A stretch of 64,000 nucleotides of DNA, taken from Marinobacter salinus (GTDB lineage Bacteria; Pseudomonadota; Gammaproteobacteria; Pseudomonadales; Oleiphilaceae). The notes under the pieces are model-generated. The model was not told the DNA's origin. It did not search any database and was given only the letters and a program-made list of their open reading frames with translations. Made by a program: the position numbers and the translations under genes. The stretch spans positions 3,038,001 to 3,102,000 of the forward strand of contig NZ_CP017715.1 of assembly GCF_001854125.1 (NCBI RefSeq), in the 5' to 3' direction. Below, piece by piece: positions 1-64,000 of the stretch. How positions within the stretch are numbered: position 1 is the stretch's first letter; each line of letters begins with the position of its first letter.

Positions 1-967
1 CCTCGGAGCCGATCACAAACTCGTGAACGCCCGCCGTCAGGGTATTCTCCCACCGCGCAGATCGTGAGAGCGTATCGTAAACACTTGGGTAGGCACCGAA
101 CGTGTCCTGCTCGTCACGGGACTCAGAGAACTGAATACGGGTGCGCCAGTAATCGCTGGCCACCGCGTCCAGGTGAAACCCCGCAGCGCGGATCAGGAAA
201 TCGGTATCACCCCCTTCAAACTCGGTGTTGCCATCGGACTGAAACAGAGTCAGACCGACACCGCCGCCCTGATCGAAGCGATGGCTGACCTTGGCAAGGC
301 CTCCGGTATTACGGAAGCCCTTGTCTTCACCACCCTCTCGAAGACTGGTGCCATCGGAGTCGGAATAGACACCTCCAGCCAACAATGCCGTTCGACCTTC
401 TTTACCTGCCACTCCTGCCGAGGTCTCAAGTGTGTTGTTGGAGTCGCCGGACAGTTCGACCCAGGCCTGGCGGCCTTGCTCAGGTTCAAGGGTAAAAGCC
501 TGAATAACACCACCTACCGCGTCCGCCCCGTACAGGGAGCTCTTGGCACCCCGCACCAACTCAACCTTGCCCATCAGTTCAGGTGGCAGAAACTGCCAGG
601 GAGGAATACCTGCAGTAGCCGAACGTAAGCGAATACCATCAAGCAAGAGTACGGTGCCAGAGCTTCCGGCACCGCGGAGGAAAACGCTGGTGGTTTTACC
701 GTAGCTGCCATCGGAGACAACATTCACACCGGGCTGGGCCTGAAGCAGGTCCCGGAACTCCGAGGGTTGCTGACGCTGGATATCGTCCCGGTCAATCACG
801 GTAACCGAAGAAAGGCTCTCACCCACCGTTTCGGGACCAAGCGTCGCGGTCACCACAATCGGGTCAAGTCCATCGGTTTCGGTCCCGGGCTGGGCCGAAA
901 CCGCCAGAGACAGGGAAGCCAAGGCCAAACCGGCCGATACAGCAGGAAAGAATAATCTGGATGTCAT
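1..967 (-). CDS. btuB: TonB-dependent receptor, BtuB-type (N-terminal part; cut by window edge)
   Basis: Outer-membrane receptor that probably takes up vitamin B12 with energy from TonB-ExbBD. I translated the minus strand directly: the frame is open from the ATG at 967 to the window edge (about 322 residues). It starts with a signal peptide (MTSRLFFPAVSAGLALASLS, cleavage probably near VSA-QPG). A TonB-box-like DPIVVTATLG follows, then a plug domain with VTVIDRDDIQRQQ, LLQAQPGVNV, FLRGAGSSGTVLLLDGIRL and VELVRGAKSSLYGADAVGGV, then the first beta-barrel strands. The plug is typical of BtuB. A GGAG lies about nine bases before the ATG. The cobalamin riboswitch upstream on the same strand supports B12 rather than siderophore transport. 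The C-terminal barrel lies outside the window. Confidence 0.93.
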   Translation of the reverse strand, partial: MTSRLFFPAVSAGLALASLSLAVSAQPGTETDGLDPIVVTATLGPETVGESLSSVTVIDRDDIQRQQPSEFRDLLQAQPGVNVVSDGSYGKTTSVFLRGAGSSGTVLLLDGIRLRSATAGIPPWQFLPPELMGKVELVRGAKSSLYGADAVGGVIQAFTLEPEQGRQAWVELSGDSNNTLETSAGVAGKEGRTALLAGGVYSDSDGTSLREGGEDKGFRNTGGLAKVSHRFDQGGGVGLTLFQSDGNTEFEGGDTDFLIRAAGFHLDAVASDYWRTRIQFSESRDEQDTFGAYPSVYDTLSRSARWENTLTAGVHEFVIGSE

Positions 968-1118
968 GTTGCACTGCTCCGCACACCGCGCGCACCCGCA
1001 CGAGGATTATGGTTTTGGTTGCGGTACAGGCAGGAAGGGCAGGCGGTAAACGGGCTTCGGGGAAAGCGAACCAGAATGTCGCCCACCCAAGAAGCCCACC
1101 GCAACTTCGGGTGTTTTT

Positions 1119-1312
1119 CCAGGCCGGTCTCCGGGCTTGCAGGCGGAACATATGGTTCCCGGACAATCACCTTCCCATGCCATAAGCACAGTGGCGCGTC
1201 AGATTGCCGTTATCCTGCTTACCGTTGCGGGGGCAGCATCGGAATTGCGCTGGCGGGCAGCCAGACTCACCGATTTCCCGTTTCACCCGTCGCGCTGTGC
1301 GACGGACACCTG
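1119..1312 (-). promoter_or_regulatory. Cobalamin riboswitch upstream of btuB
   Basis: On the minus strand, the leader of the receptor gene carries the usual order of cobalamin-aptamer elements: a G-rich start with GGGTGAAACGGGAA, then ATGCTGCCCCCGCAACGGTA, the B12 box CGCCACTGTGC, GGGAAGGTG, and a closing GCAAGCCCGGAGACCGGCCT. Such leaders shut off expression when adenosylcobalamin is plentiful. About 150 bases separate the aptamer from the start codon, leaving room for an expression platform; I could not define its fold by eye. The gene-free stretch 968-1448 holds this leader plus, to its right, the divergent promoter region of the next gene, where I see nothing else clear. Confidence 0.93.
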
Positions 1313-1448
1313 AAAAAAGTGGGGCAAGGCTAGCAACACAGTGGAAAGTGGTCAATGAAATCTATCAAGTTGGTGGCATGGTGCCTGCCAACCCCCACTG
1401 CTATATTCGTTCACTGACAATTACTTTCCGCCAGCAAGAAGGATATTT

Positions 1449-3326
1449 ATGCAGGCCGAGCTTATCGACATCCGCAACCACATGGCCCAGTACCCGCCAT
1501 TTGACGAGATGCCGGAAGAGCTGCTCGAACGGGCAGTCGGGAACATTGAGGTGGAGTATTTCCGTGCCGGCTCACCGATCCTTTCTTTCGGTGAGAAAAA
1601 CGACTGGCTGTATTACATCCGCAGCGGCGCCGCAGAGATCTTCCGGCGCTCCGGTGAACTGTATAGTCGGGTCAGCGAGGGTGAGATTTTTGGTCAGTTT
1701 GGCCTGCTGACGAACAAAAAGGTTCGCTTCCCCGCGAAAGCGCTGGAGGATACGCTTATCTACCGGATTCCGGACGAAATCTTCCAGGTTTTGTTCGAAA
1801 ACGACGAAAATTTCGCTGATTTTGTCGAAACCGAAGACCGGACACGACTTCGCTCGGCCGTCTCGCGAAGAGAAAAATCCAATGAATTGATGACTTCCCG
1901 GGTATCCCGTCTGATTGCCCGCGCACCGGTTTCTGCACCCTGCACCGTGCGCCTGCAGGAAGCGGCCCGCACCATGACCGAACAGGGCGTATCCGCACTC
2001 TTATTAATGGATAACGATGGCGACAGACCTCTGCTCAAGGGGATTATTACCGATCGGGATCTGCGCACCCGCGCAGTTACAGAGGCGCTTCCCTCGGAGA
2101 CACCCATCAGCGAAATCATGTCCGAGGGGCCAATCACCATACGGGACACGGCCTTCATCTTCGAAGCCATGCTTACCATGCTGCACAATAACGTGCACCA
2201 CCTGCCAGTCATGGACCGGGATGAAGTCCGCGGCGTGATCGCGCTTTCGGACATCGTCAAGTATGAAAGCCAAAGCAGCTTGTATCTGGTGAGCAACATT
2301 TACCACCAGAAGACAGTGAAGGGCCTGAAGAAGGTCAGCAAGGATGTTCGGGACAGCTTCGTGCGGATGGTGAACGAGGACGCCAACTCCCACATGATTG
2401 GCAGTGCCATGGCCGGAATCGGACGAAGCTTTACCCAGCGGCTTCTGGAGCTGGGCGAGGAAAAACTAGGCCCTCCGCCCGTTCCCTACTGCTTTATGGC
2501 ACTGGGCTCCATGGCAAGAGACGAACAGTTGGTGGTGACCGACCAGGACAACGCCATGATCCTGGATGACAGCTTTGTACCTGAGGAACACGACGCCTAC
2601 TTCCTGGCGCTCGCCCAGTTTGTCAGTGATGGCCTGGCCGAATGCGGATACAGTTACTGCACCGGCGACATCATGGCCACCAACCCGAAATGGCGGCAGC
2701 CGTTGCAGGTATGGAAAGCCTACTTTACCGACTGGATCGAGAATCCGAAGGCTCAGGCGCTGCTTAACAGCAACATTTTCTTTGATCTGGACGGCATCTA
2801 CGGAAAGACCGGCTTTGCAGAAGAGCTCAAAACCCTGATTGCCGACAGGGCCAGTAACAGCCAGCGCTTCCTCACCATGCTGGCGCGCAACGCTCTTAAC
2901 CGCACGCCTCCCATCGGCTTTTTCCGAAACTTTGTTCTCGAGGAAGATGGCCAGCACCGCAAGAGTTTCAATCTCAAGCGCCGGGGCACCGCGCCGCTGT
3001 CCGACCTGATTCGGATCCACGCCCTGGCCTGCGGCTCCCGGGCTCAGAACTCCTTTGAGCGCTTGAGAGCCATCGGCAAAACCAAACTGATTCTCGAGGA
3101 CGATCTGGGCAACCTCCGGGACGCCCTGGAGTTCATTGCCATTGTTCGTATCCGCCACCAGGCATTGGCAATTGAGGAAGGTCGGGAGCCGGACAACAAT
3201 GTTCGACCGGAGCATCTCTCACCCTTTGAGCGCAGCCACCTCAAAGACGCTTTCCAGGTGGTGAGTAATGCACAAAAGTTCCTGAGATTCCGCTACAACG
3301 CCGGGGTGGGTCGTAATGTCCAGTAA
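1449..3326 (+). CDS. cNMP-binding / CBS / DUF294 nucleotidyltransferase-like signalling protein
   Basis: A 625-residue cytosolic protein with three modules. Residues about 10-130 form a cyclic-nucleotide-binding-like beta-roll (AGSPILSFGEKNDWLYYIRSG, then EIFGQFGLL). Residues about 155-275 are a CBS-domain pair (ITDRDLRTRAV, MSEGPITI, HHLPVMDRDEVRGVI). Residues about 300-620 are the DUF294 region, related to the GlnD nucleotidyltransferase; the GSMARDEQLVVTDQDNAMI motif near residue 353 keeps the expected G-S and D-x-D residues. Family members are thought to sense adenylate or cNMP ligands, but the substrate is unknown. The last 11 bases overlap the exonuclease gene, which suggests coupled translation. 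The domain assignment is firm; the biological role is not. Confidence 0.9.
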   Translation: MQAELIDIRNHMAQYPPFDEMPEELLERAVGNIEVEYFRAGSPILSFGEKNDWLYYIRSGAAEIFRRSGELYSRVSEGEIFGQFGLLTNKKVRFPAKALEDTLIYRIPDEIFQVLFENDENFADFVETEDRTRLRSAVSRREKSNELMTSRVSRLIARAPVSAPCTVRLQEAARTMTEQGVSALLLMDNDGDRPLLKGIITDRDLRTRAVTEALPSETPISEIMSEGPITIRDTAFIFEAMLTMLHNNVHHLPVMDRDEVRGVIALSDIVKYESQSSLYLVSNIYHQKTVKGLKKVSKDVRDSFVRMVNEDANSHMIGSAMAGIGRSFTQRLLELGEEKLGPPPVPYCFMALGSMARDEQLVVTDQDNAMILDDSFVPEEHDAYFLALAQFVSDGLAECGYSYCTGDIMATNPKWRQPLQVWKAYFTDWIENPKAQALLNSNIFFDLDGIYGKTGFAEELKTLIADRASNSQRFLTMLARNALNRTPPIGFFRNFVLEEDGQHRKSFNLKRRGTAPLSDLIRIHALACGSRAQNSFERLRAIGKTKLILEDDLGNLRDALEFIAIVRIRHQALAIEEGREPDNNVRPEHLSPFERSHLKDAFQVVSNAQKFLRFRYNAGVGRNVQ

Positions 3327-4047
3327 CACGACATCCACCAAAACTCCCCCGCAACAGGGGCCCTGGCCGGAGCAGTATCAGGCGCTGGCGCAAGAGAGTA
3401 AAAACCCGATTCTCAAGGCGTTCTATCAAGCCGGGTGCGTGCCACCGGATACCCCGCTATCGGATGTACCGATGGTCGCCATGGACTTTGAAACCACCGG
3501 GCTGGATCCGAACCAGCATTCCATTGTCAGTATCGGCCTGGTGCCTTTTACCCTGAACGCGATCCACCTGGGCGCCGCCAGACATTGGGTAGTGCGGCCA
3601 AAGCTGACACTGCATCAAACCTCGGTCGAGATTCACGGCATAACACATTCCGATATCGACAAGGCACCTGATCTCCAGGACATTCTTGATGAGGTGTTTG
3701 AGCTTCTGAATGGTCGCATTCCGGTGGTGCACTACCGGAACATCGAACGGGGCTTTTTTGATGTCGCTCTGAAGTGGCGCTTCGGAGAAGGTATCCGGTT
3801 TCCGGTCCTGGATACAATGGCCATCGAGTCCCACCTGCACCCGGACCGGAATCCCTCCCGCTGGCAACGGTTCATCGGGAGACGGCCAGTGTCAATCAGG
3901 CTTGCGGACAGCAGACTCAGGTATAACCTGCCCCACTACGCCGCCCACAATGCCCTGATCGACGCCATTGCCACTGCGGAACTGCTCCAGGCCCAAATTC
4001 GCCATCACTTCAGCCCAGACACGCCAATCGGTGACCTCTGGCTCTAA
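3316..4047 (+). CDS. DnaQ-like 3'-5' exonuclease
   Basis: A 243-residue DEDD-family exonuclease, related to the DNA polymerase III epsilon subunit. Motif I is [10 protein letters not shown] near residue 57 (metal-binding D and E), a motif II equivalent is NIERGFFD near 142, and motif III is [14 protein letters not shown] near 218, with the expected H and D. An extra stretch of about 50 N-terminal residues precedes the nuclease fold. The start lies inside the end of the DUF294 gene (11-bp overlap). This pairing is common in related bacteria, so the two proteins probably work together, but in what process is unclear. Its stop codon overlaps the stop of the convergent msrAB gene. Confidence 0.88.
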
Positions 4048-5237
4048 AGCCCCTTGCCGGTCACGGCGTCGATGTAGTCGCCGTAGCCTTGGGCTTCCAT
4101 GTCTTCAAGCGGGATGAACTTCAGTGCGGCGGAGTTCATGCAATACCGCAGGCCGGTCGGTGCCGGACCATCATTGAATACATGGCCAAGGTGGGAGTCG
4201 GCATAACGGCTTCGAATCTCGGTGCGACTCATGAAGAAGCCATTATCCTCCCGCTCCACCACGGCTTCCGGTTCAATTGGCCGGGTAAAGCTGGGCCAGC
4301 CGGTGCCTGACTTGTATTTATCCCGTGAGGAGAACAACGGCTCGCCAGACACGATGTCCACATACAGTCCGGCCTCCTTGTTGTCCCAATAGCGATTGTT
4401 GAATGCCGGCTCGGTACCGTCTTCCTGGGTTACCTCATACTGCATGTCCGTCAGCCGTTCTTTCAGGACCCGCGGATCGGGTTTCACAAAACCTTCCGGG
4501 TCGAACCCTGCCTTCATTTGGCCCGCCCCCATCTCAGGCTCGCCGCTGGTCATCGCTGCGGGCTTGAAACGGGAGAAATCCAGCTCGTAATCCTCACCAT
4601 AGACCTTCTCGATAAACTGATAGCGGCCTGAGTTGAAGGTATAGAAGTTGTAACGAAGCGGATTCTTCTTGTAGTAGTCCTGGTGGTACTCCTCCGCCGG
4701 GTAAAATGTCTTCAGCGGCACAATCTCGATCACCACTGGCTTATCATAAATACCAGAGGCCTGCAGTTTCTGTTTCGCAGCTTCAGCGAGCCGCTGCTGC
4801 TCGGGGTTGTGATAGAAAATCGCCGGGCGGTACTGCTTGCCCCGGTCAACAAACTGGCCATTGGCATCGGTCGGGTCCATGATCCGCCATAGTCCCTGTA
4901 ACAAGCCTTCATAGGTTATTTTTTCCGGATCGTAATACACCTGTACCGCCTCGGTGTGACCGGTACGACCGGAAGATACCTGCTTATAGGTTGGGCTGGC
5001 CTCGTCACCGCCGGCGTAACCGGAAACTGCCTCCACCACGCCCGGGATTTTTTCGTATCCGGCTTCAACACACCAGAAGCAGCCTCCGGCAAAGGTCGCG
5101 ACCGCCAGTTCCGGATTGTCCGGTGCGAACTGTGTGTTTTTCCCCTGGTCTTTATCCGCGGTGGCATAGGCCGCATAAAATACAGCAGTGGCGGCCAGCG
5201 CCAATACTGCGATTATAGCCATGATCTTGCGTTTCAT
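4044..5237 (-). CDS. msrAB: Bifunctional peptide-methionine sulfoxide reductase MsrA-MsrB, exported or membrane-anchored
   Basis: A 397-residue fusion that repairs both S- and R-methionine sulfoxide in proteins. An N-terminal hydrophobic segment (residues 5-25) should export or anchor it in the periplasm. The MsrA domain (about 44-215) has the catalytic GCFWC at 52-56. The MsrB domain (about 260-385) has the active-site cysteine in [11 protein letters not shown] near 366 and the usual SGTGWPSF and HLGHVFNDG. The CxxC zinc pairs of many MsrB proteins are absent, as in zinc-free fusion types. It lies 110 bp downstream of a two-component system and a methionine-rich peptide on the same strand, which suggests a periplasmic oxidant-repair role. 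Confidence 0.94.
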
Positions 5238-5347
5238 AAGAGAGCTCCTGTGAATGATTCCATGCTATGAGGGTATCGTCATGGGTTCACGAAAACGTCT
5301 GGGAATTCTTACGAATCTATAACGGTGCGAGGTTCATCAGATAGCCA

Positions 5348-6829
5348 CTAATGGCTGACCGTCGCCACTGGCAGCCAGAGCTGGAATTCCGCTCCCTTCG
5401 CCGTTCCATTCTGTGCTGCCAACCGACCTTGCTGCAGCTCGGCCATGCGCTGGGCAATGGCCAGGCCAAGACCCGCGTGCCCGGTGCGCGAGGAACCGGA
5501 AGCCTGGTAGAAAGGCTCGAACAGGTGGTCGATATCCTCTGGGGCAATGCCTGGCCCTGCGTCAGCCACCGTAACCCGGGCCGAACTGCCAGTGTCGTGA
5601 ATACCAAGCGTGACATCACTGTCCTCTGAGGAATGGGCAATGGCATTACTGATCAGGTTGTCCAGAATGCGCTCGGTCATGGCAATGTCTGCACGCACCA
5701 TTACCGGCGCCGCGACGGCAATGCGCAATCCGACACTGGCACGCTCTGCCTCGGGCTGGTGTTTCTGAACAACGTCATGCACCAGCTCGGCAATCATGAA
5801 GGGTTCGGGTGACGGTTGTTTCTCGCGAGCCTCCAGCGCGGCCAGCTCAAACAGTTCATCCAACAGTCGCCCAAGGCGGTGAGTCTCGGCCAGCGCCACG
5901 TCCAGGAAGCGCCTGCGCTCGGTCAGACTGAGAGACTCCTGCTTGATTTTCAAGGCTTCCAGGTAGCCCTGGATTGAGGCAAGAGGCGTGCGCAGGTCAT
6001 GGGACACCTGGGCAACCAGTTGGCGCCGCTGGTGGTCTTTATCTTTGAGTAGCTCCAACTGGGCCTCAATACGACAGGCCATCTGATCAAACCGGGCGCC
6101 CAGGTAATCGATGTCATCCCCTTGCGACAAGGTCCGTTCATTACCGACTGCCGCCGGGGCGTCACCAGCTTCAAAACGTTCCACCCTGTCCGTCAGCCGC
6201 GATAGTCTGCGGGTCAACAGATGGAAGAACAGCAGTCCTGCCAACAAGCCGACAAAAAGGCTGACAGCCAGGGCCCCCGCGCCCATCTGCAATAGCCGGT
6301 CACTGTGGACCATGCTCTCGGCCATATCGTATTCCTCGCCCCGCAACACCACATACAGGTACCCGGTGGGGTTCGCCTCGGAGGGCACAGGCGTGACCGA
6401 AAACACCTTACGCCGGTCATGGCTCCGGGGATCGTCTCCCGGTAGCGGGAACGCAGCTGGATCCGCAAGCAACGTTCTGATGGGCTCAAGTGAGACCCGG
6501 TTGCGTTTGATCTTGTCCGGATCCGCAGAGTAGGAAAGGATGCGCCCCTCACGATCCAGCAGGTAGATCTCAATACTGGGGTTGATGGTCATGTACAGTT
6601 CGAAAAGCTGCTTCAGGGCATCCCGGTTCAGCCGGCCATCGGTCACCAGGTTACGGTCGGATACCAGATTTCGGGCGAGGTCCCGGTTGAGTTCCTGGTT
6701 AACGGCAGCGGTGTATTCCCGCACCGAATACAGGCTGAGTACGGTGAAGAGCGCGCCCACGATCACCAGCAGCAGGAACAGACCCAGCGCCAGCCGGGCA
6801 TAGAGGGTTCGAAACAACGACAGCGCCAT
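5348..6829 (-). CDS. Sensor histidine kinase (HAMP-HisKA-HATPase)
   Basis: A 493-residue inner-membrane kinase that should phosphorylate the response regulator encoded 3 bp upstream. Transmembrane helices lie near residues 8-30 and 180-205 and flank a periplasmic sensor domain of about 150 residues. A HAMP linker follows (about 206-260), then the H-box VSHDLRTPLASIQGYLEAL with the phospho-accepting histidine near 276. ATP-binding motifs are present: N-box ILDNLISNAIAHS, G1 DAGPGIAPED, F-box LFEPFYQ and G2 GHAGLGLAIAQ. All catalytic motifs are intact. The ligand cannot be read from sequence; the neighbours (methionine-rich peptide, MsrAB) suggest oxidants or a metal such as copper. Confidence 0.95.
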   Translation of the reverse strand: MALSLFRTLYARLALGLFLLLVIVGALFTVLSLYSVREYTAAVNQELNRDLARNLVSDRNLVTDGRLNRDALKQLFELYMTINPSIEIYLLDREGRILSYSADPDKIKRNRVSLEPIRTLLADPAAFPLPGDDPRSHDRRKVFSVTPVPSEANPTGYLYVVLRGEEYDMAESMVHSDRLLQMGAGALAVSLFVGLLAGLLFFHLLTRRLSRLTDRVERFEAGDAPAAVGNERTLSQGDDIDYLGARFDQMACRIEAQLELLKDKDHQRRQLVAQVSHDLRTPLASIQGYLEALKIKQESLSLTERRRFLDVALAETHRLGRLLDELFELAALEAREKQPSPEPFMIAELVHDVVQKHQPEAERASVGLRIAVAAPVMVRADIAMTERILDNLISNAIAHSSEDSDVTLGIHDTGSSARVTVADAGPGIAPEDIDHLFEPFYQASGSSRTGHAGLGLAIAQRMAELQQGRLAAQNGTAKGAEFQLWLPVATVSH

Positions 6830-6832
6830 GGG

Positions 6833-7534
6833 TCAGTCCATAAACCGGTAGCCCACACCCCACACAGTCTGAACATAGCGGGGCTCGGCCGGGTCCGCCT
6901 CAATCTTGTTGCGGAGCCGGTTGATGTGAGTGTTCACGGTGTGTTCGTAGCCTTCGTGGTTGTAGCCCCAGACCGAATCCAGCAACTGGGCCCGGCTGAA
7001 GACGCGACCGCGATGGCGGGCGAAGTGCCAGAGCAGGTCAAATTCCCGGGCGGTCAGATCCACTTCGCGTTCATCAACAAACACCCGGCGCCGAACCGGG
7101 TCTATCCGCAATCCGTCCACTTCCAGCAGGCCGGCCTCTGCCTCCGTTTCCTCACGGGCAGACAAGGCATCCACCCGGCGGAACAGGGCCTTGATGCGGG
7201 CGGCCAGTTCCGCCACGCTGAACGGCTTGGTAAGGTAGTCGTCGGCACCCATTTCCAGTCCCAGCACCCGATCCAGCTCGGTGCTCTTGGCGGTCAGCAT
7301 CAGTACCGGAACATAGCCCGGGCTGGACCGGATCTCGCGACAGACCGCAAGACCGTCCATGCCCGGAAGCATCAGATCCAGGATCACAAGATCCACGCCA
7401 TCCTGGCGAAAACGCTCAAGGCCGCTGTCCCCGCGATCGATAAGAATCGCCTGCATTCCCAGGTCGGTGACCTGCATACGCACCAGCTCGCCTATCCCGG
7501 GATTGTCCTCAATGATCAGTACGGTTCGTGTCAT
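6833..7534 (-). CDS. OmpR-family response regulator
   Basis: A 233-residue DNA-binding response regulator, partner of the adjacent kinase. The receiver domain (about 3-117) has the acidic pocket IIEDN, the phospho-accepting D53 in VILDLMLPGMDG, and the conserved T and K in MLTAKS and YLTKPF. The C-terminal winged helix (about 135-230) has LTAREFDLLWHFARHRGRVF and VNTHINRLRNKIE. It starts about 49 bp downstream of the methionine-rich peptide gene, and the kinase gene follows after 3 bp, so the three are probably co-transcribed. Its targets probably include this unit and perhaps msrAB; I could not identify a binding site. Confidence 0.95.
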   Translation of the reverse strand: MTRTVLIIEDNPGIGELVRMQVTDLGMQAILIDRGDSGLERFRQDGVDLVILDLMLPGMDGLAVCREIRSSPGYVPVLMLTAKSTELDRVLGLEMGADDYLTKPFSVAELAARIKALFRRVDALSAREETEAEAGLLEVDGLRIDPVRRRVFVDEREVDLTAREFDLLWHFARHRGRVFSRAQLLDSVWGYNHEGYEHTVNTHINRLRNKIEADPAEPRYVQTVWGVGYRFMD

Positions 7535-7582
7535 GGGTTCCTGGCTCTGATCCCGTGTCTGGCACCAACGATTCTGTGGTGT

Positions 7583-7873
7583 CTACTGCATGCTGTCCTT
7601 GTCGTCCATGGTGTCATCGTCCATGGACATGTCGGCTTTCTTCATGGTGTCCTTCTTCATCTCGTCCATGCCCTTGGCATCCATGGATTCGTCTTTCATA
7701 CCGTGCCCCATGTCGTCGGCCATGTCATCCTTTTCCATGCCATGGTCGGACATTCCCGGTTCCATAGTGTCGTCCTTCATCATGCCACCCTCGTCCTTCA
7801 TGTCGGCTGCGGCGGCAAACATCGGCGCCAGACTCAGACTGGCGATGGCAAGCATTCGGGTCAGGTTTTTCAT
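7583..7873 (-). CDS. Secreted methionine/aspartate-rich small protein
   Basis: A 96-residue protein with a clear signal peptide (MKNLTRMLAIASLSLAPMFA, cleavage in the following AAA-AD). The mature part of about 74 residues contains 17 methionines, mixed with Asp, Lys, Gly and a few His in short repeats such as MKDDTM, MEKDDM, MKKDTM and MDDDTM; it has no cysteine. I chose this ATG because GGAGAG precedes it at good spacing; an upstream in-frame ATG would put 15 polar residues before the signal peptide. Low-complexity Met-rich periplasmic proteins are known as copper binders or as sacrificial methionine sinks for hypochlorite. Its place before a two-component system and msrAB supports the second role, but this is inference. 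Confidence 0.82.
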   Translation of the reverse strand: MKNLTRMLAIASLSLAPMFAAAADMKDEGGMMKDDTMEPGMSDHGMEKDDMADDMGHGMKDESMDAKGMDEMKKDTMKKADMSMDDDTMDDKDSMQ

Positions 7874-8057
7874 TGTGATCTCTCCGTGTTGTTCGTTAGG
7901 GTTGCGCCGGCACTGCACGCCGACAACACAGCCAGCATGGCAGCATGGGCTAACGGACGGATCACGACCCGGTAAAGAGTGTATAGCGGAAATATCACAA
8001 AACCATCACGCCCGCGCGGGGAGCAGCGGGCGCATCCGGGCTGGCGCCCGGCCGGTA

Positions 8058-9035
8058 CTAGGCCAGAAAACCGGTGAGCCGTTCCCGGACGATGGCCCGG
8101 GCATCTGCCATGATCCGGCTGATCAGCTCCTCACAACTGGGGATATCGTGAATCAGGCCAGCCACCATGCCGCAACTCCAGGCAGCCTCGTCCATCTTGC
8201 CCTCCTGCAACACCAGCCGGCCTTTGACGCCAGTCACCAGGTGCCGGATATCATCAATGGTCTCGGCCTCGCCCCTCTCCCGTTCAATCCGGACAATTTC
8301 CTCCACCGCAGCGTTGTTCATAACGCGCTCGGTATTGCGCAGGTTACGCATGATCAACCGGGTCTGGAGTTCATCGGCTTCCAGAATCGCCTGTTTTACA
8401 TTGTCGTGAATCGGCGCGTCTTTGGTCGCCAGGAAGCGGGTCCCCATATTCATACCCTCGGCACCGAGGGCCATGGCTGCCACCAGGCTCCGGCCATCGG
8501 CCATGCCACCGGAGGCAACAAACGGAATGGTCAATTCTTCCGCCGCCCGGGGCAGCAGGATAAAATTGGGGATATCGTCCTCCCCCGGATGGCCGCCGCA
8601 CTCAAAACCATCCACACTGGCGGCATCACAGCCAATCTTTTCAGCTTTCAGGGCATGACGGACCGAGGTGCATTTGTGGATCACCTTGATGCCTGCAGCC
8701 TTGAGCTGGGGCATATACTGCTCCGGACTCCGGCCTGCGGTTTCCACCGCTTTCACCCCGCCTTCTATAATCGCGTCGATATACTCCGGATAAGGCGGTG
8801 CCTTGAACGAGGGCAGGAACGTGAGATTGACGCCGAAAGGCTGATCCGTCATGTCATGACAGCGGGCAATTTCCCGGGCCAGATCTTCCGGTGTCGGCTG
8901 GGTCAGACCGGTAATAATGCCAAGCCCACCGGCATTGGAAACAGCAGATGCCAGCTCGGCATAGCCCACATGGTGCATGCCACCCTGAATGATCGGGTAG
9001 CGGATGCCAAACAATTCAGTAATTCTGGTCTTCAT
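8058..9035 (-). CDS. Nitronate monooxygenase (2-nitropropane dioxygenase family)
   Basis: A 325-residue FMN-dependent TIM-barrel enzyme. Family signs are YPIIQGGMHHVGYAELASAVSNAGGLG at the start (FMN-binding loop), GVNLTFLP, the VDGFECGGHPGEDD stretch around the active site, and IPFVASGGMADGRSL plus ALGAEGMNMGTRFLA at the phosphate-binding end. Such enzymes oxidise alkyl nitronates, but many in this subgroup have unknown substrates and sit with acyl-CoA or quorum-signal genes. It is divergent from the TetR-like gene, with 55 bp between the two starts, and is a likely target of that regulator. A GC-rich hairpin downstream (8015-8057) has no clear T-run, so I do not call it a terminator. Confidence 0.9.
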   Translation of the reverse strand: MKTRITELFGIRYPIIQGGMHHVGYAELASAVSNAGGLGIITGLTQPTPEDLAREIARCHDMTDQPFGVNLTFLPSFKAPPYPEYIDAIIEGGVKAVETAGRSPEQYMPQLKAAGIKVIHKCTSVRHALKAEKIGCDAASVDGFECGGHPGEDDIPNFILLPRAAEELTIPFVASGGMADGRSLVAAMALGAEGMNMGTRFLATKDAPIHDNVKQAILEADELQTRLIMRNLRNTERVMNNAAVEEIVRIERERGEAETIDDIRHLVTGVKGRLVLQEGKMDEAAWSCGMVAGLIHDIPSCEELISRIMADARAIVRERLTGFLA

Positions 9036-9090
9036 AGCGGCTTGCCTTTTTTGTCGTTAGAATGAATTCAAACTCCGGCATGAGGTTTCA

Positions 9091-9672
9091 GTGGCAGAAA
9101 AAACAACAACCAGAGCGACGCCGGCCGATGCGTTCAAGCGGGCCCGGCGCATGTGGCTCAAGGGGGAGCGTATTCATCTGGCGTCCCTTTCTGACGAACT
9201 CAATATCGGTCGTGCGACGCTGTTTCGCTGGGTTGGCAACAAGGATCTCCTGCTGGGCGAAGTGCTCTGGTCACTTTATGAGCCAGTTCGACTGGAGGCC
9301 CTGTCGACCGTACCGGGGCACGGCGTGGACTTTATTGTCGGTGTGTATCGGCAGATCAACTCCACCATTCTGCATTTCGCGCCCTTGCGCCGGTTCATTC
9401 ATGAGGATCCGGAATACGCCCTGAAAATCCTGACGTCATCCCAGTCTAGCCTGCACAGTCGCACAGTCGAAGCCAACACCCGCACCCTCAGGGAACAGGC
9501 TGCCTCAGGCTACATCAACCCGCCCATGAACATTGATAGCCTGTCCTACTTCATGGTTCGGCTGGCAGAATCCTGCCTTTACAGCGACATTATCGGCGGT
9601 CGCGAACCCCGGGACGAAGAACTGGAAGACGCCTGCACGGCTGTCCGAATCCTGCTTGGCGGCAAGGCCTGA
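9091..9672 (+). CDS. TetR-like transcriptional regulator, QsdR-type
   Basis: A 193-residue regulator. The N-terminal helix-turn-helix (about 12-60) reads LASLSDELNIGRATLFRWVGNKDLLLGEVLW, a TetR-type recognition helix ending in the usual N-K-x-x-L. The remainder is helical and matches the ligand-binding type seen in QsdR-family regulators. The start is GTG at 9091, preceded by TGAGG at correct spacing. Its divergent arrangement with the nitronate monooxygenase suggests it controls that gene and itself from the short shared region, which contains a GAATTC-centred partial palindrome. The ligand is unknown. Confidence 0.85.
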   Translation: MAEKTTTRATPADAFKRARRMWLKGERIHLASLSDELNIGRATLFRWVGNKDLLLGEVLWSLYEPVRLEALSTVPGHGVDFIVGVYRQINSTILHFAPLRRFIHEDPEYALKILTSSQSSLHSRTVEANTRTLREQAASGYINPPMNIDSLSYFMVRLAESCLYSDIIGGREPRDEELEDACTAVRILLGGKA

Positions 9673-9683
9673 AACCCGGGGCA

Positions 9684-9779
9684 GGCCTCTGGGGTGGGGC
9701 ACCTTTTCTGCCGGGAAAAAGATGTCTGAGCGCAGCGAGTTGTTTTTCCCATAAGAAAAGGTGCCCCACCCCAGGGGCC
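9684..9779. repeat. Long hairpin repeat, copy 1 (conserved-loop type)
   Basis: A 26-bp inverted repeat with one mismatch (9684-9709 against 9754-9779; stem GGGGTGGGGCACCTTTTCT) encloses a 44-base loop. The loop itself has an inner stem, GGGAAAAA with TTTTTCCC, around GATGTCTGAGCGCAGCGAG. It lies between the convergent ends of the QsdR-type gene and the aldehyde dehydrogenase gene, so it may also act as a bidirectional terminator. A second copy at 40151-40235 has nearly the same loop but a different, still complementary stem. Confidence 0.85.
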
Positions 9780-9795
9780 GGTTCACCCTGAGTCC

Positions 9796-11211
9796 TCAGA
9801 GCTGCAGCGAGCGAACCTCGAGAAACTCTTCCAGACCCCACTTGCCAAATTCCCGGCCAATGCCTGAATGACCGAAGCCGCCAAACGGCGCCAATGGGTT
9901 GAATGCACCACCATTGACGAACACCTGACCGGTGCGAAGTTTGCTGGCGATCTTTTTCGCCTTGTCCGGATCGGCAGACCAGACGGCACCTGAAAGGCCA
10001 TACTGCGTTCCGTTGGCGATCCGGATGGCTTCTTTCTCGTCGCTGTAAGGAATGATGCTAAGCACCGGACCGAAGATTTCTTCCTGGGCAATGCGGCTGT
10101 CCGGCTTGACGTTGCCAAACACAGTCGCCCGGACGAAGTAGCCTTTTTCACAGCCCTCGGGCGCTTCCGGCCCACCCGCAACCAGGGTGGCACCTTCTTC
10201 GATACCCAGTTTGATGTAATCAACAACCCGGTCGCGCTGCTGGGCCGACGCCAGCGGACCGAGGCGGGTGGTTTCTTCCAACGGATTGCCCGGTGTCATT
10301 TTGGCAACGGCCGCGGCCGCCAGCTCGCAGGCTTCATCGTGCCTGTCGGCTGGCACCAGCATACGGGTCAGTGCTGTGCAGGTCTGTCCGGAATTCAACA
10401 GGCAGTTGTTGATGGTGCCCTTTACCGCAGCACCCAGGTCGGCGTCCGGCAGAATAACCGAGGCGGACTTGCCGCCCATTTCAAGCGCAATACGCTTGAA
10501 ATCATCCGCCGCAGCGTGCGCGATGAGATGGCCGGTACGGGTGGAGCCAGTAAATGACACCATGCGCACGTCGGGGTGCTTGATCAGGGTGTCACCGGCG
10601 GTATGGCCGGGGCCACACACCAGGTTGAAAACACCCTTCGGCAGATCGGTGCCATCGAGAATTTCAGCCAGTATGTAGGCACTCTGGGGCGCAATTTCCG
10701 AAGGTTTCAGAACGACCGTACATCCGGCAGCAATGGCTGGAACAATCTTCAAAATGACCTGGTGCAGGGGGTAGTTCCAGGGGGTGATACAGCCGACCAC
10801 GCCCACCGGCGCATACTGCACCTCCGAGTTCCCGGACTGCTCGGTAAACGGGAAGTCCGGCAGCATTTTGAGGTAGGTTTTGGTGATCGTCGCCGGCAGT
10901 CCGGCCTGGATACCAGTGGCAAGCTTGATGGGCATGCCCACTTCCCGGCAGATGGTCTCGGCAATTTCACCGCCACGCTCCTTCAGGCCGGCATGCAGCT
11001 GCTCAAGCACTTTGATGCGCTGCTCCAGTGAACTCTCGGACCAGGTGTCAAAAGCCCTGTCCGCTGCCGCGATGGCTTGCTCCATTTCTTCCCGGCCAGC
11101 GGAAGGAACCCTGGCGATCACCTCACCGGTGCCGGCTTCGTGTACGTCAATGGTGTCGCCGTGCCAGTCGATCCATTGCCCGTTAATGTAGTTCTTGCTG
11201 AGAATATTCAT
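9796..11211 (-). CDS. NAD(P)-dependent aldehyde dehydrogenase
   Basis: A 471-residue member of the ALDH superfamily that oxidises an aldehyde to its acid. Active-site features are intact: the cofactor region GCITPWNYPL and VLKPSEIAP, FTGSTRTG, the general-base glutamate in LEMGGKSASVI, and the catalytic cysteine in NSGQTCTALTRML; EIFGPVLSI and PFGGFGHSGIGREFG lie near the end. It is the last gene of a five-gene minus-strand operon, 15 bp after an alcohol dehydrogenase. Together the two could take an alcohol to an acid, for example an omega-hydroxy acid to a dicarboxylate (inference). The exact substrate cannot be told from sequence. Confidence 0.93.
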   Translation of the reverse strand: MNILSKNYINGQWIDWHGDTIDVHEAGTGEVIARVPSAGREEMEQAIAAADRAFDTWSESSLEQRIKVLEQLHAGLKERGGEIAETICREVGMPIKLATGIQAGLPATITKTYLKMLPDFPFTEQSGNSEVQYAPVGVVGCITPWNYPLHQVILKIVPAIAAGCTVVLKPSEIAPQSAYILAEILDGTDLPKGVFNLVCGPGHTAGDTLIKHPDVRMVSFTGSTRTGHLIAHAAADDFKRIALEMGGKSASVILPDADLGAAVKGTINNCLLNSGQTCTALTRMLVPADRHDEACELAAAAVAKMTPGNPLEETTRLGPLASAQQRDRVVDYIKLGIEEGATLVAGGPEAPEGCEKGYFVRATVFGNVKPDSRIAQEEIFGPVLSIIPYSDEKEAIRIANGTQYGLSGAVWSADPDKAKKIASKLRTGQVFVNGGAFNPLAPFGGFGHSGIGREFGKWGLEEFLEVRSLQL

Positions 11212-11226
11212 TCTGTTTCTCCTGCC

Positions 11227-12333
11227 TCAATCAAACACAATCACGCCTCGGGCGTTCTTGCCTGCCACCATATCATCGAAGGCCTGGGCGGCGTCTTCAA
11301 TCGGGTAGGTGCGAGTGATGAGTTCGTCCAGTTTGAGTTTTCCGGCTTTGTAGAGCCCGAGAATGCGGGGGAAATCGTGCTGCGGGCGGGCAGAACCCAG
11401 CCAGCTTCCCTTAAGAGTCCGCTCATCCGCCGGGAGGGTGAGTGTCGTCAAAGACGTTTTGTCCTTCGGATCCGCCACCCCGACAACCACTGCGGTGCCG
11501 CCACGGCCCAGGCACTTATAGGCCTGTTCCACCACCGGACCGGCACCCACACATTCGAACGCGTAATCCACGCCACCGGTAAGCTTTTTCACCGCCTTGG
11601 CCGCATCGTCCACATCATTGATGTTTACGGTATGGGTAGCGCCAAATTCTTTCGCCATCTCCAGTTTCTTTTCGTTGCTGTCCACCGCCACGATCATTTC
11701 TGCCCCGGCCGTGGCGCAGCCCTGAATAGCGTTCAGACCAACCCCGCCAATGCCAAAGACCGCCGCCCGAGATCCGGGTTCCAGTTTGGCTGTATTGAAA
11801 ACCGCGCCAACGCCGGTCATCACCGCGCAACTCACCAGGGCCGCGTTTTGCATCGGCACCGTCTTATCAACCTTCACGCAGTTGTCCACATGCAGGGTGG
11901 CGTACTCCGCCATCACGCCACAGGCACCAAAGACGTTCAGCGGCTCACCCTTGGCATCCCGGGTTCGTACGGAGCCATCCGGCAGGGTAAACATGGCCTT
12001 ACGAGCGTTCTCACACAATACCGGGCGGCCACGAACACATTGGCGGCACTTGCCGCACATGGAGATAAAGGAGCTGACGACGTGGTCACCCTCCTGGAAA
12101 CCGGTAACGCCTTCGCCGACTTCAATCACCACACCGGCCGCTTCGTGACCCAGGACCAGGGGAGGCGGGTACTGAATCTTGCCAGTGGTTGCGGAAAGGT
12201 CGCTGTGGCAAACCCCGCACGCTGCAATCTTGATTGTGATCTCACCGCGCCTGGGGCCTTCTACGGTAATGGTCTCAACCTGAACGGGCTGCCCCCATTC
12301 ACGGCAAATCACGGCTTTGGCTTTTCTGTCCAT
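11227..12333 (-). CDS. Zinc-dependent alcohol dehydrogenase (MDR superfamily)
   Basis: A 368-residue zinc alcohol dehydrogenase. The catalytic zinc ligands are C42 (ACGVCHSD), the histidine in LGHEAAGVV and a cysteine in LVSCAVMTG. The structural zinc site is CGKCRQCVRGRPVLC (spacing C-x2-C-x2-C-x7-C). The Rossmann motif is AVFGIGGVGLNAIQG. It most resembles class III-like long-chain or aryl alcohol dehydrogenases, but no glutathione-specific feature is evident. It lies 22 bp after the acyl-CoA dehydrogenase gene and 15 bp before the aldehyde dehydrogenase gene in the same operon, so the two probably catalyse successive oxidations. Confidence 0.92.
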   Translation of the reverse strand: MDRKAKAVICREWGQPVQVETITVEGPRRGEITIKIAACGVCHSDLSATTGKIQYPPPLVLGHEAAGVVIEVGEGVTGFQEGDHVVSSFISMCGKCRQCVRGRPVLCENARKAMFTLPDGSVRTRDAKGEPLNVFGACGVMAEYATLHVDNCVKVDKTVPMQNAALVSCAVMTGVGAVFNTAKLEPGSRAAVFGIGGVGLNAIQGCATAGAEMIVAVDSNEKKLEMAKEFGATHTVNINDVDDAAKAVKKLTGGVDYAFECVGAGPVVEQAYKCLGRGGTAVVVGVADPKDKTSLTTLTLPADERTLKGSWLGSARPQHDFPRILGLYKAGKLKLDELITRTYPIEDAAQAFDDMVAGKNARGVIVFD

Positions 12334-12355
12334 TCTTGTTGTACTCCCGTGTTTT

Positions 12356-14158
12356 TCAGAACTGTTCGTCGACCATGTCCAGTGCCGTAGTGTCGACAGC
12401 CTTCAACAGTTCGCTGGTACTGATCACACCCGGCAATTCATAGCGTGCAAAGTAATCGCAGGCTTTCAGCTTGCCTTCATAGAATTGTGCAGACTGCCCG
12501 CCCTTTCCATTCAGGCCATCAACAGCTTTCAGGCCCTGTCTTAGCCACAGCCAGCCAACAACCGTTTGGCCGAGGGCATCCAGGTACAAGCTGGCATTGG
12601 CCAGGGCTTTTTCGGCGTTGCCGCTGGCCTTCTCCGCATTAAGGGTATCCGTGACTGTCGCCATTGCCCGAATCGCCTGCTCCAGCCGGCCGGCGGATTC
12701 AGCGAGCCTGTCGTGTTCGCGGGCCTCGCCAATGGTGGTGTCGATTCGATGCATCAACGCCTGAAAGAACTGGCCATCTGCCATGGACACCTTGCGCCCC
12801 AGCAGATCGAGACCCTGGATACCGTGGGTGCCTTCATGAATCGGGTTGAGCCGGTTATCCCGGTAGAACTGTTCAACCGGGTATTCCCGGGTATAGCCAT
12901 AGCCACCATGAACCTGAATCGCGAGGCTGTTGGCTTCAAGGCAATACCGGGACGGCCAGGACTTGATAATCGGAGTCAACAGATCCAGAAGACCTGCCGC
13001 CATTTTTCGCGCCTCTTCACTGGCGGCGTGTTTTTTTTCATCAACCAGCATTGCACCCTGAAGACATAAGGCGAGACCGCCCTCCACGTAGGCTTTCTGG
13101 GCCAGCAACATCCTGCGGATATCAGCGTGGCGGATCAGCGGCACCTGAGGCGTATTCGGATCCTTTTCCCCAATCGGGCGGCCTTGCCGTCGTTCACGGG
13201 CATAGTCCAGAGCATGGAGGTAACCGGTATAGCCGAGCATGACAGAGCCCAGCCCAACGCCAATACGAGCTTCGTTCATCATGTGGAACATAGCGGCCAG
13301 GCCGTTATTTGGCTCACCGACCAGATAGCCGACGGCACCGTCCTTCTCACCAAAATTGAGCATGGTCGACGTTGTGCCCCGGTAACCCATCTTGTGGATC
13401 AGCCCCGCCAGCGCCAAATCGTTCCGCTCACCGAGACTGCCATCCTCATTAACGAGGATCTTGGGGACGAGGAACAGGGATATACCTTTCACCCCCGGAG
13501 GCGCATCGGGCAGGCGCCCGAGGACCATATGAATGATGTTGTCGCTGAGTTCGTGATCGCCACCGGAGATGTAGATTTTGTTACCAAACAGACGATAGCT
13601 GCCGTCGGCCCGGGGTTGGGCACGGGTACGCAAGTCCCCCAGGGAGGACCCTGCATGGGGTTCGGTCAGGCACATGGTGCCGAAGAACCGGCCCGCCATC
13701 ATGGGTTCGGCGTAGCGCTCTTGCTGCTCCTCCGAACCCTGCACCATAATCAGGTTCGCCGCAGCGATGGTGAGCCCGGCATAACCCTGAGTACCCACAT
13801 TGGCACCCTTGAGCAAACCGACACACATCTGCGCCACGGCCGCTGGCAGCTGCATGCCGCCACGCTCGTAATCCTGGCTCGCGGCCATCAGCCCGGTGTC
13901 CTTCAGGACATCAAGCGCTCGTTTTACTTCCGGGCGCATGGTAACCCGGCCATTCTCGAATCGGGGCTCTTCTTCATCCACCAGCCTGGCGTGGGTCGCG
14001 AACTCCTCCGCTGCCACTTTCAGAGCCAGATCAAGCGCCGCCTGCAGGGTTTCGCGGCTGTGGTCGGAATAGCGACCAAACCTCAGCGTCTGCTCCACGT
14101 CATGGAGTTCATAAAGCTGGAAAGCCAGATCCTCAGGATTAATGATTCTCTGCTGCAT
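12356..14158 (-). CDS. Acyl-CoA dehydrogenase with extended C-terminal domain (DmdC/AcdB-like)
   Basis: A 600-residue flavoenzyme, much longer than the usual 380-400 residues, of the subgroup with an extra C-terminal domain (about 470-600). The FAD and substrate motifs are MCLTEPHAGSSLGDLRTRA, YRLFGNKIYISGGDHE and the C-terminal catalytic-loop region VHGGYGYTREYPVEQFYRDNRLNPIHEGTHGIQ, where the glutamate in HEGTHGIQ is in the usual base position. It introduces the 2,3-double bond in an acyl-CoA and passes electrons to ETF. It is the third gene of the operon that starts with the hydratase/dehydrogenase. Subgroup members act on diverse chains, including methylthiopropionyl-CoA, so specificity is open. 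Confidence 0.93.
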   Translation of the reverse strand: MQQRIINPEDLAFQLYELHDVEQTLRFGRYSDHSRETLQAALDLALKVAAEEFATHARLVDEEEPRFENGRVTMRPEVKRALDVLKDTGLMAASQDYERGGMQLPAAVAQMCVGLLKGANVGTQGYAGLTIAAANLIMVQGSEEQQERYAEPMMAGRFFGTMCLTEPHAGSSLGDLRTRAQPRADGSYRLFGNKIYISGGDHELSDNIIHMVLGRLPDAPPGVKGISLFLVPKILVNEDGSLGERNDLALAGLIHKMGYRGTTSTMLNFGEKDGAVGYLVGEPNNGLAAMFHMMNEARIGVGLGSVMLGYTGYLHALDYARERRQGRPIGEKDPNTPQVPLIRHADIRRMLLAQKAYVEGGLALCLQGAMLVDEKKHAASEEARKMAAGLLDLLTPIIKSWPSRYCLEANSLAIQVHGGYGYTREYPVEQFYRDNRLNPIHEGTHGIQGLDLLGRKVSMADGQFFQALMHRIDTTIGEAREHDRLAESAGRLEQAIRAMATVTDTLNAEKASGNAEKALANASLYLDALGQTVVGWLWLRQGLKAVDGLNGKGGQSAQFYEGKLKACDYFARYELPGVISTSELLKAVDTTALDMVDEQF

Positions 14159-14208
14159 AGCGGCGCTCGCTGGTTTTATTGCTGTTTTAAGAGTTTGGTG
14201 AACGAGGC

Positions 14209-15393
14209 TTAAACCACCTCAAAAAGACCCGCAGCACCCTGGCCACCACCAATGCACATGGTCACGACCACGTACTTGGCACCGCGGCGCTTGCCTTCGA
14301 TCAGAGCGTGGCCAGTCAGGCGTGAGCCTGTGACACCATAGGGGTGACCGACCGCAATGGAGCCGCCGTTCACATTCAGTTTATCCATGGGAATACCAAG
14401 GCGATCACGGCAATAGACTACCTGGGATGCAAAGGCTTCATTCAGCTCCCACAGGTCAATGTCGTCCATTTTCAGGCCCGTACGCTCCAGCAGACGCGGG
14501 ATTGCGAAGACCGGCCCGATGCCCATTTCGTCGGGTTCACAACCGGCAACCGCAAAGCCACGGAAGATACCCATGGGCTCGATGTTGTGCTTTTCCGCGT
14601 AGGTGCTGTTCATCACAGTACACACGGAAGCGCCATCCGACAGCTGACTGGCGTTACCCGCGGTCACAAACTGGTCCTCTCCACGCACCGGATTCAAGCC
14701 CTGAAGACCTTCGAGCGTCGTATTCGGGCGATTGCATTCGTCGCGGTTCAAGGTCACGTCCTTCTGGCTGACCTCACCGGTTTCCTTGTCTTTGACCAGC
14801 ATAGTCGCATCGAACGGCACGATCTCGTCGTCAAACTTGCCCGCCTGCTGAGCCGCTGCCGTACGCTGCTGGGAAATCAACGCATACTCGTCCTGGGACT
14901 CACGACTGACGCCGTAGCGACTGGCTACAATATCGGCGGTCTCGATCATCGAGAGATACAGCTCCGGCTTGTTCTTCATCAGCCAGTCATTGGTGGCATG
15001 AAAGCTGTTGAGCTTGTCGTTCTGCACCAGGGAAATGGACTCCACGCCCCCGGCCACCATGGCGGGCACCTTCTCGGACACTACTCGCTGGGCCGCAATG
15101 GCAATGGACTGCAGGCCAGAGCTGCAGAACCGGTTGATGGACAAACCCGCAGTGGTCACCGGAAGGCCGGCACGAATAGCCGCAAGGCGCGCCATGTTCT
15201 TGCCCTGGGCACCTTCCTGGAAGGTAGCGCCGAGGATCACGTCCTCAACGATATTCGGATCAATACCGGCGCGCTCAACCGCATGCCTGATCACATGACC
15301 GGCAAGATCCACGCTGTGGGTGTTATTCAGGGCGCCCCGGTAAGATTTACCAAGGCCTGTACGAGCGGTGGAAACAATAACTGCATCTGACAT
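14209..15393 (-). CDS. Acetyl-CoA C-acyltransferase (thiolase)
   Basis: A 394-residue thiolase that cleaves 3-oxoacyl-CoA with CoA to give acetyl-CoA and a shortened acyl-CoA. The nucleophile is C90 in [13 protein letters not shown]; the other active-site residues are the histidine in [12 protein letters not shown] and the C-terminal cysteine in [12 protein letters not shown]. The family motif NEAFASQ is also present. It lies 27 bp downstream of the hydratase/3-hydroxyacyl-CoA dehydrogenase gene, as expected for a beta-oxidation pair, and 50 bp before the acyl-CoA dehydrogenase gene. Confidence 0.95.
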
Positions 15394-15420
15394 AAAAGTT
15401 GCCTCGAAAATAATGAGTAA

Positions 15421-17514
15421 TTAGAGCTTTCCGAAGGTCTTGCCTTCTGCAACCAGCTTCTTCAGCAGAGCCGAAGGCTTCCACTGCTCTCCACCGATAT
15501 CGTCGTGGTATTTCTCCACGGCATTCAGGATGGTGTCGAGACCGATCTGGTCTGCCCAGAACATGGGGCCACCACGGTATGCCGGGAAGCCGTAGCCATA
15601 GATCCAGACAATGTCGATATCCAGCGCACGATCGGCTATGCCTTCTTCCAGAATCTTGGCACCTTCGTTGATCATCACATACATGCAGCGCTCGAGGATT
15701 TCCTGATCGGTAATCTCACGCGGGGTGATGCCCTGCTCCTCACGGAAGTCGGCAATCAGTTGGTCTACTTCCGGGTCCGGAATGGGCTTGCGGCTGCCTT
15801 CCTCATATTTATAGACACCCGCCATGGTCTTCTGGCCCAGGCGATTCTGCTCTGCCAGCTTGTCCATCCAGCTCGGCGCCACATCTTCACCGGCATTACG
15901 GCGCTCTTCGCGAATGCGGTAACCCACATCAATACCCGCAAGATCCGACATGGCAAACTGCCCCATCGGGTAGCCCAGATCGGTCAGTACCTTGTCCACC
16001 TGCTGCGGAGTCGCACCTTCGTTAACCAGTGACATGGCTTCAGCACCACGCTTGTGCAGCATACGATTGCCCACAAAGCCGTGACAGTTACCAACCATGA
16101 CCCCCACTTTGCGGATCTTCTTGGCCACCGCCATGACGGTCGCTTTCACTTCATCAGAAGTGTGGGTCCCGCGAACGTTTTCCAGGAGCTTCATCACATT
16201 CGCCGGGCTGAAGAAGTGCATGCCCACCACGTCTTCCGGGCGCTTGGTGGCAGACGCGATTTCGTCGATATCCAGCGTTGAAGTGTTGGAGGCGAGAATG
16301 GCACCGGGCTTACAGACACCGTCAAGCTTGGCAAAGATCTCCTTCTTGATGGCCATGTTCTCAAACACGGCTTCTATGACCAGATCAACATCCCGGAAAG
16401 CATCGTAGGTCAGGCTGCCATTGATCAGCGCCATCCGCTCTTCCACCTGCTGCTGGGTGATACGTCCTTTCTTCGCCGAGTTCTCGTAATTCTTGCGGAT
16501 AATGCCCAGACCCTTGTCCAGAGCTTCCTGTTTCACTTCCACGATGGTGGCGGGGATACCGGCATTGGCAAAGTTCATGGCAATACCGCCGCCCATGGTG
16601 CCGGCACCGATAACGCCCACACTTTTCACATCACGCACCGGTGTGTCTTTGGACAGCCCTTTGACCTTGGAAACTTCACGCTCGGCAAAGAAAGCATGAA
16701 CAAGGCCTGCACGTTGCGGCGATTCCATACACTCCATAAACAGCTCGCGTTCCCGTTTCATGCCTTCATCAAACGGCAGATTGAAAGCAGCTTCGACCGC
16801 GTCTACGCACTTGAACGGTGAAAACAGGCCTCGGGCCTTCTTCTCCAGGCCGGCCCGGAACTGGCTGAAAACATCACTGCCCTTTTCCGCTTCAATCTTG
16901 TCAGTCACGTCACGAACCCGACGTACGGGCTTGCCCTCATCCGCAATCTTCTGCGCGAAAACCAGCCCAGCGGCGCGGGCGTCACCACCCTCGTCGACCG
17001 CATCCACGATGCCAAGCGCCAGCGCGTCTTTGGCACCAACAAACTCACCCGAAGTAATCATTTCCAGAGCTTTCTGTGCTCCGGTAAGACGCGGCAGGCG
17101 CTGGGTTCCGCCAGCACCGGGCAACAGGCCAAGCTTCACTTCCGGCAGGCCAACTTTAGCGCTGCTCAAGGCAACCCGATAGTGACAACCCAGTGCTGTT
17201 TCCAGGCCGCCACCAAGAGCAGTTCCGTGAATCGCTGCAATAACGGGCTTTTCGCTGTCCTCAAAATGCCTAACAACAGCAGGGAGCCCGGGCTCCTGCA
17301 TTGGCTTGCCAAATTCCCGGATATCAGCGCCGGCAATAAAGGTACGGCCTTCGCAAACCAGCAGCAGAACTTTCGCTTCCGAATCCAGCTGGCCCTGTTC
17401 GAGCGCAGCTACCAGACCGGAGCGAACCGAATGACTGAGGGCATTGACCGGCGGATAATCCACAGTGATCACGCCAATGTTGCCTTCCCGGTTATAAGTT
17501 ACGACCTCAGACAT
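15421..17514 (-). CDS. Enoyl-CoA hydratase / 3-hydroxyacyl-CoA dehydrogenase fusion (FadB/FadJ-like)
   Basis: A 697-residue bifunctional beta-oxidation enzyme. The N-terminal hydratase domain (about 1-190) has GRTFIAGADIREFG and GTALGGGLETALGCHY (oxyanion hole), and the catalytic glutamate region LPEVKLGLLPGAGGTQ. The dehydrogenase part starts near residue 298 with the NAD loop GVIGAGTMGGGIAMNFANAG; SNTSTLDIDEIA and the catalytic histidine in GMHFFSPANVMKLLE follow. It is the first gene of the five-gene operon, and the shared operator-like element lies 22-45 bp before its start. It is a little shorter than classical FadB and resembles the peroxisomal type. Confidence 0.95.
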   Translation of the reverse strand: MSEVVTYNREGNIGVITVDYPPVNALSHSVRSGLVAALEQGQLDSEAKVLLLVCEGRTFIAGADIREFGKPMQEPGLPAVVRHFEDSEKPVIAAIHGTALGGGLETALGCHYRVALSSAKVGLPEVKLGLLPGAGGTQRLPRLTGAQKALEMITSGEFVGAKDALALGIVDAVDEGGDARAAGLVFAQKIADEGKPVRRVRDVTDKIEAEKGSDVFSQFRAGLEKKARGLFSPFKCVDAVEAAFNLPFDEGMKRERELFMECMESPQRAGLVHAFFAEREVSKVKGLSKDTPVRDVKSVGVIGAGTMGGGIAMNFANAGIPATIVEVKQEALDKGLGIIRKNYENSAKKGRITQQQVEERMALINGSLTYDAFRDVDLVIEAVFENMAIKKEIFAKLDGVCKPGAILASNTSTLDIDEIASATKRPEDVVGMHFFSPANVMKLLENVRGTHTSDEVKATVMAVAKKIRKVGVMVGNCHGFVGNRMLHKRGAEAMSLVNEGATPQQVDKVLTDLGYPMGQFAMSDLAGIDVGYRIREERRNAGEDVAPSWMDKLAEQNRLGQKTMAGVYKYEEGSRKPIPDPEVDQLIADFREEQGITPREITDQEILERCMYVMINEGAKILEEGIADRALDIDIVWIYGYGFPAYRGGPMFWADQIGLDTILNAVEKYHDDIGGEQWKPSALLKKLVAEGKTFGKL

Positions 17515-17535
17515 AATTTCTCCTCGCCTTATATG

Positions 17536-17560
17536 AAATGTAGTTTTAACAAGCGAAACA
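17536..17560 (-). promoter_or_regulatory. Operator-like element C, before the beta-oxidation operon
   Basis: Read on the minus strand the core is GTTTCGCTTGTTAAAACT (17542-17559), followed by ACATTT. It matches 11 of 18 positions of the element before thiolase-gcdH, and the CGCT and AAACT blocks are intact. It is the most diverged of the five clear copies. It ends only about 22 bp from the start codon, so a protein bound here could block transcription or initiation. Confidence 0.5.
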
Positions 17561-17620
17561 TGGGAACGATTTAATACAAGTTTTTCTCAGGTTTCAACCA
17601 TCGATTAAACACCGCGCATA

Positions 17621-17650
17621 AAAAAACCGCGGAGTTCCCTCTGCGGTTTT
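17621..17650 (-). terminator. Rho-independent terminator after the iclR gene
   Basis: On the minus strand, a stem AAAACCGCAGAG paired with CTCCGCGGTTTT (four-base loop) runs into a T-tract. It separates iclR from the downstream operon on the same strand, so that operon must have its own promoter. The symmetrical A and T flanks would also let it work on the plus strand. Confidence 0.8.
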
Positions 17651-17737
17651 GGGCGTGCATGCGGCTTTGGATAAACTGCGGAAGAACTTTTCTTGCTTCC
17701 TTTACCCTTACATCAAGCTGCAAAATCCGTCAGCGCA

Positions 17738-18565
17738 TCAAACCCCCAGGGATTCAATATCACTCGCCAGCATGGCCAGCTGGTGGGCAATGGATTCGCG
17801 GAGCTTTTCACCAGACACCAGGTAGGAAGGCGCGGCACAGGTCAGCGCCATAATGGTGCCATCCTGCAGGTGAATGGGCACACCGGCGGAATTGATGTTT
17901 CTGTCCCACTCACCCAGGGAAAGACAGAACCCGTGCTTCTGGTAATCTTCCATGGCACGTTCAAGACCCTCTTTTTTCTCCGGCCAGCCCTCCGGGCCGT
18001 ACTTCCTCGCCATGGCGTCTTCAATGACTTTCCGACCTTTCTCCGCGATGGAGCAATAATAAGCGCGACCAGCCGACGTGGTTGCCATTGGAAGCTTCAG
18101 GCCAATATCCATGCGCAAAAGAGACGCTTCGGGCGGAAGCCGGTTCTCCACATAGATCATATGCAGACGATCCCTGCAGGTCAGCCCTACTGACATATTG
18201 GTCTGGCGCGCAAACTCATCCATGTAGGGCTTGGCCAGCTGACGCACCTTGAGGTTGGAAACATACGCATAACCCAGCGCCAGTACACCGGAGCTTAGCT
18301 GATATTTTTCCAGCTGGGTGTTGTAGCTGAGGTAACCCAGCTTTGTCAGGGTATAGGTCATCCGTGAAACAGTCGGCTTTGGAAGACCTGTAATCCTCGC
18401 AATATCCTGGTTACCCAAAATCACCGAACCCTGACTGAAAGCACGCAGCACGTCGAGGCCCCGGGAAAGGGCTTCCACAAACTTGCGATCCTTTTCCGGC
18501 TTTACCGGTTCGCCGTCACCAGACGCAGCCATCAACTCCGGTGAAGTGGTAATTGCTTTTGACAT
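17738..18565 (-). CDS. IclR-family transcriptional regulator
   Basis: A 275-residue regulator. A variable N-terminal tail of about 28 residues precedes the winged helix-turn-helix (FVEALSRGLDVLRAFS, NQDIARITGLPKPTVSRMTYTLTKLGYL; residues about 28-90). The C-terminal effector-binding domain (about 105-270) carries SVGLTCRDRLHMIYVENR, LPMATTSAGRAYY and the GFCLSLGEWDRNINSAGVPI segment typical of the family. It is divergent from ghrA and sits at the head of a set of catabolic operons that share an operator-like element, so it is the best candidate for their common regulator. IclR proteins can repress or activate; which applies here is unknown. Confidence 0.92.
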   Translation of the reverse strand: MSKAITTSPELMAASGDGEPVKPEKDRKFVEALSRGLDVLRAFSQGSVILGNQDIARITGLPKPTVSRMTYTLTKLGYLSYNTQLEKYQLSSGVLALGYAYVSNLKVRQLAKPYMDEFARQTNMSVGLTCRDRLHMIYVENRLPPEASLLRMDIGLKLPMATTSAGRAYYCSIAEKGRKVIEDAMARKYGPEGWPEKKEGLERAMEDYQKHGFCLSLGEWDRNINSAGVPIHLQDGTIMALTCAAPSYLVSGEKLRESIAHQLAMLASDIESLGV

Positions 18566-18696
18566 ATAATGGCGTCCTCCAACAGCGTCGCCGAATCCGG
18601 TATCAGGGATATAAGTCCCGCGAATAGAAAAGATGAAGCATTTTAATCGTTGGTGAAATCAAGTACCACAAAGTCTTTTCAAAAATCGTGCCTAAT

Positions 18697-18723
18697 GTGA
18701 AACGATTGGCCTTTATGTTTCAC
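18697..18723. promoter_or_regulatory. Perfect inverted repeat in the iclR-ghrA divergent region
   Basis: GTGAAAC and GTTTCAC form a perfect 7-bp inverted repeat with a 13-bp spacer, giving a 20-bp centre-to-centre distance (about two helical turns). Bases around the right arm (TGTTTCACTGGCGCACT) resemble the reverse of the shared operator core. The position between the two divergent starts suits control of iclR itself; the function is inferred. Confidence 0.5.
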
Positions 18724-18780
18724 TGGCGCACTCGCGTGTCCCGATATAACCAGGGTAGCCCCGGCTTTAATCAGCCCGAT

Positions 18781-18806
18781 ATTCTGCTTAGCGAAACATG
18801 CTAAAT
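18781..18806 (+). promoter_or_regulatory. Operator-like element D, before ghrA
   Basis: The core ATTCTGCTTAGCGAAACA matches the thiolase-gcdH copy at 13 of 18 positions and keeps the quasi-palindrome TTYYGC-N3-GCGAAA. It lies 34 bp before the ghrA start codon, in the same orientation as the other copies relative to their genes. Confidence 0.6.
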
Positions 18807-18839
18807 TAATACCTTTCCCGTTACGACCCCGGAGCCATA

Positions 18840-19769
18840 ATGAAAGTACTTTTTGTCGCTGGAGACCCAAAACCGGAACGCTGGACTGCGCCAATAAAAG
18901 CATTACTACCAGAAGCGGAAGTGTATGTCTGGAACCCGGAAGGCCCGGTAATCGATGCGGACTACGCAATTGTCTGGCAGCCCCCGGCGGAACTCTTTGA
19001 ACGAGAGCGGAAATTGAAGGCGATCTTTAATCTTGGAGCAGGCATTGACGGGCTTCTGGCGGTTCCCAATCTTCCAGCCGGGCTGACCATCGTTCGCCTG
19101 GAGGACGCCGGCATGTCCGTTCAGATGGCGGAGTACGTGCTGCATCAGCTTCTGGAAGCGAGCCGGGAAATGGAGGTTTACCGGGAACAACAACGTAACG
19201 GCATCTGGAAAATCCACCGCCCTATCAAACGTGCAGACTGGCCCGTGGGCGTCATGGGCCTTGGCCAGATAGGCAAAAAGGTTGCCCGGACACTGGCAGA
19301 CCTGGATTACCGGGTATACGGGTGGGCGCGCAGCGAACACACCCTGGAGCACATCACCACCTTTGCCGGCCGCAAAAGCCTGAGAGAGTTCCTGAAGCAG
19401 ACCCGCGTATTGGTGAACACCCTACCCCTCACTGATGAAACCCGGAACATCATCGACTACGACGCGCTTGCAGATCTTCAGCCTGGCGCTGTGGTTATTA
19501 ACGTCGGTCGGGGCGAGCACCTGGTGGATGACGACTTACTCAAGGCCCTTGACGACGGTCTCGTTGCCAGGGCATCACTGGATGTCTTCCGGAACGAGCC
19601 ACTCCCATCAGACCACCCGTTCTGGACTCGCCGCGAAATCACCATCACCCCCCACATTTCTGCCCGAACCCTCCGGGACGCCACTCTTGAGCAGATTACC
19701 GGCAAGATTCGGGACCACGCCAGAGGTCAGCCAATTACCGGAATTGTCGATACCTCCAGGGGCTACTGA
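18840..19769 (+). CDS. ghrA: Glyoxylate/hydroxypyruvate reductase A-type D-2-hydroxyacid dehydrogenase
   Basis: A 309-residue NAD(P)-linked 2-hydroxyacid dehydrogenase, most like GhrA, which reduces glyoxylate or hydroxypyruvate in the cytosol. Visible features are the nucleotide-binding loop GVMGLGQIGKKVARTLADLDYRVYGWAR (about 136-163), the active-site segment NVGRGEHLVDDDLL with the catalytic arginine, and the histidine in ITPHISARTL. A Shine-Dalgarno-like GGAG lies just before the ATG. It sits alone on the plus strand, divergent from iclR and with its own copy of the operator-like element, so it may act on a 2-oxo or 2-hydroxy acid linked to the same substrate rather than general glyoxylate metabolism. 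Confidence 0.88.
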   Translation: MKVLFVAGDPKPERWTAPIKALLPEAEVYVWNPEGPVIDADYAIVWQPPAELFERERKLKAIFNLGAGIDGLLAVPNLPAGLTIVRLEDAGMSVQMAEYVLHQLLEASREMEVYREQQRNGIWKIHRPIKRADWPVGVMGLGQIGKKVARTLADLDYRVYGWARSEHTLEHITTFAGRKSLREFLKQTRVLVNTLPLTDETRNIIDYDALADLQPGAVVINVGRGEHLVDDDLLKALDDGLVARASLDVFRNEPLPSDHPFWTRREITITPHISARTLRDATLEQITGKIRDHARGQPITGIVDTSRGY

Positions 19770-19790
19770 GCCCCAACGTTCTGCCGGCCC

Positions 19791-21152
19791 TCATCTGAAT
19801 GCTGGCAGAAGCACCGCCTCGATCGCCAGGAGTGCCAGTAACAACGGCACCGCGATCAGCACAAATACCCCGTTCCAGCGAAACGCCACCACCCAACGGG
19901 ATACCTGGCCAAACCGGGACAACAGCATGACAGAAGGTCCGAAAGGCGACAGCATCATGGCAAGGGAAAAGCCAATCACCAACGCTACCGATATCAGCAA
20001 CGGGTCCATACCGCCTGCCACCAGCTCAGGCAATAACCCGGCCTGAATACTGAGAACCGTAATAGGAATAATGCCAATCGCGGAAAGCAATGGAAGCATC
20101 AGCATGCCGATTGTCGCCAGCATCAGCACACCACCGGTTGAACCGGCCAGCCCGCTCAGGGCGTCCCTGGGAATCATACTGGACAGCGCCACCCCCAGAA
20201 TCGCCGACCCGGCAAAGATCGCCATTTCATTAACCATGGCTGAGACCTGTGAAGCACTCTCCTCAAGCACAGTGCCCAGTGAACGGTCTTCCCAGGTAAT
20301 ATAAAGAAGGGTGATCACTGGTACGGCCAGCATGGCGGCCGCCGATACTTTCAAACTGGTTAGCGCAACCAGCACAGCCATGACGGAAAAGACGGCCAGC
20401 ACGAGCAGCAGCAACTTCAGCGTTCCCGCGGGCCACTGATCCAACGTCACCCGCTCACTGCTGACCTGACGGAATCGGCGCTGCTCCAGCAACCAGCCCA
20501 CCCCGATCAACAACACGGCCGCCGCAGCGCCAAAAGGCAGCAGCATCGACCAGCTCAACTCTGGCAATTCCCGGGTCAGAATAGCAACGGCGACACTGGT
20601 CGGTGCAACCAGGGGCACCAGGGCGAACCCCCGAAGGGCACTGATAAGTACGCACCGCAACCACTGCAGACGTGACGGACCGGTTATTCCCCGATCCCGG
20701 AGCGTTTCCGACAAACTGCCGCACAGGAGGTTCATCATGCCGAAGCTGAGCACGGAAGCAATTCCACAGCTGACCAGCGCGTATTTCGGGTAAAGCCAGA
20801 CAGCGCGACCACCGAGCAGGACATCATGAATCCGCCGCAGCACCTCAAAGCGTCTCACCAGGCATTGCATCATGCCCAAACTGCCGAGAAAGGCCGCATA
20901 GAAGGCGGCATCCGCCGAAGCTTTGATCAATTGGGACATACTCAGTTGGCCACGGATACTCAGCCATCCTGTTACCACCAGGGAGACTAAAAGAAGAGCG
21001 CGGGAATAGGCCTGCAACCGACTGCCGGCCATCAGGAAGCAACAAAGGAAGAGCAACCCGGCAGCTGCACTGAGCGGCTTGTTCGAGGCGCACATAGCCA
21101 CCAGTTCGAGCACAACCGCAAGGGGCAGCAGCCAGCGAACCGCTGCACTCAT
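19791..21152 (-). CDS. Polytopic inner-membrane protein, probable ion-coupled transporter
   Basis: A 453-residue, very hydrophobic protein with roughly 11-13 predicted membrane helices (for example residues 5-40, 52-66, 85-100, 120-145, 240-285 and 325-450). A central break near 225-240 (LEQRRFRQVSSERVTLDQW) looks like a cytoplasmic loop between two halves. The second half has IFAGSAILGVALSSMIPRDALSGL and MLMLPLLSAIGIIPITVLSIQAGLLPELV, resembling the ion-transporter superfamily of organic-anion or Na+/H+ carriers. I cannot name the substrate or a precise family. It is convergent with ghrA (21-bp gap) and divergent from thiolase-gcdH. Confidence 0.75.
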   Translation of the reverse strand: MSAAVRWLLPLAVVLELVAMCASNKPLSAAAGLLFLCCFLMAGSRLQAYSRALLLVSLVVTGWLSIRGQLSMSQLIKASADAAFYAAFLGSLGMMQCLVRRFEVLRRIHDVLLGGRAVWLYPKYALVSCGIASVLSFGMMNLLCGSLSETLRDRGITGPSRLQWLRCVLISALRGFALVPLVAPTSVAVAILTRELPELSWSMLLPFGAAAAVLLIGVGWLLEQRRFRQVSSERVTLDQWPAGTLKLLLLVLAVFSVMAVLVALTSLKVSAAAMLAVPVITLLYITWEDRSLGTVLEESASQVSAMVNEMAIFAGSAILGVALSSMIPRDALSGLAGSTGGVLMLATIGMLMLPLLSAIGIIPITVLSIQAGLLPELVAGGMDPLLISVALVIGFSLAMMLSPFGPSVMLLSRFGQVSRWVVAFRWNGVFVLIAVPLLLALLAIEAVLLPAFR

Positions 21153-21226
21153 AACAATACCGCCCTTACGAAGGTTAACGCTGCTTGCATTTCCATCACA
21201 CCCGGATTAGTCTTTTGCGAATTAAA

Positions 21227-21260
21227 TACAAAACTGTATTCCGCTATACGAAACTATATT
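21227..21260 (+). promoter_or_regulatory. Operator-like element A, before thiolase-gcdH, with tandem direct repeat
   Basis: The core ATTCCGCTATACGAAACT (21238-21255) is the best-formed copy of the shared element. Overlapping it is a direct repeat with 20-bp spacing: TACAAAACTGTATT (21227-21240) and TACGAAACTATATT (21247-21260). This two-site arrangement is repeated before the LIV operon. The element ends 91 bp before the thiolase start codon. Confidence 0.65.
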
Positions 21261-21351
21261 AACATTAATGACAAGGCAAGGCCGACACTGATTCTCGCGA
21301 GGCCCGGTCGACCACGGTGAAGTCTTGTCACTTTCTGTCGAGGAAGAAACC

Positions 21352-22557
21352 ATGAGCGCGTTTATCTACGATGGGTTGAGAACAGCTTTCGGCCGCCATG
21401 CGGGTTCCCTCGCCACGGTTCGCCCGGACAATCTGCTCGCCAGCGTGATCCGGGCTCTGGTGGAACGCAACGCGTTCGCACCGGAAGCCTATGAAGACGT
21501 CATTGCCGGGTGTACCAATCAGGCTGGCGAGGATGCTCGCAATCTGGCCCGCCATGCCGGACTTATGGGAGGCCTTCCGATCGAAACCGGTGGCCTGACG
21601 GTTAATCGCCTGTGCGGCTCCGGGCTGGCAGCCATTATCGATGCGGCCCGCGCCGTTCGTTGCGGTGAGGGGGAACTCTTTGTAGCCGGTGGTGCGGAAA
21701 GCATGAGCCGGGCGCCGTTCGTAATGGCCAAGAGTGAGTCTCCTTTTAGCCGGGACTTCCGGGCTTTCGACAGTACCATCGGCGCCCGCTTCCCGAACCC
21801 GCGCATCGAAACCGAGTTTGGCGCGGACACCATGCCCGAAACCGCCAACAACATTGCCCGGGAACTGAATCTGAGCCGGGAACTGGTGGACCGGTTTGCA
21901 GCTCAGAGCCAGGCCCGGTATGAGCAGGCCCGCCGTACCGGCTTTTTCCAGGACGAGATTCTGCCCATTGAAGTACCTCAGGGGCGCAAGAAACCACCGG
22001 TGACGGTCGACCGGGATGAGCATCCACGACCACAGTCCACTGCCGACGCACTGGCAGGGTTGCGCCCCCTGTTTGAGGATGGCGTTGTCACCGCGGGCAA
22101 TGCATCCGGAATCAACGATGGCGCTGCGGCACTGATTATTGGCTCCCGGGAGGCCGGGGAGCAGGCTGGCATCCAGCCTCGCGCCCGCATCGTTTCTGCG
22201 GCCATTGCCGGCGTAGCGCCCCGGGTCATGGGTTATGGCCCGGTTCCTGCCAGCGAGAAAGCGCTCGCCCGGGCCGGCCTGACCCTAAAGGATATGGATG
22301 TTATCGAGATTAACGAGGCGTTTGCGGCCCAGGTTCTCGGCTGCACGACTAAACTGGGGCTAGACCCTACTGATTCCCGGCTGAACCCGAACGGTGGCGC
22401 CATTGCTATCGGCCACCCGCTCGGGGCTTCCGGAGCGCGGATTGCACTCACGGCCACCCGTCAGCTGGAACGCAGTGGCGGGCGATACGCCCTGATCAGC
22501 ATGTGCATTGGCGTGGGCCAGGGCATTGCTGCTGTGATTGAACGAGTTAATAACTGA
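21352..22557 (+). CDS. Thiolase, 3-oxoadipyl-CoA/acetyl-CoA acyltransferase type
   Basis: A 401-residue thiolase. The nucleophile is C88 in [13 protein letters not shown]; the histidine in [13 protein letters not shown] and the cysteine in SMCIGVGQG complete the site. Overall it resembles the PcaF-type thiolases that act on 3-oxoadipyl-CoA, which would suit a dicarboxylyl-CoA pathway. The ATG at 21352 follows GAGGAAG at good spacing; an earlier TTG start would add nine residues without a better ribosome site. It is followed 22 bp later by glutaryl-CoA dehydrogenase, so the two are probably one operon. Confidence 0.9.
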
Positions 22558-22579
22558 TTTTCTACCGAGGAGAAACACC

Positions 22580-23749
22580 ATGGCTTCTGCACCCTGGGAT
22601 GACCTGCTGCAACTGGACAAACAACTGGATGAAACCGAGCGTCAGGTCCGCGACAGCATTCGCAGCTTCTGTGATCAGCGACTGATGCCTGGCATCGTCG
22701 AGGCCAACCGCCATGAAAAGTTTGACCGTAATATCTTCAACGAGATGGGCGAGCTGGGCATGCTGGGTGCCACCCTGCCAGAGGAATACGGTGGCCCTGG
22801 CCTGAACCACGTATGTTATGGCCTGATTGCCCGTGAAGTAGAGCGGGTAGACTCTGCCTACCGTTCGGCACTGAGCGTGCAGTCGTCGCTGGTCATGCAC
22901 CCGATTCACGCCTTCGGCCAGGAAGCCCTGAAAAAGCGCCTGCTCCCCAAACTGGCCTCTGGCGAGATGGTAGGCTGCTTTGGCCTGACCGAACCCAACC
23001 ACGGTTCTGACCCGGCTGGCATGGAAACCCGCGCCAAAAAAGTGGATGGCGGCTACCTCCTGAGCGGTTCCAAGACCTGGATTACCAACTCCCCGATTGC
23101 GGATATCTGCGTGGTCTGGGCGAAGTACGAAGGCAAGGTGAACGGCTTTGTCATTGAGCGCGAGGGTGCCAAAGGTCTGGACACCCCCAAGATTCCGGGC
23201 AAGTTCTCCCTGCGTGCCTCCGACACCGGCTCCATCTTTATGGACGAGGTCTTTGTCCCGGACGAGAACAAGCTGGATGTCGAAGGCCTGAAGGGACCGT
23301 TCAGTTGTCTGAACAAGGCCCGATTTGGCATCAGTTGGGGCTCCCTGGGCGCCGCCGAATTCTGCTGGCACGCAGCGCGGAACTACACCCTCGAGCGCAA
23401 GCAGTTCGGCAAGCCGCTGGCGGCCAACCAGTTGATCCAGAAAAAACTCGTCGACATGCAGACAGAAATCACGCTTGGCCTGCAGGCTGCCCTGCAACTG
23501 GGCCGCATGATGGACGATGGCAGCGCCACGCCGGATGCTATCTCGCTGCTCAAGCGCAATAACTGCGGCAAGTCACTGGACATTGCCCGGGTGGCCCGCG
23601 ACATGCACGGTGGCAACGGCATTGCCGACGAATACCACGTGATCCGTCATGTGATGAACCTGGAGGCGGTCAACACCTACGAAGGCACCCACGATGTCCA
23701 CGCCCTGATTCTGGGCCGTGGCCAGACCGGCATCGCTGCATTTAGCTGA
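22580..23749 (+). CDS. gcdH: Glutaryl-CoA dehydrogenase
   Basis: A 389-residue flavoenzyme that oxidises and decarboxylates glutaryl-CoA to crotonyl-CoA, passing electrons to ETF. The match to GcdH is strong throughout: [90 protein letters not shown], and at the C-terminus the catalytic glutamate in [20 protein letters not shown]. The ATG at 22580 follows GAGGAG. Next to the 3-oxoadipyl-type thiolase it supports a route ending in glutaryl-CoA, as in breakdown of odd-chain dicarboxylates, lysine or some alicyclic acids. A terminator follows. Confidence 0.95.
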
Positions 23750-23778
23750 TGCCTGCCTGATTCGGCTGACCCCAAAGG

Positions 23779-23804
23779 AGCCCCTCACGATGAGGGGCTT
23801 TTTT
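23779..23804 (+). terminator. Rho-independent terminator after gcdH
   Basis: AGCCCCTCA and TGAGGGGCT pair around a CGA loop and run into six T residues. It ends the thiolase-gcdH unit. Its tail touches the 3' end of the decayed carboxylase fragment on the other strand. Confidence 0.9.
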
Positions 23805-24046
23805 ATGGGTTAACGGATATAAGAACCTGCTCGATATCCACCAATACCTCACCCGCCACCTGATAGCCCTCGTTCACGAGCACATCGACAATATTGCCCG
23901 GCATACTTGTTGTTACATGGCCTTCCTTGGTTGCGCCGGCACGGCCGCTACTGCGCCACCGAGCGTATACCCAGTTCGCTACAGGCCCGGGCAATTCTGA
24001 CTGCAATCTCACCTCGATTGGCAATCAGCAGCTTCCTTATGGCCAT
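23803..24046 (-). pseudogene. Remnant of a biotin-dependent carboxylase (biotin carboxylase start joined to biotinyl-domain end)
   Basis: From a good ribosome site (GGGAGGTAAC) and ATG at 24046 the minus strand reads [20 protein letters not shown] and ten or so more residues to a TAG at 23948. This is the canonical N-terminus of biotin carboxylase or of the alpha subunit of acyl-CoA carboxylases. Directly after, in another frame, comes ATKEGHVTTSMPGNIVDVLV followed by EGYQVAGEVLVDIEQ, the biotinyl-domain end of such a protein, to a stop at 23803. The central ATP-grasp region is missing, and the biotin-accepting MKM motif is not seen. The simplest reading is a large internal deletion with frameshift. 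It cannot encode an active enzyme. Confidence 0.85.
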
Positions 24047-24165
24047 GAATGTTACCTCCCGTATTGGCTTTGGTTGAGTTTGGCCGACCCGGACCGTCCA
24101 TGGTCGGGTATGCCAGGTTCGCTCACGCTCCGAGGGGATGCCGTAGCGGATCGAACCAGTGACGT

Positions 24166-24765
24166 CTAAAAGTTGCCCTGTACGACGTTCACGATTTCAG
24201 AAAACGAAGATGCGCGATGCTCCAGGTCAATCGGAATGTGCAGCTTTTCGACCAGCTGTGCGGCAGAGATGACGCCCCGCAGGTATTGCTCACCTTCGTG
24301 GTACCGATCGTTATCGACCACCAGGATATATTCCTCATGCACGGCCCTGAAGGTACTTACCAGGTCACCTATCGTAGCGCGGGCCAAGTCCTTGTAATGG
24401 GTAGCCGGGAGGCTGCTAAGCGGACTCATGATGTCCTTGACCCGGATATCTCCGGGCGCGACACCACGCCGATTGGCCAGGCTCAGCGGCAATTCCCCGT
24501 TGATATCTGCAATGGTGATCATGCCAACGCATTCGCCGGCGCCGTTTTCGACCAGCTTGAAGGCGGTATCCGCCATCTTCATCCAGAGCCGGGCCTCGGA
24601 AATGTTCATATCCGAATTCAGCGCTGGCGGTCGGCGCTGGCAAAAATCGGTGAGTAAATGCACGGCAGAGTCGCCACTGCCGATGTTATAGGCAGGCTGA
24701 ACCGTTGCCAGAGAATAGGTGCGCCCCAGATCACGTACAGGCAGGGCGTGGAATTGTTTGCTCAT
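24166..24765 (-). CDS. CBS-domain-pair protein
   Basis: A 199-residue protein with a short N-terminal region (about 1-70) followed by two CBS-like units: [27 protein letters not shown], then [21 protein letters not shown] and [34 protein letters not shown] pairs bind adenosine nucleotides or SAM and usually act as sensors. No catalytic domain is attached, so it may regulate a partner protein. The 120 bp between it and the carboxylase remnant show nothing clear. The neighbourhood gives no firm functional hint. Confidence 0.75.
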
Positions 24766-24850
24766 GGGAAAACCTCGTTGATTCCGGATATTGGGTGCAG
24801 CACAGCGCCCTGCAAAAGGCAGGCTTAAGTGTGCTGAAAATCGACCAAAA

Positions 24851-25177
24851 TCAGGCGAGGAAGGGGGGCCCCTGCGGTAGGGCGGGATAACTCAAGAGGC
24901 GAGCGGGAGGCTCGACAAAGAAAAGATTCGGGGAAAGAACAGGCCGCCCGGAAACCAGCGGGAAGACAGGAAGAGTCGGGCCAGGAAAACCAAATTCACC
25001 TGACGGTGAGTCCCCGGAAGCATCCAGAAGTACCACATTGAATGATCCCTGTTCATCAAACTGATGATCCAGGGCCGGCGCGCTAACTCCCGAGGCACCC
25101 CATGCAAGAAACGCCAATGCCATCAGAAACGTCAGGCAAAGACGACTTGTATTTTGTGGTGCTCGCGATTCAAACAT
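24851..25177 (-). CDS. Small secreted or membrane-anchored protein of unknown function
   Basis: About 108 residues. A basic start (MFESRAPQNTSRLCLTFLMA) runs into a hydrophobic segment ending in SGVSA, a plausible signal peptide. The rest is rich in Pro, Phe, Leu and Gly (GEFGFPGPTLPVFPLV, PALPQGPPFLA) with no motif I recognise. The second of two adjacent ATG codons is chosen because GAAGG lies seven bases before it; the first, at 25183, would add two residues. It could be a spurious frame; the export signal and ribosome site are the only support. Between its start and the porin terminator the DNA is AT-rich and otherwise unremarkable. Confidence 0.45.
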   Translation of the reverse strand: MFESRAPQNTSRLCLTFLMALAFLAWGASGVSAPALDHQFDEQGSFNVVLLDASGDSPSGEFGFPGPTLPVFPLVSGRPVLSPNLFFVEPPARLLSYPALPQGPPFLA

Positions 25178-25301
25178 GTCCATGCCTTCAGGGGCGTATG
25201 ACTTAACACTACGACTATAGTTCTATCACAATCACCGTTATCCCTAAAAGCTAATCTTTAATAATTATCAGTTAGCAATGGCGTGCCAAGGGCCGAATCA
25301 C

Positions 25302-25338
25302 AAAAAAAAGCCCTGGTACAGGGGGAGCGCACCAGGGC
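25302..25338 (-). terminator. Rho-independent terminator after the porin gene
   Basis: On the minus strand GCCCTGGT pairs with ACCAGGGC across a 13-base loop and is followed by eight T residues. It lies about 55 bp beyond the porin stop codon. Confidence 0.85.
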
Positions 25339-25391
25339 AATGTGCAAAGCACCTGAGAAGTGATCTAACTCTTAAAGGGTCCTGCGCTGAA

Positions 25392-26717
25392 TCAGAACGT
25401 CAACTTGGCCGAAGCAATAACCTGCTCATACTGCTGGCTGCTACTGGTTGCGATCTCACCGAAGTCCCAGTATGCGTATTCCAGACCCAGGGTCAGGTTA
25501 CGATGGGCAGACCACAGAAGGTTGGCGTGCACCGAAGTTGAAGTATCGAAGTAGCTCAGGGTTCCGCTCGGAGAGGCCTTCAGGTCATCGACAATTTCTG
25601 TATGAGAAACGGTCAGGCTTGAGCGCCAGGTCGGAGCCCAGAAATGACGATATGCCGCGGTGGCGCCATAGGTTCTCAGCGGCTCAACATCACCCTGAGC
25701 CTGGGCAACCAGATCCACATCCGGATAAGTCAGCAGCCCCATGTAGCGACCCAGCGCACCATAGCTGTACTGCAGGCGGAGGTCGTCCTTGCCAATGGTC
25801 GGGATGCGCGCACTCAGGGACACCGCACCATCGGTCTTGGTGTCATTGGATGCGTTGTCCTCGAAATTCCGCAGGAGACCGGCAACCGAGTAGAAACCAT
25901 GCTTGCCGCGCACCTGGTATCTGACAGCCAGATCCGGATAGGACTGGTCATCATAGGAGTTGCCATAGTAGCCATCTTCCGGGTTCTCAAGAGACATCAT
26001 CAACTTACCGCCCGGAACCGCCATGTTGTAGCGAAGCTGCGGCTGGGTAGTGTATATAAAGGCAGCCATTTTTCCCTGGTCCAGAATTTCCGGCATTGCC
26101 GCAAGATCGGTGAAGGTGGTGTAGGTCTGGCCAAAATCCCAGTTGTTCCATGAACCGTAGGCCTGGCGAAGACGCGGTGCATAACTGTTGGAAACAATCT
26201 CGTTGCCGGTCTCACTGAACCCGTCATTGAGATCCTGATTAAAGTCCATCTCGATATAGGTGGTCAGCGTGTGCCCAACCACATCCTCGGTTTTGGTACC
26301 GATACTGATCCGGGATTCACGCGCGCTGAAGCCGGTCTTCCAGTCACTCTCGTCTGAGACAGCTGCCTTCGCAAACGTACGGGGCAAACCAATGCCATAG
26401 CCGTTGAGCGACCCGTTACCATGGGACCCGAAGATCGCATCTGCTTTTACAAAGCCCCCGAACGAAATCGTGGTATCGCCGATTTTCAGGCCATCACCTT
26501 CCCGAAGGATATAGGGATTATCTTCCTGCAACTCCGGAGCAGTCGATACTGCGCCCTCAAGCTTGCTCTCGAGCATCTGCACACGCTGACGCAAGTCGTC
26601 CAGTTCGGAGTTGCTCTGTGCCATCGTGCTGGCTGAGCCGAGTGCCATTATAGGGAGTCCGGCCAGGGCTATGGCGCGAACGAGTGGGCGTGTGTTGAAA
26701 CCTGTTGTTATTGTCAT
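25392..26717 (-). CDS. dcaP: DcaP-family trimeric outer-membrane porin
   Basis: A 441-residue outer-membrane protein. A signal peptide (MTITTGFNTRPLVRAIALAG, cleavage near TMAQ-S) is followed by a short coiled coil (NSELDDLRQRVQMLESKLEG), typical of the DcaP N-terminus, and then a beta-barrel starting IGDTTISFGGFVKADAIFG. The chain ends in alternating barrel strands and a terminal phenylalanine (QVIASAKLTF), as expected for Bam-dependent insertion. DcaP porins are associated with dicarboxylate uptake in Acinetobacter. I chose the ATG at 26717, which follows AGAGG; an upstream start would put 24 polar residues before the signal. It lies among dicarboxylate-type acyl-CoA genes and has a weak operator-like site upstream. 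Confidence 0.88.
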   Translation of the reverse strand: MTITTGFNTRPLVRAIALAGLPIMALGSASTMAQSNSELDDLRQRVQMLESKLEGAVSTAPELQEDNPYILREGDGLKIGDTTISFGGFVKADAIFGSHGNGSLNGYGIGLPRTFAKAAVSDESDWKTGFSARESRISIGTKTEDVVGHTLTTYIEMDFNQDLNDGFSETGNEIVSNSYAPRLRQAYGSWNNWDFGQTYTTFTDLAAMPEILDQGKMAAFIYTTQPQLRYNMAVPGGKLMMSLENPEDGYYGNSYDDQSYPDLAVRYQVRGKHGFYSVAGLLRNFEDNASNDTKTDGAVSLSARIPTIGKDDLRLQYSYGALGRYMGLLTYPDVDLVAQAQGDVEPLRTYGATAAYRHFWAPTWRSSLTVSHTEIVDDLKASPSGTLSYFDTSTSVHANLLWSAHRNLTLGLEYAYWDFGEIATSSSQQYEQVIASAKLTF

Positions 26718-26861
26718 TTCAAACCTCTTGACGGAGTTGGTGGTGTCTTTGTTATTGAAATCTCCGGCGCTGGCCACAGCTGTCGCCAATCTGACGGCCC
26801 AGTTTCGCTCTGCGGTATCTTGTTGATTTTTTATTCCGCCTAGCAGTACCAGCTTCCGTGT

Positions 26862-26879
26862 TTTCGAATATAGCGAAAG
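26862..26879 (-). promoter_or_regulatory. Operator-like element F, before dcaP (weak match)
   Basis: On the minus strand CTTTCGCTATATTCGAAA keeps CGCTATA and CGAAA of the shared element but has two extra bases between the half-sites. It is about 145 bp before the porin start. It could be a variant site or chance. Confidence 0.35.
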
Positions 26880-26993
26880 GTTTTTTGTTCAACAAGGGTT
26901 TGAAACCAAATTTTATTAAAAGACGTAATTACTGAGCGTTTTCTTGTTTCATTTTCGTTGACAGTGACGGAATACTTGAAGGATCATTGAGTA

Positions 26994-27016
26994 ATTCTGC
27001 TATGCGGTATATATTT
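26994..27016 (+). promoter_or_regulatory. Operator-like element E, before the acyl-CoA dehydrogenase pair
   Basis: ATTCTGCTATGCGGTATA matches the thiolase-gcdH copy at 12 of 18 positions, with ATTCYGCTAT and CG intact. It overlaps a TATATATT stretch and ends 28 bp before the start codon at 27045. Confidence 0.55.
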
Positions 27017-27044
27017 TCGCTGTAATGCCAAACGAGGTTATCTC

Positions 27045-28241
27045 ATGAACATGAACTATACGGCCGAGGAACTTGCCTTCCGGGAAGAAGTGCGCGCGTT
27101 CCTGGATGAGAAGCTGCCGGCGGACATTGCCGCCAAAGTGAAGGGGTTCCGCCGCCTGTCGAAAGAAGACCATCAGCGGTGGCAAAAAATACTCAGTGCA
27201 CAGGGCTGGTACGCCACCCACTGGCCGGAAGAGTATGGCGGTGTGAAATGGACGCCGGTCCAGAAGCATATCTGGGACGAAGAATCCTGCCGTTACGGTG
27301 TGCCCCGCTCCATCCCGTTCGGGGTCAACATGGTGGCGCCGGTTATCATTAAGTTCGGCAACGAAGAGCAGAAGCAGCAGTATCTACCGCGCATCCTCAG
27401 CGGCGAAGACTGGTGGTGTCAGGGGTACTCAGAACCCGGCGCCGGTTCCGACCTGGCCTCGCTAAAGACCCGGGCCGTGCGCGATGGCGACCACTATATC
27501 GTCAATGGCCAGAAGACCTGGACCACCCTTGGCCAACACGCCAACATGATCTTCTGCCTGGTTCGCACCAATACCGAGGTCAAGGCACAGGAGGGAATTT
27601 CGTTCCTGCTGATTGACATGGACACTCCAGGTATCTCCGTGCGACCGATCATCACACTGGACGGCGAGCACGAAGTAAACGAAGTCTTCTTTGAAGACGT
27701 GAAGGTACCGGTTGAGAATCTGGTGGGCGAAGAAGACAAGGGCTGGACCTACGCCAAGTACCTCCTCACCTACGAGCGTACCGGCCTGGCAGGGATTGGC
27801 CTGTCCAAGGCGGCACTGTCGCACCTGAAACAGTTGGCCTCCCGGCGAATCAAGAACGGGCGCCCGCTGATTGAGGACACCTCCTTCAGCCAGCGCATTG
27901 CCAAGGTAGAGATCGACCTGACTGCGGCAGCCATCAGTAACCTGCGCATTGTTGCATCCGTTGAGGGTGGCGGGATGCCGGGTGCCGAAAGCTCCATGCT
28001 GAAGGTCAAAGGCACCGAAATCCGCCAGTCGATCAACGACCTGGCCCGACGCGCCATCGGCCCCTACGCGATCCCGTTCGTCGAGGAAGAACTGGACCTC
28101 GAGTACGACGGGGACTTCCTGTCGGACGAAAATGCGGCGCCGCTATCTGCCCAGTACTTCAACAACCGCAAACTCTCGATTTTCGGCGGATCCAACGAGA
28201 TCCAGAAGAACATTGTGTCGAAAATGATTCTCGGGCTTTAA
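27045..28241 (+). CDS. Acyl-CoA dehydrogenase, pimeloyl-CoA dehydrogenase large-subunit type
   Basis: A 398-residue flavoenzyme subunit. Features are GWYATHWPEEYGGVKWTPVQ, CQGYSEPGAGSDLASLKTRA, VNGQKTWTTLGQHANMIFCL and the C-terminal IFGGSNEIQKNIVSKMIL. The usual C-terminal base position (the E of YEGT) is a glycine here; a glutamate in LLTYERTGLAG sits where isovaleryl- and long-chain-type enzymes keep theirs. The next gene, 10 bp away, encodes a second, shorter member, so the enzyme is probably a heteromer like PimC-PimD. It would oxidise a dicarboxylyl-, alicyclic or branched acyl-CoA. It carries element E upstream. Confidence 0.9.
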   Translation: MNMNYTAEELAFREEVRAFLDEKLPADIAAKVKGFRRLSKEDHQRWQKILSAQGWYATHWPEEYGGVKWTPVQKHIWDEESCRYGVPRSIPFGVNMVAPVIIKFGNEEQKQQYLPRILSGEDWWCQGYSEPGAGSDLASLKTRAVRDGDHYIVNGQKTWTTLGQHANMIFCLVRTNTEVKAQEGISFLLIDMDTPGISVRPIITLDGEHEVNEVFFEDVKVPVENLVGEEDKGWTYAKYLLTYERTGLAGIGLSKAALSHLKQLASRRIKNGRPLIEDTSFSQRIAKVEIDLTAAAISNLRIVASVEGGGMPGAESSMLKVKGTEIRQSINDLARRAIGPYAIPFVEEELDLEYDGDFLSDENAAPLSAQYFNNRKLSIFGGSNEIQKNIVSKMILGL

Positions 28242-28251
28242 GGAGGCGACC

Positions 28252-29394
28252 ATGGATTTCCGACTGAATGAAGAGCAGCAGATGCTGCAGGACACCATCG
28301 CCCGCCTGGTGCGCGGTGAGTACAGTTTTGAAAAGCGCCTGGCGTTCAGCGAGACCGACGCCGGCTTCAGCGAAGACTTCTGGAAACAGCTCAGCGAGCT
28401 GGGCCTGACAGCGGTTCCCTTCTCCGAAGAGCTGGGTGGCTTCGGCGGCGGTGGTATTGAAGTTCAGTCCGTCATGACCGAACTGGGTCGTGGCCTCTGC
28501 CTTGAGCCTTACCTCCAATCCGTTGTTCTTGGCGGCGGCCTGGTCAGCGAGGCTGGCAATGACAGCCAAAAAGAACGCTGGCTGACCGGTATCGCCAGCG
28601 GGGAGCTGAAAGCAGCTGTAGCGCTTCAGGAACCCCAAAGTTTCTATGACCTTAACGACGTCGAGACCCGGGCCGAAAAATCCGGTGACGGATATGTGCT
28701 CAACGGTCGCAAAGCGGTAGTAATTGGCGGTCACTGCGCCGATCTGATTCTGGTATCGGCCCGCACCTCCGGGGACGCTCGTGATGCCAGAGGCATCAGC
28801 CTGTTCGCCCTGAGTCCGGACACTGCAGGCATTGAGCGCCGAACCTATCCGACCATAGACGGTTCAAAAGGCTGTGACATCACCCTGAACCAGGTTCAGG
28901 TCGATGCTGACGCCCTGCTGGGGGAGGAAGGCAAGGCTGCCGGGGTCATTGAGTATCAGGCAGGCCGGGCCATCGCCGCACTCTGTGCCGAAGCGGTGGG
29001 CGTCATGGAAGTAGCAAACGATCTGACACTCGATTACCTCAAACAGCGTAAGCAGTTTGGTGTACCCATCGGCAAATTCCAGGTGCTGCAGCACCGCATG
29101 GTCGACATGATGTCGGAGCTGGAGCAGGCCCGCTCCATGTCCATTCTGGCAGCCAGCGTGGCGGACGAAGAACAGAGCGATGAGCGTCGCCGGGTTCTGG
29201 CTGCCGCCAAAAACGTTATTGGGCGCAGCGGACAGTTTATTTCCGAAAACGGAATCCAGTCCCACGGCGGTATTGGCATGACCTGGGAATACAACTTTGC
29301 CCACTACGCCAAACGCCTGATTATGATCAACCACCAGCTGGGCGACGATGACTTCCATCTGGAGCGTTACGCTACCCTTTTACAGGCCAGCTAA
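28252..29394 (+). CDS. Acyl-CoA dehydrogenase, small-subunit type (pimeloyl-CoA dehydrogenase-like)
   Basis: A 380-residue member of the family, translated from an ATG behind a strong AAGGAGG. Family marks are LGLTAVPFSEELGGFGGGGIEVQ, AVALQEPQSFYDLNDVETRA, LKQRKQFGVPIGKFQVLQHRMVDM and SHGGIGMTWEYNFAHYAKRL. The two usual positions for the catalytic glutamate appear empty: where its partner has YERT it has YQAG, and the C-terminal loop lacks a YEGT equivalent. This suggests a structural or FAD-sharing subunit that needs its upstream partner, as in known heteromeric acyl-CoA dehydrogenases. Confidence 0.88.
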   Translation: MDFRLNEEQQMLQDTIARLVRGEYSFEKRLAFSETDAGFSEDFWKQLSELGLTAVPFSEELGGFGGGGIEVQSVMTELGRGLCLEPYLQSVVLGGGLVSEAGNDSQKERWLTGIASGELKAAVALQEPQSFYDLNDVETRAEKSGDGYVLNGRKAVVIGGHCADLILVSARTSGDARDARGISLFALSPDTAGIERRTYPTIDGSKGCDITLNQVQVDADALLGEEGKAAGVIEYQAGRAIAALCAEAVGVMEVANDLTLDYLKQRKQFGVPIGKFQVLQHRMVDMMSELEQARSMSILAASVADEEQSDERRRVLAAAKNVIGRSGQFISENGIQSHGGIGMTWEYNFAHYAKRLIMINHQLGDDDFHLERYATLLQAS

Positions 29395-29449
29395 AACCCT
29401 TCATCAGTGAGCCTGAGGCCTCTCTCTATACCAGTCAGAGGCCTTGTTC

Positions 29450-29480
29450 GGGGGTGGCCTTTTGGCTACCCCCTTTTTTA
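29450..29480 (+). terminator. Rho-independent terminator after the acyl-CoA dehydrogenase pair
   Basis: GGGGGTGGCC pairs with GGCTACCCCC (one G-T pair) around a TTTT loop and ends in six T residues. A second hairpin, AGGCCTCT with AGAGGCCT, lies just before it (29416-29444). Confidence 0.85.
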
Positions 29481-29509
29481 TAGCCGGATAACAACAAGGT
29501 GACTACACG

Positions 29510-30271
29510 ATGACAACAAGCACCGCAACGACCGAGACGGAAACCCTGAGAAAGGCCGAATGGAAAGTCCGTACAGAGCTGGCCGCGGCCTATCGCCTGG
29601 TCGCCCTGTTTGGCTGGGACGACCTTGTGTTTACCCATCTGTCCGCACGGGTACCTGGCCCGGAACATCATTTCCTGATCAACCCCTATGGCCTGCTCTT
29701 CCATGAAATTACGGCATCGTCCCTGGTGAAGGTGGATCGCGACGGCCAGGTGGTGGAATCCGGAGGTCTTGCACGCGTCAATCCTGCCGGTTTCACCATT
29801 CACAGCGCCGTACATATGGGGCGCGAGGACGCCGGCGCGGTGATGCATCTCCATGCTGCTGATGGTGTTGCTGTTTCTGCTCACCGGGACGGCCTGCTGC
29901 CACTCAGCCAGACCGCCATGCTCTGCCTTGATCACCTGAGCTACCATGATTACGAAGGCGTGGCCCTGAACCTGGACGAGCGTGAACGATTGATCCGGGA
30001 CCTGGGTGACAAATCCATGATGCTGCTGCGCAACCACGGTGTTCTGACCGCCGGGCAGGACGTTCCCGAAACATTTACTTATCTCTATTTCCTGATGAAG
30101 GCCTGTGAGATACAGGTAAAGGCGCAAAGTTGCGGCCCCACCTGGATGCCTTCTGAGCAGGCCATCCAAACAACCGCAGAACAGTCCCAATCCCTGGGAG
30201 CAGCCGCAAAACTGACCTGGCCGGCGCTGATGCGCTTGCTGGACAGCAAAAGCCCGGGCTATGGCGTGTAA
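29510..30271 (+). CDS. Class II aldolase/adducin-family protein
   Basis: A 253-residue member of the zinc-dependent class II aldolase family. The metal-binding histidines are visible in AGAVMHLHAADGVAVSAH and in LLRNHGVLTAG; the start has LFGWDDLVFTHLSARVPG and NPYGLLFHEITASSLVKVD. Related proteins include fuculose-phosphate aldolase and decarboxylases, but those in acyl-CoA gene clusters have no settled role. It follows a terminator, with 115 bp between the previous stop and its start, and runs into the MaoC gene 13 bp later. Confidence 0.85.
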   Translation: MTTSTATTETETLRKAEWKVRTELAAAYRLVALFGWDDLVFTHLSARVPGPEHHFLINPYGLLFHEITASSLVKVDRDGQVVESGGLARVNPAGFTIHSAVHMGREDAGAVMHLHAADGVAVSAHRDGLLPLSQTAMLCLDHLSYHDYEGVALNLDERERLIRDLGDKSMMLLRNHGVLTAGQDVPETFTYLYFLMKACEIQVKAQSCGPTWMPSEQAIQTTAEQSQSLGAAAKLTWPALMRLLDSKSPGYGV

Positions 30272-30284
30272 GGAGCGGAATACC

Positions 30285-30740
30285 ATGATTGAAGTGAAGC
30301 TTGAAGAGCTGTCAGAGCACACGGGCACTCTTGTGAGTCACAGCCCGTGGCTGACCATCACCCAGGACATGATTGAAGCATTTGCCGATGCCACCGGCGA
30401 TCATCAGTGGATTCATGTTGATGTCGAACGGGCGAAAAGGGAATCACCCTGGAAAAGCCCCATCGCCCACGGCTATCTGACCGTGTCATTAATATCGAGG
30501 CTGAACCCCCAAGCCCTGAAGGTGACTGGGCCCACGGCTACCATAAACTATGGCCTGAACAAGTTGCGATTTCCGTCTGCGATTAAATCCGGATCCGATA
30601 TCCGCAGCAAGGTGGAGTTGCTGGATGTGGCCCAGGTGGACGAACACCGAACGCTGGCGACCTACCGAACCACCATAGAGATCAAGGGCGAGGACAAGCC
30701 CGCCTGCGTGGCGGAAAACCTGGCCATGTACGTAGCCTGA
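30285..30740 (+). CDS. MaoC-family enoyl-CoA hydratase
   Basis: A 151-residue single hot-dog domain. The hydratase-2 motif is present as FADATGDHQWIHVDVERA (catalytic D and H), followed by SPIAHGYLTVSLIS. Single-domain MaoC proteins hydrate trans-2-enoyl-CoA to (R)-3-hydroxyacyl-CoA. The ATG at 30285 follows GGAG; an earlier frame start overlaps the aldolase end and lacks a ribosome site. It is probably co-transcribed with the class II aldolase gene, which suggests a side route for the same acyl-CoA pool. A second possible role, binding rather than catalysis, cannot be excluded. Confidence 0.9.
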   Translation: MIEVKLEELSEHTGTLVSHSPWLTITQDMIEAFADATGDHQWIHVDVERAKRESPWKSPIAHGYLTVSLISRLNPQALKVTGPTATINYGLNKLRFPSAIKSGSDIRSKVELLDVAQVDEHRTLATYRTTIEIKGEDKPACVAENLAMYVA

Positions 30741-30776
30741 ACGGCTTTGATACCCCTCAGGCCGACGGTGGGCTAA

Positions 30777-31712
30777 TTATTCACAGCCCTCCAGCCTGGC
30801 CCGCATTTTAAGGGTAACGAGCACCGTATTCAGGTGGGGGACGGGGATTCCATGACGCTGGGCGATGGTTACCACATTGCCCAATACCGCATCCCTTTCG
30901 ATGGGGCGACCATTGATATAGTCGAGAGCCATACTGTTCTTGTAGGCAGGCATTTTCCGGGTCCCCTCAATGTTTTGATCAATCAGGGACTCGTCCATGG
31001 GATAACCCTCAGCCGCAGCCACGGCCATCACTTCGCCGATCATCTCCCGAATCAGCGCCTCTCCACCTTCGGTCTCCAGAATCGTTTTCGTGTCTGCACC
31101 GTTAGCAATCACCGACAGCGGATTGAATGGCGTGTTCCACAGGCATTTGCGCCAGCGCTCACCTACTACCGCCTCTGTCAGGTCCACCTTGATTCCGCCC
31201 TCAATGAACAGCTCCGACAGGGTCCGGCAATGCTCGTCAATCCCCTTCGGGTAGCTCCCCATAATCAGCTTGCCATAGGCCTTGTGCTCAACCACGCCCG
31301 GCTCCATCCGGCTGGCGGCAATGAAGGCCAGACAGCTGATGATCGGGTTGGCAGGAAACGCCTCCGCCAGCTCCCGCTCGATGTCCAGACCGTTTTCGAT
31401 CAATACCAGGCGGGTGTCCGGCCCCATCCAGGGCTTGATCACTTCGGCCCGGTTGGCGCCGGGTAACACTTTCACACACAGAATAAGGTAGTCCGGCCAG
31501 ACCTCCGGCGTATCGCCGTCACGGTATACATGATCAGGCTGGTAAGACAAATCCCCCAATCGACTGGTGATACGAATACCGTTGTCTCTGACCACCTGGT
31601 ATTCGGAACGCAGCACTGTGTCGACCGGGCATCCGGCCTGTTTGAGGATGGCACCGTAAAAGCTGCCGATGGCGCCGGCGCCAACAATCAGAATGTGTGG
31701 TTTATCGCTCAT
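30777..31712 (-). CDS. 2-Dehydropantoate 2-reductase family oxidoreductase
   Basis: A 311-residue NADP-dependent reductase of the ketopantoate reductase fold. The N-terminal loop is ILIVGAGAIGSFYGAILKQAG. The conserved catalytic lysine and asparagine region appears around VVGERWRKCLWNTPFNPLSVI, and the C-terminal part has SMALDYINGRPIERDAVLGNVV, typical of the family. It may not be the pantothenate enzyme: PanE-like paralogues are often found in catabolic clusters and act on other 2-oxo acids. It lies between the MaoC gene (convergent) and the LIV transporter operon, in the same orientation as the latter but after a terminator. Confidence 0.85.
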   Translation of the reverse strand: MSDKPHILIVGAGAIGSFYGAILKQAGCPVDTVLRSEYQVVRDNGIRITSRLGDLSYQPDHVYRDGDTPEVWPDYLILCVKVLPGANRAEVIKPWMGPDTRLVLIENGLDIERELAEAFPANPIISCLAFIAASRMEPGVVEHKAYGKLIMGSYPKGIDEHCRTLSELFIEGGIKVDLTEAVVGERWRKCLWNTPFNPLSVIANGADTKTILETEGGEALIREMIGEVMAVAAAEGYPMDESLIDQNIEGTRKMPAYKNSMALDYINGRPIERDAVLGNVVTIAQRHGIPVPHLNTVLVTLKMRARLEGCE

Positions 31713-31771
31713 AATTTTCGTTTCTCACAGGTCACAGTATTTTCTCGGCACACGCCTGATCGACGCCCGAT

Positions 31772-31805
31772 AAAAAAGGGGCAAGCCATAAATGACCTGC
31801 CCCCG
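31772..31805 (-). terminator. Rho-independent terminator at the end of the LIV operon
   Basis: On the minus strand GGGGCA pairs with TGCCCC across a 14-base loop, followed by six T residues. It is placed just after the substrate-binding-protein gene and separates it from the reductase gene. Confidence 0.75.
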
Positions 31806-31822
31806 TTTCAACACTGTGACGG

Positions 31823-32971
31823 TCAATCGATGTCTACCTGAACAATCTTGCCGTCTTTCACCACTGCCAGGGTGGTGTCGGTAACAAAACCGCCTTTTTC
31901 CGTGACGTCGGTCACTTCGTATGGGTTCTTGCTGGTCGGCATGTTCTTCAGGGCTTTGCCAATGGCGGCACGGATCACCTTCGGGTCCGTGGACTCGGTG
32001 GCGTCCATGGCTTCAACAAGGCCATGCAGGGCCAGGTAGTTATAGGCCGCTTCCGAACCCGGAGTCTTGCCGTACTCGGCTTTATAACGCTTGATGAAGT
32101 CCTGGGCGGGCTCGGTTTCATAAACACTCAGAGGCACAACGCCAACGGCGCCTTCCACCATGTCCAGACCGCCGGCAACGCTGGCCACTTCGTCAATCTT
32201 GGCCTGGTCCATGACGATAAAGCCTCCCTGGAAGCCCATCTGACGGGCCTGCTGAACCACGAGGCCGGTTGGCTCGGATGCACCGCCCACAAACATCACC
32301 TCCGGATCCTCGGCAATGATGCGGCTCACGCCAGTGAAGAAGTCGGCAGACTTGTTGTAATCCATCGGATTATTGGCCACCACTTTACCGCCCTTGGACG
32401 TCCACTCTTTCTCGATCATGGACCCCCAGATCTTGGCGTATTCGTGGGTCGCGCCAGCCATACCCAGTGTGGTGCCGAGGTTTTCCAGAGCATAGTCCGT
32501 GAACGCACGGACATAACCGTCAAAGGTTGGCGGAATTCGTACCGTCAGGGAGTTACCCTTTTCAGTAACCGTGGGCACACTGGTGTACGCCATGATGAGG
32601 AAGTTGTCCTTTTCATTAAAGTCTTGCAGAGCAAAGACACCACCGGAGTGCGGAATGAAAATGGCCGGAACGTTGGATTCCTGCTTCAGGCGCTTGGCGT
32701 TGGTGGCGGCCTGAGCCGGAGAATAACGGTCGTCCAGGGAGACAAGGTTGATGGTGGTCTTTTCGCCATTCAGGTCGAAGCCGCCCGCTGCGTTGATTTC
32801 TTCAGCGGCCATCCGCAAGCCAGATAAGGTATTTTCACCATACAGTGCCGCACCGCCGCTAAGCGGGCCGGTAAAACCGATGTTCACTTCACCCGCCATG
32901 GTGCCAGCGGCAAGGCTCATGCCCAAGGTTGCTGCGGCGACAGCCTGACCCAGTGTTTTTGCTATTTTCAT
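31823..32971 (-). CDS. livK: LIV-type ABC transporter, periplasmic substrate-binding protein
   Basis: A 382-residue periplasmic binding protein with a signal peptide (MKIAKTLGQAVAAATLGMSL, cleavage near TMAGE). The mature part starts VNIGFTGPLSGGAALYGENTL, the typical type I fold entry, and continues with INLVSLDDRYSPAQAATNAKRL and PAIFIPHSGGVFALQDFNEK. It is the last gene of a five-gene LIV operon, after the two ATPases. Such transporters handle branched-chain amino acids, but many in marine degraders carry aromatic, alicyclic or short organic acids; the context favours an acid of the local catabolic regulon. Confidence 0.92.
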   Translation of the reverse strand: MKIAKTLGQAVAAATLGMSLAAGTMAGEVNIGFTGPLSGGAALYGENTLSGLRMAAEEINAAGGFDLNGEKTTINLVSLDDRYSPAQAATNAKRLKQESNVPAIFIPHSGGVFALQDFNEKDNFLIMAYTSVPTVTEKGNSLTVRIPPTFDGYVRAFTDYALENLGTTLGMAGATHEYAKIWGSMIEKEWTSKGGKVVANNPMDYNKSADFFTGVSRIIAEDPEVMFVGGASEPTGLVVQQARQMGFQGGFIVMDQAKIDEVASVAGGLDMVEGAVGVVPLSVYETEPAQDFIKRYKAEYGKTPGSEAAYNYLALHGLVEAMDATESTDPKVIRAAIGKALKNMPTSKNPYEVTDVTEKGGFVTDTTLAVVKDGKIVQVDID

Positions 32972-33021
32972 TGTTTTCTCCTGGTTTATTGCGCTCGTCG
33001 TTAATCAGTTTCCGGGGACCA

Positions 33022-33729
33022 TCAGGCCCCGATATATGCTTTGCGAACCTGCTCGTTACCCAGCATGGCTTCCCGGTCACCTTCCATAACGAGGTGGCCG
33101 TTTTCCATGACGTAGGCGCGGTGGGCGATTTTGAGGGCCGCAAAGGCATTCTGTTCAGCCAGCAACACGGTAGTGCCAAGGCTGTTGATCTGTTTGATGG
33201 TTTCGAACATCTGCTTTACCACCAGTGGTGCGAGACCGAGGGACGGCTCGTCCAGCATCAGCAGTCGCGGGCGGCTCATCATGGCGCGGCCAATGGCAAC
33301 CATCTGCTGCTGCCCCCCGGAAAGGGATCCGGCGGGTTGTTGGGCCTTGTCTTCAAGGATCGGGAACAGCTCCAGAACCTCGTTAAGACGTTTCTTGTTG
33401 CCCTGCCGGTCGCCACGATGAACAAAGGCCCCCATCATCAGGTTTTGCAGAACCGTCATCTGGGGAAATAGCTTGCGCCCTTCTGCACACTGCACCACTC
33501 CGCTGGAAACGATAGCACTGGCCTTCATGCCATTGAGAGTCTTGTCCTCAAAACGTATCTCGCCAGCGGTGGGTTTAATCAGCCCGCTGATGGCATTGAA
33601 CAGGGATGTCTTACCAGCGCCATTGGCTCCGAGCAGGACCACCAGTTCGCCGGTATCCACGGTCATGGAAATATCAGTAAGGGCCTTGAAGCTGCCATAA
33701 CAGACATCAACCTTCTCAAGCTGCAGCAT
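33022..33729 (-). CDS. livF: LIV-type ABC transporter ATP-binding protein LivF
   Basis: A 235-residue ATPase. Walker A is LLGANGAGKTSLFNAISG, the signature is GSLSGGQQQMVAIGRAMMS, Walker B is LLMLDEPSLGLAP and the switch histidine region is VLLAEQNAF. The ATG at 33729 sits eight bases after GGAGG; the next upstream ATG would be only two bases from it. The start lies 14 bp inside the end of livG, showing translational coupling. It pairs with LivG to power uptake. Confidence 0.95.
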   Translation of the reverse strand: MLQLEKVDVCYGSFKALTDISMTVDTGELVVLLGANGAGKTSLFNAISGLIKPTAGEIRFEDKTLNGMKASAIVSSGVVQCAEGRKLFPQMTVLQNLMMGAFVHRGDRQGNKKRLNEVLELFPILEDKAQQPAGSLSGGQQQMVAIGRAMMSRPRLLMLDEPSLGLAPLVVKQMFETIKQINSLGTTVLLAEQNAFAALKIAHRAYVMENGHLVMEGDREAMLGNEQVRKAYIGA

Positions 33730-34483
33730 CTTCATCACCTCCCAGATAGGCTTCAATCACTACCGGATTGTTACGAACTTCCTCCGGTGTGCCCTCGGCA
33801 ATCTTCTCGCCGTGATCCAGCACCATGATCTTGTCCGCCAGGCTCATGATCATGTCCATCTTGTGCTCAATCAGGCAGACGGTCAGGCCGTTATCCACCA
33901 TCTTGCGCATCAGCGCCGCAAAGCCTTCCGTTTCCTCCGGATTCACACCGGCGGCCGGCTCGTCCAGCAGCACAATTTTCGGATCGGTCGTCAGGGCAAG
34001 GGCGAAGGCAACACGCTTGCGCTCTTCCTGGGTAATGTCGGCAATGAACTGGCCGGCAACATGGGTCAGGCCGACAAAATCCAGGGCTTCCATCGCCTTG
34101 TCACGGGCCGCTTTTTCCTCACGCTGCAAACGCTTGCTGTTGATCAGCACATCCCACAGACCTGACTCGGTACGGAGGCGATGCCCCACAATAAGGTTGT
34201 CCAGCACCGACGCCTGCTCAAACAGGTTGGTGGTCTGGAATGTCCGGCCAACACCAAGCCGGGCGACCTTGTCGCAGGGCATGTTGGTGACATCCACACC
34301 GTCGAGCAGAATGTGCCCCGAGGTAGGCTGATGCAGACCGGAAATCAGGTTGAAGAAGGTACTCTTGCCAGCGCCGTTCGGGCCGATAATGGCGTTGATC
34401 TTGCCCGTTTCGAACTCCACGGACACATCGTTCACTGCGGCCAGGCCGCCGAACATTTTGGTCAGATGTTCTACCTTAAGCAT
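33716..34483 (-). CDS. livG: LIV-type ABC transporter ATP-binding protein LivG
   Basis: A 255-residue ATPase. Walker A is [18 protein letters not shown], the signature region is [19 protein letters not shown], Walker B is [13 protein letters not shown] and the switch region is [10 protein letters not shown]. The signature is changed from LSxGQ to ITQEE, as is common for LivG. The start overlaps the end of livM by 8 bp and the end overlaps livF. Confidence 0.95.
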
Positions 34484-35510
34484 TGTTTTCGGCCTCCCGG
34501 GTCTGAGCGGTCACAACTTTGCTCTCTTTGCGCTTTTTCCCCGGAGCGAGGGACTGGGCCTTGTGGTGCATCCAGGTAAGGAATGAGCCAGTGATTCCCC
34601 TGGGGAAAAAGATCACCAGGATGACCAGCAGCGGACCAAAGATGATCATCCGGTATTCCTCCAGGAACTGCAGGGACTGGGTGATCCAGATAATGCCCAC
34701 GGTCCCCAGTAGCGGACCGGTGATGGTGCCTATGCCGCCCACCAGCAGGTAGGTGATCATGTCGAAGGTATGAACGATGTTGGCCTCTTCCGGGCCAATA
34801 AACCGCACCATACCCGCATAAAGCGCACCCGCCAGACCGGCATAGGTGGTGGACAGCACGAATGCCAGCACCTTATTTCGCATCAGGTTGATGCCCAGGG
34901 ACTGCGCCAGCTCATCGCCATTACGGATGGCAATGAAGGTGCGGCCCAGCAGGGAACGGGACAATCTGCCCATGAACCAGATGGCGAACACCAGGAACGC
35001 CAGCACCAGATAATAAAAGGGGGTGGTTTCAGTGAAATCGACCAGGCCAAACCCGTAGGGTTCGGCTATGTCCCGGACACCGATAGGGCCGTGGGTGAGT
35101 TCTTCCCACTTATCGATCAGCAGGTAAATGATGAAGCCGACACACAGGGTGAAAATGGCGAAGTAATGCTCCTTCAGACGCAGGGATACTATACCCACGA
35201 AAAAGCCCAAAACCGCAGTTACCACCAGTGCGGCCAGAAACGCCGGCCAGAAGCTCCAGCCCGCATCCGCCGTGAGCAGACCGAGGGCGTAGGCGCCAAT
35301 GGCGAAGAAGCCACCATGGGCCAGGTTCAGCTGACCACAGAAACCGGTAATGATATTCAGACCATAGACAGCAATCGCCCAGACGAAGGCCGATGCCATC
35401 ACGTACACCTGATACTCATTGCTGGCCAGAAACGGGAAGACAATCGCAAATGCCAGCAGCGTCAGTTTCGCGCCTGGCTTCATTAACAAGGCTCCAAACT
35501 TGAACAACAT
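34476..35510 (-). CDS. livM: LIV-type ABC transporter permease LivM
   Basis: A 344-residue inner-membrane permease with about nine to ten helices. The family motif [29 protein letters not shown] is clear (I give it in parts: [20 protein letters not shown]), and the coupling-loop region reads [13 protein letters not shown]. The last 60 residues form a basic cytoplasmic tail ([17 protein letters not shown]). It lies 2 bp after livH and overlaps livG by 8 bp. Confidence 0.94.
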
Positions 35511-35512
35511 GA

Positions 35513-36376
35513 TCAGTGCGCCCCCTTCGCGAACAGGCCCTGCGGGCGGATGGAGAGAATCAATACCAACAGGCCGAAGGCAATGATGTCTTTGTAAGCG
35601 GTCGAGATGTAGAAACCGCCAAACGCTTCGGCAAACCCGATGATCATGCCGCCGACGATGGCACCGGGAATGCTCCCCATTCCTCCCAGAATAATAATGA
35701 CGAACGCTTTCATGATGACCAGATGCCCCATGGCTGGATAAACCAGGTTGATCGGGGCATAGAGGGTGGCGGCAATGGCGGCCAGGGCACCGGAAATCGC
35801 AAAGGTCATCATCGCCACGCGATTGGCATCGATGCCGACCAGGAAAGCACCTTCCCGGCTCTGGGCCATGGCAATAATCGTGGCACCGGTCATGGTCTTA
35901 CGCAGGAACATCTGCAAAACAAACACCAGGACGAAGGCCCCTACAATGATCAGCAGACGCTGTTCCGGGATGATCAGGCCATCAAAATTCATGATGCCGG
36001 TAAATGGTGAACTCATGCGACGGAAGTCCGAGCCCCAGAACATCTGCACCAGCGCTTCCAGGAACAGAAGAATGCCAATGGCGGCAATCTTGTCGTGGAT
36101 TGGAGGCGAGTGCCGGAGGGGGTGGAAAACCAGGCGTTCACAGATAATGCCCAGCACCGCAATAACGGCTGCGGAGCCGGCCATGGCAACCCAGTAGTGA
36201 ACACCGACATCGACCATGAAGAAGTACGACATGAACGCACCGACCATGTAGAGCGCGCCATGTGCGAAGTTCGGAATATGGAGAATGCCATAGACGAGAG
36301 TAAGGCCCAGGGCTACCAGACCGTAGATACTCCCCAGAGTTAATCCGTTGATGATTTGCTGGAAGAAAAGGTTCAA
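35513..36376 (-). CDS. livH: LIV-type ABC transporter permease LivH
   Basis: A 287-residue permease with about eight helices. It starts with QQIINGLTLGSIYGLVALGL and LVYGILHIPNFAHGALYMVG, both typical of LivH, and has VIILGGMGSIPGAIVGGMII near the end. It is the first gene of the LIV operon. Its promoter region has a small hairpin (36429-36446) and the full tandem operator-like element B. Confidence 0.95.
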   Translation of the reverse strand: MNLFFQQIINGLTLGSIYGLVALGLTLVYGILHIPNFAHGALYMVGAFMSYFFMVDVGVHYWVAMAGSAAVIAVLGIICERLVFHPLRHSPPIHDKIAAIGILLFLEALVQMFWGSDFRRMSSPFTGIMNFDGLIIPEQRLLIIVGAFVLVFVLQMFLRKTMTGATIIAMAQSREGAFLVGIDANRVAMMTFAISGALAAIAATLYAPINLVYPAMGHLVIMKAFVIIILGGMGSIPGAIVGGMIIGFAEAFGGFYISTAYKDIIAFGLLVLILSIRPQGLFAKGAH

Positions 36377-36428
36377 TTATGCCCCTCCGTTGCTTGTTTT
36401 TATCGGGAATCTTTGAGGCTTAAATCCG

Positions 36429-36446
36429 CAGGGCATTCCTGCCCTG
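36429..36446 (-). other. Small hairpin in the livH leader
   Basis: CAGGGCA and TGCCCTG pair perfectly around a TTCC loop. No T-run follows on either strand, so it is not a plain terminator. It may stabilise the leader RNA or mark a binding site between the operator and the gene. Confidence 0.4.
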
Positions 36447-36496
36447 CACATTCGAATGAAACAATTACACTGTTCGTCTCGCGTGTCAATAATTTA

Positions 36497-36533
36497 AAAT
36501 GCAGTTTCGCTGTGCGGACTTATAGTTGCATTT
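36497..36533 (-). promoter_or_regulatory. Operator-like element B, before the LIV operon
   Basis: On the minus strand the core AGTCCGCACAGCGAAACT (36503-36520) matches element A at 13 of 18 positions. Upstream of it (relative to livH), TTAAATGCAACTATA matches the upstream repeat of element A (TTAAATACAAAACTGTA) apart from a two-base length change. The whole block is also framed by AAATGCA and TGCATTT. It lies about 120 bp before livH. Confidence 0.65.
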
Positions 36534-36536
36534 AAC

Positions 36537-38207
36537 CTATCTTTGCCCGCCCTCCTTCCATTCTTCTTCCTGAAGCGCACGCCACATCAGCTTTCCAGTG
36601 GGGGACTTGGGCAGGGAGTCCACAAACTCAACAATGGTAGGCACCTTGTAGGCAGCCATCTGCTGCTTACACCAGGTGGCAATATCTTCGGCAGTGGTAG
36701 TGTCCTGTGCGTCCGGAGTGAGCACGATACAGGCTTTCACTGTCTCGCCCCGCTTGGGATCTGGAGAGGAAATGATGCATACCTCGTGGATCGCAGGATG
36801 ACGATACATCAGCCCTTCGACTTCGGACGGCCATACCTTGAACCCGGACGCGTTGATCATCCGTTTCACACGATCCACCATGAAGAAATAGCCGTCTTCA
36901 TCGTAGTAACCCAGATCGCCGGTGCGGAAAAACCGCTTGCCATCAATTTCTACAAAGGCAGCTTCGGTTTCCGCAGGTCGGTTCCAGTAACCAATAGTGA
37001 CCTGGGGGCCACAGGACACGATCTCGCCGGTTTCTCCCGGCGCTTTTTCTTCCAGGGTTTCCACGTCAATAATGCGGCTGTCTACATCAAACACCGGGAT
37101 ACCGAGGCATTGCGCTTTGGGGTGTGCGTTGGGGTTGATGTGCGTGGCTGCCATGGTTTCCGAAAGGCCGTAGCCCTCGATGTAATCCAGTCCCGTCATT
37201 TTTTTCAGTTTCTCGGCGACTGCAACCGGCATGGCGGCGCCACCGCCACCGATCATATTAAGGCTGCTGAGGTCGTACTTTGAGAGGTCCGGATTGGACA
37301 GAAAATCCACTGCCATGGTCACGATGTTGGTCCAGCCCGTGACCTTGTAGCGTTCGATAAGTCTGGCCGCCGTAGTACGATCCCAGCGGGTCATGATGAC
37401 CGACGTTGAGCCACTGAAAATGGGGCCGTTCATCGAACCAGTCATGCCGGTTACGTGAAAGAACGGCAAGGTGGCCAGTTGAACGCTGTCTGGCGTGGTC
37501 AGGTTCCAGAACACCCGGTGTACAGCGGTTGCCATGACAGAACGGTGAGTGTGCATGCACCCCTTGGGCGCACCCGTGGTGCCGGAACTATAAGGAATCA
37601 CCGCCAGATCTTCCGGCGTCGCCGTGTGGGGCAGAGGTGCGCACTTTTCTGCCATTGCCGCTTCCCAGGTCACCACGCCCGGAATATGTTTTGACCAGGC
37701 GGGCTCGGCGACTTCAGCCGGAAGGTCCAGATCGGTATCGGCTTTGATGTAGGTGCTGTACGACGCCACCACTACCTGCTCAAGATCTGTCTCCGCCAGC
37801 ATCGGCGCGATGAAGCCGGCAAGCTCCTGGCCTGCCAGGCACATAGCAGCGCCGGTGTCGGCAATGTAGTGCTCAAGTTCTGCAGCCCGGTTCATCGGAT
37901 TGACCGGAATCACCACGGCATCTGCTCGCAGGATGGCGTAGTAGGAAATCACATACTGTGCCGAGTTCTGCATGTACAACAGCACCCGGTCCCCCTTCTT
38001 GACGCCCTGGGCCTGAAGGTAGCCAGCCATGGCCTTGACCTCCGCCAGCAGGCGACGGTAGGTCATCGGTGCATCATAAAAAATGAGCGCAGTATGATCC
38101 GGATAGCGTTGGGCCGAGATTTCCAGATTGGTAAAAACACTGGTCTTCGGCAGAGTCATGGTCTTGGGCAGTTCCTTCGGCCAGACGTTGTAATGGCGTG
38201 TGAACAT
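36537..38207 (-). CDS. AMP-forming acyl-CoA ligase
   Basis: A 556-residue adenylate-forming enzyme that activates a carboxylic acid to acyl-AMP and then acyl-CoA. The P-loop is VIPYSSGTTGAPKGCMHTHRS, followed by the A5 region YGLSETMAATHINP, A7 RTGDLGYYDEDGYFFMVDR, A8 RVKRMINASGFKVWPSEVEG and the catalytic lysine in LPKSPTGKLMWRAL. It is of fatty-acyl or short-chain type; the substrate is not clear. It lies downstream (same strand) of surE with a 25-bp gap, so a surE-containing operon probably runs into it. Its end abuts the livH promoter region. Confidence 0.92.
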   Translation of the reverse strand: MFTRHYNVWPKELPKTMTLPKTSVFTNLEISAQRYPDHTALIFYDAPMTYRRLLAEVKAMAGYLQAQGVKKGDRVLLYMQNSAQYVISYYAILRADAVVIPVNPMNRAAELEHYIADTGAAMCLAGQELAGFIAPMLAETDLEQVVVASYSTYIKADTDLDLPAEVAEPAWSKHIPGVVTWEAAMAEKCAPLPHTATPEDLAVIPYSSGTTGAPKGCMHTHRSVMATAVHRVFWNLTTPDSVQLATLPFFHVTGMTGSMNGPIFSGSTSVIMTRWDRTTAARLIERYKVTGWTNIVTMAVDFLSNPDLSKYDLSSLNMIGGGGAAMPVAVAEKLKKMTGLDYIEGYGLSETMAATHINPNAHPKAQCLGIPVFDVDSRIIDVETLEEKAPGETGEIVSCGPQVTIGYWNRPAETEAAFVEIDGKRFFRTGDLGYYDEDGYFFMVDRVKRMINASGFKVWPSEVEGLMYRHPAIHEVCIISSPDPKRGETVKACIVLTPDAQDTTTAEDIATWCKQQMAAYKVPTIVEFVDSLPKSPTGKLMWRALQEEEWKEGGQR

Positions 38208-38232
38208 GGTTGTTATTCTCCCCGGGGTGTAT

Positions 38233-39030
38233 TCAGTTATCCGCCCATGCGGCTAAATCAAATTCATCGGTGCCCCCTGGCAGGGGGTCTTCGTGTCGCA
38301 ACGGTGTAATCGCAATCGCCCGGTCTCGCAGCACCGTGACGTCGGCATCCGGCGCGACAATATGGCGGGAGCTACGCTCAAAACCGAGCCACCAGTAAGG
38401 CAGGCTTCGGGCATCGCGACCCGCCAGCAGACGGGCGCGCTGAATGGAGCCGGTAGACTGCCGGCACCAGCGTGCGGAGGTAATTTCATCTGCGTCACAG
38501 GCGGGGAAATTCACATTCCAGGCGCGTACTTCCCCTGCCTGCCAAAGCTTTCGAATCACCGATTCGCCGAACCGTTCAACCGGCGACCAATGGATACCTT
38601 CGCGGGAAAGAAAAGCCTGGCTCAGGGCGATTGCCGGAATGTTCATGTGCAGGGCGCTGAGCACCGCACCGACCGTTCCGGAGTACTGCACGGAGTCACT
38701 GATGTTGGCGCCGCAATTTACTCCCGACAGCACCAGGTCCGGCGGCGTTTCACCGAACCACTGGGCGAGGGAATACAGCACGCAATCTGCCGGTGTACCG
38801 GAAACCGCATAGCGCTTTGGCCCCGTCTCGTAGACCCGCAAGGGATCATGGATCGAGATGCTCTGGCCCGCACCGCTGCGGTCATGCTCCGGCGCGACAA
38901 TCCAGACTTCCTCCGCCAGGTTGCGGGCGATCTTTTCCAGAACCGCCAACCCCGGTGCATTAATACCATCATCGTTGGTGATCAGAATGCGCCGAACGAT
39001 TGGCTGTGACGTGACGTACAGATCACTCAT
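38233..39030 (-). CDS. surE: SurE-family 5'/3'-nucleotidase (acid phosphatase)
   Basis: A 265-residue phosphatase of the SurE fold. The metal site is RILITNDDGINAPG near residue 15, and further conserved regions are VAPEHDRSGAGQSISIHDPL, SGTPADCV, DLVLSGVNCGANISDSVQYSGTVGA and WNVNFP. Metal-binding D-D, S and N are all present. The usual surE neighbours (truD, pcm, nlpD) are absent; instead the gene overlaps an APH-type kinase gene by 4 bp (ATGA) and precedes a CoA ligase gene. So it is likely a paralogue specialised to a phosphorylated catabolic intermediate rather than the stress-survival enzyme (inference). Confidence 0.88.
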   Translation of the reverse strand: MSDLYVTSQPIVRRILITNDDGINAPGLAVLEKIARNLAEEVWIVAPEHDRSGAGQSISIHDPLRVYETGPKRYAVSGTPADCVLYSLAQWFGETPPDLVLSGVNCGANISDSVQYSGTVGAVLSALHMNIPAIALSQAFLSREGIHWSPVERFGESVIRKLWQAGEVRAWNVNFPACDADEITSARWCRQSTGSIQRARLLAGRDARSLPYWWLGFERSSRHIVAPDADVTVLRDRAIAITPLRHEDPLPGGTDEFDLAAWADN

Positions 39031-40091
39031 GGCTGCTTCCCTTCACTGGCGATTTTCCAGCCCACCTGGGCCAGCAGGCTGGCACGCTTGCCAACGTCCA
39101 GGGCGTTGGCATTGGCGGCATTGCCGTCCAGTGCCCGTTTGTAAACGCCCTGCAGAATAGCCGCGAGCCTGAACAGGGAAAACGCCAGATAGACGTGCCA
39201 GTCATCGATACTGTCTCTGCCGGTTCTGGCACAGTAACGGGCAATGGTTTCCTGCTCGTTCGGCACACCCAGAGCCTCCAGATCCTCACCCTGAAGCCCC
39301 CGCATGCCCTCAAGATCTGACGGCAGGTAATAAGGAAGGCAGAAGTAGGCAAGGTCCGCCAGCGGATGCCCAAGTGTCGAAAGCTCCCAGTCCAGAATCG
39401 CGATCACCTCGGGCTTGTCCGGCGCCAGCATCAGGTTGCCGAACCGGTAGTCGCCGTGGGCGATGGCGCATTCGTCCGTGGACGGAAGGTTTTCCGGCAG
39501 CCAGGCCATAAGCTTGTCCATGGCGGGCATATCATCGGTCTTGGACGCCAGATATTGTTTGGTCCAGCGTGAAACCTGACGCGCCACATAGCCCTCCGGG
39601 CGCCCAAAGTCGCCGAGACCAATGGCGTTCACGTCCACAGAGTGCAGCTTGGCAAGGGTATCGATAGCGGACTGGTGAGCAGGCAGTCGCTCACTACGGT
39701 CCAATGCCCGCAGGGCCGAATGGCTGACGATCCGGCCTTCCATATAGTCCATGACGTAAAACGGCGTGCCAATAATCGAACTGTCCTCACACAGCACCCG
39801 AACCTTCGGAACAGGCACAACTGTGTGCTCCGACAGTGCGCGCATCACCTTGTATTCACGTTCCACCATGTGGGCGGATGGCAGCGTCTTTCCAGGTGGT
39901 TTCTTGCGCAGAACATAACGGCCGCTGTCGGTGTCCAGCAGGAACGTAGGGTTGGACTGACCACCCTGAAATTGTTTGACGTCCAGGCGATCACCAATCT
40001 CTGGCAACTCTTTTCGCAGCCAAACCAAAAGCCCGGACTCATCAAATTTGTGCGCTGGTAAAACCTCCACCAACTCCGGCTCCATACTCAT
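39027..40091 (-). CDS. APH-fold kinase of the ACAD10/11-associated type
   Basis: About 354 residues. This is the phosphotransferase family found fused to, or next to, ACAD10/11-type dehydrogenases, and related to LvaA of levulinate catabolism. Visible motifs are the nucleotide-binding start QFQGGQSNPTFLLDTDSGRYVLRKKPPGK, given in parts: FQGGQSNPTFLL and YVLRKKPPGKTLPSAH. The catalytic loop is AIAHGDYRFGNLML, with the metal-binding AILDWELSTLGHPLADLAYF. Such kinases phosphorylate the 4-hydroxy group of a hydroxyacyl-CoA. The start is uncertain between ATG codons at 40103, 40091 and 40085; AAGAAGG lies at a usable distance from the first two. Its end overlaps surE by 4 bp. Confidence 0.88.
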   Translation of the reverse strand: MSMEPELVEVLPAHKFDESGLLVWLRKELPEIGDRLDVKQFQGGQSNPTFLLDTDSGRYVLRKKPPGKTLPSAHMVEREYKVMRALSEHTVVPVPKVRVLCEDSSIIGTPFYVMDYMEGRIVSHSALRALDRSERLPAHQSAIDTLAKLHSVDVNAIGLGDFGRPEGYVARQVSRWTKQYLASKTDDMPAMDKLMAWLPENLPSTDECAIAHGDYRFGNLMLAPDKPEVIAILDWELSTLGHPLADLAYFCLPYYLPSDLEGMRGLQGEDLEALGVPNEQETIARYCARTGRDSIDDWHVYLAFSLFRLAAILQGVYKRALDGNAANANALDVGKRASLLAQVGWKIASEGKQP

Positions 40092-40150
40092 TGCTCGTCT
40101 CAACCTTCTTTAATCTTTATGTGTGACAGCCCGCAAAGAGTTCAGCGGAC

Positions 40151-40235
40151 GGCGGGTGGGGAGCCTTTCTGCAGGGAACAAAGATGTCCGAGCACAGCGA
40201 GTTCTTTTTCCCGAAAGAAAGGCTCCCCACCCACC
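40151..40235. repeat. Long hairpin repeat, copy 2 (conserved-loop type)
   Basis: A 20-bp inverted repeat with one mismatch (40151-40170 against 40216-40235; stem GGGTGGGGAGCCTTTCT) encloses a 45-base loop with GATGTCCGAGCACAGCGAG and a TTTTTCCC inner arm. The loop is almost identical to copy 1 at 9684-9779, but the stem differs while staying complementary. It fills most of the gap between an SDR gene and the kinase gene on the same strand. Confidence 0.85.
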
Positions 40236-40264
40236 GGCCTCCCCGCCACTCATAAGGCCCTACC

Positions 40265-41035
40265 TCAACAAATGGTTTCGCCACCATCCGCGACGATCAC
40301 CTGCCCGGTGATATAGGCACTGGCCTTGGTGGACAGAAAAACCGCCAGCCCGGCAATGTCGACCGGGTCGCCGATTCTTCTGAGCGGCGTCTTATCTTCC
40401 GCACGCTTTACCCGCACCGGATCTTCCCACAGGGCCTTGGCGAAGTCGGTCTTGATCAGGCCGGGGGCAATGCTGTTCACGCGGATGCCTTTCGGACCCC
40501 ATTCCACCGCGAGATTACGTGCCAGTGCCGCTTCCGCCGCCTTGGAGATGCCGTAGGTACCGATAGTGGTGTTGCCACGAATGCCTGCGATGCTGGACAG
40601 CAGCACCACCGTACCTTCGCCTCTCTCAGCCATCTGCGGCAGCACCATGTTGGTGAGCCAGAAAGTGCCTTTGACGTTGGTGTCCATGATCTTGTCCCAG
40701 GCCTCATCGGTCATTTCAGAGGTCGGGCCATAGACCGGATTGGTAGCGGCATTGCAGACCAGCACGTCGATGGATCCCCAGGCTTCGTTGGTTTTGTTTA
40801 CCAAGTTCTGCAGGTCGTCTTTCTTGCCCACATGACAGGGAATGGCGATGGCCTCATAACCCTGCTCCTTCAGTTCGTTCGCCACCTGTTCACAGGCGTC
40901 AGGCTTGCGGCTGGAGATCACGACTTTTGCACCCAGACGGGCCATTTCCTCGGCGATCGAGCGGCCAATCCCTTTGGTGGAGCCGGTAATCAGGGCAACC
41001 TTGCCGGTCATATCAAAAAGCGGGTTGTTCATCAT
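40265..41035 (-). CDS. Short-chain dehydrogenase/reductase
   Basis: A 256-residue classical SDR. The NAD(P) loop is ALITGSTKGIGRSIAEEMA; NAATNP is the structural NAG-like motif; the catalytic serine and Tyr-Lys pair are in LLSSIAGI and TYGISKAAEAALA. The end is AYITGQVIVADGGETIC. It probably oxidises or reduces a hydroxy/oxo-acyl-CoA. It starts 13 bp after the ACAD10/11-like gene on the same strand (first of two adjacent ATG codons after GAGG), so the two are co-transcribed. This is also the arrangement in phospho-dependent 4-hydroxy acid pathways. Confidence 0.92.
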   Translation of the reverse strand: MMNNPLFDMTGKVALITGSTKGIGRSIAEEMARLGAKVVISSRKPDACEQVANELKEQGYEAIAIPCHVGKKDDLQNLVNKTNEAWGSIDVLVCNAATNPVYGPTSEMTDEAWDKIMDTNVKGTFWLTNMVLPQMAERGEGTVVLLSSIAGIRGNTTIGTYGISKAAEAALARNLAVEWGPKGIRVNSIAPGLIKTDFAKALWEDPVRVKRAEDKTPLRRIGDPVDIAGLAVFLSTKASAYITGQVIVADGGETIC

Positions 41036-41048
41036 TCGATCCTCTTAC

Positions 41049-42257
41049 TCAAGACTGGCGGTACTGGCGAAGCTCAAGCTTGGCCACAGAATCCAGATGC
41101 ACCTCATCCGGTCCATCCGCCAGCCTCAACGTGCGCACTTTCGCCCAGGCCGATGCCAGGAAGGTGTCCTGACTTACGCCGGCGCCACCATGTACCTGAA
41201 TGGCACGGTCGATCACTTTCAGCGCCATACTCGGAGCAATCACCTTGATCATGGCGATTTCCTGACGAGCTACCTTGTTACCTACGGTGTCCATCATGTG
41301 CGCCGCTTTCAGGGTCATCAGGCGGGCCTGCTCGATTTCAATACGACTGCGGGCAATGTCCTTGCGAATGGAGTCAAAGCTGGACAGTGGCTTGCCGAAC
41401 GCCTCGCGTTCATTGGCACGCTTGCACATCAATTCCAATGCCCGCTCGGCAACACCGATAGTACGCATGCAATGGTGAATACGGCCCGGCCCAAGACGAC
41501 CCTGGGCAATTTCAAAACCGCGGCCCTCACCCAGCAGCATGTTGCTGACCGGCACACGCACGTTCTCGTAATGGATCTCGGCATGGCCGTGAGGGGCGTG
41601 GTCATACCCAAACACCGTCAGGGGACGAACCATCTTCACGCCCGGAGAGTCCAGCGGCACCAGAATCATCGACTGTTGCTGGTGTTTCGGCGCATCCGGA
41701 TCGGTCTTGCCCATCACGATGGCAATCTTCGAGGTCGTCGTCATTGCACCCGACGACCACCACTTCTTCCCGTTGATCACGTACTCGTCGCCTTCGCGAC
41801 GGATCTCGCAGGCAATATTGGTTGCATCCGATGAGGCCACATCCGGCTCGGTCATGGAGAAACAGGAACGGATTTCACCCGCCAGCAAAGGTTTAAGCCA
41901 CTGCTCCTGCTGCTCCTTATTACCGTAGCGTGCAATGGTTTCCATGTTGCCGGTATCCGGGGCGGAGCAGTTGAATACTTCCGGTGCCATCTCGGAGCGG
42001 CCCATAATCTCGCACAGATGGGCGTATTCGAAGTTGGTCAGGCCGGCGCCGAAGTCACTCTCCGGCAAAAACAGATTCCACAGGCCGGCGGCTTTTGCCT
42101 TGACCTTGAGCTCTTCAATAATGGGAACCGGAGCCCAGCGATTTTCAGCCTGTTCAACCTGTTCGTGATGCTTGTGCTCATTCGGATAGATGTGCGCATC
42201 CATGAATTCATTCAACTGCGCCTGCAGTTTTTTCGCTTTATCAGACAGCTCAAACAT
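41049..42257 (-). CDS. Acyl-CoA dehydrogenase, ACAD10/11-like
   Basis: A 402-residue enzyme closely resembling the dehydrogenase part of ACAD10/11: [72 protein letters not shown] and [20 protein letters not shown] are all characteristic. The family handles 4-hydroxyacyl-CoAs in their phosphorylated form, using the kinase to make the 4-phosphate a leaving group. Kinase and dehydrogenase are fused in the animal ACAD11 and separate here. It is the first gene of its minus-strand unit, 85 bp after the thioesterase gene. Confidence 0.92.
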
Positions 42258-42342
42258 GCCCGCTTCCTCTTATTTATATTGGCATTGATACAGTGACCAG
42301 CCTTCAGGGGCGATCATCTCCGTTGTTATGCTTTTCCAACCA

Positions 42343-42783
42343 TCAGATCGGGACGCCTTCCGGCTTGTCACTGCCAGATCGTATCCGGAAGGTACCTTCT
42401 GCGATGGCAAGCAGGTTGCCCTGATCATCATGTACTTCACCTGTGCTGTTAAAAATCCGGGTGCCACCGGCACGCTTGCGCCCGGTTACGCGGATGGTGC
42501 CGCTGGAGCACTGACCGGTGAAGGTAGTGGTCAGCGACAGGGTAATAGCCTTGCGCATACGCCCGGGGTATGGGCAGTAAGTACCCGCCTGGGCCATGGC
42601 AATATCGAGCAATGAAGTGAGGACGCCACCGTGAATGACACCACCGAGATTCAGGTGCCGGGGCTGGAGCTCAAGCGCGATCACCGCTTCATTCTCTTCC
42701 CAGGACGCCTGGTGGTAACCCAGCAGGCTGTGAAACCCGGGCAAATCTTTTCCATCAATGAAATCAGTCTCTTGGGTACTCAT
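42343..42783 (-). CDS. PaaI-type hot-dog thioesterase
   Basis: A 146-residue single hot-dog domain. The thioesterase motif is LNLGGVIHGGVLTSLLDIAMAQAG, shown as HLNLGGVIHGGVLTSLLDIA, which contains the HGG and the catalytic aspartate. TTTFTGQCSSGTIRVTGRK follows. It hydrolyses a CoA thioester, perhaps to free CoA from a dead-end product of the cluster. Its ATG overlaps the stop codon of the upstream SDR gene by one base (TAATG), so translation is coupled. Confidence 0.9.
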   Translation of the reverse strand: MSTQETDFIDGKDLPGFHSLLGYHQASWEENEAVIALELQPRHLNLGGVIHGGVLTSLLDIAMAQAGTYCPYPGRMRKAITLSLTTTFTGQCSSGTIRVTGRKRAGGTRIFNSTGEVHDDQGNLLAIAEGTFRIRSGSDKPEGVPI

Positions 42784-43577
42784 TACACCTTCATTCCTGG
42801 CAGGTTCAGGGAAGCCGTATTGCCGCCATCCACTGGCAACGCCTGGCCGGTGATGTAACTGGCGTCGTCGCTGGCGAAAAACAGTATGGCGGCTGCAATC
42901 TCCTCAGCATCACCATAACGGCGTAACTCACAGCGGGAGCCCAGTTTGTGGGCCTTTTCGTGAGTCCGTGCGTAATCGAATACCGCTCGGGTCATCCCGG
43001 TCTCCACCAGGCCGGGGCAAACAGCATTCACTCGGACATTATCATTACCCAGATCGCAGGCAGCGGTCATGGTCAGATTGATGACGCCAGCCTTGGAAGC
43101 ACTGTAAGCATTGCCTCCCGCGCCAGACCGGATCCCCGCGACCGACGCCGTATTGACGATAGCGCCAAGCTTGCGTGCCTGCATATGCGGGGCAACATGT
43201 TTTATGAACAGCATGGTTCCGATGAGATTAACCGACAGGACCTTGTCCCATTCATTGCGATCATTCGCGGTCACCGGAGGATGGCCATTGCCGGTACTGG
43301 CGATGCCGGCAACGTTGCACAGAACGTCGATTTTTCCAAAACCGGCCATGGTTTCATCCACCAACTCCCTCACCAGGTCCTCGTCCGCCACATCAATCAC
43401 GCGGCGAAGGCACTCAGCGCCTTCGGGCAGCCTGTTCTCGGTTTCAATCAGGCCCGCTTCGGAGGTATCTGCTATCACCACACGCGCACCTTCCCGAGCC
43501 AACCGCAACGCCGTTGCACGGCCAATTCCACTGCCCGCTCCGGTCACAATCGCTACCCGATGCTCAAAACGCCCCAT
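42783..43577 (-). CDS. Short-chain dehydrogenase/reductase
   Basis: A 264-residue classical SDR. The nucleotide loop is AIVTGAGSGIGRATALRLA; NVAGIAS is the structural motif; the catalytic residues lie in NTASVAGIRSGAGGNAYSASKAG. The end is ASYITGQALPVDGGNTASLN. It resembles 3-hydroxyacyl-CoA or cyclic-alcohol dehydrogenases, but the substrate is open. It begins the unit that includes the thioesterase and probably the ACAD10/11-like and SDR genes, and is divergent from a CoA ligase gene (145-bp gap). Confidence 0.9.
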   Translation of the reverse strand: MGRFEHRVAIVTGAGSGIGRATALRLAREGARVVIADTSEAGLIETENRLPEGAECLRRVIDVADEDLVRELVDETMAGFGKIDVLCNVAGIASTGNGHPPVTANDRNEWDKVLSVNLIGTMLFIKHVAPHMQARKLGAIVNTASVAGIRSGAGGNAYSASKAGVINLTMTAACDLGNDNVRVNAVCPGLVETGMTRAVFDYARTHEKAHKLGSRCELRRYGDAEEIAAAILFFASDDASYITGQALPVDGGNTASLNLPGMKV

Positions 43578-43722
43578 GCCGCTACTCCTTGTGTTTCCTG
43601 TTTTGTTCTTGTCTTCGCGGTTTTTACTGCTTCAATAATTTGTCACGCCTTCCGGTTTTGAGTCAATATATTCGGAAGTTAATTTCACTAGATAAAACAC
43701 GATAACACCGGAAGGGCAAAAA

Positions 43723-45324
43723 ATGGAAAATGATGTGAATGCGATGCCAGTCTATGCCCCAGTGGCCCCCGGCGAAGTGATGGAGCCCATCGGGCGAAAA
43801 ATTCAGGACCACGCCTTGAGTCGTGGCACTCAGCCGGCACTGATCAGCGACCAGGGAACCGTCAGCTGGCGAACGTTGATAACTCAGGTCAACCGGATTG
43901 CTAACCGCCTGCGATCAGCGGGGCTGCGAAAAGGGGATTGCGTGGCTGCGCTGTCGGAAAACAGCGCCGACTATGTGGCCCTCTATCTGGGCACACTCAC
44001 CGCAGGCGGCTGCATGGTTCCCCTGTCGGGTATGGCCAGTGCTGAGGCTCTCGGATTGATGCTGAAAGACTGCAGGGCACAGTTCCTGTTTGTCTCTCCG
44101 AAAAACCGGGATCTCCTGTCTGCGTTCCGGGTGGGCCTCCCGTCACTCCCGGACAACCGGATCATTGCCCTCGGCGAGCACGGAGAAGGCATAGGCCCGG
44201 ACTTGCCTGAATGGCTCGGCAAGGAACCAGCCGACCCGCAACCGGTAGAGCTTTCCCTGGATGATCCTTTCAACATTATTTACAGCTCAGGGACCACAGG
44301 AACCCCGAAAGGCATCCTCCATGATTACCGGTTTCGCCAGCGGCAGATGGTCCGTATGAGCCGGTTTGGTCTGGATGGCGATGCCATCAATCTTGTTTCT
44401 ACCCCCTTGTATTCCAACACCACGCTGGTTTCCGTATTACCCACGCTGTTTCATGGCGGCACCCTGGTGATCATGGCAAAGTTCGACGCGCACCGGTTCC
44501 TGGAACTGGCGGAAAAGCACCGGGTTACCCATGCCATGCTCGTGCCCGTGCAATATCAGCGCATTCTGGCTGAAGCGGATTTTGACCGCTTTGACCTCTC
44601 CACCTTCAAACTTAAACTGTGCACCAGCGCGCCACTACACGCGGACGTCATCGCCAATGCCATGGCCCGCTGGCCCGGCAACATCCGGGAGGTGTACGGT
44701 CTGACCGAGGGCGGCATCTCCACCAGCCTCGACTGTGCCGCACATCCGGACAAGTGGGACTCGGTTGGCGTACCTACGGAAGGCGCCGACGTACGGGTTA
44801 TTGACGAGGATGGAAAAGAATTACCAAGGGGAGCAACGGGCGAACTGGTCGGTCGGGCTATCTCGATGATGCGTGGTTACGTCAACCGGCCTGAGCAAAC
44901 CCGGGAAATGCTTTGGACCAGCCCTGACGGCGAGGTTTTTTATCGTAGCGGCGACATGGGCCGAATCGACGAGGATGGCTTTGTCTACATTCTTGATCGC
45001 CGCAAGGATATGATCATCTCCGGCGGTTTCAACATTTATGCCGTTGACCTGGAGAAGGTCTTGCTGGCCCATCCAGCAGTCGCTGACGCCGCAGTCATCG
45101 GGATTCCCAGCGAGCAGTGGGGAGAAACACCTCTGGGGCTTGTGGTTCGAACGGGCGGGCACGACGAATCCGAAGCGCAAATACTGGCCTGGGCCAACAC
45201 ACAGCTGGGTAAAGGCCAGCGCCTCGCCGGCATCGAGTTCCGAGAGGAACTGCCACGCTCTACCATCGGCAAGGTGCTGAAACGGGAGCTGCGCAGCCCT
45301 TACTGGAACAAGACAGTGCAGTAG
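43723..45324 (+). CDS. AMP-forming acyl-CoA ligase
   Basis: A 533-residue adenylate-forming enzyme. The P-loop is NIIYSSGTTGTPKGILHDY; other motifs are VYGLTEGGISTSLDCA, YRSGDMGRIDEDGFVYILDR, RRKDMIISGGFNIYAVDLE and the catalytic lysine in LPRSTIGKVLKRELR. It is less related to the ligase at 36537-38207 than a recent duplicate would be, so they should differ in substrate. It is divergent from the SDR-thioesterase unit and convergent with the enoyl-CoA hydratase gene, 6 bp away. Confidence 0.92.
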   Translation: MENDVNAMPVYAPVAPGEVMEPIGRKIQDHALSRGTQPALISDQGTVSWRTLITQVNRIANRLRSAGLRKGDCVAALSENSADYVALYLGTLTAGGCMVPLSGMASAEALGLMLKDCRAQFLFVSPKNRDLLSAFRVGLPSLPDNRIIALGEHGEGIGPDLPEWLGKEPADPQPVELSLDDPFNIIYSSGTTGTPKGILHDYRFRQRQMVRMSRFGLDGDAINLVSTPLYSNTTLVSVLPTLFHGGTLVIMAKFDAHRFLELAEKHRVTHAMLVPVQYQRILAEADFDRFDLSTFKLKLCTSAPLHADVIANAMARWPGNIREVYGLTEGGISTSLDCAAHPDKWDSVGVPTEGADVRVIDEDGKELPRGATGELVGRAISMMRGYVNRPEQTREMLWTSPDGEVFYRSGDMGRIDEDGFVYILDRRKDMIISGGFNIYAVDLEKVLLAHPAVADAAVIGIPSEQWGETPLGLVVRTGGHDESEAQILAWANTQLGKGQRLAGIEFREELPRSTIGKVLKRELRSPYWNKTVQ

Positions 45325-45330
45325 GTGCCG

Positions 45331-46071
45331 TTAGCGCTGCGCCAGTCGCTCAAGGGCAGCCCGACAGTCCTCGGACCGGAGGCGCTCGGAAAACACCGAG
45401 CGCTCCCGCTCCAGAGCTTCCCTGATCTGCTCGCGCCAGGGCGCACGAATCAGCCGTTTGCTGGCCCTCAAGGCATCACGGGGTTTGTCCGCCAGGCGAC
45501 GGGCAAGGGTCAGCGCCTGTGCCACCGCCTCGCCATCTGCCACCACGGTGCTGACCAGCCCGCTCTCCCGGGCTTCCTCACCGGTAATCACTTCACCAAA
45601 TAGCAACAGATCCATCGCCCTGCGCATGCCAAGGTGCAGCGGCATGGTCACCGTTGAGGCAGCCTCTGGCACCAGGCCCAGATCCACAAACGCGGTCTTG
45701 AACTTTGCATTCCGCCCTGTCACTACCGAATCACAATGCAATAGCAGAGTCGTTCCAATGCCAATAGCCAGCCCCTCGACACCGGCAATAACCGGAGTAT
45801 CGCAGTTCATCAGCGTCTCGATAAACGCCAGGCCCGCCGATGGTTTCGGACGATCGTCCGTGGCCCGTGCCCGAAAGTCGTCAAGATCGTTTCCTGCCGT
45901 GAACACATTTCCCTTCCCGGAAATAACGATGGCGCTCACCTGATCGTCGGTATTCGCCCTTGTGATCGCCTCAGCAAGGCGTTCATACATGTCACGGGTC
46001 AGGGCGTTTTTCTTTTCCGGGCGGTTGATAATCAGGTGCAGCACACCGTCACACTGCTGAACATCGATCAT
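45331..46071 (-). CDS. Enoyl-CoA hydratase/isomerase family protein
   Basis: A 246-residue crotonase-fold enzyme. Oxyanion-hole regions are GNVFTAGNDLDDF and GVEGLAIGIGTTLLLHCD; the active-site acid lies in FVDLGLVPEAASTVTMP. The GNDLDDF form and LVPEA are commoner in enoyl-CoA isomerases and relatives than in plain hydratases. The ATG at 46071 is chosen since AGAAGG precedes it and the family's usual start IDVQQCDGVLHLIINRPEKK follows; a longer frame to 46233 would add 54 non-homologous residues that cross the TRAP promoter region. Confidence 0.9.
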   Translation of the reverse strand: MIDVQQCDGVLHLIINRPEKKNALTRDMYERLAEAITRANTDDQVSAIVISGKGNVFTAGNDLDDFRARATDDRPKPSAGLAFIETLMNCDTPVIAGVEGLAIGIGTTLLLHCDSVVTGRNAKFKTAFVDLGLVPEAASTVTMPLHLGMRRAMDLLLFGEVITGEEARESGLVSTVVADGEAVAQALTLARRLADKPRDALRASKRLIRAPWREQIREALERERSVFSERLRSEDCRAALERLAQR

Positions 46072-46236
46072 TGAACTATCCTTCTGGAAACATTCTGTTG
46101 TTGTCGTCTGAAAACATCCTATTGCAAAAAGCCAATCTTGTGATAGATTCAAATAACAAGATTCACCATGCAGTCGCCTATTCTGCACAGTGAAACACCA
46201 AAGAAATGCCACTACAATAACGAACGAGGCCAAGTC

Positions 46237-47283
46237 ATGAATCTCTTCGCCAACGCACGCAAAAGCCTGACCCTTTATGCGTCAGCCCTTACCCTCGGGA
46301 TTTCCGCCGCACTTTCCGCCGCGCCGGCAGCCGCCCAGGAAACGTATACATGGAAAGTCCAGTCTCACTGGCCGGGCTCCAGCAGTTCTTACACGGACAG
46401 TCTGGTTCGACTGCAGCGGGTTCTGGACGAGCGCACTGATGGCCGCCTGCAACTGAAATTGTACGAAGCCGGCGCACTGTTCAAATCAAAGGAAATCTTT
46501 AACGCCGTGAGCCGCGGAATCCTGGAAATGGGAACCATCTCTCCGGCTTACGCCCAAGACAAAGTTTCTGTTGCAGGCATCGCCTCTGGCCTGCCATTCG
46601 CCTTCCGCAACGTTTGGGAAGCAGCCTATTTCCATCAGAACATGGGCTTTGAGCAGATGCTTCGTGATGAAGCTGCCGAGCACGGCGTTTACTGGGCAAC
46701 CGACAAGGTCTATCCCACCGAGATGGTGGTCAAGAAGCCGATCAAGAGTTGGGAAGACTTCACCAGCCTGAAAATCCGGTCCTCCGGTGCCCTGCAAACG
46801 TTCCTGACCGAGGCCGGCGCCGCCGCTTCCTATATTCCGGGCAGCGAGCTGTACTCTGCGCTGGATTCCGGAATTGTTGATGGTGCCCACTGGGGTGCTG
46901 CCCAGGGTGCCTACAGCATGGGCCTCTATGAAGTGGCCAAGTACCACGTACAACCGGCCCTGAACATTGCCGGTACTGACGCCATCATTGTCAGCCAGAA
47001 GGCCCTCGACAAACTGCCGGAAGATATGCAGAAGACCGTCAAGGATGCCCTCAGCGAGCAGTTCTGGATCCGTACCAACGAGTACCAGTACAAGGAGCGA
47101 ATCACTCTGGCCAAGGCGATTGCCGAAGAGGGCGTGGAGGTCAATGTTCTGCCTGATGACGTGCAGTCAAAGCTGGTGCAAACCGCACAGAAGATGTGGG
47201 ACGAGGAAGGCAAGCGCAGCGAAAACGCCCAGAAGGCACTCGATATGCTGAAAGGCTACCTGGCTGAGCTCGGCTACCTCTGA
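46237..47283 (+). CDS. dctP: TRAP transporter substrate-binding protein (DctP family)
   Basis: A 348-residue periplasmic binding protein with a signal peptide (MNLFANARKSLTLYASALTL, cleavage near AAAQE). The mature start is TYTWKVQSHWPGSSSSYTDS; the arginine and acid-binding region LKIRSSGALQTFLTEAGAA and the conserved YSALDSGIVDGAHWGA are typical of the alpha-keto-acid or mannitol-type DctP. It captures a carboxylate in the periplasm for the DctQM permease. A terminator follows, so the binding protein should be made in excess over the permease. An in-frame start 69 bp upstream lacks a ribosome site. Confidence 0.93.
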   Translation: MNLFANARKSLTLYASALTLGISAALSAAPAAAQETYTWKVQSHWPGSSSSYTDSLVRLQRVLDERTDGRLQLKLYEAGALFKSKEIFNAVSRGILEMGTISPAYAQDKVSVAGIASGLPFAFRNVWEAAYFHQNMGFEQMLRDEAAEHGVYWATDKVYPTEMVVKKPIKSWEDFTSLKIRSSGALQTFLTEAGAAASYIPGSELYSALDSGIVDGAHWGAAQGAYSMGLYEVAKYHVQPALNIAGTDAIIVSQKALDKLPEDMQKTVKDALSEQFWIRTNEYQYKERITLAKAIAEEGVEVNVLPDDVQSKLVQTAQKMWDEEGKRSENAQKALDMLKGYLAELGYL

Positions 47284-47303
47284 TCCTGGCCGTTTAAGAA
47301 AGC

Positions 47304-47339
47304 AAAAAAGGCCGGAGCCAATCGTCTCCGGCCTTTTTA
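47304..47339 (+). terminator. Terminator between dctP and dctQM
   Basis: AAAAAAGGCCGGAG pairs with CTCCGGCCTTTTT around a seven-base loop. Because dctQM continues on the same strand 37 bp later, it probably works as a partial terminator that sets the ratio of binding protein to permease. Confidence 0.88.
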
Positions 47340-47375
47340 TCCCTGAATAGAACCAACGTCCTCCTGGAGAATACC

Positions 47376-47921
47376 ATGGGTGTGATCACCGCATTCATGA
47401 GAGGGGTTACCCGTCTCAATGATTTTGTCGGGCGCTGGATAGCCCTCCTCATTTTTGCCATGTTCGTGTTCCTGCTACTGGAGGTTGGGTTCCGTTACCT
47501 GCTTAACTCACCAACAGTCTGGACCAACGAGCTCACCCAGATGCTGTTCGGGGTATACGCTGTTATGTCAGGTGGCTACATCATGGCGCATCGGGGCCAT
47601 GTCAACGTTGACCTTCTGCACTCCCATCTTGCGCCGCGCAAACGCGCGGTCATGGATATCGCAACCTCCCTGGTGTTTTTCATTTTCACTCTGGCTTTGC
47701 TCTGGTTCGGTATCGATATGGCCAGTGAGTCCATCTCCAGCTGGGAAAGCTCCTACTCGGCCTGGAACCCTCCCGTCTGGCCAGTAAAGCTTGCCATACC
47801 CCTGGGGACAGGACTTCTTGTACTGCAGGGACTGGTCAAACTGCTTGAGGACATCGCCATCGCCTTTGACCTTGACTATTACACCCCTGAAGAGAGCGAA
47901 TCCGAAGGAGAACAGCTGTGA
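47376..47921 (+). CDS. dctQ: TRAP transporter small permease (DctQ family)
   Basis: A 181-residue inner-membrane protein with four helices (about residues 18-38, 50-75, 90-115 and 130-155). Family marks are LNDFVGRWIALLIFAMFVFLL and the loop FRYLLNSPTVWTNELTQMLF. The last 25 residues form an acidic cytoplasmic tail (DYYTPEESESEGEQL). It overlaps dctM by 4 bp (stop TGA within GTGA). Confidence 0.92.
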   Translation: MGVITAFMRGVTRLNDFVGRWIALLIFAMFVFLLLEVGFRYLLNSPTVWTNELTQMLFGVYAVMSGGYIMAHRGHVNVDLLHSHLAPRKRAVMDIATSLVFFIFTLALLWFGIDMASESISSWESSYSAWNPPVWPVKLAIPLGTGLLVLQGLVKLLEDIAIAFDLDYYTPEESESEGEQL

Positions 47922-49228
47922 GTATTGAAGTCCTGACCCTGCTGTTCTTTGGCGCACTGCTGTTTTTCCTGCTGCTGGGGCTGCCACTGGCGTTTGTTCT
48001 TGGCGGCGTGTCCGTGGTTTTTCTCTATTTCACCTGGGGGTTTGACTCCTTTTATATGGTCGCCTCGCAAATCTGGGGCACCATGGGCAGCTTTACCCTG
48101 GTGGCCATTCCGCTGTTCGTCTTCATGGCCATGATCCTGGAACGAACCGGTGTGGCAAGGGATCTGTACCGGATGATGCACCTCTGGTGCGGCGGTCTCC
48201 GGGGCGGACTTGCCCTTGGGACTCTAGGCATCTGCGCCGTATTCGCCGCGATGGTTGGTATCAGTGGCGCCGCCGTGGTCGCCATGGGCACGATTGCTCT
48301 GCCCTCGATGTTAGAAAGAGGCTACGACAAGAGCATGGCGCTGGGCGTCATCAACACCGGTGGTGGCTGGGGCATCCTGATCCCGCCCAGCATCCTGATG
48401 ATCCTCTACGCCCTCATTACCGGTGTGTCCGTCGGCAAAATGTTTGCCGCAGGTATCATGCCCGGCATTCTGTTGATGGTGCTTACCGCCATTTACATCC
48501 TGGTTAGATGCCATCTCCAACCGGAACTCGCGCCGGCCCTTCCCAAAGAGGAACGTGGTACCTGGCCCGAAAAATTGCGCGCATTACGGGCCGTGCTCCT
48601 ACCCATTGGGGTGGTTGTTATGGTCCTCGGCTCGATCATCGGCGGTATTACCACCCCGACAGAGGCGGCTGCCATGGGTGTACTTGGGTCCCTGATTTCC
48701 GCGGCAGTCTATCGCCAGTTCAAATGGGACATTCTCAAGGAAGCGGCAATCCGGACCTTCAAACTCACCGGCATGATCATGTGGATTCTGTTCGCCGCCC
48801 ACGCCTTCAGTGCCGCCTATCAAAGCATGGGCGCCCAGGAACTTATTGAAGGCCTGATGAACATGATTCCCGGTGGTCCATGGGGCATTATCATTGCAAT
48901 GATGGTGATCGTTTTCCTGCTGGCGATGGTACTGGATCCCGTAGGCATCATGCTGATCACCCTGCCGGTGTTCATGCCGATTGTGGAGAGTCTGGGGTTC
49001 GATCCAATCTGGTTCGGTATCCTCTTCGTGATCAATATGGAAATCGGGTACATGACCCCGCCATTCGGCTTCAACCTTTTCTACCTGAAAGGTATTGTGC
49101 CGCCGAGCATCACCATGAAAGACATCTACAAGTCGATTATCCCGTTCGTCATCGTGGAGATAATCGGCATTGGCCTGATCATGGTATTTCCGGAGATCGC
49201 AACCTGGCTGCCCGACCTCTTTTTCTGA
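47918..49228 (+). CDS. dctM: TRAP transporter large permease (DctM family)
   Basis: A 436-residue inner-membrane protein with about 11-12 helices, the transport channel of the sodium-coupled TRAP system. Conserved segments are LLLGLPLAFVLGGVSVVFLY, GISGAAVVAMGTIALPSML, GGWGILIPPSILMILYALIT, GGITTPTEAAAMGVLGSLIS and MEIGYMTPPFGFNLFYLKGI. It starts with GTG inside the dctQ stop. A strong terminator follows. Confidence 0.94.
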   Translation: MSIEVLTLLFFGALLFFLLLGLPLAFVLGGVSVVFLYFTWGFDSFYMVASQIWGTMGSFTLVAIPLFVFMAMILERTGVARDLYRMMHLWCGGLRGGLALGTLGICAVFAAMVGISGAAVVAMGTIALPSMLERGYDKSMALGVINTGGGWGILIPPSILMILYALITGVSVGKMFAAGIMPGILLMVLTAIYILVRCHLQPELAPALPKEERGTWPEKLRALRAVLLPIGVVVMVLGSIIGGITTPTEAAAMGVLGSLISAAVYRQFKWDILKEAAIRTFKLTGMIMWILFAAHAFSAAYQSMGAQELIEGLMNMIPGGPWGIIIAMMVIVFLLAMVLDPVGIMLITLPVFMPIVESLGFDPIWFGILFVINMEIGYMTPPFGFNLFYLKGIVPPSITMKDIYKSIIPFVIVEIIGIGLIMVFPEIATWLPDLFF

Positions 49229-49273
49229 CACTGACCACGGAGTACTACCCTGTCGCACATATGGTGCAACCAT

Positions 49274-49306
49274 AAAAAACCCGGCCCTTCCCAGGCCGGG
49301 TTTTTT
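49274..49306 (+). terminator. Rho-independent terminator after dctM
   Basis: AAAAAACCCGGCC and GGCCGGGTTTTTT pair around a seven-base loop; symmetrical A and T flanks make it potentially bidirectional. Confidence 0.92.
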
Positions 49307-49407
49307 GTACACAACCGGTTATGCGGGCCTGATCAGGAGATCAGGTTGGAGACAAAGACAATGGCCCCGGGTGGTGCCCGATTCGTTGCCGTTGAGAGGA
49401 AAGTTAA

Positions 49408-50988
49408 CTAGCCGGTTTTACTGATAAAGCGCGCAACCAGGTCTTTCAGACCACGCGACATGGCGCTGAGTTGATCGCTGCTTTGCTTGGCGGAGTTGGC
49501 CTGGTCATCACTGTGATCCGCCAGCTCGGCGATATTTATAACCTGGCGATTGATTTCTTCCGAGACCTGGCCCTGCTCCTCAAACGCTGCCGACATACTG
49601 ATGAAACTGTCGGAAATGGTCTGTATGGACGTGACAATATCCCGCAGGGAAGTCTCTGCGTCACGGACCCTGTCAAGGCCCTGACCAGCCACGGCCTCAC
49701 CTTCGCGGGTTGCCTCGACAGCCTCCTCAACCTGTTGTTTGAAATCGTTGATCACCTCCTGGATACGGACGGTGGACTCACGGGTACGGCTGGCAAGCGA
49801 ACGCACTTCATCGGCGACGACGGCGAAACCACGTCCCTGCTCACCGGCGCGCGCGGCTTCGATGGCCGCATTCAGAGCCAGCAGATTGGTCTGCTCGGCA
49901 ATCTCCGATATCAGGCTCGCCGCTTCACCAATGCTGTTGGTTGACTCGCCCAGTTTGCTGATGGTGGTGCCAATACCGTTTACGCGATTCACAAGCTGCT
50001 CAATCGCCACCAGGGCTTCCGCACTGCGCTCACTGCCGACACCGGCAAGACGATTTGCCTCCTCGGCTTCCCGGGCGTTACCCGTTACCGATTCAGTAAC
50101 TTCCTGGATAGACGCGGTCATTTCCGTTATCGCAGACGCCGTTTGATCCGTTTCAGACCTTTGGCGGGCGATCGCCGCAGCGCCGTCTCTGATGTAACCA
50201 TGGGATGCACGGGCCTGCTCATACAGGAGTTCGGCCTGATCATCTATTCTGGCAAGGGCCGTGCGCACGCGCGCCTCCTCGCTGACGAGCATCATCGATA
50301 CCTGAGACAGCAGGCCACGCTCATCGCTGTAGGTCCGGGCCACAACGGGATCGTGGAAGGCATCCGGTCGAAGATCCAGCAGTGCTCTCAGCCGGTTGGA
50401 GAGAGAGCCGAATACCAGCGAGAAACCAAGAACCTGACCAACCACCACCAGCGAGACCGCGAGCCACGGCTGATCAAGCCGAAGCGCAACCAGACTGAAC
50501 CCGAGCGAGAGAATGAAAGGCCATCCGGACCGGAACATGGACAACGCCCGGTTACGGAACGGGGATGACAGTTTGCCGGCAGAAATCTTGCCATAAAGCC
50601 GTTCTGAACGGGCAACCTGTTCCCGGGTGGGCTCGACCCGTACCGATTCATAGCCGACCATCTGGCCATTCTCGCGGATCGGCGTTACATAGGCACTGAC
50701 CCAGTAATGATCACCGTTCTTGGCCCGGTTCTTTACCACACCCATCCAGGCCTTGCCGGCCTTGAGGTAATCCCACATGCCCTGGAACACGGCCCGGGGC
50801 ATGTCCGGATGGCGGATCACATTGTGCGCCTGGCCAATCAGCTCTTCTCGGGAGAAGCCACTGATCTCCACGAACTCCTCGTTGCAGTAGGTAATCACTC
50901 CCTTGAGATCGGTGGTGGTGATCAGCCGACCTCCTTTGCGCATTTTCACTTCACGCTGGGTTACCGGGAGATTCTTGCGCATAGACAT
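49408..50988 (-). CDS. Methyl-accepting chemotaxis protein with PAS domain (Aer-like)
   Basis: A 526-residue chemoreceptor. The N-terminal PAS domain (about 20-120) reads [37 protein letters not shown] and [14 protein letters not shown], the Aer-type fold that can bind FAD. Two membrane helices follow near 155-195 with almost no periplasmic loop between, then a HAMP-like stretch. The signalling domain (about 270-520) has the hairpin tip [27 protein letters not shown]. No CheR-binding pentapeptide is visible at the C-terminus. It probably mediates energy taxis by sensing internal redox or electron transport. Confidence 0.93.
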
Positions 50989-51135
50989 ACCTACTCTTCA
51001 ATTCGGGCCTGGGACGGATCATTTATTGGGCCGCAAACATACCGTTTGGCGGATACTATTGATATTAATCAAACGTGAAACTGCGTTCGGAATTGTATCG
51101 GCAGCAGAGCCCGAAACCTTAGGAGGTGCTGATCC

Positions 51136-52020
51136 CTATGCCGTCGCCACCAGACGGGCACGAGGATGGAAGCGGGCATTGATCCAGAGTGAAAAAGCGA
51201 TGACGCCACCTCCGATAACCAGGCGAAGCAGATCCGCATCCCGGTTCCAGATCAGAAGATTCACCAACAATCCGGCGGGCACCAGCGCATTGTTCATGAT
51301 CGCCAGCGTACCGGCATCCACGTGACACGCGCCCCGGTTCCAGAGGAACAACCCCATGCCCGAAGCGGCCAACCCCAGCCACCCAAGAATACCCCACTGC
51401 AGAGAAGTGGTGGGCAAACGGTCGACGTTACCAAAGACCAGAAACGAAGGCAGGGCGATAATCAATGCACCGAAAAAGAAGTAGCCGAAGGTGCGAAACG
51501 CGGGGATTCCGACCGGATAATGCTGCATGACGTGTTTATAGCCCACCTGTCCCGCCGCAAAGGTGAAATTGGCCACCTGAAGTAACAGGAAACCGGTAAT
51601 GAAGTCTTCGCTCAGCCCGTCATAACGGATAATGCCTGCGCCCACCGTGGCGATGCCCGCAGCCACCAGTGCAAACGGAGAAAAGCGCCGGAACAGGGCA
51701 TCGTCAATCAGGGTGACATAAAGCGGCGTGAAGATGGTAAACAGCAGAACTTCCGGTACCGTCAGGTAGCTGAAGGAGCGGTACAGGCACAAATAGGTGA
51801 TGCCAAACTGCAGCATCCCGGTCGCCAGAATACCCAGCTTCATACCGGACGGCACCCCCCGCCAGCGGGTAAATGGCAGAAACACCAGGGCACCGAGCAA
51901 GACACGGGTAAGCACCGCAAAATCGCTGTCCACCTGGCCGGCCAGAAACTCACCGATCAGGCTGAATGAAAAAGCCCAGAGAATTGTAACGAAAACCAGA
52001 AGTGCCATTGTAACTGCCAT
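51136..52020 (-). CDS. DMT-superfamily (EamA) transporter
   Basis: A 294-residue protein with ten membrane helices in two EamA repeats (roughly 1-135 and 150-285). Marks are the N-terminal MALLVFVTILWAFSFSLIGE and the repeat ends PEVLLFTIFTPLYVTLIDDAL and GTLAIMNNALVPAGLLVNLL. It resembles carboxylate, amino-acid or amine exporters; the substrate is unknown. An internal ATG at 52008 is a possible alternative start. It lies alone between the chemoreceptor gene and the divergent MATE gene. Confidence 0.88.
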   Translation of the reverse strand: MAVTMALLVFVTILWAFSFSLIGEFLAGQVDSDFAVLTRVLLGALVFLPFTRWRGVPSGMKLGILATGMLQFGITYLCLYRSFSYLTVPEVLLFTIFTPLYVTLIDDALFRRFSPFALVAAGIATVGAGIIRYDGLSEDFITGFLLLQVANFTFAAGQVGYKHVMQHYPVGIPAFRTFGYFFFGALIIALPSFLVFGNVDRLPTTSLQWGILGWLGLAASGMGLFLWNRGACHVDAGTLAIMNNALVPAGLLVNLLIWNRDADLLRLVIGGGVIAFSLWINARFHPRARLVATA

Positions 52021-52197
52021 CCGCTTGAATGAAGGCGCGTACTTTACCGGTTTTCAGAAAAACTTGCAGCGCCACGGGCGAGCACAAACACCGATGCCAC
52101 GGCCTCATTCAATCGGGTACCATGCGTTCCGGGCCTGCCAGGCAGAGCCACAGCGAACCATCATTCAAGGACACCCGGAAGCGAACCACAGCCTCTT

Positions 52198-53610
52198 ATG
52201 GACGAAGCCGACCAGCCATTACCGGAAGCACGCCAGCCCCTGGTAACCCGAACCCTGACAGAGTGGCGCACCCTGGCGCTTCTCGGCGGCCCTATCCTGG
52301 TTGCCCAGCTAGCGCAGATGGCCAATGGTGTTATCGACACGGTGATGGCGGGCCACGCCAGCGCCAGGGACCTGGCGGCCGTCGGCATTGGCAGCAGTCT
52401 CTGGATGCCTCTGTTTCTGTTTTTTATGGGCATGCTGGGGGCTTTGCAGCCGATCATTTCCGGATACAACGGTGCCCGGAGTCACCATAAAATCATGCCA
52501 GCCACCTGGCAGGGGCTCTATATCGCTGCCGCTGGCTCGCTGATCATGATCCTTCTGCTCACCCATGTTCATCCGGTCCTGACTCTGCTTAACCTTGAGG
52601 CCAATACGGCACGCATTACCCAGGGCTATCTCGACGCTTTCGCCTGGGGCGTGCCCGCGCTTCTGATGATCACAGCACTTAGGGGGCTCACCGATGGCCT
52701 GGGCCATACCCGGGTGATCATGGCGTTCTCCGTGCTCAGCACGCTGATCAACCTGCCGCTGAACTACATCTTCATTTACGGCAAACTCGGCCTGCCGGCC
52801 ATGGGCGGTATCGGCTGTGGCTGGGCCACCTCAATCTCCAACGGTGTCGCGGCCATCGCGTTGCTGGTATACCTCAATCGCAGCCGTGTTTACCGAAAAT
52901 TCCATCTGATCTCCGACTGGGTAAAACCGGACCTGGCAGGTATCCGCTACATTCTGGGAATCGGCGTGCCGATTGGCTTTACCATTTTTGTCGAGGCCAG
53001 CCTGTTCTCTGTCATTGCCCTGTTCCTTGCACCGCTCGGGCCGGTCATTGTGGCGGGACACCAGATTGCCCTGAATGTGGTGTCATTGCTGTTCATGCTG
53101 CCACTGAGTATCGGTATGGCGCTGACATTGCGGGTCAGTTTTCTGATAGGCGCCCATGCCGCCGATACCGCGCGTCTGATTTCCCGCAGCTCGCTGATCC
53201 TGGCTGCGGCAACGGCACTGGTGTTCGCGGGGCTGCTGTTTGTGTTCTCCTGGGAAATCGCAGCGCTATACACCAGCGACAGTGAGGTTCAGGCGGTCAC
53301 CATCAAGCTGCTGATGTTCGCCGCAATTTTCCAGATTGCCGATGTTATTCAGGTAACCTGCATCAGTGCACTGCGGGGTTACAAGGATACCCGCATCCCG
53401 ATGTTCATCATGCTGTTTTCATTCTGGGGTGTGGGCCTGCCCCTGGGCTATGCTCTGACCTTCACGGACTGGCTGATACCGACAATGGGCGCGGCGGGCT
53501 TCTGGGCAGGCCTGACCGGCGGGCTCATTTCAGCGAGCATTCTGCTTGGCTGGCGGCTGTTCAGGTATGCTCCCGGTCAGGACACCCACTCCTTATCAGA
53601 ATCGGCCTGA
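52198..53610 (+). CDS. MATE-family multidrug/sodium antiporter
   Basis: A 470-residue, twelve-helix efflux protein of the NorM type. Each half has the MATE repeat: LGGPILVAQLAQMANGVIDTVMAG and GIGVPIGFTIFVEASLFSVIALF, with LRGLTDGLGHTR in the first half and ISALRGYKDTRIPMFIMLFS in the second. It pumps cationic compounds out in exchange for Na+ or H+. Small polar ends flank the membrane core. Its gene is divergent from the EamA gene (177-bp gap) and ends 85 bp before the HD-GYP-like gene. Confidence 0.93.
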   Translation: MDEADQPLPEARQPLVTRTLTEWRTLALLGGPILVAQLAQMANGVIDTVMAGHASARDLAAVGIGSSLWMPLFLFFMGMLGALQPIISGYNGARSHHKIMPATWQGLYIAAAGSLIMILLLTHVHPVLTLLNLEANTARITQGYLDAFAWGVPALLMITALRGLTDGLGHTRVIMAFSVLSTLINLPLNYIFIYGKLGLPAMGGIGCGWATSISNGVAAIALLVYLNRSRVYRKFHLISDWVKPDLAGIRYILGIGVPIGFTIFVEASLFSVIALFLAPLGPVIVAGHQIALNVVSLLFMLPLSIGMALTLRVSFLIGAHAADTARLISRSSLILAAATALVFAGLLFVFSWEIAALYTSDSEVQAVTIKLLMFAAIFQIADVIQVTCISALRGYKDTRIPMFIMLFSFWGVGLPLGYALTFTDWLIPTMGAAGFWAGLTGGLISASILLGWRLFRYAPGQDTHSLSESA

Positions 53611-53695
53611 CTCGCTGTCAAATAAGGTAAAAGACTCACCGCCTGCCACGGGAATATAGAGAGAACAGGTCATTCAAGGTTACACTTGTCCAAGA

Positions 53696-54847
53696 ATGAA
53701 TCTGACATCAGGACGTCCGCATTTGAACAACCTTGTACGAATCGCACCCGGTGCCCTTGAGTTGGGCCGCCCCCTGCCGTGGAACGTCTACGACGCTGAC
53801 GGCAATGTGCTGCTACGTCAGGGCTATGTGATTCAGACCAATTCCCAGCTGGAGCAGCTGTTTGAACGGGGGCGTTTCAAACCCCGGAAGATTGAACGGC
53901 CTCAGGAAGAAATCGTCGAGGACAACCGGGAACGAAACCCCTTTGCCGACTACCCGGACCTGCTCCAGGCACTTGAGGCAACTCTTAACGCCATCACCAA
54001 CGCCGACCCCTCTGCCCAGAAGCAGCTAATGGGGCTGACCCGAATAATAGAACGAACCTGCATGGAATCCCCGGATGCCAGCCTTGCCCTGGTGCATCTG
54101 TATTCCCTGGGACCCACCATTCATGAGCAGATTCTGTTTTATGCAATCCTCTGCCAGTTCATAGCCCGGCAGTTCGGCCTGGACGAATCACGCATCAGCG
54201 TACTGACCGCTGCCGCACTCACGGCCAATCTCGCCCTCGCTCCTGTTGCCAACCAGTTGAACGCTTCCAACAAAGTGCTAACCCCGGAACAGCGAGGCGT
54301 CATCCGGAAGCACCCTGAACGCAGCATTCAGGCCCTGCGGGCTGCCGGCATCGACAATAAGCTCATGCTCACGATCATCGCCCAGCATCACGAACAGGCT
54401 GATGGTAGCGGCTACCCCGAGGGGCTGAGCGGGACGGGCATCCGGCCAGAAGCGGAAATTCTGGCGCTGTCTGAACGCTATGTCGCCATGATTACCAAGC
54501 GGGCTTATCGAAACCGCATGAATGTGACGGACGCCAGGAAGATGATCGCCACCCTGGCAGATGGCAAATTCCGACCCGCAATTCCGAAGGCCTTGTTACA
54601 GGTACTTGGCGAATACCCGCCGGGGACTCTGGTGCGACTGGACAACAACGAGGTCGCAGTGATAACAAGGCGGCCAGTCCGTGCCTTCGGCCCGTTCGCG
54701 AAAGCGATTTTGGGCCCCGGGGGCAACCGTTACAGCGGAACATTCGAGAGAGACTGCAGTGTGCCAGAGTTCAACATACAGGCTCTCGAAGAGCCCGAAG
54801 TCATGCCCTCCATGGATTTCAGCCTGATCTGGAATTATCGCTCCTGA
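53696..54847 (+). CDS. Degenerate HD-GYP-domain protein
   Basis: A 383-residue protein related to cyclic-di-GMP phosphodiesterases. The N-terminal region (about 10-70: LGRPLPWNVYDADGNVLLRQ) is the domain that usually precedes HD-GYP. The central domain (about 130-300) keeps HHEQADGSGYPEGLSG. However, the HD pair of the metal site, usually in LHDIGK, is replaced by ALTANLALAPVAN, and a later conserved aspartate is a glutamate (LSERYVAMITKRAYR). With two ligand positions changed, phosphodiesterase activity is doubtful; it may instead bind c-di-GMP or a partner. The C-terminal region (about 310-383) is a small extra domain. Confidence 0.85.
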   Translation: MNLTSGRPHLNNLVRIAPGALELGRPLPWNVYDADGNVLLRQGYVIQTNSQLEQLFERGRFKPRKIERPQEEIVEDNRERNPFADYPDLLQALEATLNAITNADPSAQKQLMGLTRIIERTCMESPDASLALVHLYSLGPTIHEQILFYAILCQFIARQFGLDESRISVLTAAALTANLALAPVANQLNASNKVLTPEQRGVIRKHPERSIQALRAAGIDNKLMLTIIAQHHEQADGSGYPEGLSGTGIRPEAEILALSERYVAMITKRAYRNRMNVTDARKMIATLADGKFRPAIPKALLQVLGEYPPGTLVRLDNNEVAVITRRPVRAFGPFAKAILGPGGNRYSGTFERDCSVPEFNIQALEEPEVMPSMDFSLIWNYRS

Positions 54848-54867
54848 CCCGTGAAATTCCAGCGGGA

Positions 54868-55713
54868 TTACCGCAGCTCCAGCGCCTCCGCATGATGATT
54901 CAGGTGTTCGTCGATAAATGATGCGATAAAGAAATAGCTGTGATCATAGCCCCGGTGCATTCGAAGATTAATGTGATGGTGGAACTTTTCACAGGCATCA
55001 GCCAACGCGTCCGGATTGAGCTGGCTATCCAGAAACTCATCCGCTGTACCCTGGTCAATCAGTATCGGCAGCCGCTCACGCGCGGTCGGAATCAACAGGG
55101 TGGCGTCCCATTCTTCCCAGGCCCGGGTGTCGTCTCCGAGGTAGCCTTTGAACGCTTTCTGCCCCCATGGGCATTCGGTGGGATTGGCAATCGGCGCAAA
55201 CGCAGACACTGAAGCATAAAGGCCGGGATTCTTGAGCGCACAGATCAGTGCGCCGTGACCGCCCATGGAATGACCGCTCACAGAGCGCTTCTCTGTCACT
55301 GGCAATTCACTCTCGACCAGCTGAGGCAGCTCCTTTACTACATAATCGTACATCCGGTAATGGGGTGCCCACGGCTGTTGCGTCGCATTGATATAAAAAC
55401 CTGCGCCGGAACCAAAATCGTAACTGTCGTCTTCACCCGGCAGATTAAGGCCGCGCGGACTGGTGTCCGGACAAATAAGGGCCAGACCCAGTTTCGCTGC
55501 CTGTTTTTGTGCACCAGCCTTCTGCATAAAGTTCTGGTCGGTACAGGTAAGCCCTGACAACCAGTAAAGGGCCGGCACTTTTCGCGGATTCCGGCCCACA
55601 GCTGACGGTGGCAGGTAGACCGCAAACTCCATGTCACATTCCAGGGTCGCGGAATGGTGACGATATCGACGGTGTTCGCCGTCGAAACTCACGTTCGTGG
55701 ATAAGAGTTCCAT
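54868..55713 (-). CDS. fghA: S-formylglutathione hydrolase
   Basis: A 281-residue alpha/beta-hydrolase (esterase D family) that splits S-formylglutathione to formate and glutathione in formaldehyde detoxification. The nucleophile is in SVSGHSMGGHGALICALKNP, close to residue 147; the oxyanion and other regions are VPALYWLSGLTCTDQNFMQKAG, DTSPRGLNLPGEDDSYDFG, and the catalytic histidine in MHRGYDHSYFFIASFIDEHL. Asp of the triad lies in PILIDQGTADEFL. It is usually linked to glutathione-dependent formaldehyde dehydrogenase, which is not in this stretch; it is convergent with the HD-GYP-like gene. Confidence 0.94.
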   Translation of the reverse strand: MELLSTNVSFDGEHRRYRHHSATLECDMEFAVYLPPSAVGRNPRKVPALYWLSGLTCTDQNFMQKAGAQKQAAKLGLALICPDTSPRGLNLPGEDDSYDFGSGAGFYINATQQPWAPHYRMYDYVVKELPQLVESELPVTEKRSVSGHSMGGHGALICALKNPGLYASVSAFAPIANPTECPWGQKAFKGYLGDDTRAWEEWDATLLIPTARERLPILIDQGTADEFLDSQLNPDALADACEKFHHHINLRMHRGYDHSYFFIASFIDEHLNHHAEALELR

Positions 55714-55740
55714 AATATCCTCGGTTCACAAGAAGTGAAG

Positions 55741-56172
55741 TCAGTCCTCGGCGTCGGCGTATCTGGGCAGTTCAACCCCGCAACCGACACGCGCCAGTTC
55801 GGACAGAATGGCACTGCGTGTAACAATGCCAATCAGTTTGCCATGATCCACCACAGGGTACACTTTCGGCTTCCCGGCGCCGAGGTTTTGGGCCAGATCC
55901 ACCACCGACATCTCCGGAGAGATAGTGACCGGTTCCCGAAACATGACATCGTCCACGATAGGGTCACCCTCGCAGTGATAACTGCTGACCAACAAGGAAT
56001 GGATGCAATCCTGCTCCGACACGAAACCGAGTACACGGCGGTGATCATCGACAACCGGCAAGCCGGACACGTGATTGTGCAAGAGTGTTTTAACAACACT
56101 GGTCAGTGGCGTTCCACACCGAACCGGCTCGATGTGATTCCACATAACATCAGAAACCTTCACTGAACGCAT
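55741..56172 (-). CDS. CBS-domain-pair protein
   Basis: A 143-residue protein made of two CBS motifs: VSDVMWNHIEPVRCGTPLTSV then GLPVVDDHRRVLGFVSEQD, and VDDVMFREPVTISPEMSVVD then VYPVVDHGKLIGIVTRSAIL. There is no other domain. Such proteins sense adenosine nucleotides and alter partner activity. It lies 27 bp upstream of fghA on the same strand and may be co-transcribed with it. The gene-free 268 bp to its right holds the alanine-symporter promoter region, where I see no clear motif. Confidence 0.9.
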   Translation of the reverse strand: MRSVKVSDVMWNHIEPVRCGTPLTSVVKTLLHNHVSGLPVVDDHRRVLGFVSEQDCIHSLLVSSYHCEGDPIVDDVMFREPVTISPEMSVVDLAQNLGAGKPKVYPVVDHGKLIGIVTRSAILSELARVGCGVELPRYADAED

Positions 56173-56440
56173 GGGCAGCCCTCTCCCCGTTGGTTATCTT
56201 CATACTGCCCCGAAAACGGGGCCTTTGCCTATAAACATAGGCAATGCATAAGATAAATGAAAACCTAAAAACGGCTCTTTGCACGGGTTATGATCCGGAT
56301 CAGTTTCCCGTTTCCCGAGGCCCGAATGTCTCACCTGCGGCGCATCGATCCGGTAGCCAATGGTTTACAGGTGAACAATATTTATTAGAATCCGTCAGTT
56401 ATGCCTCACAAGGGCGCAACCGAAAACTCCGGGAGACCCC

Positions 56441-57799
56441 ATGGACGCCATCTCATCCTTTGTCAGCCAGATCAATTCACTGGTATGGGGCCCACCCATG
56501 CTGGTTCTCATCCTCGGCGTGGGGTTGTTTCTAAGCCTGGGGCTGAAACTGATGCCTGTGTTGAAACTGGGAGCGGGCTTTCGGCTGATGTGGCAGGGCC
56601 GCAAGGCCGAGGGCGCCGAATCCGAGGGTGAGATTCCCCCGTTCCAGGCTCTGATGACGGCGCTGTCCGCAACGGTCGGAACCGGCAACATTGCCGGGGT
56701 TGCAACGGCGGTGTTCCTTGGCGGGCCCGGCGCGTTGTTCTGGATGTGGCTGACGGCGCTGGTGGGAATGGCCACGAAATACTCGGAAGCCGTGCTCGCA
56801 GTTCAGTTCCGGGAAGTGGATGAGCGCGGCGCCCATGTGGGAGGACCGATGTATTACATCCGCAATGGGCTTGGCCGCAAGTGGGCGTGGCTGGGCGTGC
56901 TGTTCGCCATTTTCGCGGCTATTGCCGGATTCGGTATCGGTAATACCGTACAGGCCAATTCAGTCGCTGACGTGATGGAAGCCAGCTTCGGCCTGCCAAA
57001 CTGGGTTACCGGGCTCATCCTGATGGTACTGGTCGGTGCGGTTCTGATAGGCGGTATCCGCCGGATTGGTCACGTTGCCAGTGCGCTGGTGCCGATCATG
57101 GCGATATCGTACCTGCTGGCCGGGCTTCTGGTTCTAAGCATCAATGCTGCCGCCATTCCCCAGGCCCTTGCCATGGTATTTGAACATGCTTTCAGCCCGA
57201 TCGCCGCAGAAGGCGGCTTTGCCGGTGCCGCAGTCTGGGCCGCCATACGTTTCGGCGTTGCCCGCGGAATCTTCTCCAACGAGGCGGGCCTCGGGTCCGC
57301 ACCCATTGCCCATGCAGCGGCACAAACCAGAAACCCGATCAGTCAGGGCATGGTGGCCATGCTGGGCACCTTCATTGACACTATCATCTTATGCACCATC
57401 ACCGGTTTGGTGATCATCACCTCGGGCACCTGGACCGCCGGGATCTCCGGTGCGGAACTGACCTCCATGGCCTTTGCCGAAGCGCTGCCGGGCGTCGGTA
57501 ATTACCTTGTCGCGATTGCGCTGGCGGTTTTCGCTTTTACAACTATTCTGGGCTGGTCCTTTTATGGTGAACGTTGCATTGAGTTTCTGTTTGGCGTGAA
57601 GGCCATCCTGCCCTATCGGATCGCCTGGATTATCGCCATCCCCGTCGGCGCCACTCTGAATCTCGGCTTCGTCTGGCTGGTGGCAGACACACTGAACGCC
57701 ATGATGGCACTGCCCAACCTGGTGGCTCTGCTGTTGCTAGGCCCGGTGGTTTTCAAACTGACCAGAGAGCACTTTGAAAAACAGAAGGTCAGTGACTGA
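56441..57799 (+). CDS. Sodium:alanine symporter (AGCS family)
   Basis: A 452-residue inner-membrane symporter with about 11 helices that takes up alanine or glycine with Na+. Family marks are ALMTALSATVGTGNIAGVATAVFLGGPGALFWMW (in parts: LSATVGTGNIAGVATAVFLG), YSEAVLAVQFREVDERGAHVGGPMYYI, IFSNEAGLGSAPIAHAAAQT and AFTTILGWSFYGERCIEFLFG. The start is the ATG at 56441, after GGGAGA. It stands alone between the CBS gene and the peroxiredoxin gene. Confidence 0.94.
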   Translation: MDAISSFVSQINSLVWGPPMLVLILGVGLFLSLGLKLMPVLKLGAGFRLMWQGRKAEGAESEGEIPPFQALMTALSATVGTGNIAGVATAVFLGGPGALFWMWLTALVGMATKYSEAVLAVQFREVDERGAHVGGPMYYIRNGLGRKWAWLGVLFAIFAAIAGFGIGNTVQANSVADVMEASFGLPNWVTGLILMVLVGAVLIGGIRRIGHVASALVPIMAISYLLAGLLVLSINAAAIPQALAMVFEHAFSPIAAEGGFAGAAVWAAIRFGVARGIFSNEAGLGSAPIAHAAAQTRNPISQGMVAMLGTFIDTIILCTITGLVIITSGTWTAGISGAELTSMAFAEALPGVGNYLVAIALAVFAFTTILGWSFYGERCIEFLFGVKAILPYRIAWIIAIPVGATLNLGFVWLVADTLNAMMALPNLVALLLLGPVVFKLTREHFEKQKVSD

Positions 57800-57925
57800 G
57801 AAACAGGCCCTTGTATTCCGGGCGAACACGACCCACGTTTGTGGTATAGACTCAGTAAAACGTTCCGGCCATTGATCATGCCGGTCAGACAGGAATTTTG
57901 GAGTAGCATCAAAAGGAGAACGACT

Positions 57926-58579
57926 ATGAGTTTACGTCTGGGAGATACCGCACCGGATTTCGAACAGGACTCCAATGAAGGCAGGATATCGTTTTACGAC
58001 TGGCTGGGTGACAGCTGGGGCGTACTGTTCTCGCATCCGGCAGACTTCACACCGGTATGCACAACAGAGCTGGGCCTGACTGCCAAGCTCAAGGATCAGT
58101 TCGCCAAGCGCAATGTCAAAGCCATCGCCCTGAGCGTGGACCCGGTCGATTCCCATAAGGAGTGGATCAAGGACATTGAGGAGACCCAGGGCTGCTCGGT
58201 CAATTTTCCAATCATTGCCGATCAGGACCGGAAAGTGTCCGAACTCTATGACATGATCCACCCCAACGCTGACAGTAGTCTGACGGTTCGCTCCCTGTTC
58301 GTGATTGATCCGAACAAGAAGGTGCGCCTGATCATCACCTATCCGGCCAGCACCGGCCGCAACTTCAACGAAGTGCTTCGGGTCATCGATTCCCTGCAGC
58401 TGACGGACGAGCACAAAGTCGCCACGCCGGGCAACTGGGAACGTGGTGGCGACGTGGTCATCGTGCCCTCGCTACAGGACGAAGAAGAGATCAAGCAGCG
58501 GTTCCCGCAGGGTTACAAGACGGTGAAGTCTTACCTGCGCATGACGCCGGATCCGAAGTCCAACTGGAGCGGTGACTGA
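57926..58579 (+). CDS. Peroxiredoxin, 1-Cys (Prx6) type
   Basis: A 217-residue thiol peroxidase. The peroxidatic cysteine is C45 in FSHPADFTPVCTTELG; the active-site arginine region is DSSLTVRSLFVIDPNKKVRL. The C-terminal arm PGNWERGGDVVIVPSLQDEE is the Prx6 dimer extension. No resolving cysteine is evident in the usual 2-Cys position, although there is a second Cys in TQGCSVNFP. It reduces hydrogen peroxide and lipid peroxides in the cytosol. The ATG at 57926 follows AAAAGGAG; an earlier in-frame start would add 29 unrelated residues. Confidence 0.94.
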   Translation: MSLRLGDTAPDFEQDSNEGRISFYDWLGDSWGVLFSHPADFTPVCTTELGLTAKLKDQFAKRNVKAIALSVDPVDSHKEWIKDIEETQGCSVNFPIIADQDRKVSELYDMIHPNADSSLTVRSLFVIDPNKKVRLIITYPASTGRNFNEVLRVIDSLQLTDEHKVATPGNWERGGDVVIVPSLQDEEEIKQRFPQGYKTVKSYLRMTPDPKSNWSGD

Positions 58580-58604
58580 GTGCTTTAACTAGCCACAAAT
58601 ACTG

Positions 58605-58641
58605 AAAAGGCCGGGCAGCGAAGCTGCCCGGCCTTTTTTTT
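58605..58641. terminator. Bidirectional terminator between the peroxiredoxin gene and metQ
   Basis: AAAAGGCCGGGCAGC pairs perfectly with GCTGCCCGGCCTTTT around a three-base loop, with eight T residues on the plus strand. It serves two convergent genes. Confidence 0.92.
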
Positions 58642-58674
58642 GTCACAGCGGTCCGGCCCCGGGGCCGGACTTCA

Positions 58675-59457
58675 TCAGTATGCCGGAACAACGGCACCCT
58701 CATAGTTCTTCAGGATAAAGTCCTTCACTGCCTCGGAATTCAGTGCTGCTGCCAGCTTCTGCATGGCTTCGCTATCCTTGTTGTCCGGGCGGGCAACCAG
58801 GATGTTCACGTACGGGGAGTCAGAACCTTCTATTACCAGCGCGTCTTCGGTCGGGTTCAGACCCGCTTCCAGCGCATAGTTGGTATTGATCAATGCTACA
58901 TCCACCTGGTTCAGGATCCGGGGCAGGGTTGCCGCTTCCAGCTCCTTGAAGTCCAGATCTTTCGGGTTCTCAGCGATATCGCGGGGAGTCGCGGTGATTT
59001 TGCTGGCATCCTCAAGTTTGATCAGGCCTGCTTTCTGGAGCAACAGAAGGGCACGGCCACCATTGGTCGGATCATTCGGGATGGCAACAACAGCGCCCTC
59101 TTCAAGTTCGTCCAGAGAATCAATCTTGCTCGAATAAGCACCAAACGGCTCGACGTGAACACCGGTGACAGTAACCAGGTTGGTACCGCGACCTGCATTG
59201 AACTCATCCAGATACGGCTTGTGCTGGAAGAAGTTGGCGTCCATCCGCTTCTGATCCACCTGAATGTTGGGCTGGATATAATCCGTGAATACCTTCACAT
59301 CCAGCTCCACACCCTGTTCGGCCAGCTGTGGCTTCACGAATTCCAGAATCTCCGCATGGGGAACCGGGGTTGCTGCAACGGACAGCTCTTCTGCAGCGAC
59401 AGTGCCAGAAAAGGTTGCTGCGGCGGCCAGTGCCACGACTGTTTTCTTCAGATTCAT
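58675..59457 (-). CDS. metQ: Methionine ABC transporter, substrate-binding protein MetQ
   Basis: A 260-residue NlpA-family binding protein for methionine. It starts with a signal peptide (MNLKKTVVALAAAATFSGTV, cleavage near AAEEL), then LSVAATPVPHAEILEFVKPQ. Binding-site motifs are FQHKPYLDEFN, IPNDPTNGGRALLLLQKAGL and VDVALINTNYALEAGL. There is no lipobox cysteine, unlike many MetQ proteins, so it is probably free in the periplasm rather than lipid-anchored. It is separated from metI by 184 bp containing a long palindrome. As last gene of the unit it may be expressed at a different level from the permease and ATPase. Confidence 0.93.
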   Translation of the reverse strand: MNLKKTVVALAAAATFSGTVAAEELSVAATPVPHAEILEFVKPQLAEQGVELDVKVFTDYIQPNIQVDQKRMDANFFQHKPYLDEFNAGRGTNLVTVTGVHVEPFGAYSSKIDSLDELEEGAVVAIPNDPTNGGRALLLLQKAGLIKLEDASKITATPRDIAENPKDLDFKELEAATLPRILNQVDVALINTNYALEAGLNPTEDALVIEGSDSPYVNILVARPDNKDSEAMQKLAAALNSEAVKDFILKNYEGAVVPAY

Positions 59458-59519
59458 AAATCAGTTCTCCTGTTAAACATCTTGGACGATGTGAATTCAA
59501 TGTCGGGGAGTACGGCCCA

Positions 59520-59620
59520 CGGTTGGAAACACCTTCCGAAAAACGCCCATAAATACATCCCTGTAGGGCTCGGTCGCGCCATCCCTGGCGCTCCACGTTT
59601 TCGGAAGGTGTTTCCAACCG
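59520..59620. repeat. Long palindromic element between metI and metQ
   Basis: A perfect 23-bp inverted repeat (59520-59542 against 59598-59620; arm CGGTTGGAAACACCTTCCGA plus three A) frames a 55-base centre with two smaller hairpins: CCCTGTAGGG and GCGCCATCCCTGGCGC. The layout fits a cloverleaf-like structure in RNA or single-stranded DNA. It interrupts the met operon. The centre differs from that of the two other long hairpins, so I treat it as another family. Confidence 0.85.
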
Positions 59621-59641
59621 CGCGCCTACATAAAGCTGTGG

Positions 59642-60307
59642 TTATTTGCGGCTGAAATACAAAACCAGACGGTCACCGACCATCTGCAATACCTGTACGA
59701 AAATAACCAGTAAGGCGACTGTAATCACCATGACGTCGGTCTGGAATCGTTGATACCCGAAGCGGATCGCCAGGTCACCCAGGCCACCGCCGCCGATAAC
59801 GCCGGACATGGCCGCGTACGACACCAGGGTGATGGCTGTTACGGTAATACCGGCGATGATGCCCGGCAGGGCCTCTGGCAACAAGGCTCCGAAAATGATC
59901 TGTTTCACGCTCGCGCCCATGGCCTGCGTCGCTTCGATGATGCCGCGATCCACTTCCCTCAGAGAGGTTTCCACCAGCCGAGCGAAAAAGGGCGCCCCGC
60001 CCGCCACCAGGGGAGGAATGGCACCGGCAACGCCAAGAGAAGTACCGATCAGCATGACGGTGAACGGAATCATCACAATCAACAGGATGATAAAAGGCAC
60101 CGACCGCAGCACGTTCACCACGAACGACAGCACCGCATACGCCACCGGCTGCTCAAGCAGCTGACGCTTGCCAAACAGAAACAGCAGCACGCCGACAGGC
60201 AAGCCGATCAGCACACTGAACAGCAGGGACATGCCTACCATGATCAGTGTGTCCCAGCTCGCCCAGCCAATCTCGCTCCAGTCTACATTGCTCAAAAGGG
60301 CTTCCAT
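59642..60307 (-). CDS. metI: Methionine ABC transporter permease MetI
   Basis: A 221-residue permease with five helices. The EAA loop that contacts the ATPase is EATQAMGASVKQIIFGALLPEALPGI (in parts: EATQAMGASVKQIIFGALLP), and LSFVVNVLRSVPFIILLIVM plus GGLGDLAIRFGYQRF are typical of MetI. Its ATG overlaps the metN stop codon by one base (TGATG), giving translational coupling. Confidence 0.95.
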   Translation of the reverse strand: MEALLSNVDWSEIGWASWDTLIMVGMSLLFSVLIGLPVGVLLFLFGKRQLLEQPVAYAVLSFVVNVLRSVPFIILLIVMIPFTVMLIGTSLGVAGAIPPLVAGGAPFFARLVETSLREVDRGIIEATQAMGASVKQIIFGALLPEALPGIIAGITVTAITLVSYAAMSGVIGGGGLGDLAIRFGYQRFQTDVMVITVALLVIFVQVLQMVGDRLVLYFSRK

Positions 60308-61314
60308 CAGCGCAGCACCTCCACATGAACGTCGGCCGCTTCCAGCGCCTGCATGGCAACCGCCAGGTCACCACCCACCAGCGAGAGTGTCAGCTGGCCA
60401 TAGGGCGTATCTTTGATGTGGTCGATACGGCCGGAGAGAATACTGAAATCCACGCCGGACTGGCGGGCTACACTGCCAAGCAATGGTTTATACGTCGCAT
60501 CGCCCTTGAAGGTCAGGCGCATGATACGGCCATCAGCCTTCTGGAAGTCTTCCTGCAGTTCCTCACCGTCGATGCTCTCGCTCTCGAACACGAAGTCCCG
60601 GGTAGTCGGATGCGTGGGGTGCAGGAACACATCACTGACCGGCCCCATTTCGACCACACGGCCGGCATCCATAACCGCGACCCGGTCGCAGACACGTCGC
60701 ACCACATCCATTTCATGGGTGATCAACACAATCGTCAGACCCAGTTCCCGGTTAATGTCCGCCAGCAGTCTGAGCACTGATTGGGTTGTTTGGGGATCAA
60801 GTGCACTGGTGGCTTCATCGCACAACAGAATGGTCGGACGACAGGCCAGCGCCCGGGCAATTCCGACCCGCTGTTTCTGGCCCCCGGAAAGCTGGGACGG
60901 GTATTTGTCGGCATGATCACTCAGGCTTACCCGCGCCAACAATTCCTGCACCCGATCCCGGATCTCGGCTTTGGAATAGATGCCAGCGAGTTTCATCGGG
61001 AAGGCAATATTATCGGTAACGGTCTTGGATGACAGCAGGTTGAAATGCTGGAAAATCATCCCGACTTTGCGGCGGAATGCGCGCAATTCCGCAGCGCTGT
61101 AATCGGTAATATTCTCGTCGTCGATCAGTATGCGACCACCGGTGGGCGGTTCAAGCAGATTGATCAGACGTACCAGCGTGGATTTGCCCGCGCCGGAGTG
61201 GCCGACGATACCGAACACCTCGCCGGTTTCTATGGTCATATCGGTCGGATGCAGCGCGGGGATCGCCCGGCCACCTACCTGATACGACTTCTGTACCTGG
61301 TCAAATACAATCAC
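60307..61314 (-). CDS. metN: Methionine ABC transporter ATP-binding protein MetN
   Basis: A 335-residue ATPase. Walker A is [20 protein letters not shown], the signature is [20 protein letters not shown], Walker B is [13 protein letters not shown] and the switch is [10 protein letters not shown]. The C-terminal ACT-like domain (about 255-335; [20 protein letters not shown]) binds methionine and inhibits transport when the internal level is high. It is the first gene of the operon. I looked at the 190 bp upstream for a SAM riboswitch or MetJ boxes and saw none. Confidence 0.95.
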
Positions 61315-61504
61315 GGTCAGCGCCTTGTGGGTGCAGCGTTAAAAGCGGGCGATTATAGCTCATTCAGGGTCCAAACCCGAACTGACCGGCTTGGTAGTTG
61401 CCCTTACACAAATGGTTACCTGACACCGTCTCCGGATGTGCACTAAACTCGCTTGTTACACGCATCTTAAATTTCCCGAGCCGGGCTACCCTGAGGCTAT
61501 TCAA

Positions 61505-62926
61505 TTGACCACCCCAACCGACACTACGCCTTCACGGATGAATTCAACCCAGGCATGGGTTGCCTACCTGAGCAAAGTGGAACTGCCAGTACTGGCCAAC
61601 ACACTCAGGCGCATCAGTGAACTGACCGACAGCCGCAATAGTACGGTCAATGAACTCGCCAACGTGATTCTCAATGATGCCCAGCTCACGTCTCAGGTGC
61701 TGCGACTGTCCAACACCGTGTTCTATAACCAGACCCGAACCCAGGTCAGCACCGTGAGCCGTGCCATTACCCTGATCGGGTTCGATGCGGTGAAATCCAT
61801 GGCCATTTCATCCCTGATCGTCGACTCCCTGTTGCAACGAAACGATCGGCCACATCTTCTGCGCTGCCTGGCCCGTGCCATTCACGCCGCCGTTCAGGCC
61901 CGCTGCCTGATGCCAAAACGCAATGAAACGGCGCTCGAAGAAGTGTTTATCGGCGCCTTGCTGATGAATATCGGGGAGCTGGCGTTCTGGTCCTGCGAGA
62001 CCGAACAGGCCACCGAGCTGGAACAGAGACTCCGACTGGAAGAGCCTCCAGTGGAAGCCCAGAAAGCGGTTCTGCACACGACTTTCACGGAAATCACCCG
62101 GGGCCTTGTGGATGCCTGGTCATTGGGACCGTTTATCAGCGATGTCGTTTCGCCAGGGCAAGCCAATTCTCCCGCAGCCAGCCTGGTCCGAAACTCCGTG
62201 GAAATGGCACGGCTGTCGGAAAACGGATGGCGCGGCGACGACATGGACAAGGTACTTGAACGGCTTGGCAAGGATATTGGTGAAACGCCCGCGGCAGTGC
62301 GTGACCAAGTCAAAGTCAATGCCACCGAGGCAACCCGGGTGGCGGTTTCCCTAGGGATTCCGCAAGTTACTGCATTGATGCCCGGCAATCAGCAAGACAA
62401 CGGAAGTGCGGTCCGCAAGGCACCGGATATGGACCCGGAGCTTCAATTACAGATTCTCCGTGACCTGACCCAGAGTCTTGCTGAAAAGCCGGACATCAAC
62501 GAGATCTGTCAGTTGGTGATCGAAGGCATTCAGCGGGCCATCGGCATGCAGCGGGTTGCCCTGTTAATGAATGATCGAAGCGGGCGGGAGCTGGTTCCTC
62601 GCAAGCTCAGCGGTCGCGGCACGGATGAGTGGCGGGACAACTTTGCGATCAGCCGGGACGGCACCGGTCCTCTGGGCAGTCTCCTGCCCCATGCCAGCTG
62701 TTCCGTGTACCAGCCAAAACCCAATGCCGAAGCCGTTCCCTACGACCGCTGGCTGGGCCGGGTGCCTGCGCTGGTCGGCCCTCTCAGGGCTAACGGTCGC
62801 CTGATTGGCCTGTTTTACGCCGACAATGCTGCCGGCGACTATGTGCCATCGGAACAGCAGCTGACGGCGTTCGGACATTTTATCCAGAACGCCCAGCTGT
62901 GCCTCAACCTGATCGCATCGTCGTGA
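61505..62926 (+). CDS. HDOD-domain protein with C-terminal GAF-like domain
   Basis: A 473-residue signalling protein. The HDOD domain (about 20-215) reads LPVLANTLRRISELTDSRNS, NDAQLTSQVLRLSNTVFYN and VSRAITLIGFDAVKSMAISS, all typical. After a linker, a GAF-like domain (about 315-470) contains LAEKPDINEICQLVIEGIQRAI and VGPLRANGRLIGLFYADNAAG. The start is uncertain: TTG at 61505 sits eight bases after GAGG and is preferred; ATG at 61436 has a poor leader, and ATG at 61538 has no clear ribosome site. HDOD proteins regulate motility, c-di-GMP output or stress responses; the role here is unknown. Confidence 0.85.
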   Translation: MTTPTDTTPSRMNSTQAWVAYLSKVELPVLANTLRRISELTDSRNSTVNELANVILNDAQLTSQVLRLSNTVFYNQTRTQVSTVSRAITLIGFDAVKSMAISSLIVDSLLQRNDRPHLLRCLARAIHAAVQARCLMPKRNETALEEVFIGALLMNIGELAFWSCETEQATELEQRLRLEEPPVEAQKAVLHTTFTEITRGLVDAWSLGPFISDVVSPGQANSPAASLVRNSVEMARLSENGWRGDDMDKVLERLGKDIGETPAAVRDQVKVNATEATRVAVSLGIPQVTALMPGNQQDNGSAVRKAPDMDPELQLQILRDLTQSLAEKPDINEICQLVIEGIQRAIGMQRVALLMNDRSGRELVPRKLSGRGTDEWRDNFAISRDGTGPLGSLLPHASCSVYQPKPNAEAVPYDRWLGRVPALVGPLRANGRLIGLFYADNAAGDYVPSEQQLTAFGHFIQNAQLCLNLIASS

Positions 62927-62936
62927 CGAAAACCGA

Positions 62937-63548
62937 TCAGTGCAGTGCTCTCATCTGACGGGGGTACAATGCGGCGCTCACCTCCGGTTCCTCCAGCAGG
63001 TCTGCCAGTTCCCGATCAATGGCGGTTTCTTCACCTTCATCCGGCAGCGGCTCAAACAGGGTGCTAAGCCAGGAGGCGACAGACGGCGCCTCGTCCCGCT
63101 TATAATCCGTAGACAGCGCCTTGATGCGTCGGAAGCCGATGATACGCTGGTGTTTGGGATCACGAATCTGCTCGAAACCGCGCCAATACACGTGCTCCCG
63201 TGTGTGGAGCTGAACAAACAGGGTGTCTATGGGGCCGTTATCGCCGTCTTCGGGTTCCTCAGGGACCTCAACTGTGGCACTTTCAGCCTCGGCTGCAGGC
63301 TTCTTGTGGCGAATGGTGGTCCAGGCCGGGTACAACACCGCCACGGCATCTGCCTCCACATGCTCACGGGCGGCGCGGAGGATCAACCCCCAGCGGGCCT
63401 TGTCGGCATCGGTTTCAAGAGAATTGATGGGCAAGTCGTAGCTTTGCTCGCTGGACAGGACAATCGCCATCATCGGGGCATCAAGCTCCCCCATGGCCTC
63501 GGCCTGTGCTACTGATACCAGTTCATCGATTGCCATCGGTTGGTTCAT
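62937..63548 (-). CDS. Conserved-looking hypothetical protein
   Basis: A 203-residue soluble, acidic protein that I do not recognise. It starts MAIDELVSVAQAEAMGELDA and has WGLILRAAREHVEADAVAVLYPAW near residue 52, a Glu/Pro-rich linker near 90-105 (VEVPEEPEDGDNGPID), and then LFVQLHTREHVYWRGFEQIR. No signal peptide, membrane helix or cysteine motif is evident. Codon use resembles its neighbours and the frame fills the space between two real genes, so it is probably real. It is convergent with the HDOD-GAF gene (10-bp gap). Confidence 0.72.
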   Translation of the reverse strand: MNQPMAIDELVSVAQAEAMGELDAPMMAIVLSSEQSYDLPINSLETDADKARWGLILRAAREHVEADAVAVLYPAWTTIRHKKPAAEAESATVEVPEEPEDGDNGPIDTLFVQLHTREHVYWRGFEQIRDPKHQRIIGFRRIKALSTDYKRDEAPSVASWLSTLFEPLPDEGEETAIDRELADLLEEPEVSAALYPRQMRALH

Positions 63549-63662
63549 AATACGCTCGCCTCCTCGATGCCATCAGGGTCTGTCAGGGAGAAGTTGCTCC
63601 CCCTGAGTAACAGCATAGCCTGTTCGGCACTCAAAGATAAACGTGGAGTTTCGACAAGCGGA

Positions 63663-64000
63663 TCACAACCCCCCGGCGTCAGTTATCTTGTCGAGGTGCT
63701 CATACTGGCCGAACCACGGGTTTGCCTCCTCCAGTTGGGCCGCCAGCTGAAGCAACCTTTCTTCACGCCCGTGACCGGCCCCGAACTGCACACCCACCGG
63801 TAAGCCCGATGCCGTCCAGTGCATTGGCACCGACATGGCCGGGGTACCGGTGAGATTGGCCAACTGAGTGAACGGGGTCCGGGCCAGGCTTTCTATGACC
63901 ATCTGATCCACCTGGCCCGTGCGGTGCACCAGTTTTCCGGCCCTTAGGGTCAGCATGATCTTGGCCATCATTTTGAGGTGGGCGGGGGTATCCAGTTCAC
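63663..64000 (-). CDS. Amidase-signature-family protein, C-terminal part (cut by window edge)
   Basis: About 112 residues at the C-terminus of an amidase; the frame is open to the window edge ([20 protein letters not shown] is the first visible part). [20 protein letters not shown] followed by [20 protein letters not shown] is the usual C-terminal end of the family, which hydrolyses amides of varied substrates such as glutamyl-tRNA, fatty amides or amino-acid amides. The catalytic Ser-Ser-Lys part lies beyond the window, so activity cannot be judged. Its stop is 115 bp from the start of the hypothetical gene, on the same strand. Confidence 0.9.

Follow-up and report, generated by a model that had tools for sequence, protein, structure and literature searches.

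A surE gene overlapping a kinase gene in an acyl-CoA operon

The window, by which we mean the whole stretch of 64,000 nucleotides that was analysed, belongs to the one-contig, 4.12-Mb genome of Marinobacter salinus. On its minus strand it carries a gene for a SurE-family phosphatase of 265 aa, here called surE2 (38233..39030), whose product matches Pfam PF01975 (E 3.8e-56; 190.3 bits vs a cut-off of 22.1) and NF001490 (251.6 vs 233). The gene stands directly behind one for an APH-fold kinase of the ACAD10/11 type (39027..40103, minus strand; PF01636, E 2.2e-54), the likely start of which is an in-frame ATG at 40091; this is also where a preliminary description of the locus, made from the sequence, had placed the end of the pair. 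An overlap of 4 bp between the two genes had been claimed there, and it is present: the kinase stop overlaps the surE2 start as ATGA (39027..39030, minus strand). Across 46 distinct genomes the junction reads ATGA in 36 and GTGA in 2, the rest having a 1-bp overlap (1) or a gap of 9-34 bp (7). Since an AGGGA stretch lies seven bases 5' of the surE2 start, within the kinase gene, coupled and independent initiation are both possible.

The cluster genes listed next lie on the minus strand. Upstream of the kinase are a short-chain dehydrogenase/reductase (SDR) gene that is a conserved member of the core cassette (40265..41035; PF13561/PF00106), the gene for an ACAD11-type acyl-CoA dehydrogenase (41049..42257), and genes for a hotdog-fold thioesterase (42343..42783; PF03061, TIGR00369) and a second short-chain dehydrogenase (42783..43577; PF13561). 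Directly downstream of surE2 is a fatty acyl-CoA ligase gene (36537..38207; NCBIfam NF006181, 878.9 bits, cut-off 705), followed by branched-chain-amino-acid-type ABC transporter genes for a binding protein, two ATPases and two permeases (31823..36376; PF13458, PF00005 twice, once with PF12399, and PF02653 twice). The core order acad-sdr-kinase-surE was kept in 19 of 20 diverse loci, and in 19 of 20 the kinase was clustered with an ACAD11-type dehydrogenase gene. The ligase follows surE2 in most loci (it was not seen at L052 of genome G008), and ABC transporter genes stand behind the cassette in many loci, not all.

Against the PDB, the kinase matched 3dxp (E 9.2e-107) and ACAD11 (8v3v, E 1.2e-87 over residues 9-352; also 8v3u), with 9o56 likewise among its best solved relatives. 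The dehydrogenase matched ACAD11 (8v3u, E 2.2e-148; also 8v3v and 2wbi) and a putative acyl-CoA dehydrogenase (4hr3, E 4.3e-136), the next match being 4iv6 (E 2.3e-41). By sequence, the two proteins of the window are nearest to the two domains of ACAD11, and phosphorylation of 4-hydroxyacyl-CoA is predicted. As described in passages of PMC11342911 and PMC12440821, ACAD10 and ACAD11 convert 4-hydroxyacyl-CoA through a phospho intermediate to 2-enoyl-CoA. The TRAP transporter genes DctP, DctQ and DctM (46168-49228), on the plus strand at the far end of the cluster, may serve uptake of its organic acid.

SurE is a stationary-phase survival nucleotidase. That the window copy lies away from the usual partners of surE was noted early on, together with the suggestion that a canonical copy might sit near pcm or nlpD. 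Such a copy exists in the genome: a second surE (G000:C1:1753906-1754592), encoding a protein 33% identical to SurE2, has an ispF-type (YgbB) gene and truD upstream and pcm downstream, all three Pfam-confirmed. Because it is this second gene that has the truD and pcm neighbours, the copy in the kinase operon is the non-canonical one.

Features and ancestry of the SurE2 protein

Residues D20, D21, S52 and N105 of SurE2 are kept in 52 of 52 aligned operon copies, many of them near relatives. We take S52 and N105, a Ser and an Asn, to be SurE metal-site residues. Aspartates D8 and D9 are given as metal-site residues of SurE in a section of PMC3567009. Judged from these residues, the metal site of SurE2 is intact. 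An AlphaFold2 model of the protein (pLDDT 84.5) is confident except in the loop of residues 51-60 and at the ends, and the 50 PDB matches listed for it are all SurE chains, the best being 4zg5, labelled Brucella abortus (E 1.0e-22). Since confidence is lowest in the active-site loop (residues 51-60), the pocket is unreadable.

At 15 positions, at least 95% of the operon copies have one residue that occurs in fewer than 20% of the sequences of both canonical sets. Three of these positions (56, 58 and 61) belong to the loop that follows the metal-binding Ser. Residue 113 is Ser in operon copies and Asp in canonical SurE (10/10 gammaproteobacterial and 51/52 alphaproteobacterial sequences). A Lysobacterales copy, outside the set of 52, differs at several of the 15 positions, and in it Ser 102 is replaced by Ala. 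The distinguishing positions would be compatible with a changed substrate, none of which they name.

A quick SurE tree of 70 rows, a thinned subset of 139, was rooted at the midpoint; its support values are SH-aLRT only, and two very long branches were kept. A 17-row clade (support 100) consisted of 16 operon copies, with L149 of genome G321 counted as operon, plus L315; the copy of G008 (L052) fell outside it and inside a 23-row clade (support 99). The SurEs of the operon, G008, Nisaea and Pseudomonas group with alphaproteobacterial SurE, away from gammaproteobacterial canonical copies. A recent duplication of canonical surE was considered as the source of surE2 and rejected, given its grouping with alphaproteobacterial SurE.

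Phosphatase genes beside kinases of the ACAD10/11 type

A surE2 paralogue was found in 75 of 151 genomes of the family, at 45-100% identity; among the matches listed, other surE copies were 31-37% identical to surE2. In the relatives of the operon in Marinobacter species, the identity of SurE was 77-86%. Whether surE stands beside ACAD10/11-type genes in other genomes was a question raised by the preliminary description, and in the family the pairing is conserved: surE2 lies directly behind the kinase in 74 of the 75 genomes, and less than 400 bp from it on the same strand in 73. In G006 (L066) the two are divided by a contig end alone, with the kinase piece in place. G113 is the sole surE2 genome with the kinase elsewhere, about 54 kb off. 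The original site in this genome is without acad, kinase and one SDR gene, and surE2 remains; the cluster of the distant kinase (L061) includes a histidine phosphatase gene (stretches L061:6257-10929 and L037:8443-10525 together).

An orthologous kinase occurs in 83 of the 151 genomes, this number being the 88 with matches at E <=1e-80 minus five at 50-55% identity. Seventy-five of the 83 have surE2. In the other eight the kinase is followed directly by the ligase, the aligned parts being 37-64 bp apart, and surE2 is thus optional in the operon. The median dN/dS was 0.18 for surE2 (41 pairs), 0.12 for the kinase (44) and 0.08 for the dehydrogenase (49), with synonymous sites near saturation; surE2 is under purifying selection. 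Of the earlier interpretation, a non-canonical surE with a conserved ACAD10/11-type kinase partner stands; the pairing is not obligatory. A sole surE with an unconserved linkage would have counted against that interpretation; the genome has a second surE, and family genomes keep the linkage.

Among named genomes, a scan recovered the complete cassette from Stutzerimonas urumqiensis (L074) and from a Lysobacterales MAG (L093). We also sampled 100 kinase loci from 92 genomes outside the family, comprising 20 of the 24 non-own places of a class search and 80 of a phylum search; the latter were chosen down the match list, with some rows passed over and lower rows left out. SurE stands beside the kinase in three of the 100 (L202, L222 and L223), all from the same class, with gene order unchanged. 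Chance or local synteny alone was considered as the source of the pairing and is out, as cassette and surE recur together in Stutzerimonas, the Lysobacterales MAG and three sampled outside-family genomes; moreover, the downstream transporter genes vary among loci while the kinase-surE pair is constant, which argues against local synteny alone.

A kinase tree was built from 90 of 135 rows after thinning, and 21 of the 22 SurE-linked kinases fell into one 28-row clade (SH-aLRT 96). The last, that of a Nisaea MAG (L091), lies just outside; in Nisaea the kinase and surE genes are adjacent and divergently oriented. The linkage of the 22 kinases needs five changes on this tree, which fits one old gain of surE and several losses, a change count alone being unable to separate gain from loss. 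The groupings of the SurE tree resemble those of the kinase tree.

Several surE genes and cassettes of other make-up were seen along the way. In an alphaproteobacterial MAG (L137:8-1292) and a Proteobacteria MAG (L141:5836-9726), a surE of a different SurE branch lies near an ACAD11-type dehydrogenase gene. In the Lysobacterales MAG G806 (L315:608-3245) a SurE2 relative stands between crotonase-type and ketopantoate-reductase-type genes, with no kinase in 3.5 kb. Four Pseudomonas loci (L075, L078, L081 and L086, at about 6000-6800) hold a second surE of the wider group and no such kinase within the stretches read. Three loci (L062, L064 and L065) from a related genus of Marinobacteraceae have the cassette without a phosphatase; one was expected after the kinase, and the gene found there in L065 is a zinc-binding dehydrogenase, the other two looking alike.

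An unrelated phosphatase recurs beside kinases of the same family. To locate histidine phosphatases, a relaxed sequence motif was combined with a local profile and with Pfam. In 14 of the 100 outside-family loci the kinase has a His_Phos_1 phosphatase gene on its own strand no more than 3.6 kb away (PF00300 in 9 of 9 tested), and at 12 of these 14 the stretch also holds an ACAD11-type dehydrogenase gene. HAD-like motif matches were found in 4 of the 100 loci, and neither SurE nor a histidine phosphatase is nearby in 83. With surE2 lacking from eight of the 83 family genomes that have the kinase as well, a phosphatase gene is evidently not required. When immediate same-strand neighbours were counted, SurE made up 3 of 90 downstream genes and His_Phos_1 6 of 96 upstream genes; no further phosphatase family appeared among the best 25 of 61 and of 45 families in this census, the gene calls of which were mechanical and partly wrong in GC-rich loci. 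A calcineurin-like phosphoesterase gene in G108 (L063:8406-9044), divergent from another such kinase, is a single case.

Conversely, of 58 homologous histidine phosphatases from 398 genomes, 12 have a kinase of the phylum search no more than 1.4 kb away, where about 0.1 would be expected under uniform placement in genomes of 4.5 Mb. The excess is real, but its odds are overstated, because the rows are related to one another and the query was itself kinase-linked (it comes from G683 and counts among the 12). Twenty-six of the other 46 were read: ten have a less closely related kinase of the same type at 0.9 kb or less, and 16 do not. The window genome is among these ten, with a second APH kinase gene and a histidine phosphatase gene that overlap as TAATG (G000:C1:2189435-2191185). 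This second kinase is 33% identical to that of the window, its best PDB match being 9o56 and then ACAD11. It belongs to a second ACAD11-type cassette (positions 5646-10261 of L332, G000:C1:2183000-2197000), made up of genes for an acyl-CoA dehydrogenase 55% identical to that of the window, an SDR-type protein, the kinase, the histidine phosphatase and an SDR. Across the family, the histidine phosphatase gene is directly downstream of 127 of 136 such kinases, and the eight genomes without surE2 retain this second pair. In G601, which has two kinase loci, one (L223) is beside SurE and the other (L235) has a histidine phosphatase. That a phosphatase unrelated to SurE, the histidine phosphatase, turns up repeatedly next to kinases of this family speaks for a phosphatase function linked to the pathway.

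Possible function of SurE2 and relation to known systems

The operon may serve the entry of 4-hydroxy acids, or of 4-keto acids, into beta-oxidation. Formation of the CoA ester would fall to the ligase, and an SDR could reduce a 4-keto group; the kinase would then phosphorylate the 4-hydroxyl, and the ACAD11-type dehydrogenase would eliminate the phosphate to give the enoyl-CoA. SurE2 would be a metal-dependent phosphomonoesterase dedicated to this pathway, with the 4-phospho-acyl species left by the dehydrogenase as its targets: CoA ester in surplus, species of the wrong stereochemistry or chain length, or free 4-phospho acid that thioester hydrolysis leaves behind. Its action would give back the 4-hydroxy compound and free CoA and phosphate, and coupled translation would ensure that cells making the kinase also have some of the phosphatase. 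We give about an even chance to the proposal that SurE2 hydrolyses surplus or dead-end 4-phospho-acyl species in a 4-hydroxy acid operon. It is supported by gene content, family membership, the conserved coupling, the intact metal site, purifying selection and the second phosphatase fold; from these we infer the substrate of the pathway, that of SurE2 and the benefit of having it. A phosphatase on the main path would merely undo the work of the kinase, since the dehydrogenase already consumes the phospho intermediate, and damage control would be the simplest use of SurE2. The safety valve guessed at in the preliminary description is plausible, now with comparative support.

The idea of a phosphatase-fold partner that limits 4-phospho-acyl-CoA is already published for other folds (in parts of PMC11342911 and PMC6692424). 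According to passages of PMC11342911, the HAD domain of ACAD10 was expected to dephosphorylate 4-phospho-acyl-CoA and had negligible phosphatase activity; its mutation raises kinase output, and the authors propose that the HAD domain limits build-up of the intermediate. The same passages report the free 4-phospho acid in mammalian cells making the CoA ester. Against our proposal, hydrolysis of the intermediate of its own kinase would be a futile cycle unless SurE2 is selective. Moreover, the optional nature of surE2, the 83 of 100 kinase loci without SurE or histidine phosphatase and the HAD precedent weigh against a strict requirement. Also speaking against the proposal are G113, where surE2 persists with the kinase about 54 kb off, and the three Marinobacteraceae loci whose cassette is without a phosphatase. 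We are a little less confident of a broader proposal, to which we give somewhat under an even chance: that 4-hydroxyacyl-CoA kinases are recurrently paired with unrelated phosphatase folds (SurE, histidine phosphatase and the HAD of ACAD10), and that one SurE lineage was re-tooled from nucleotides to phospho-acyl compounds for repair or overflow. Among the papers listed by literature searches, weakened by SurE being also an English word, none was found to link SurE to this pathway; three of them (PMC12431658, PMC7381183 and PMC8322695) contain a SurE phrase as well as acyl-CoA and were set aside on their titles. We class the locus as a known pathway in which one component, SurE, is uncommon.

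It is also conceivable, if unlikely, that SurE2 is an ordinary nucleotidase or polyphosphatase, acting for instance on AMP released by the ligase or on the 3'-phosphate of CoA. The SurE family is annotated as 5'/3'-nucleotidase, the metal site of SurE2 is intact and the operon has a ligase of the AMP-forming type. However, 13 of 14 genomes checked have at least two SurE matches and 10 of 14 have another copy beside pcm (G601 has no match other than its cassette surE), so that a nucleotidase would already be on hand. Moreover, in G008 the kinase is directly upstream of surE2 but a search of the neighbourhood did not detect the usual ligase, SurE2 departs from canonical SurE at the 15 positions, and a histidine phosphatase is found elsewhere beside kinases of the same family. 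Slightly less probable still is that SurE2 serves as a binding partner or brake of the kinase, with hydrolysis secondary. The ATGA coupling suggests co-translation, and there are published precedents in the HAD domain of ACAD10 (in part of PMC11342911) and in LvaB, which binds LvaA as described in PMC6692424, but the metal-site residues are present in 52 of 52 copies, vs an incomplete motif in the HAD domain, and eight genomes retain the operon without surE2.

We consider it improbable that SurE2 acts on another phosphate ester of the cluster, such as an incoming phosphorylated substrate. The SurE2 relative of G806 and the four Pseudomonas relatives, which have no such kinase in the stretches read, would agree with this; yet the strongest and widest linkage of surE2 is to the kinase. 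Least probable is that the main route itself includes dephosphorylation of 4-phospho-acyl-CoA by SurE2, akin to the removal of phosphate from 4-phosphovaleryl-CoA that the authors suggest for a Pseudomonas citronellolis histidine phosphatase (in part of PMC6692424), because the dehydrogenase part of ACAD10/11 consumes the phospho intermediate (per passages of PMC11342911), hydrolysis would merely restore the 4-hydroxy substrate and many operons show no such gene. If, as we prefer, SurE2 clears surplus or dead-end 4-phospho-acyl species, a dedicated copy would give one SurE lineage a defined metabolic job. The two kinase-phosphatase pairs of one genome would also be simple bacterial systems in which to study the reason for the fusion of a phosphatase-fold domain with the ACAD10 kinase in animals, and to learn whether accumulating 4-phospho-acyl-CoA, or its free acid, does harm.

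Canonical SurE of the truD/surE/pcm setting shares the fold and the metal-site residues of SurE2. It differs in its locus, in its tree group, at the 15 positions and in sequence, the two being 33% identical in the Marinobacter salinus genome. Among mammalian proteins, ACAD11 has domains that are among the closest solved relatives of the window's kinase and dehydrogenase, and ACAD10 has a phosphatase-fold HAD domain beside its kinase; in the window, in contrast, the genes are separate, and the SurE metal site is intact, whereas the HAD domain of ACAD10, according to PMC11342911, is without one motif aspartate. The levulinate pathway of Pseudomonas putida follows the same phosphorylation logic, as told in PMC6692424, and its lva operon (LvaA, LvaB, LvaC, LvaD and LvaE) clusters kinase, acyl-CoA dehydrogenase, SDR and CoA ligase as the window does; the window operon, unlike the lva operon, carries surE. 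In the levulinate cluster of Pseudomonas citronellolis LA18T, which according to passages of PMC6692424 is without lvaB and has a histidine phosphatase, kinase, phosphatase, acyl-CoA dehydrogenase and SDR stand together as in the window, but the phosphatase there has a fold unrelated to that of SurE.
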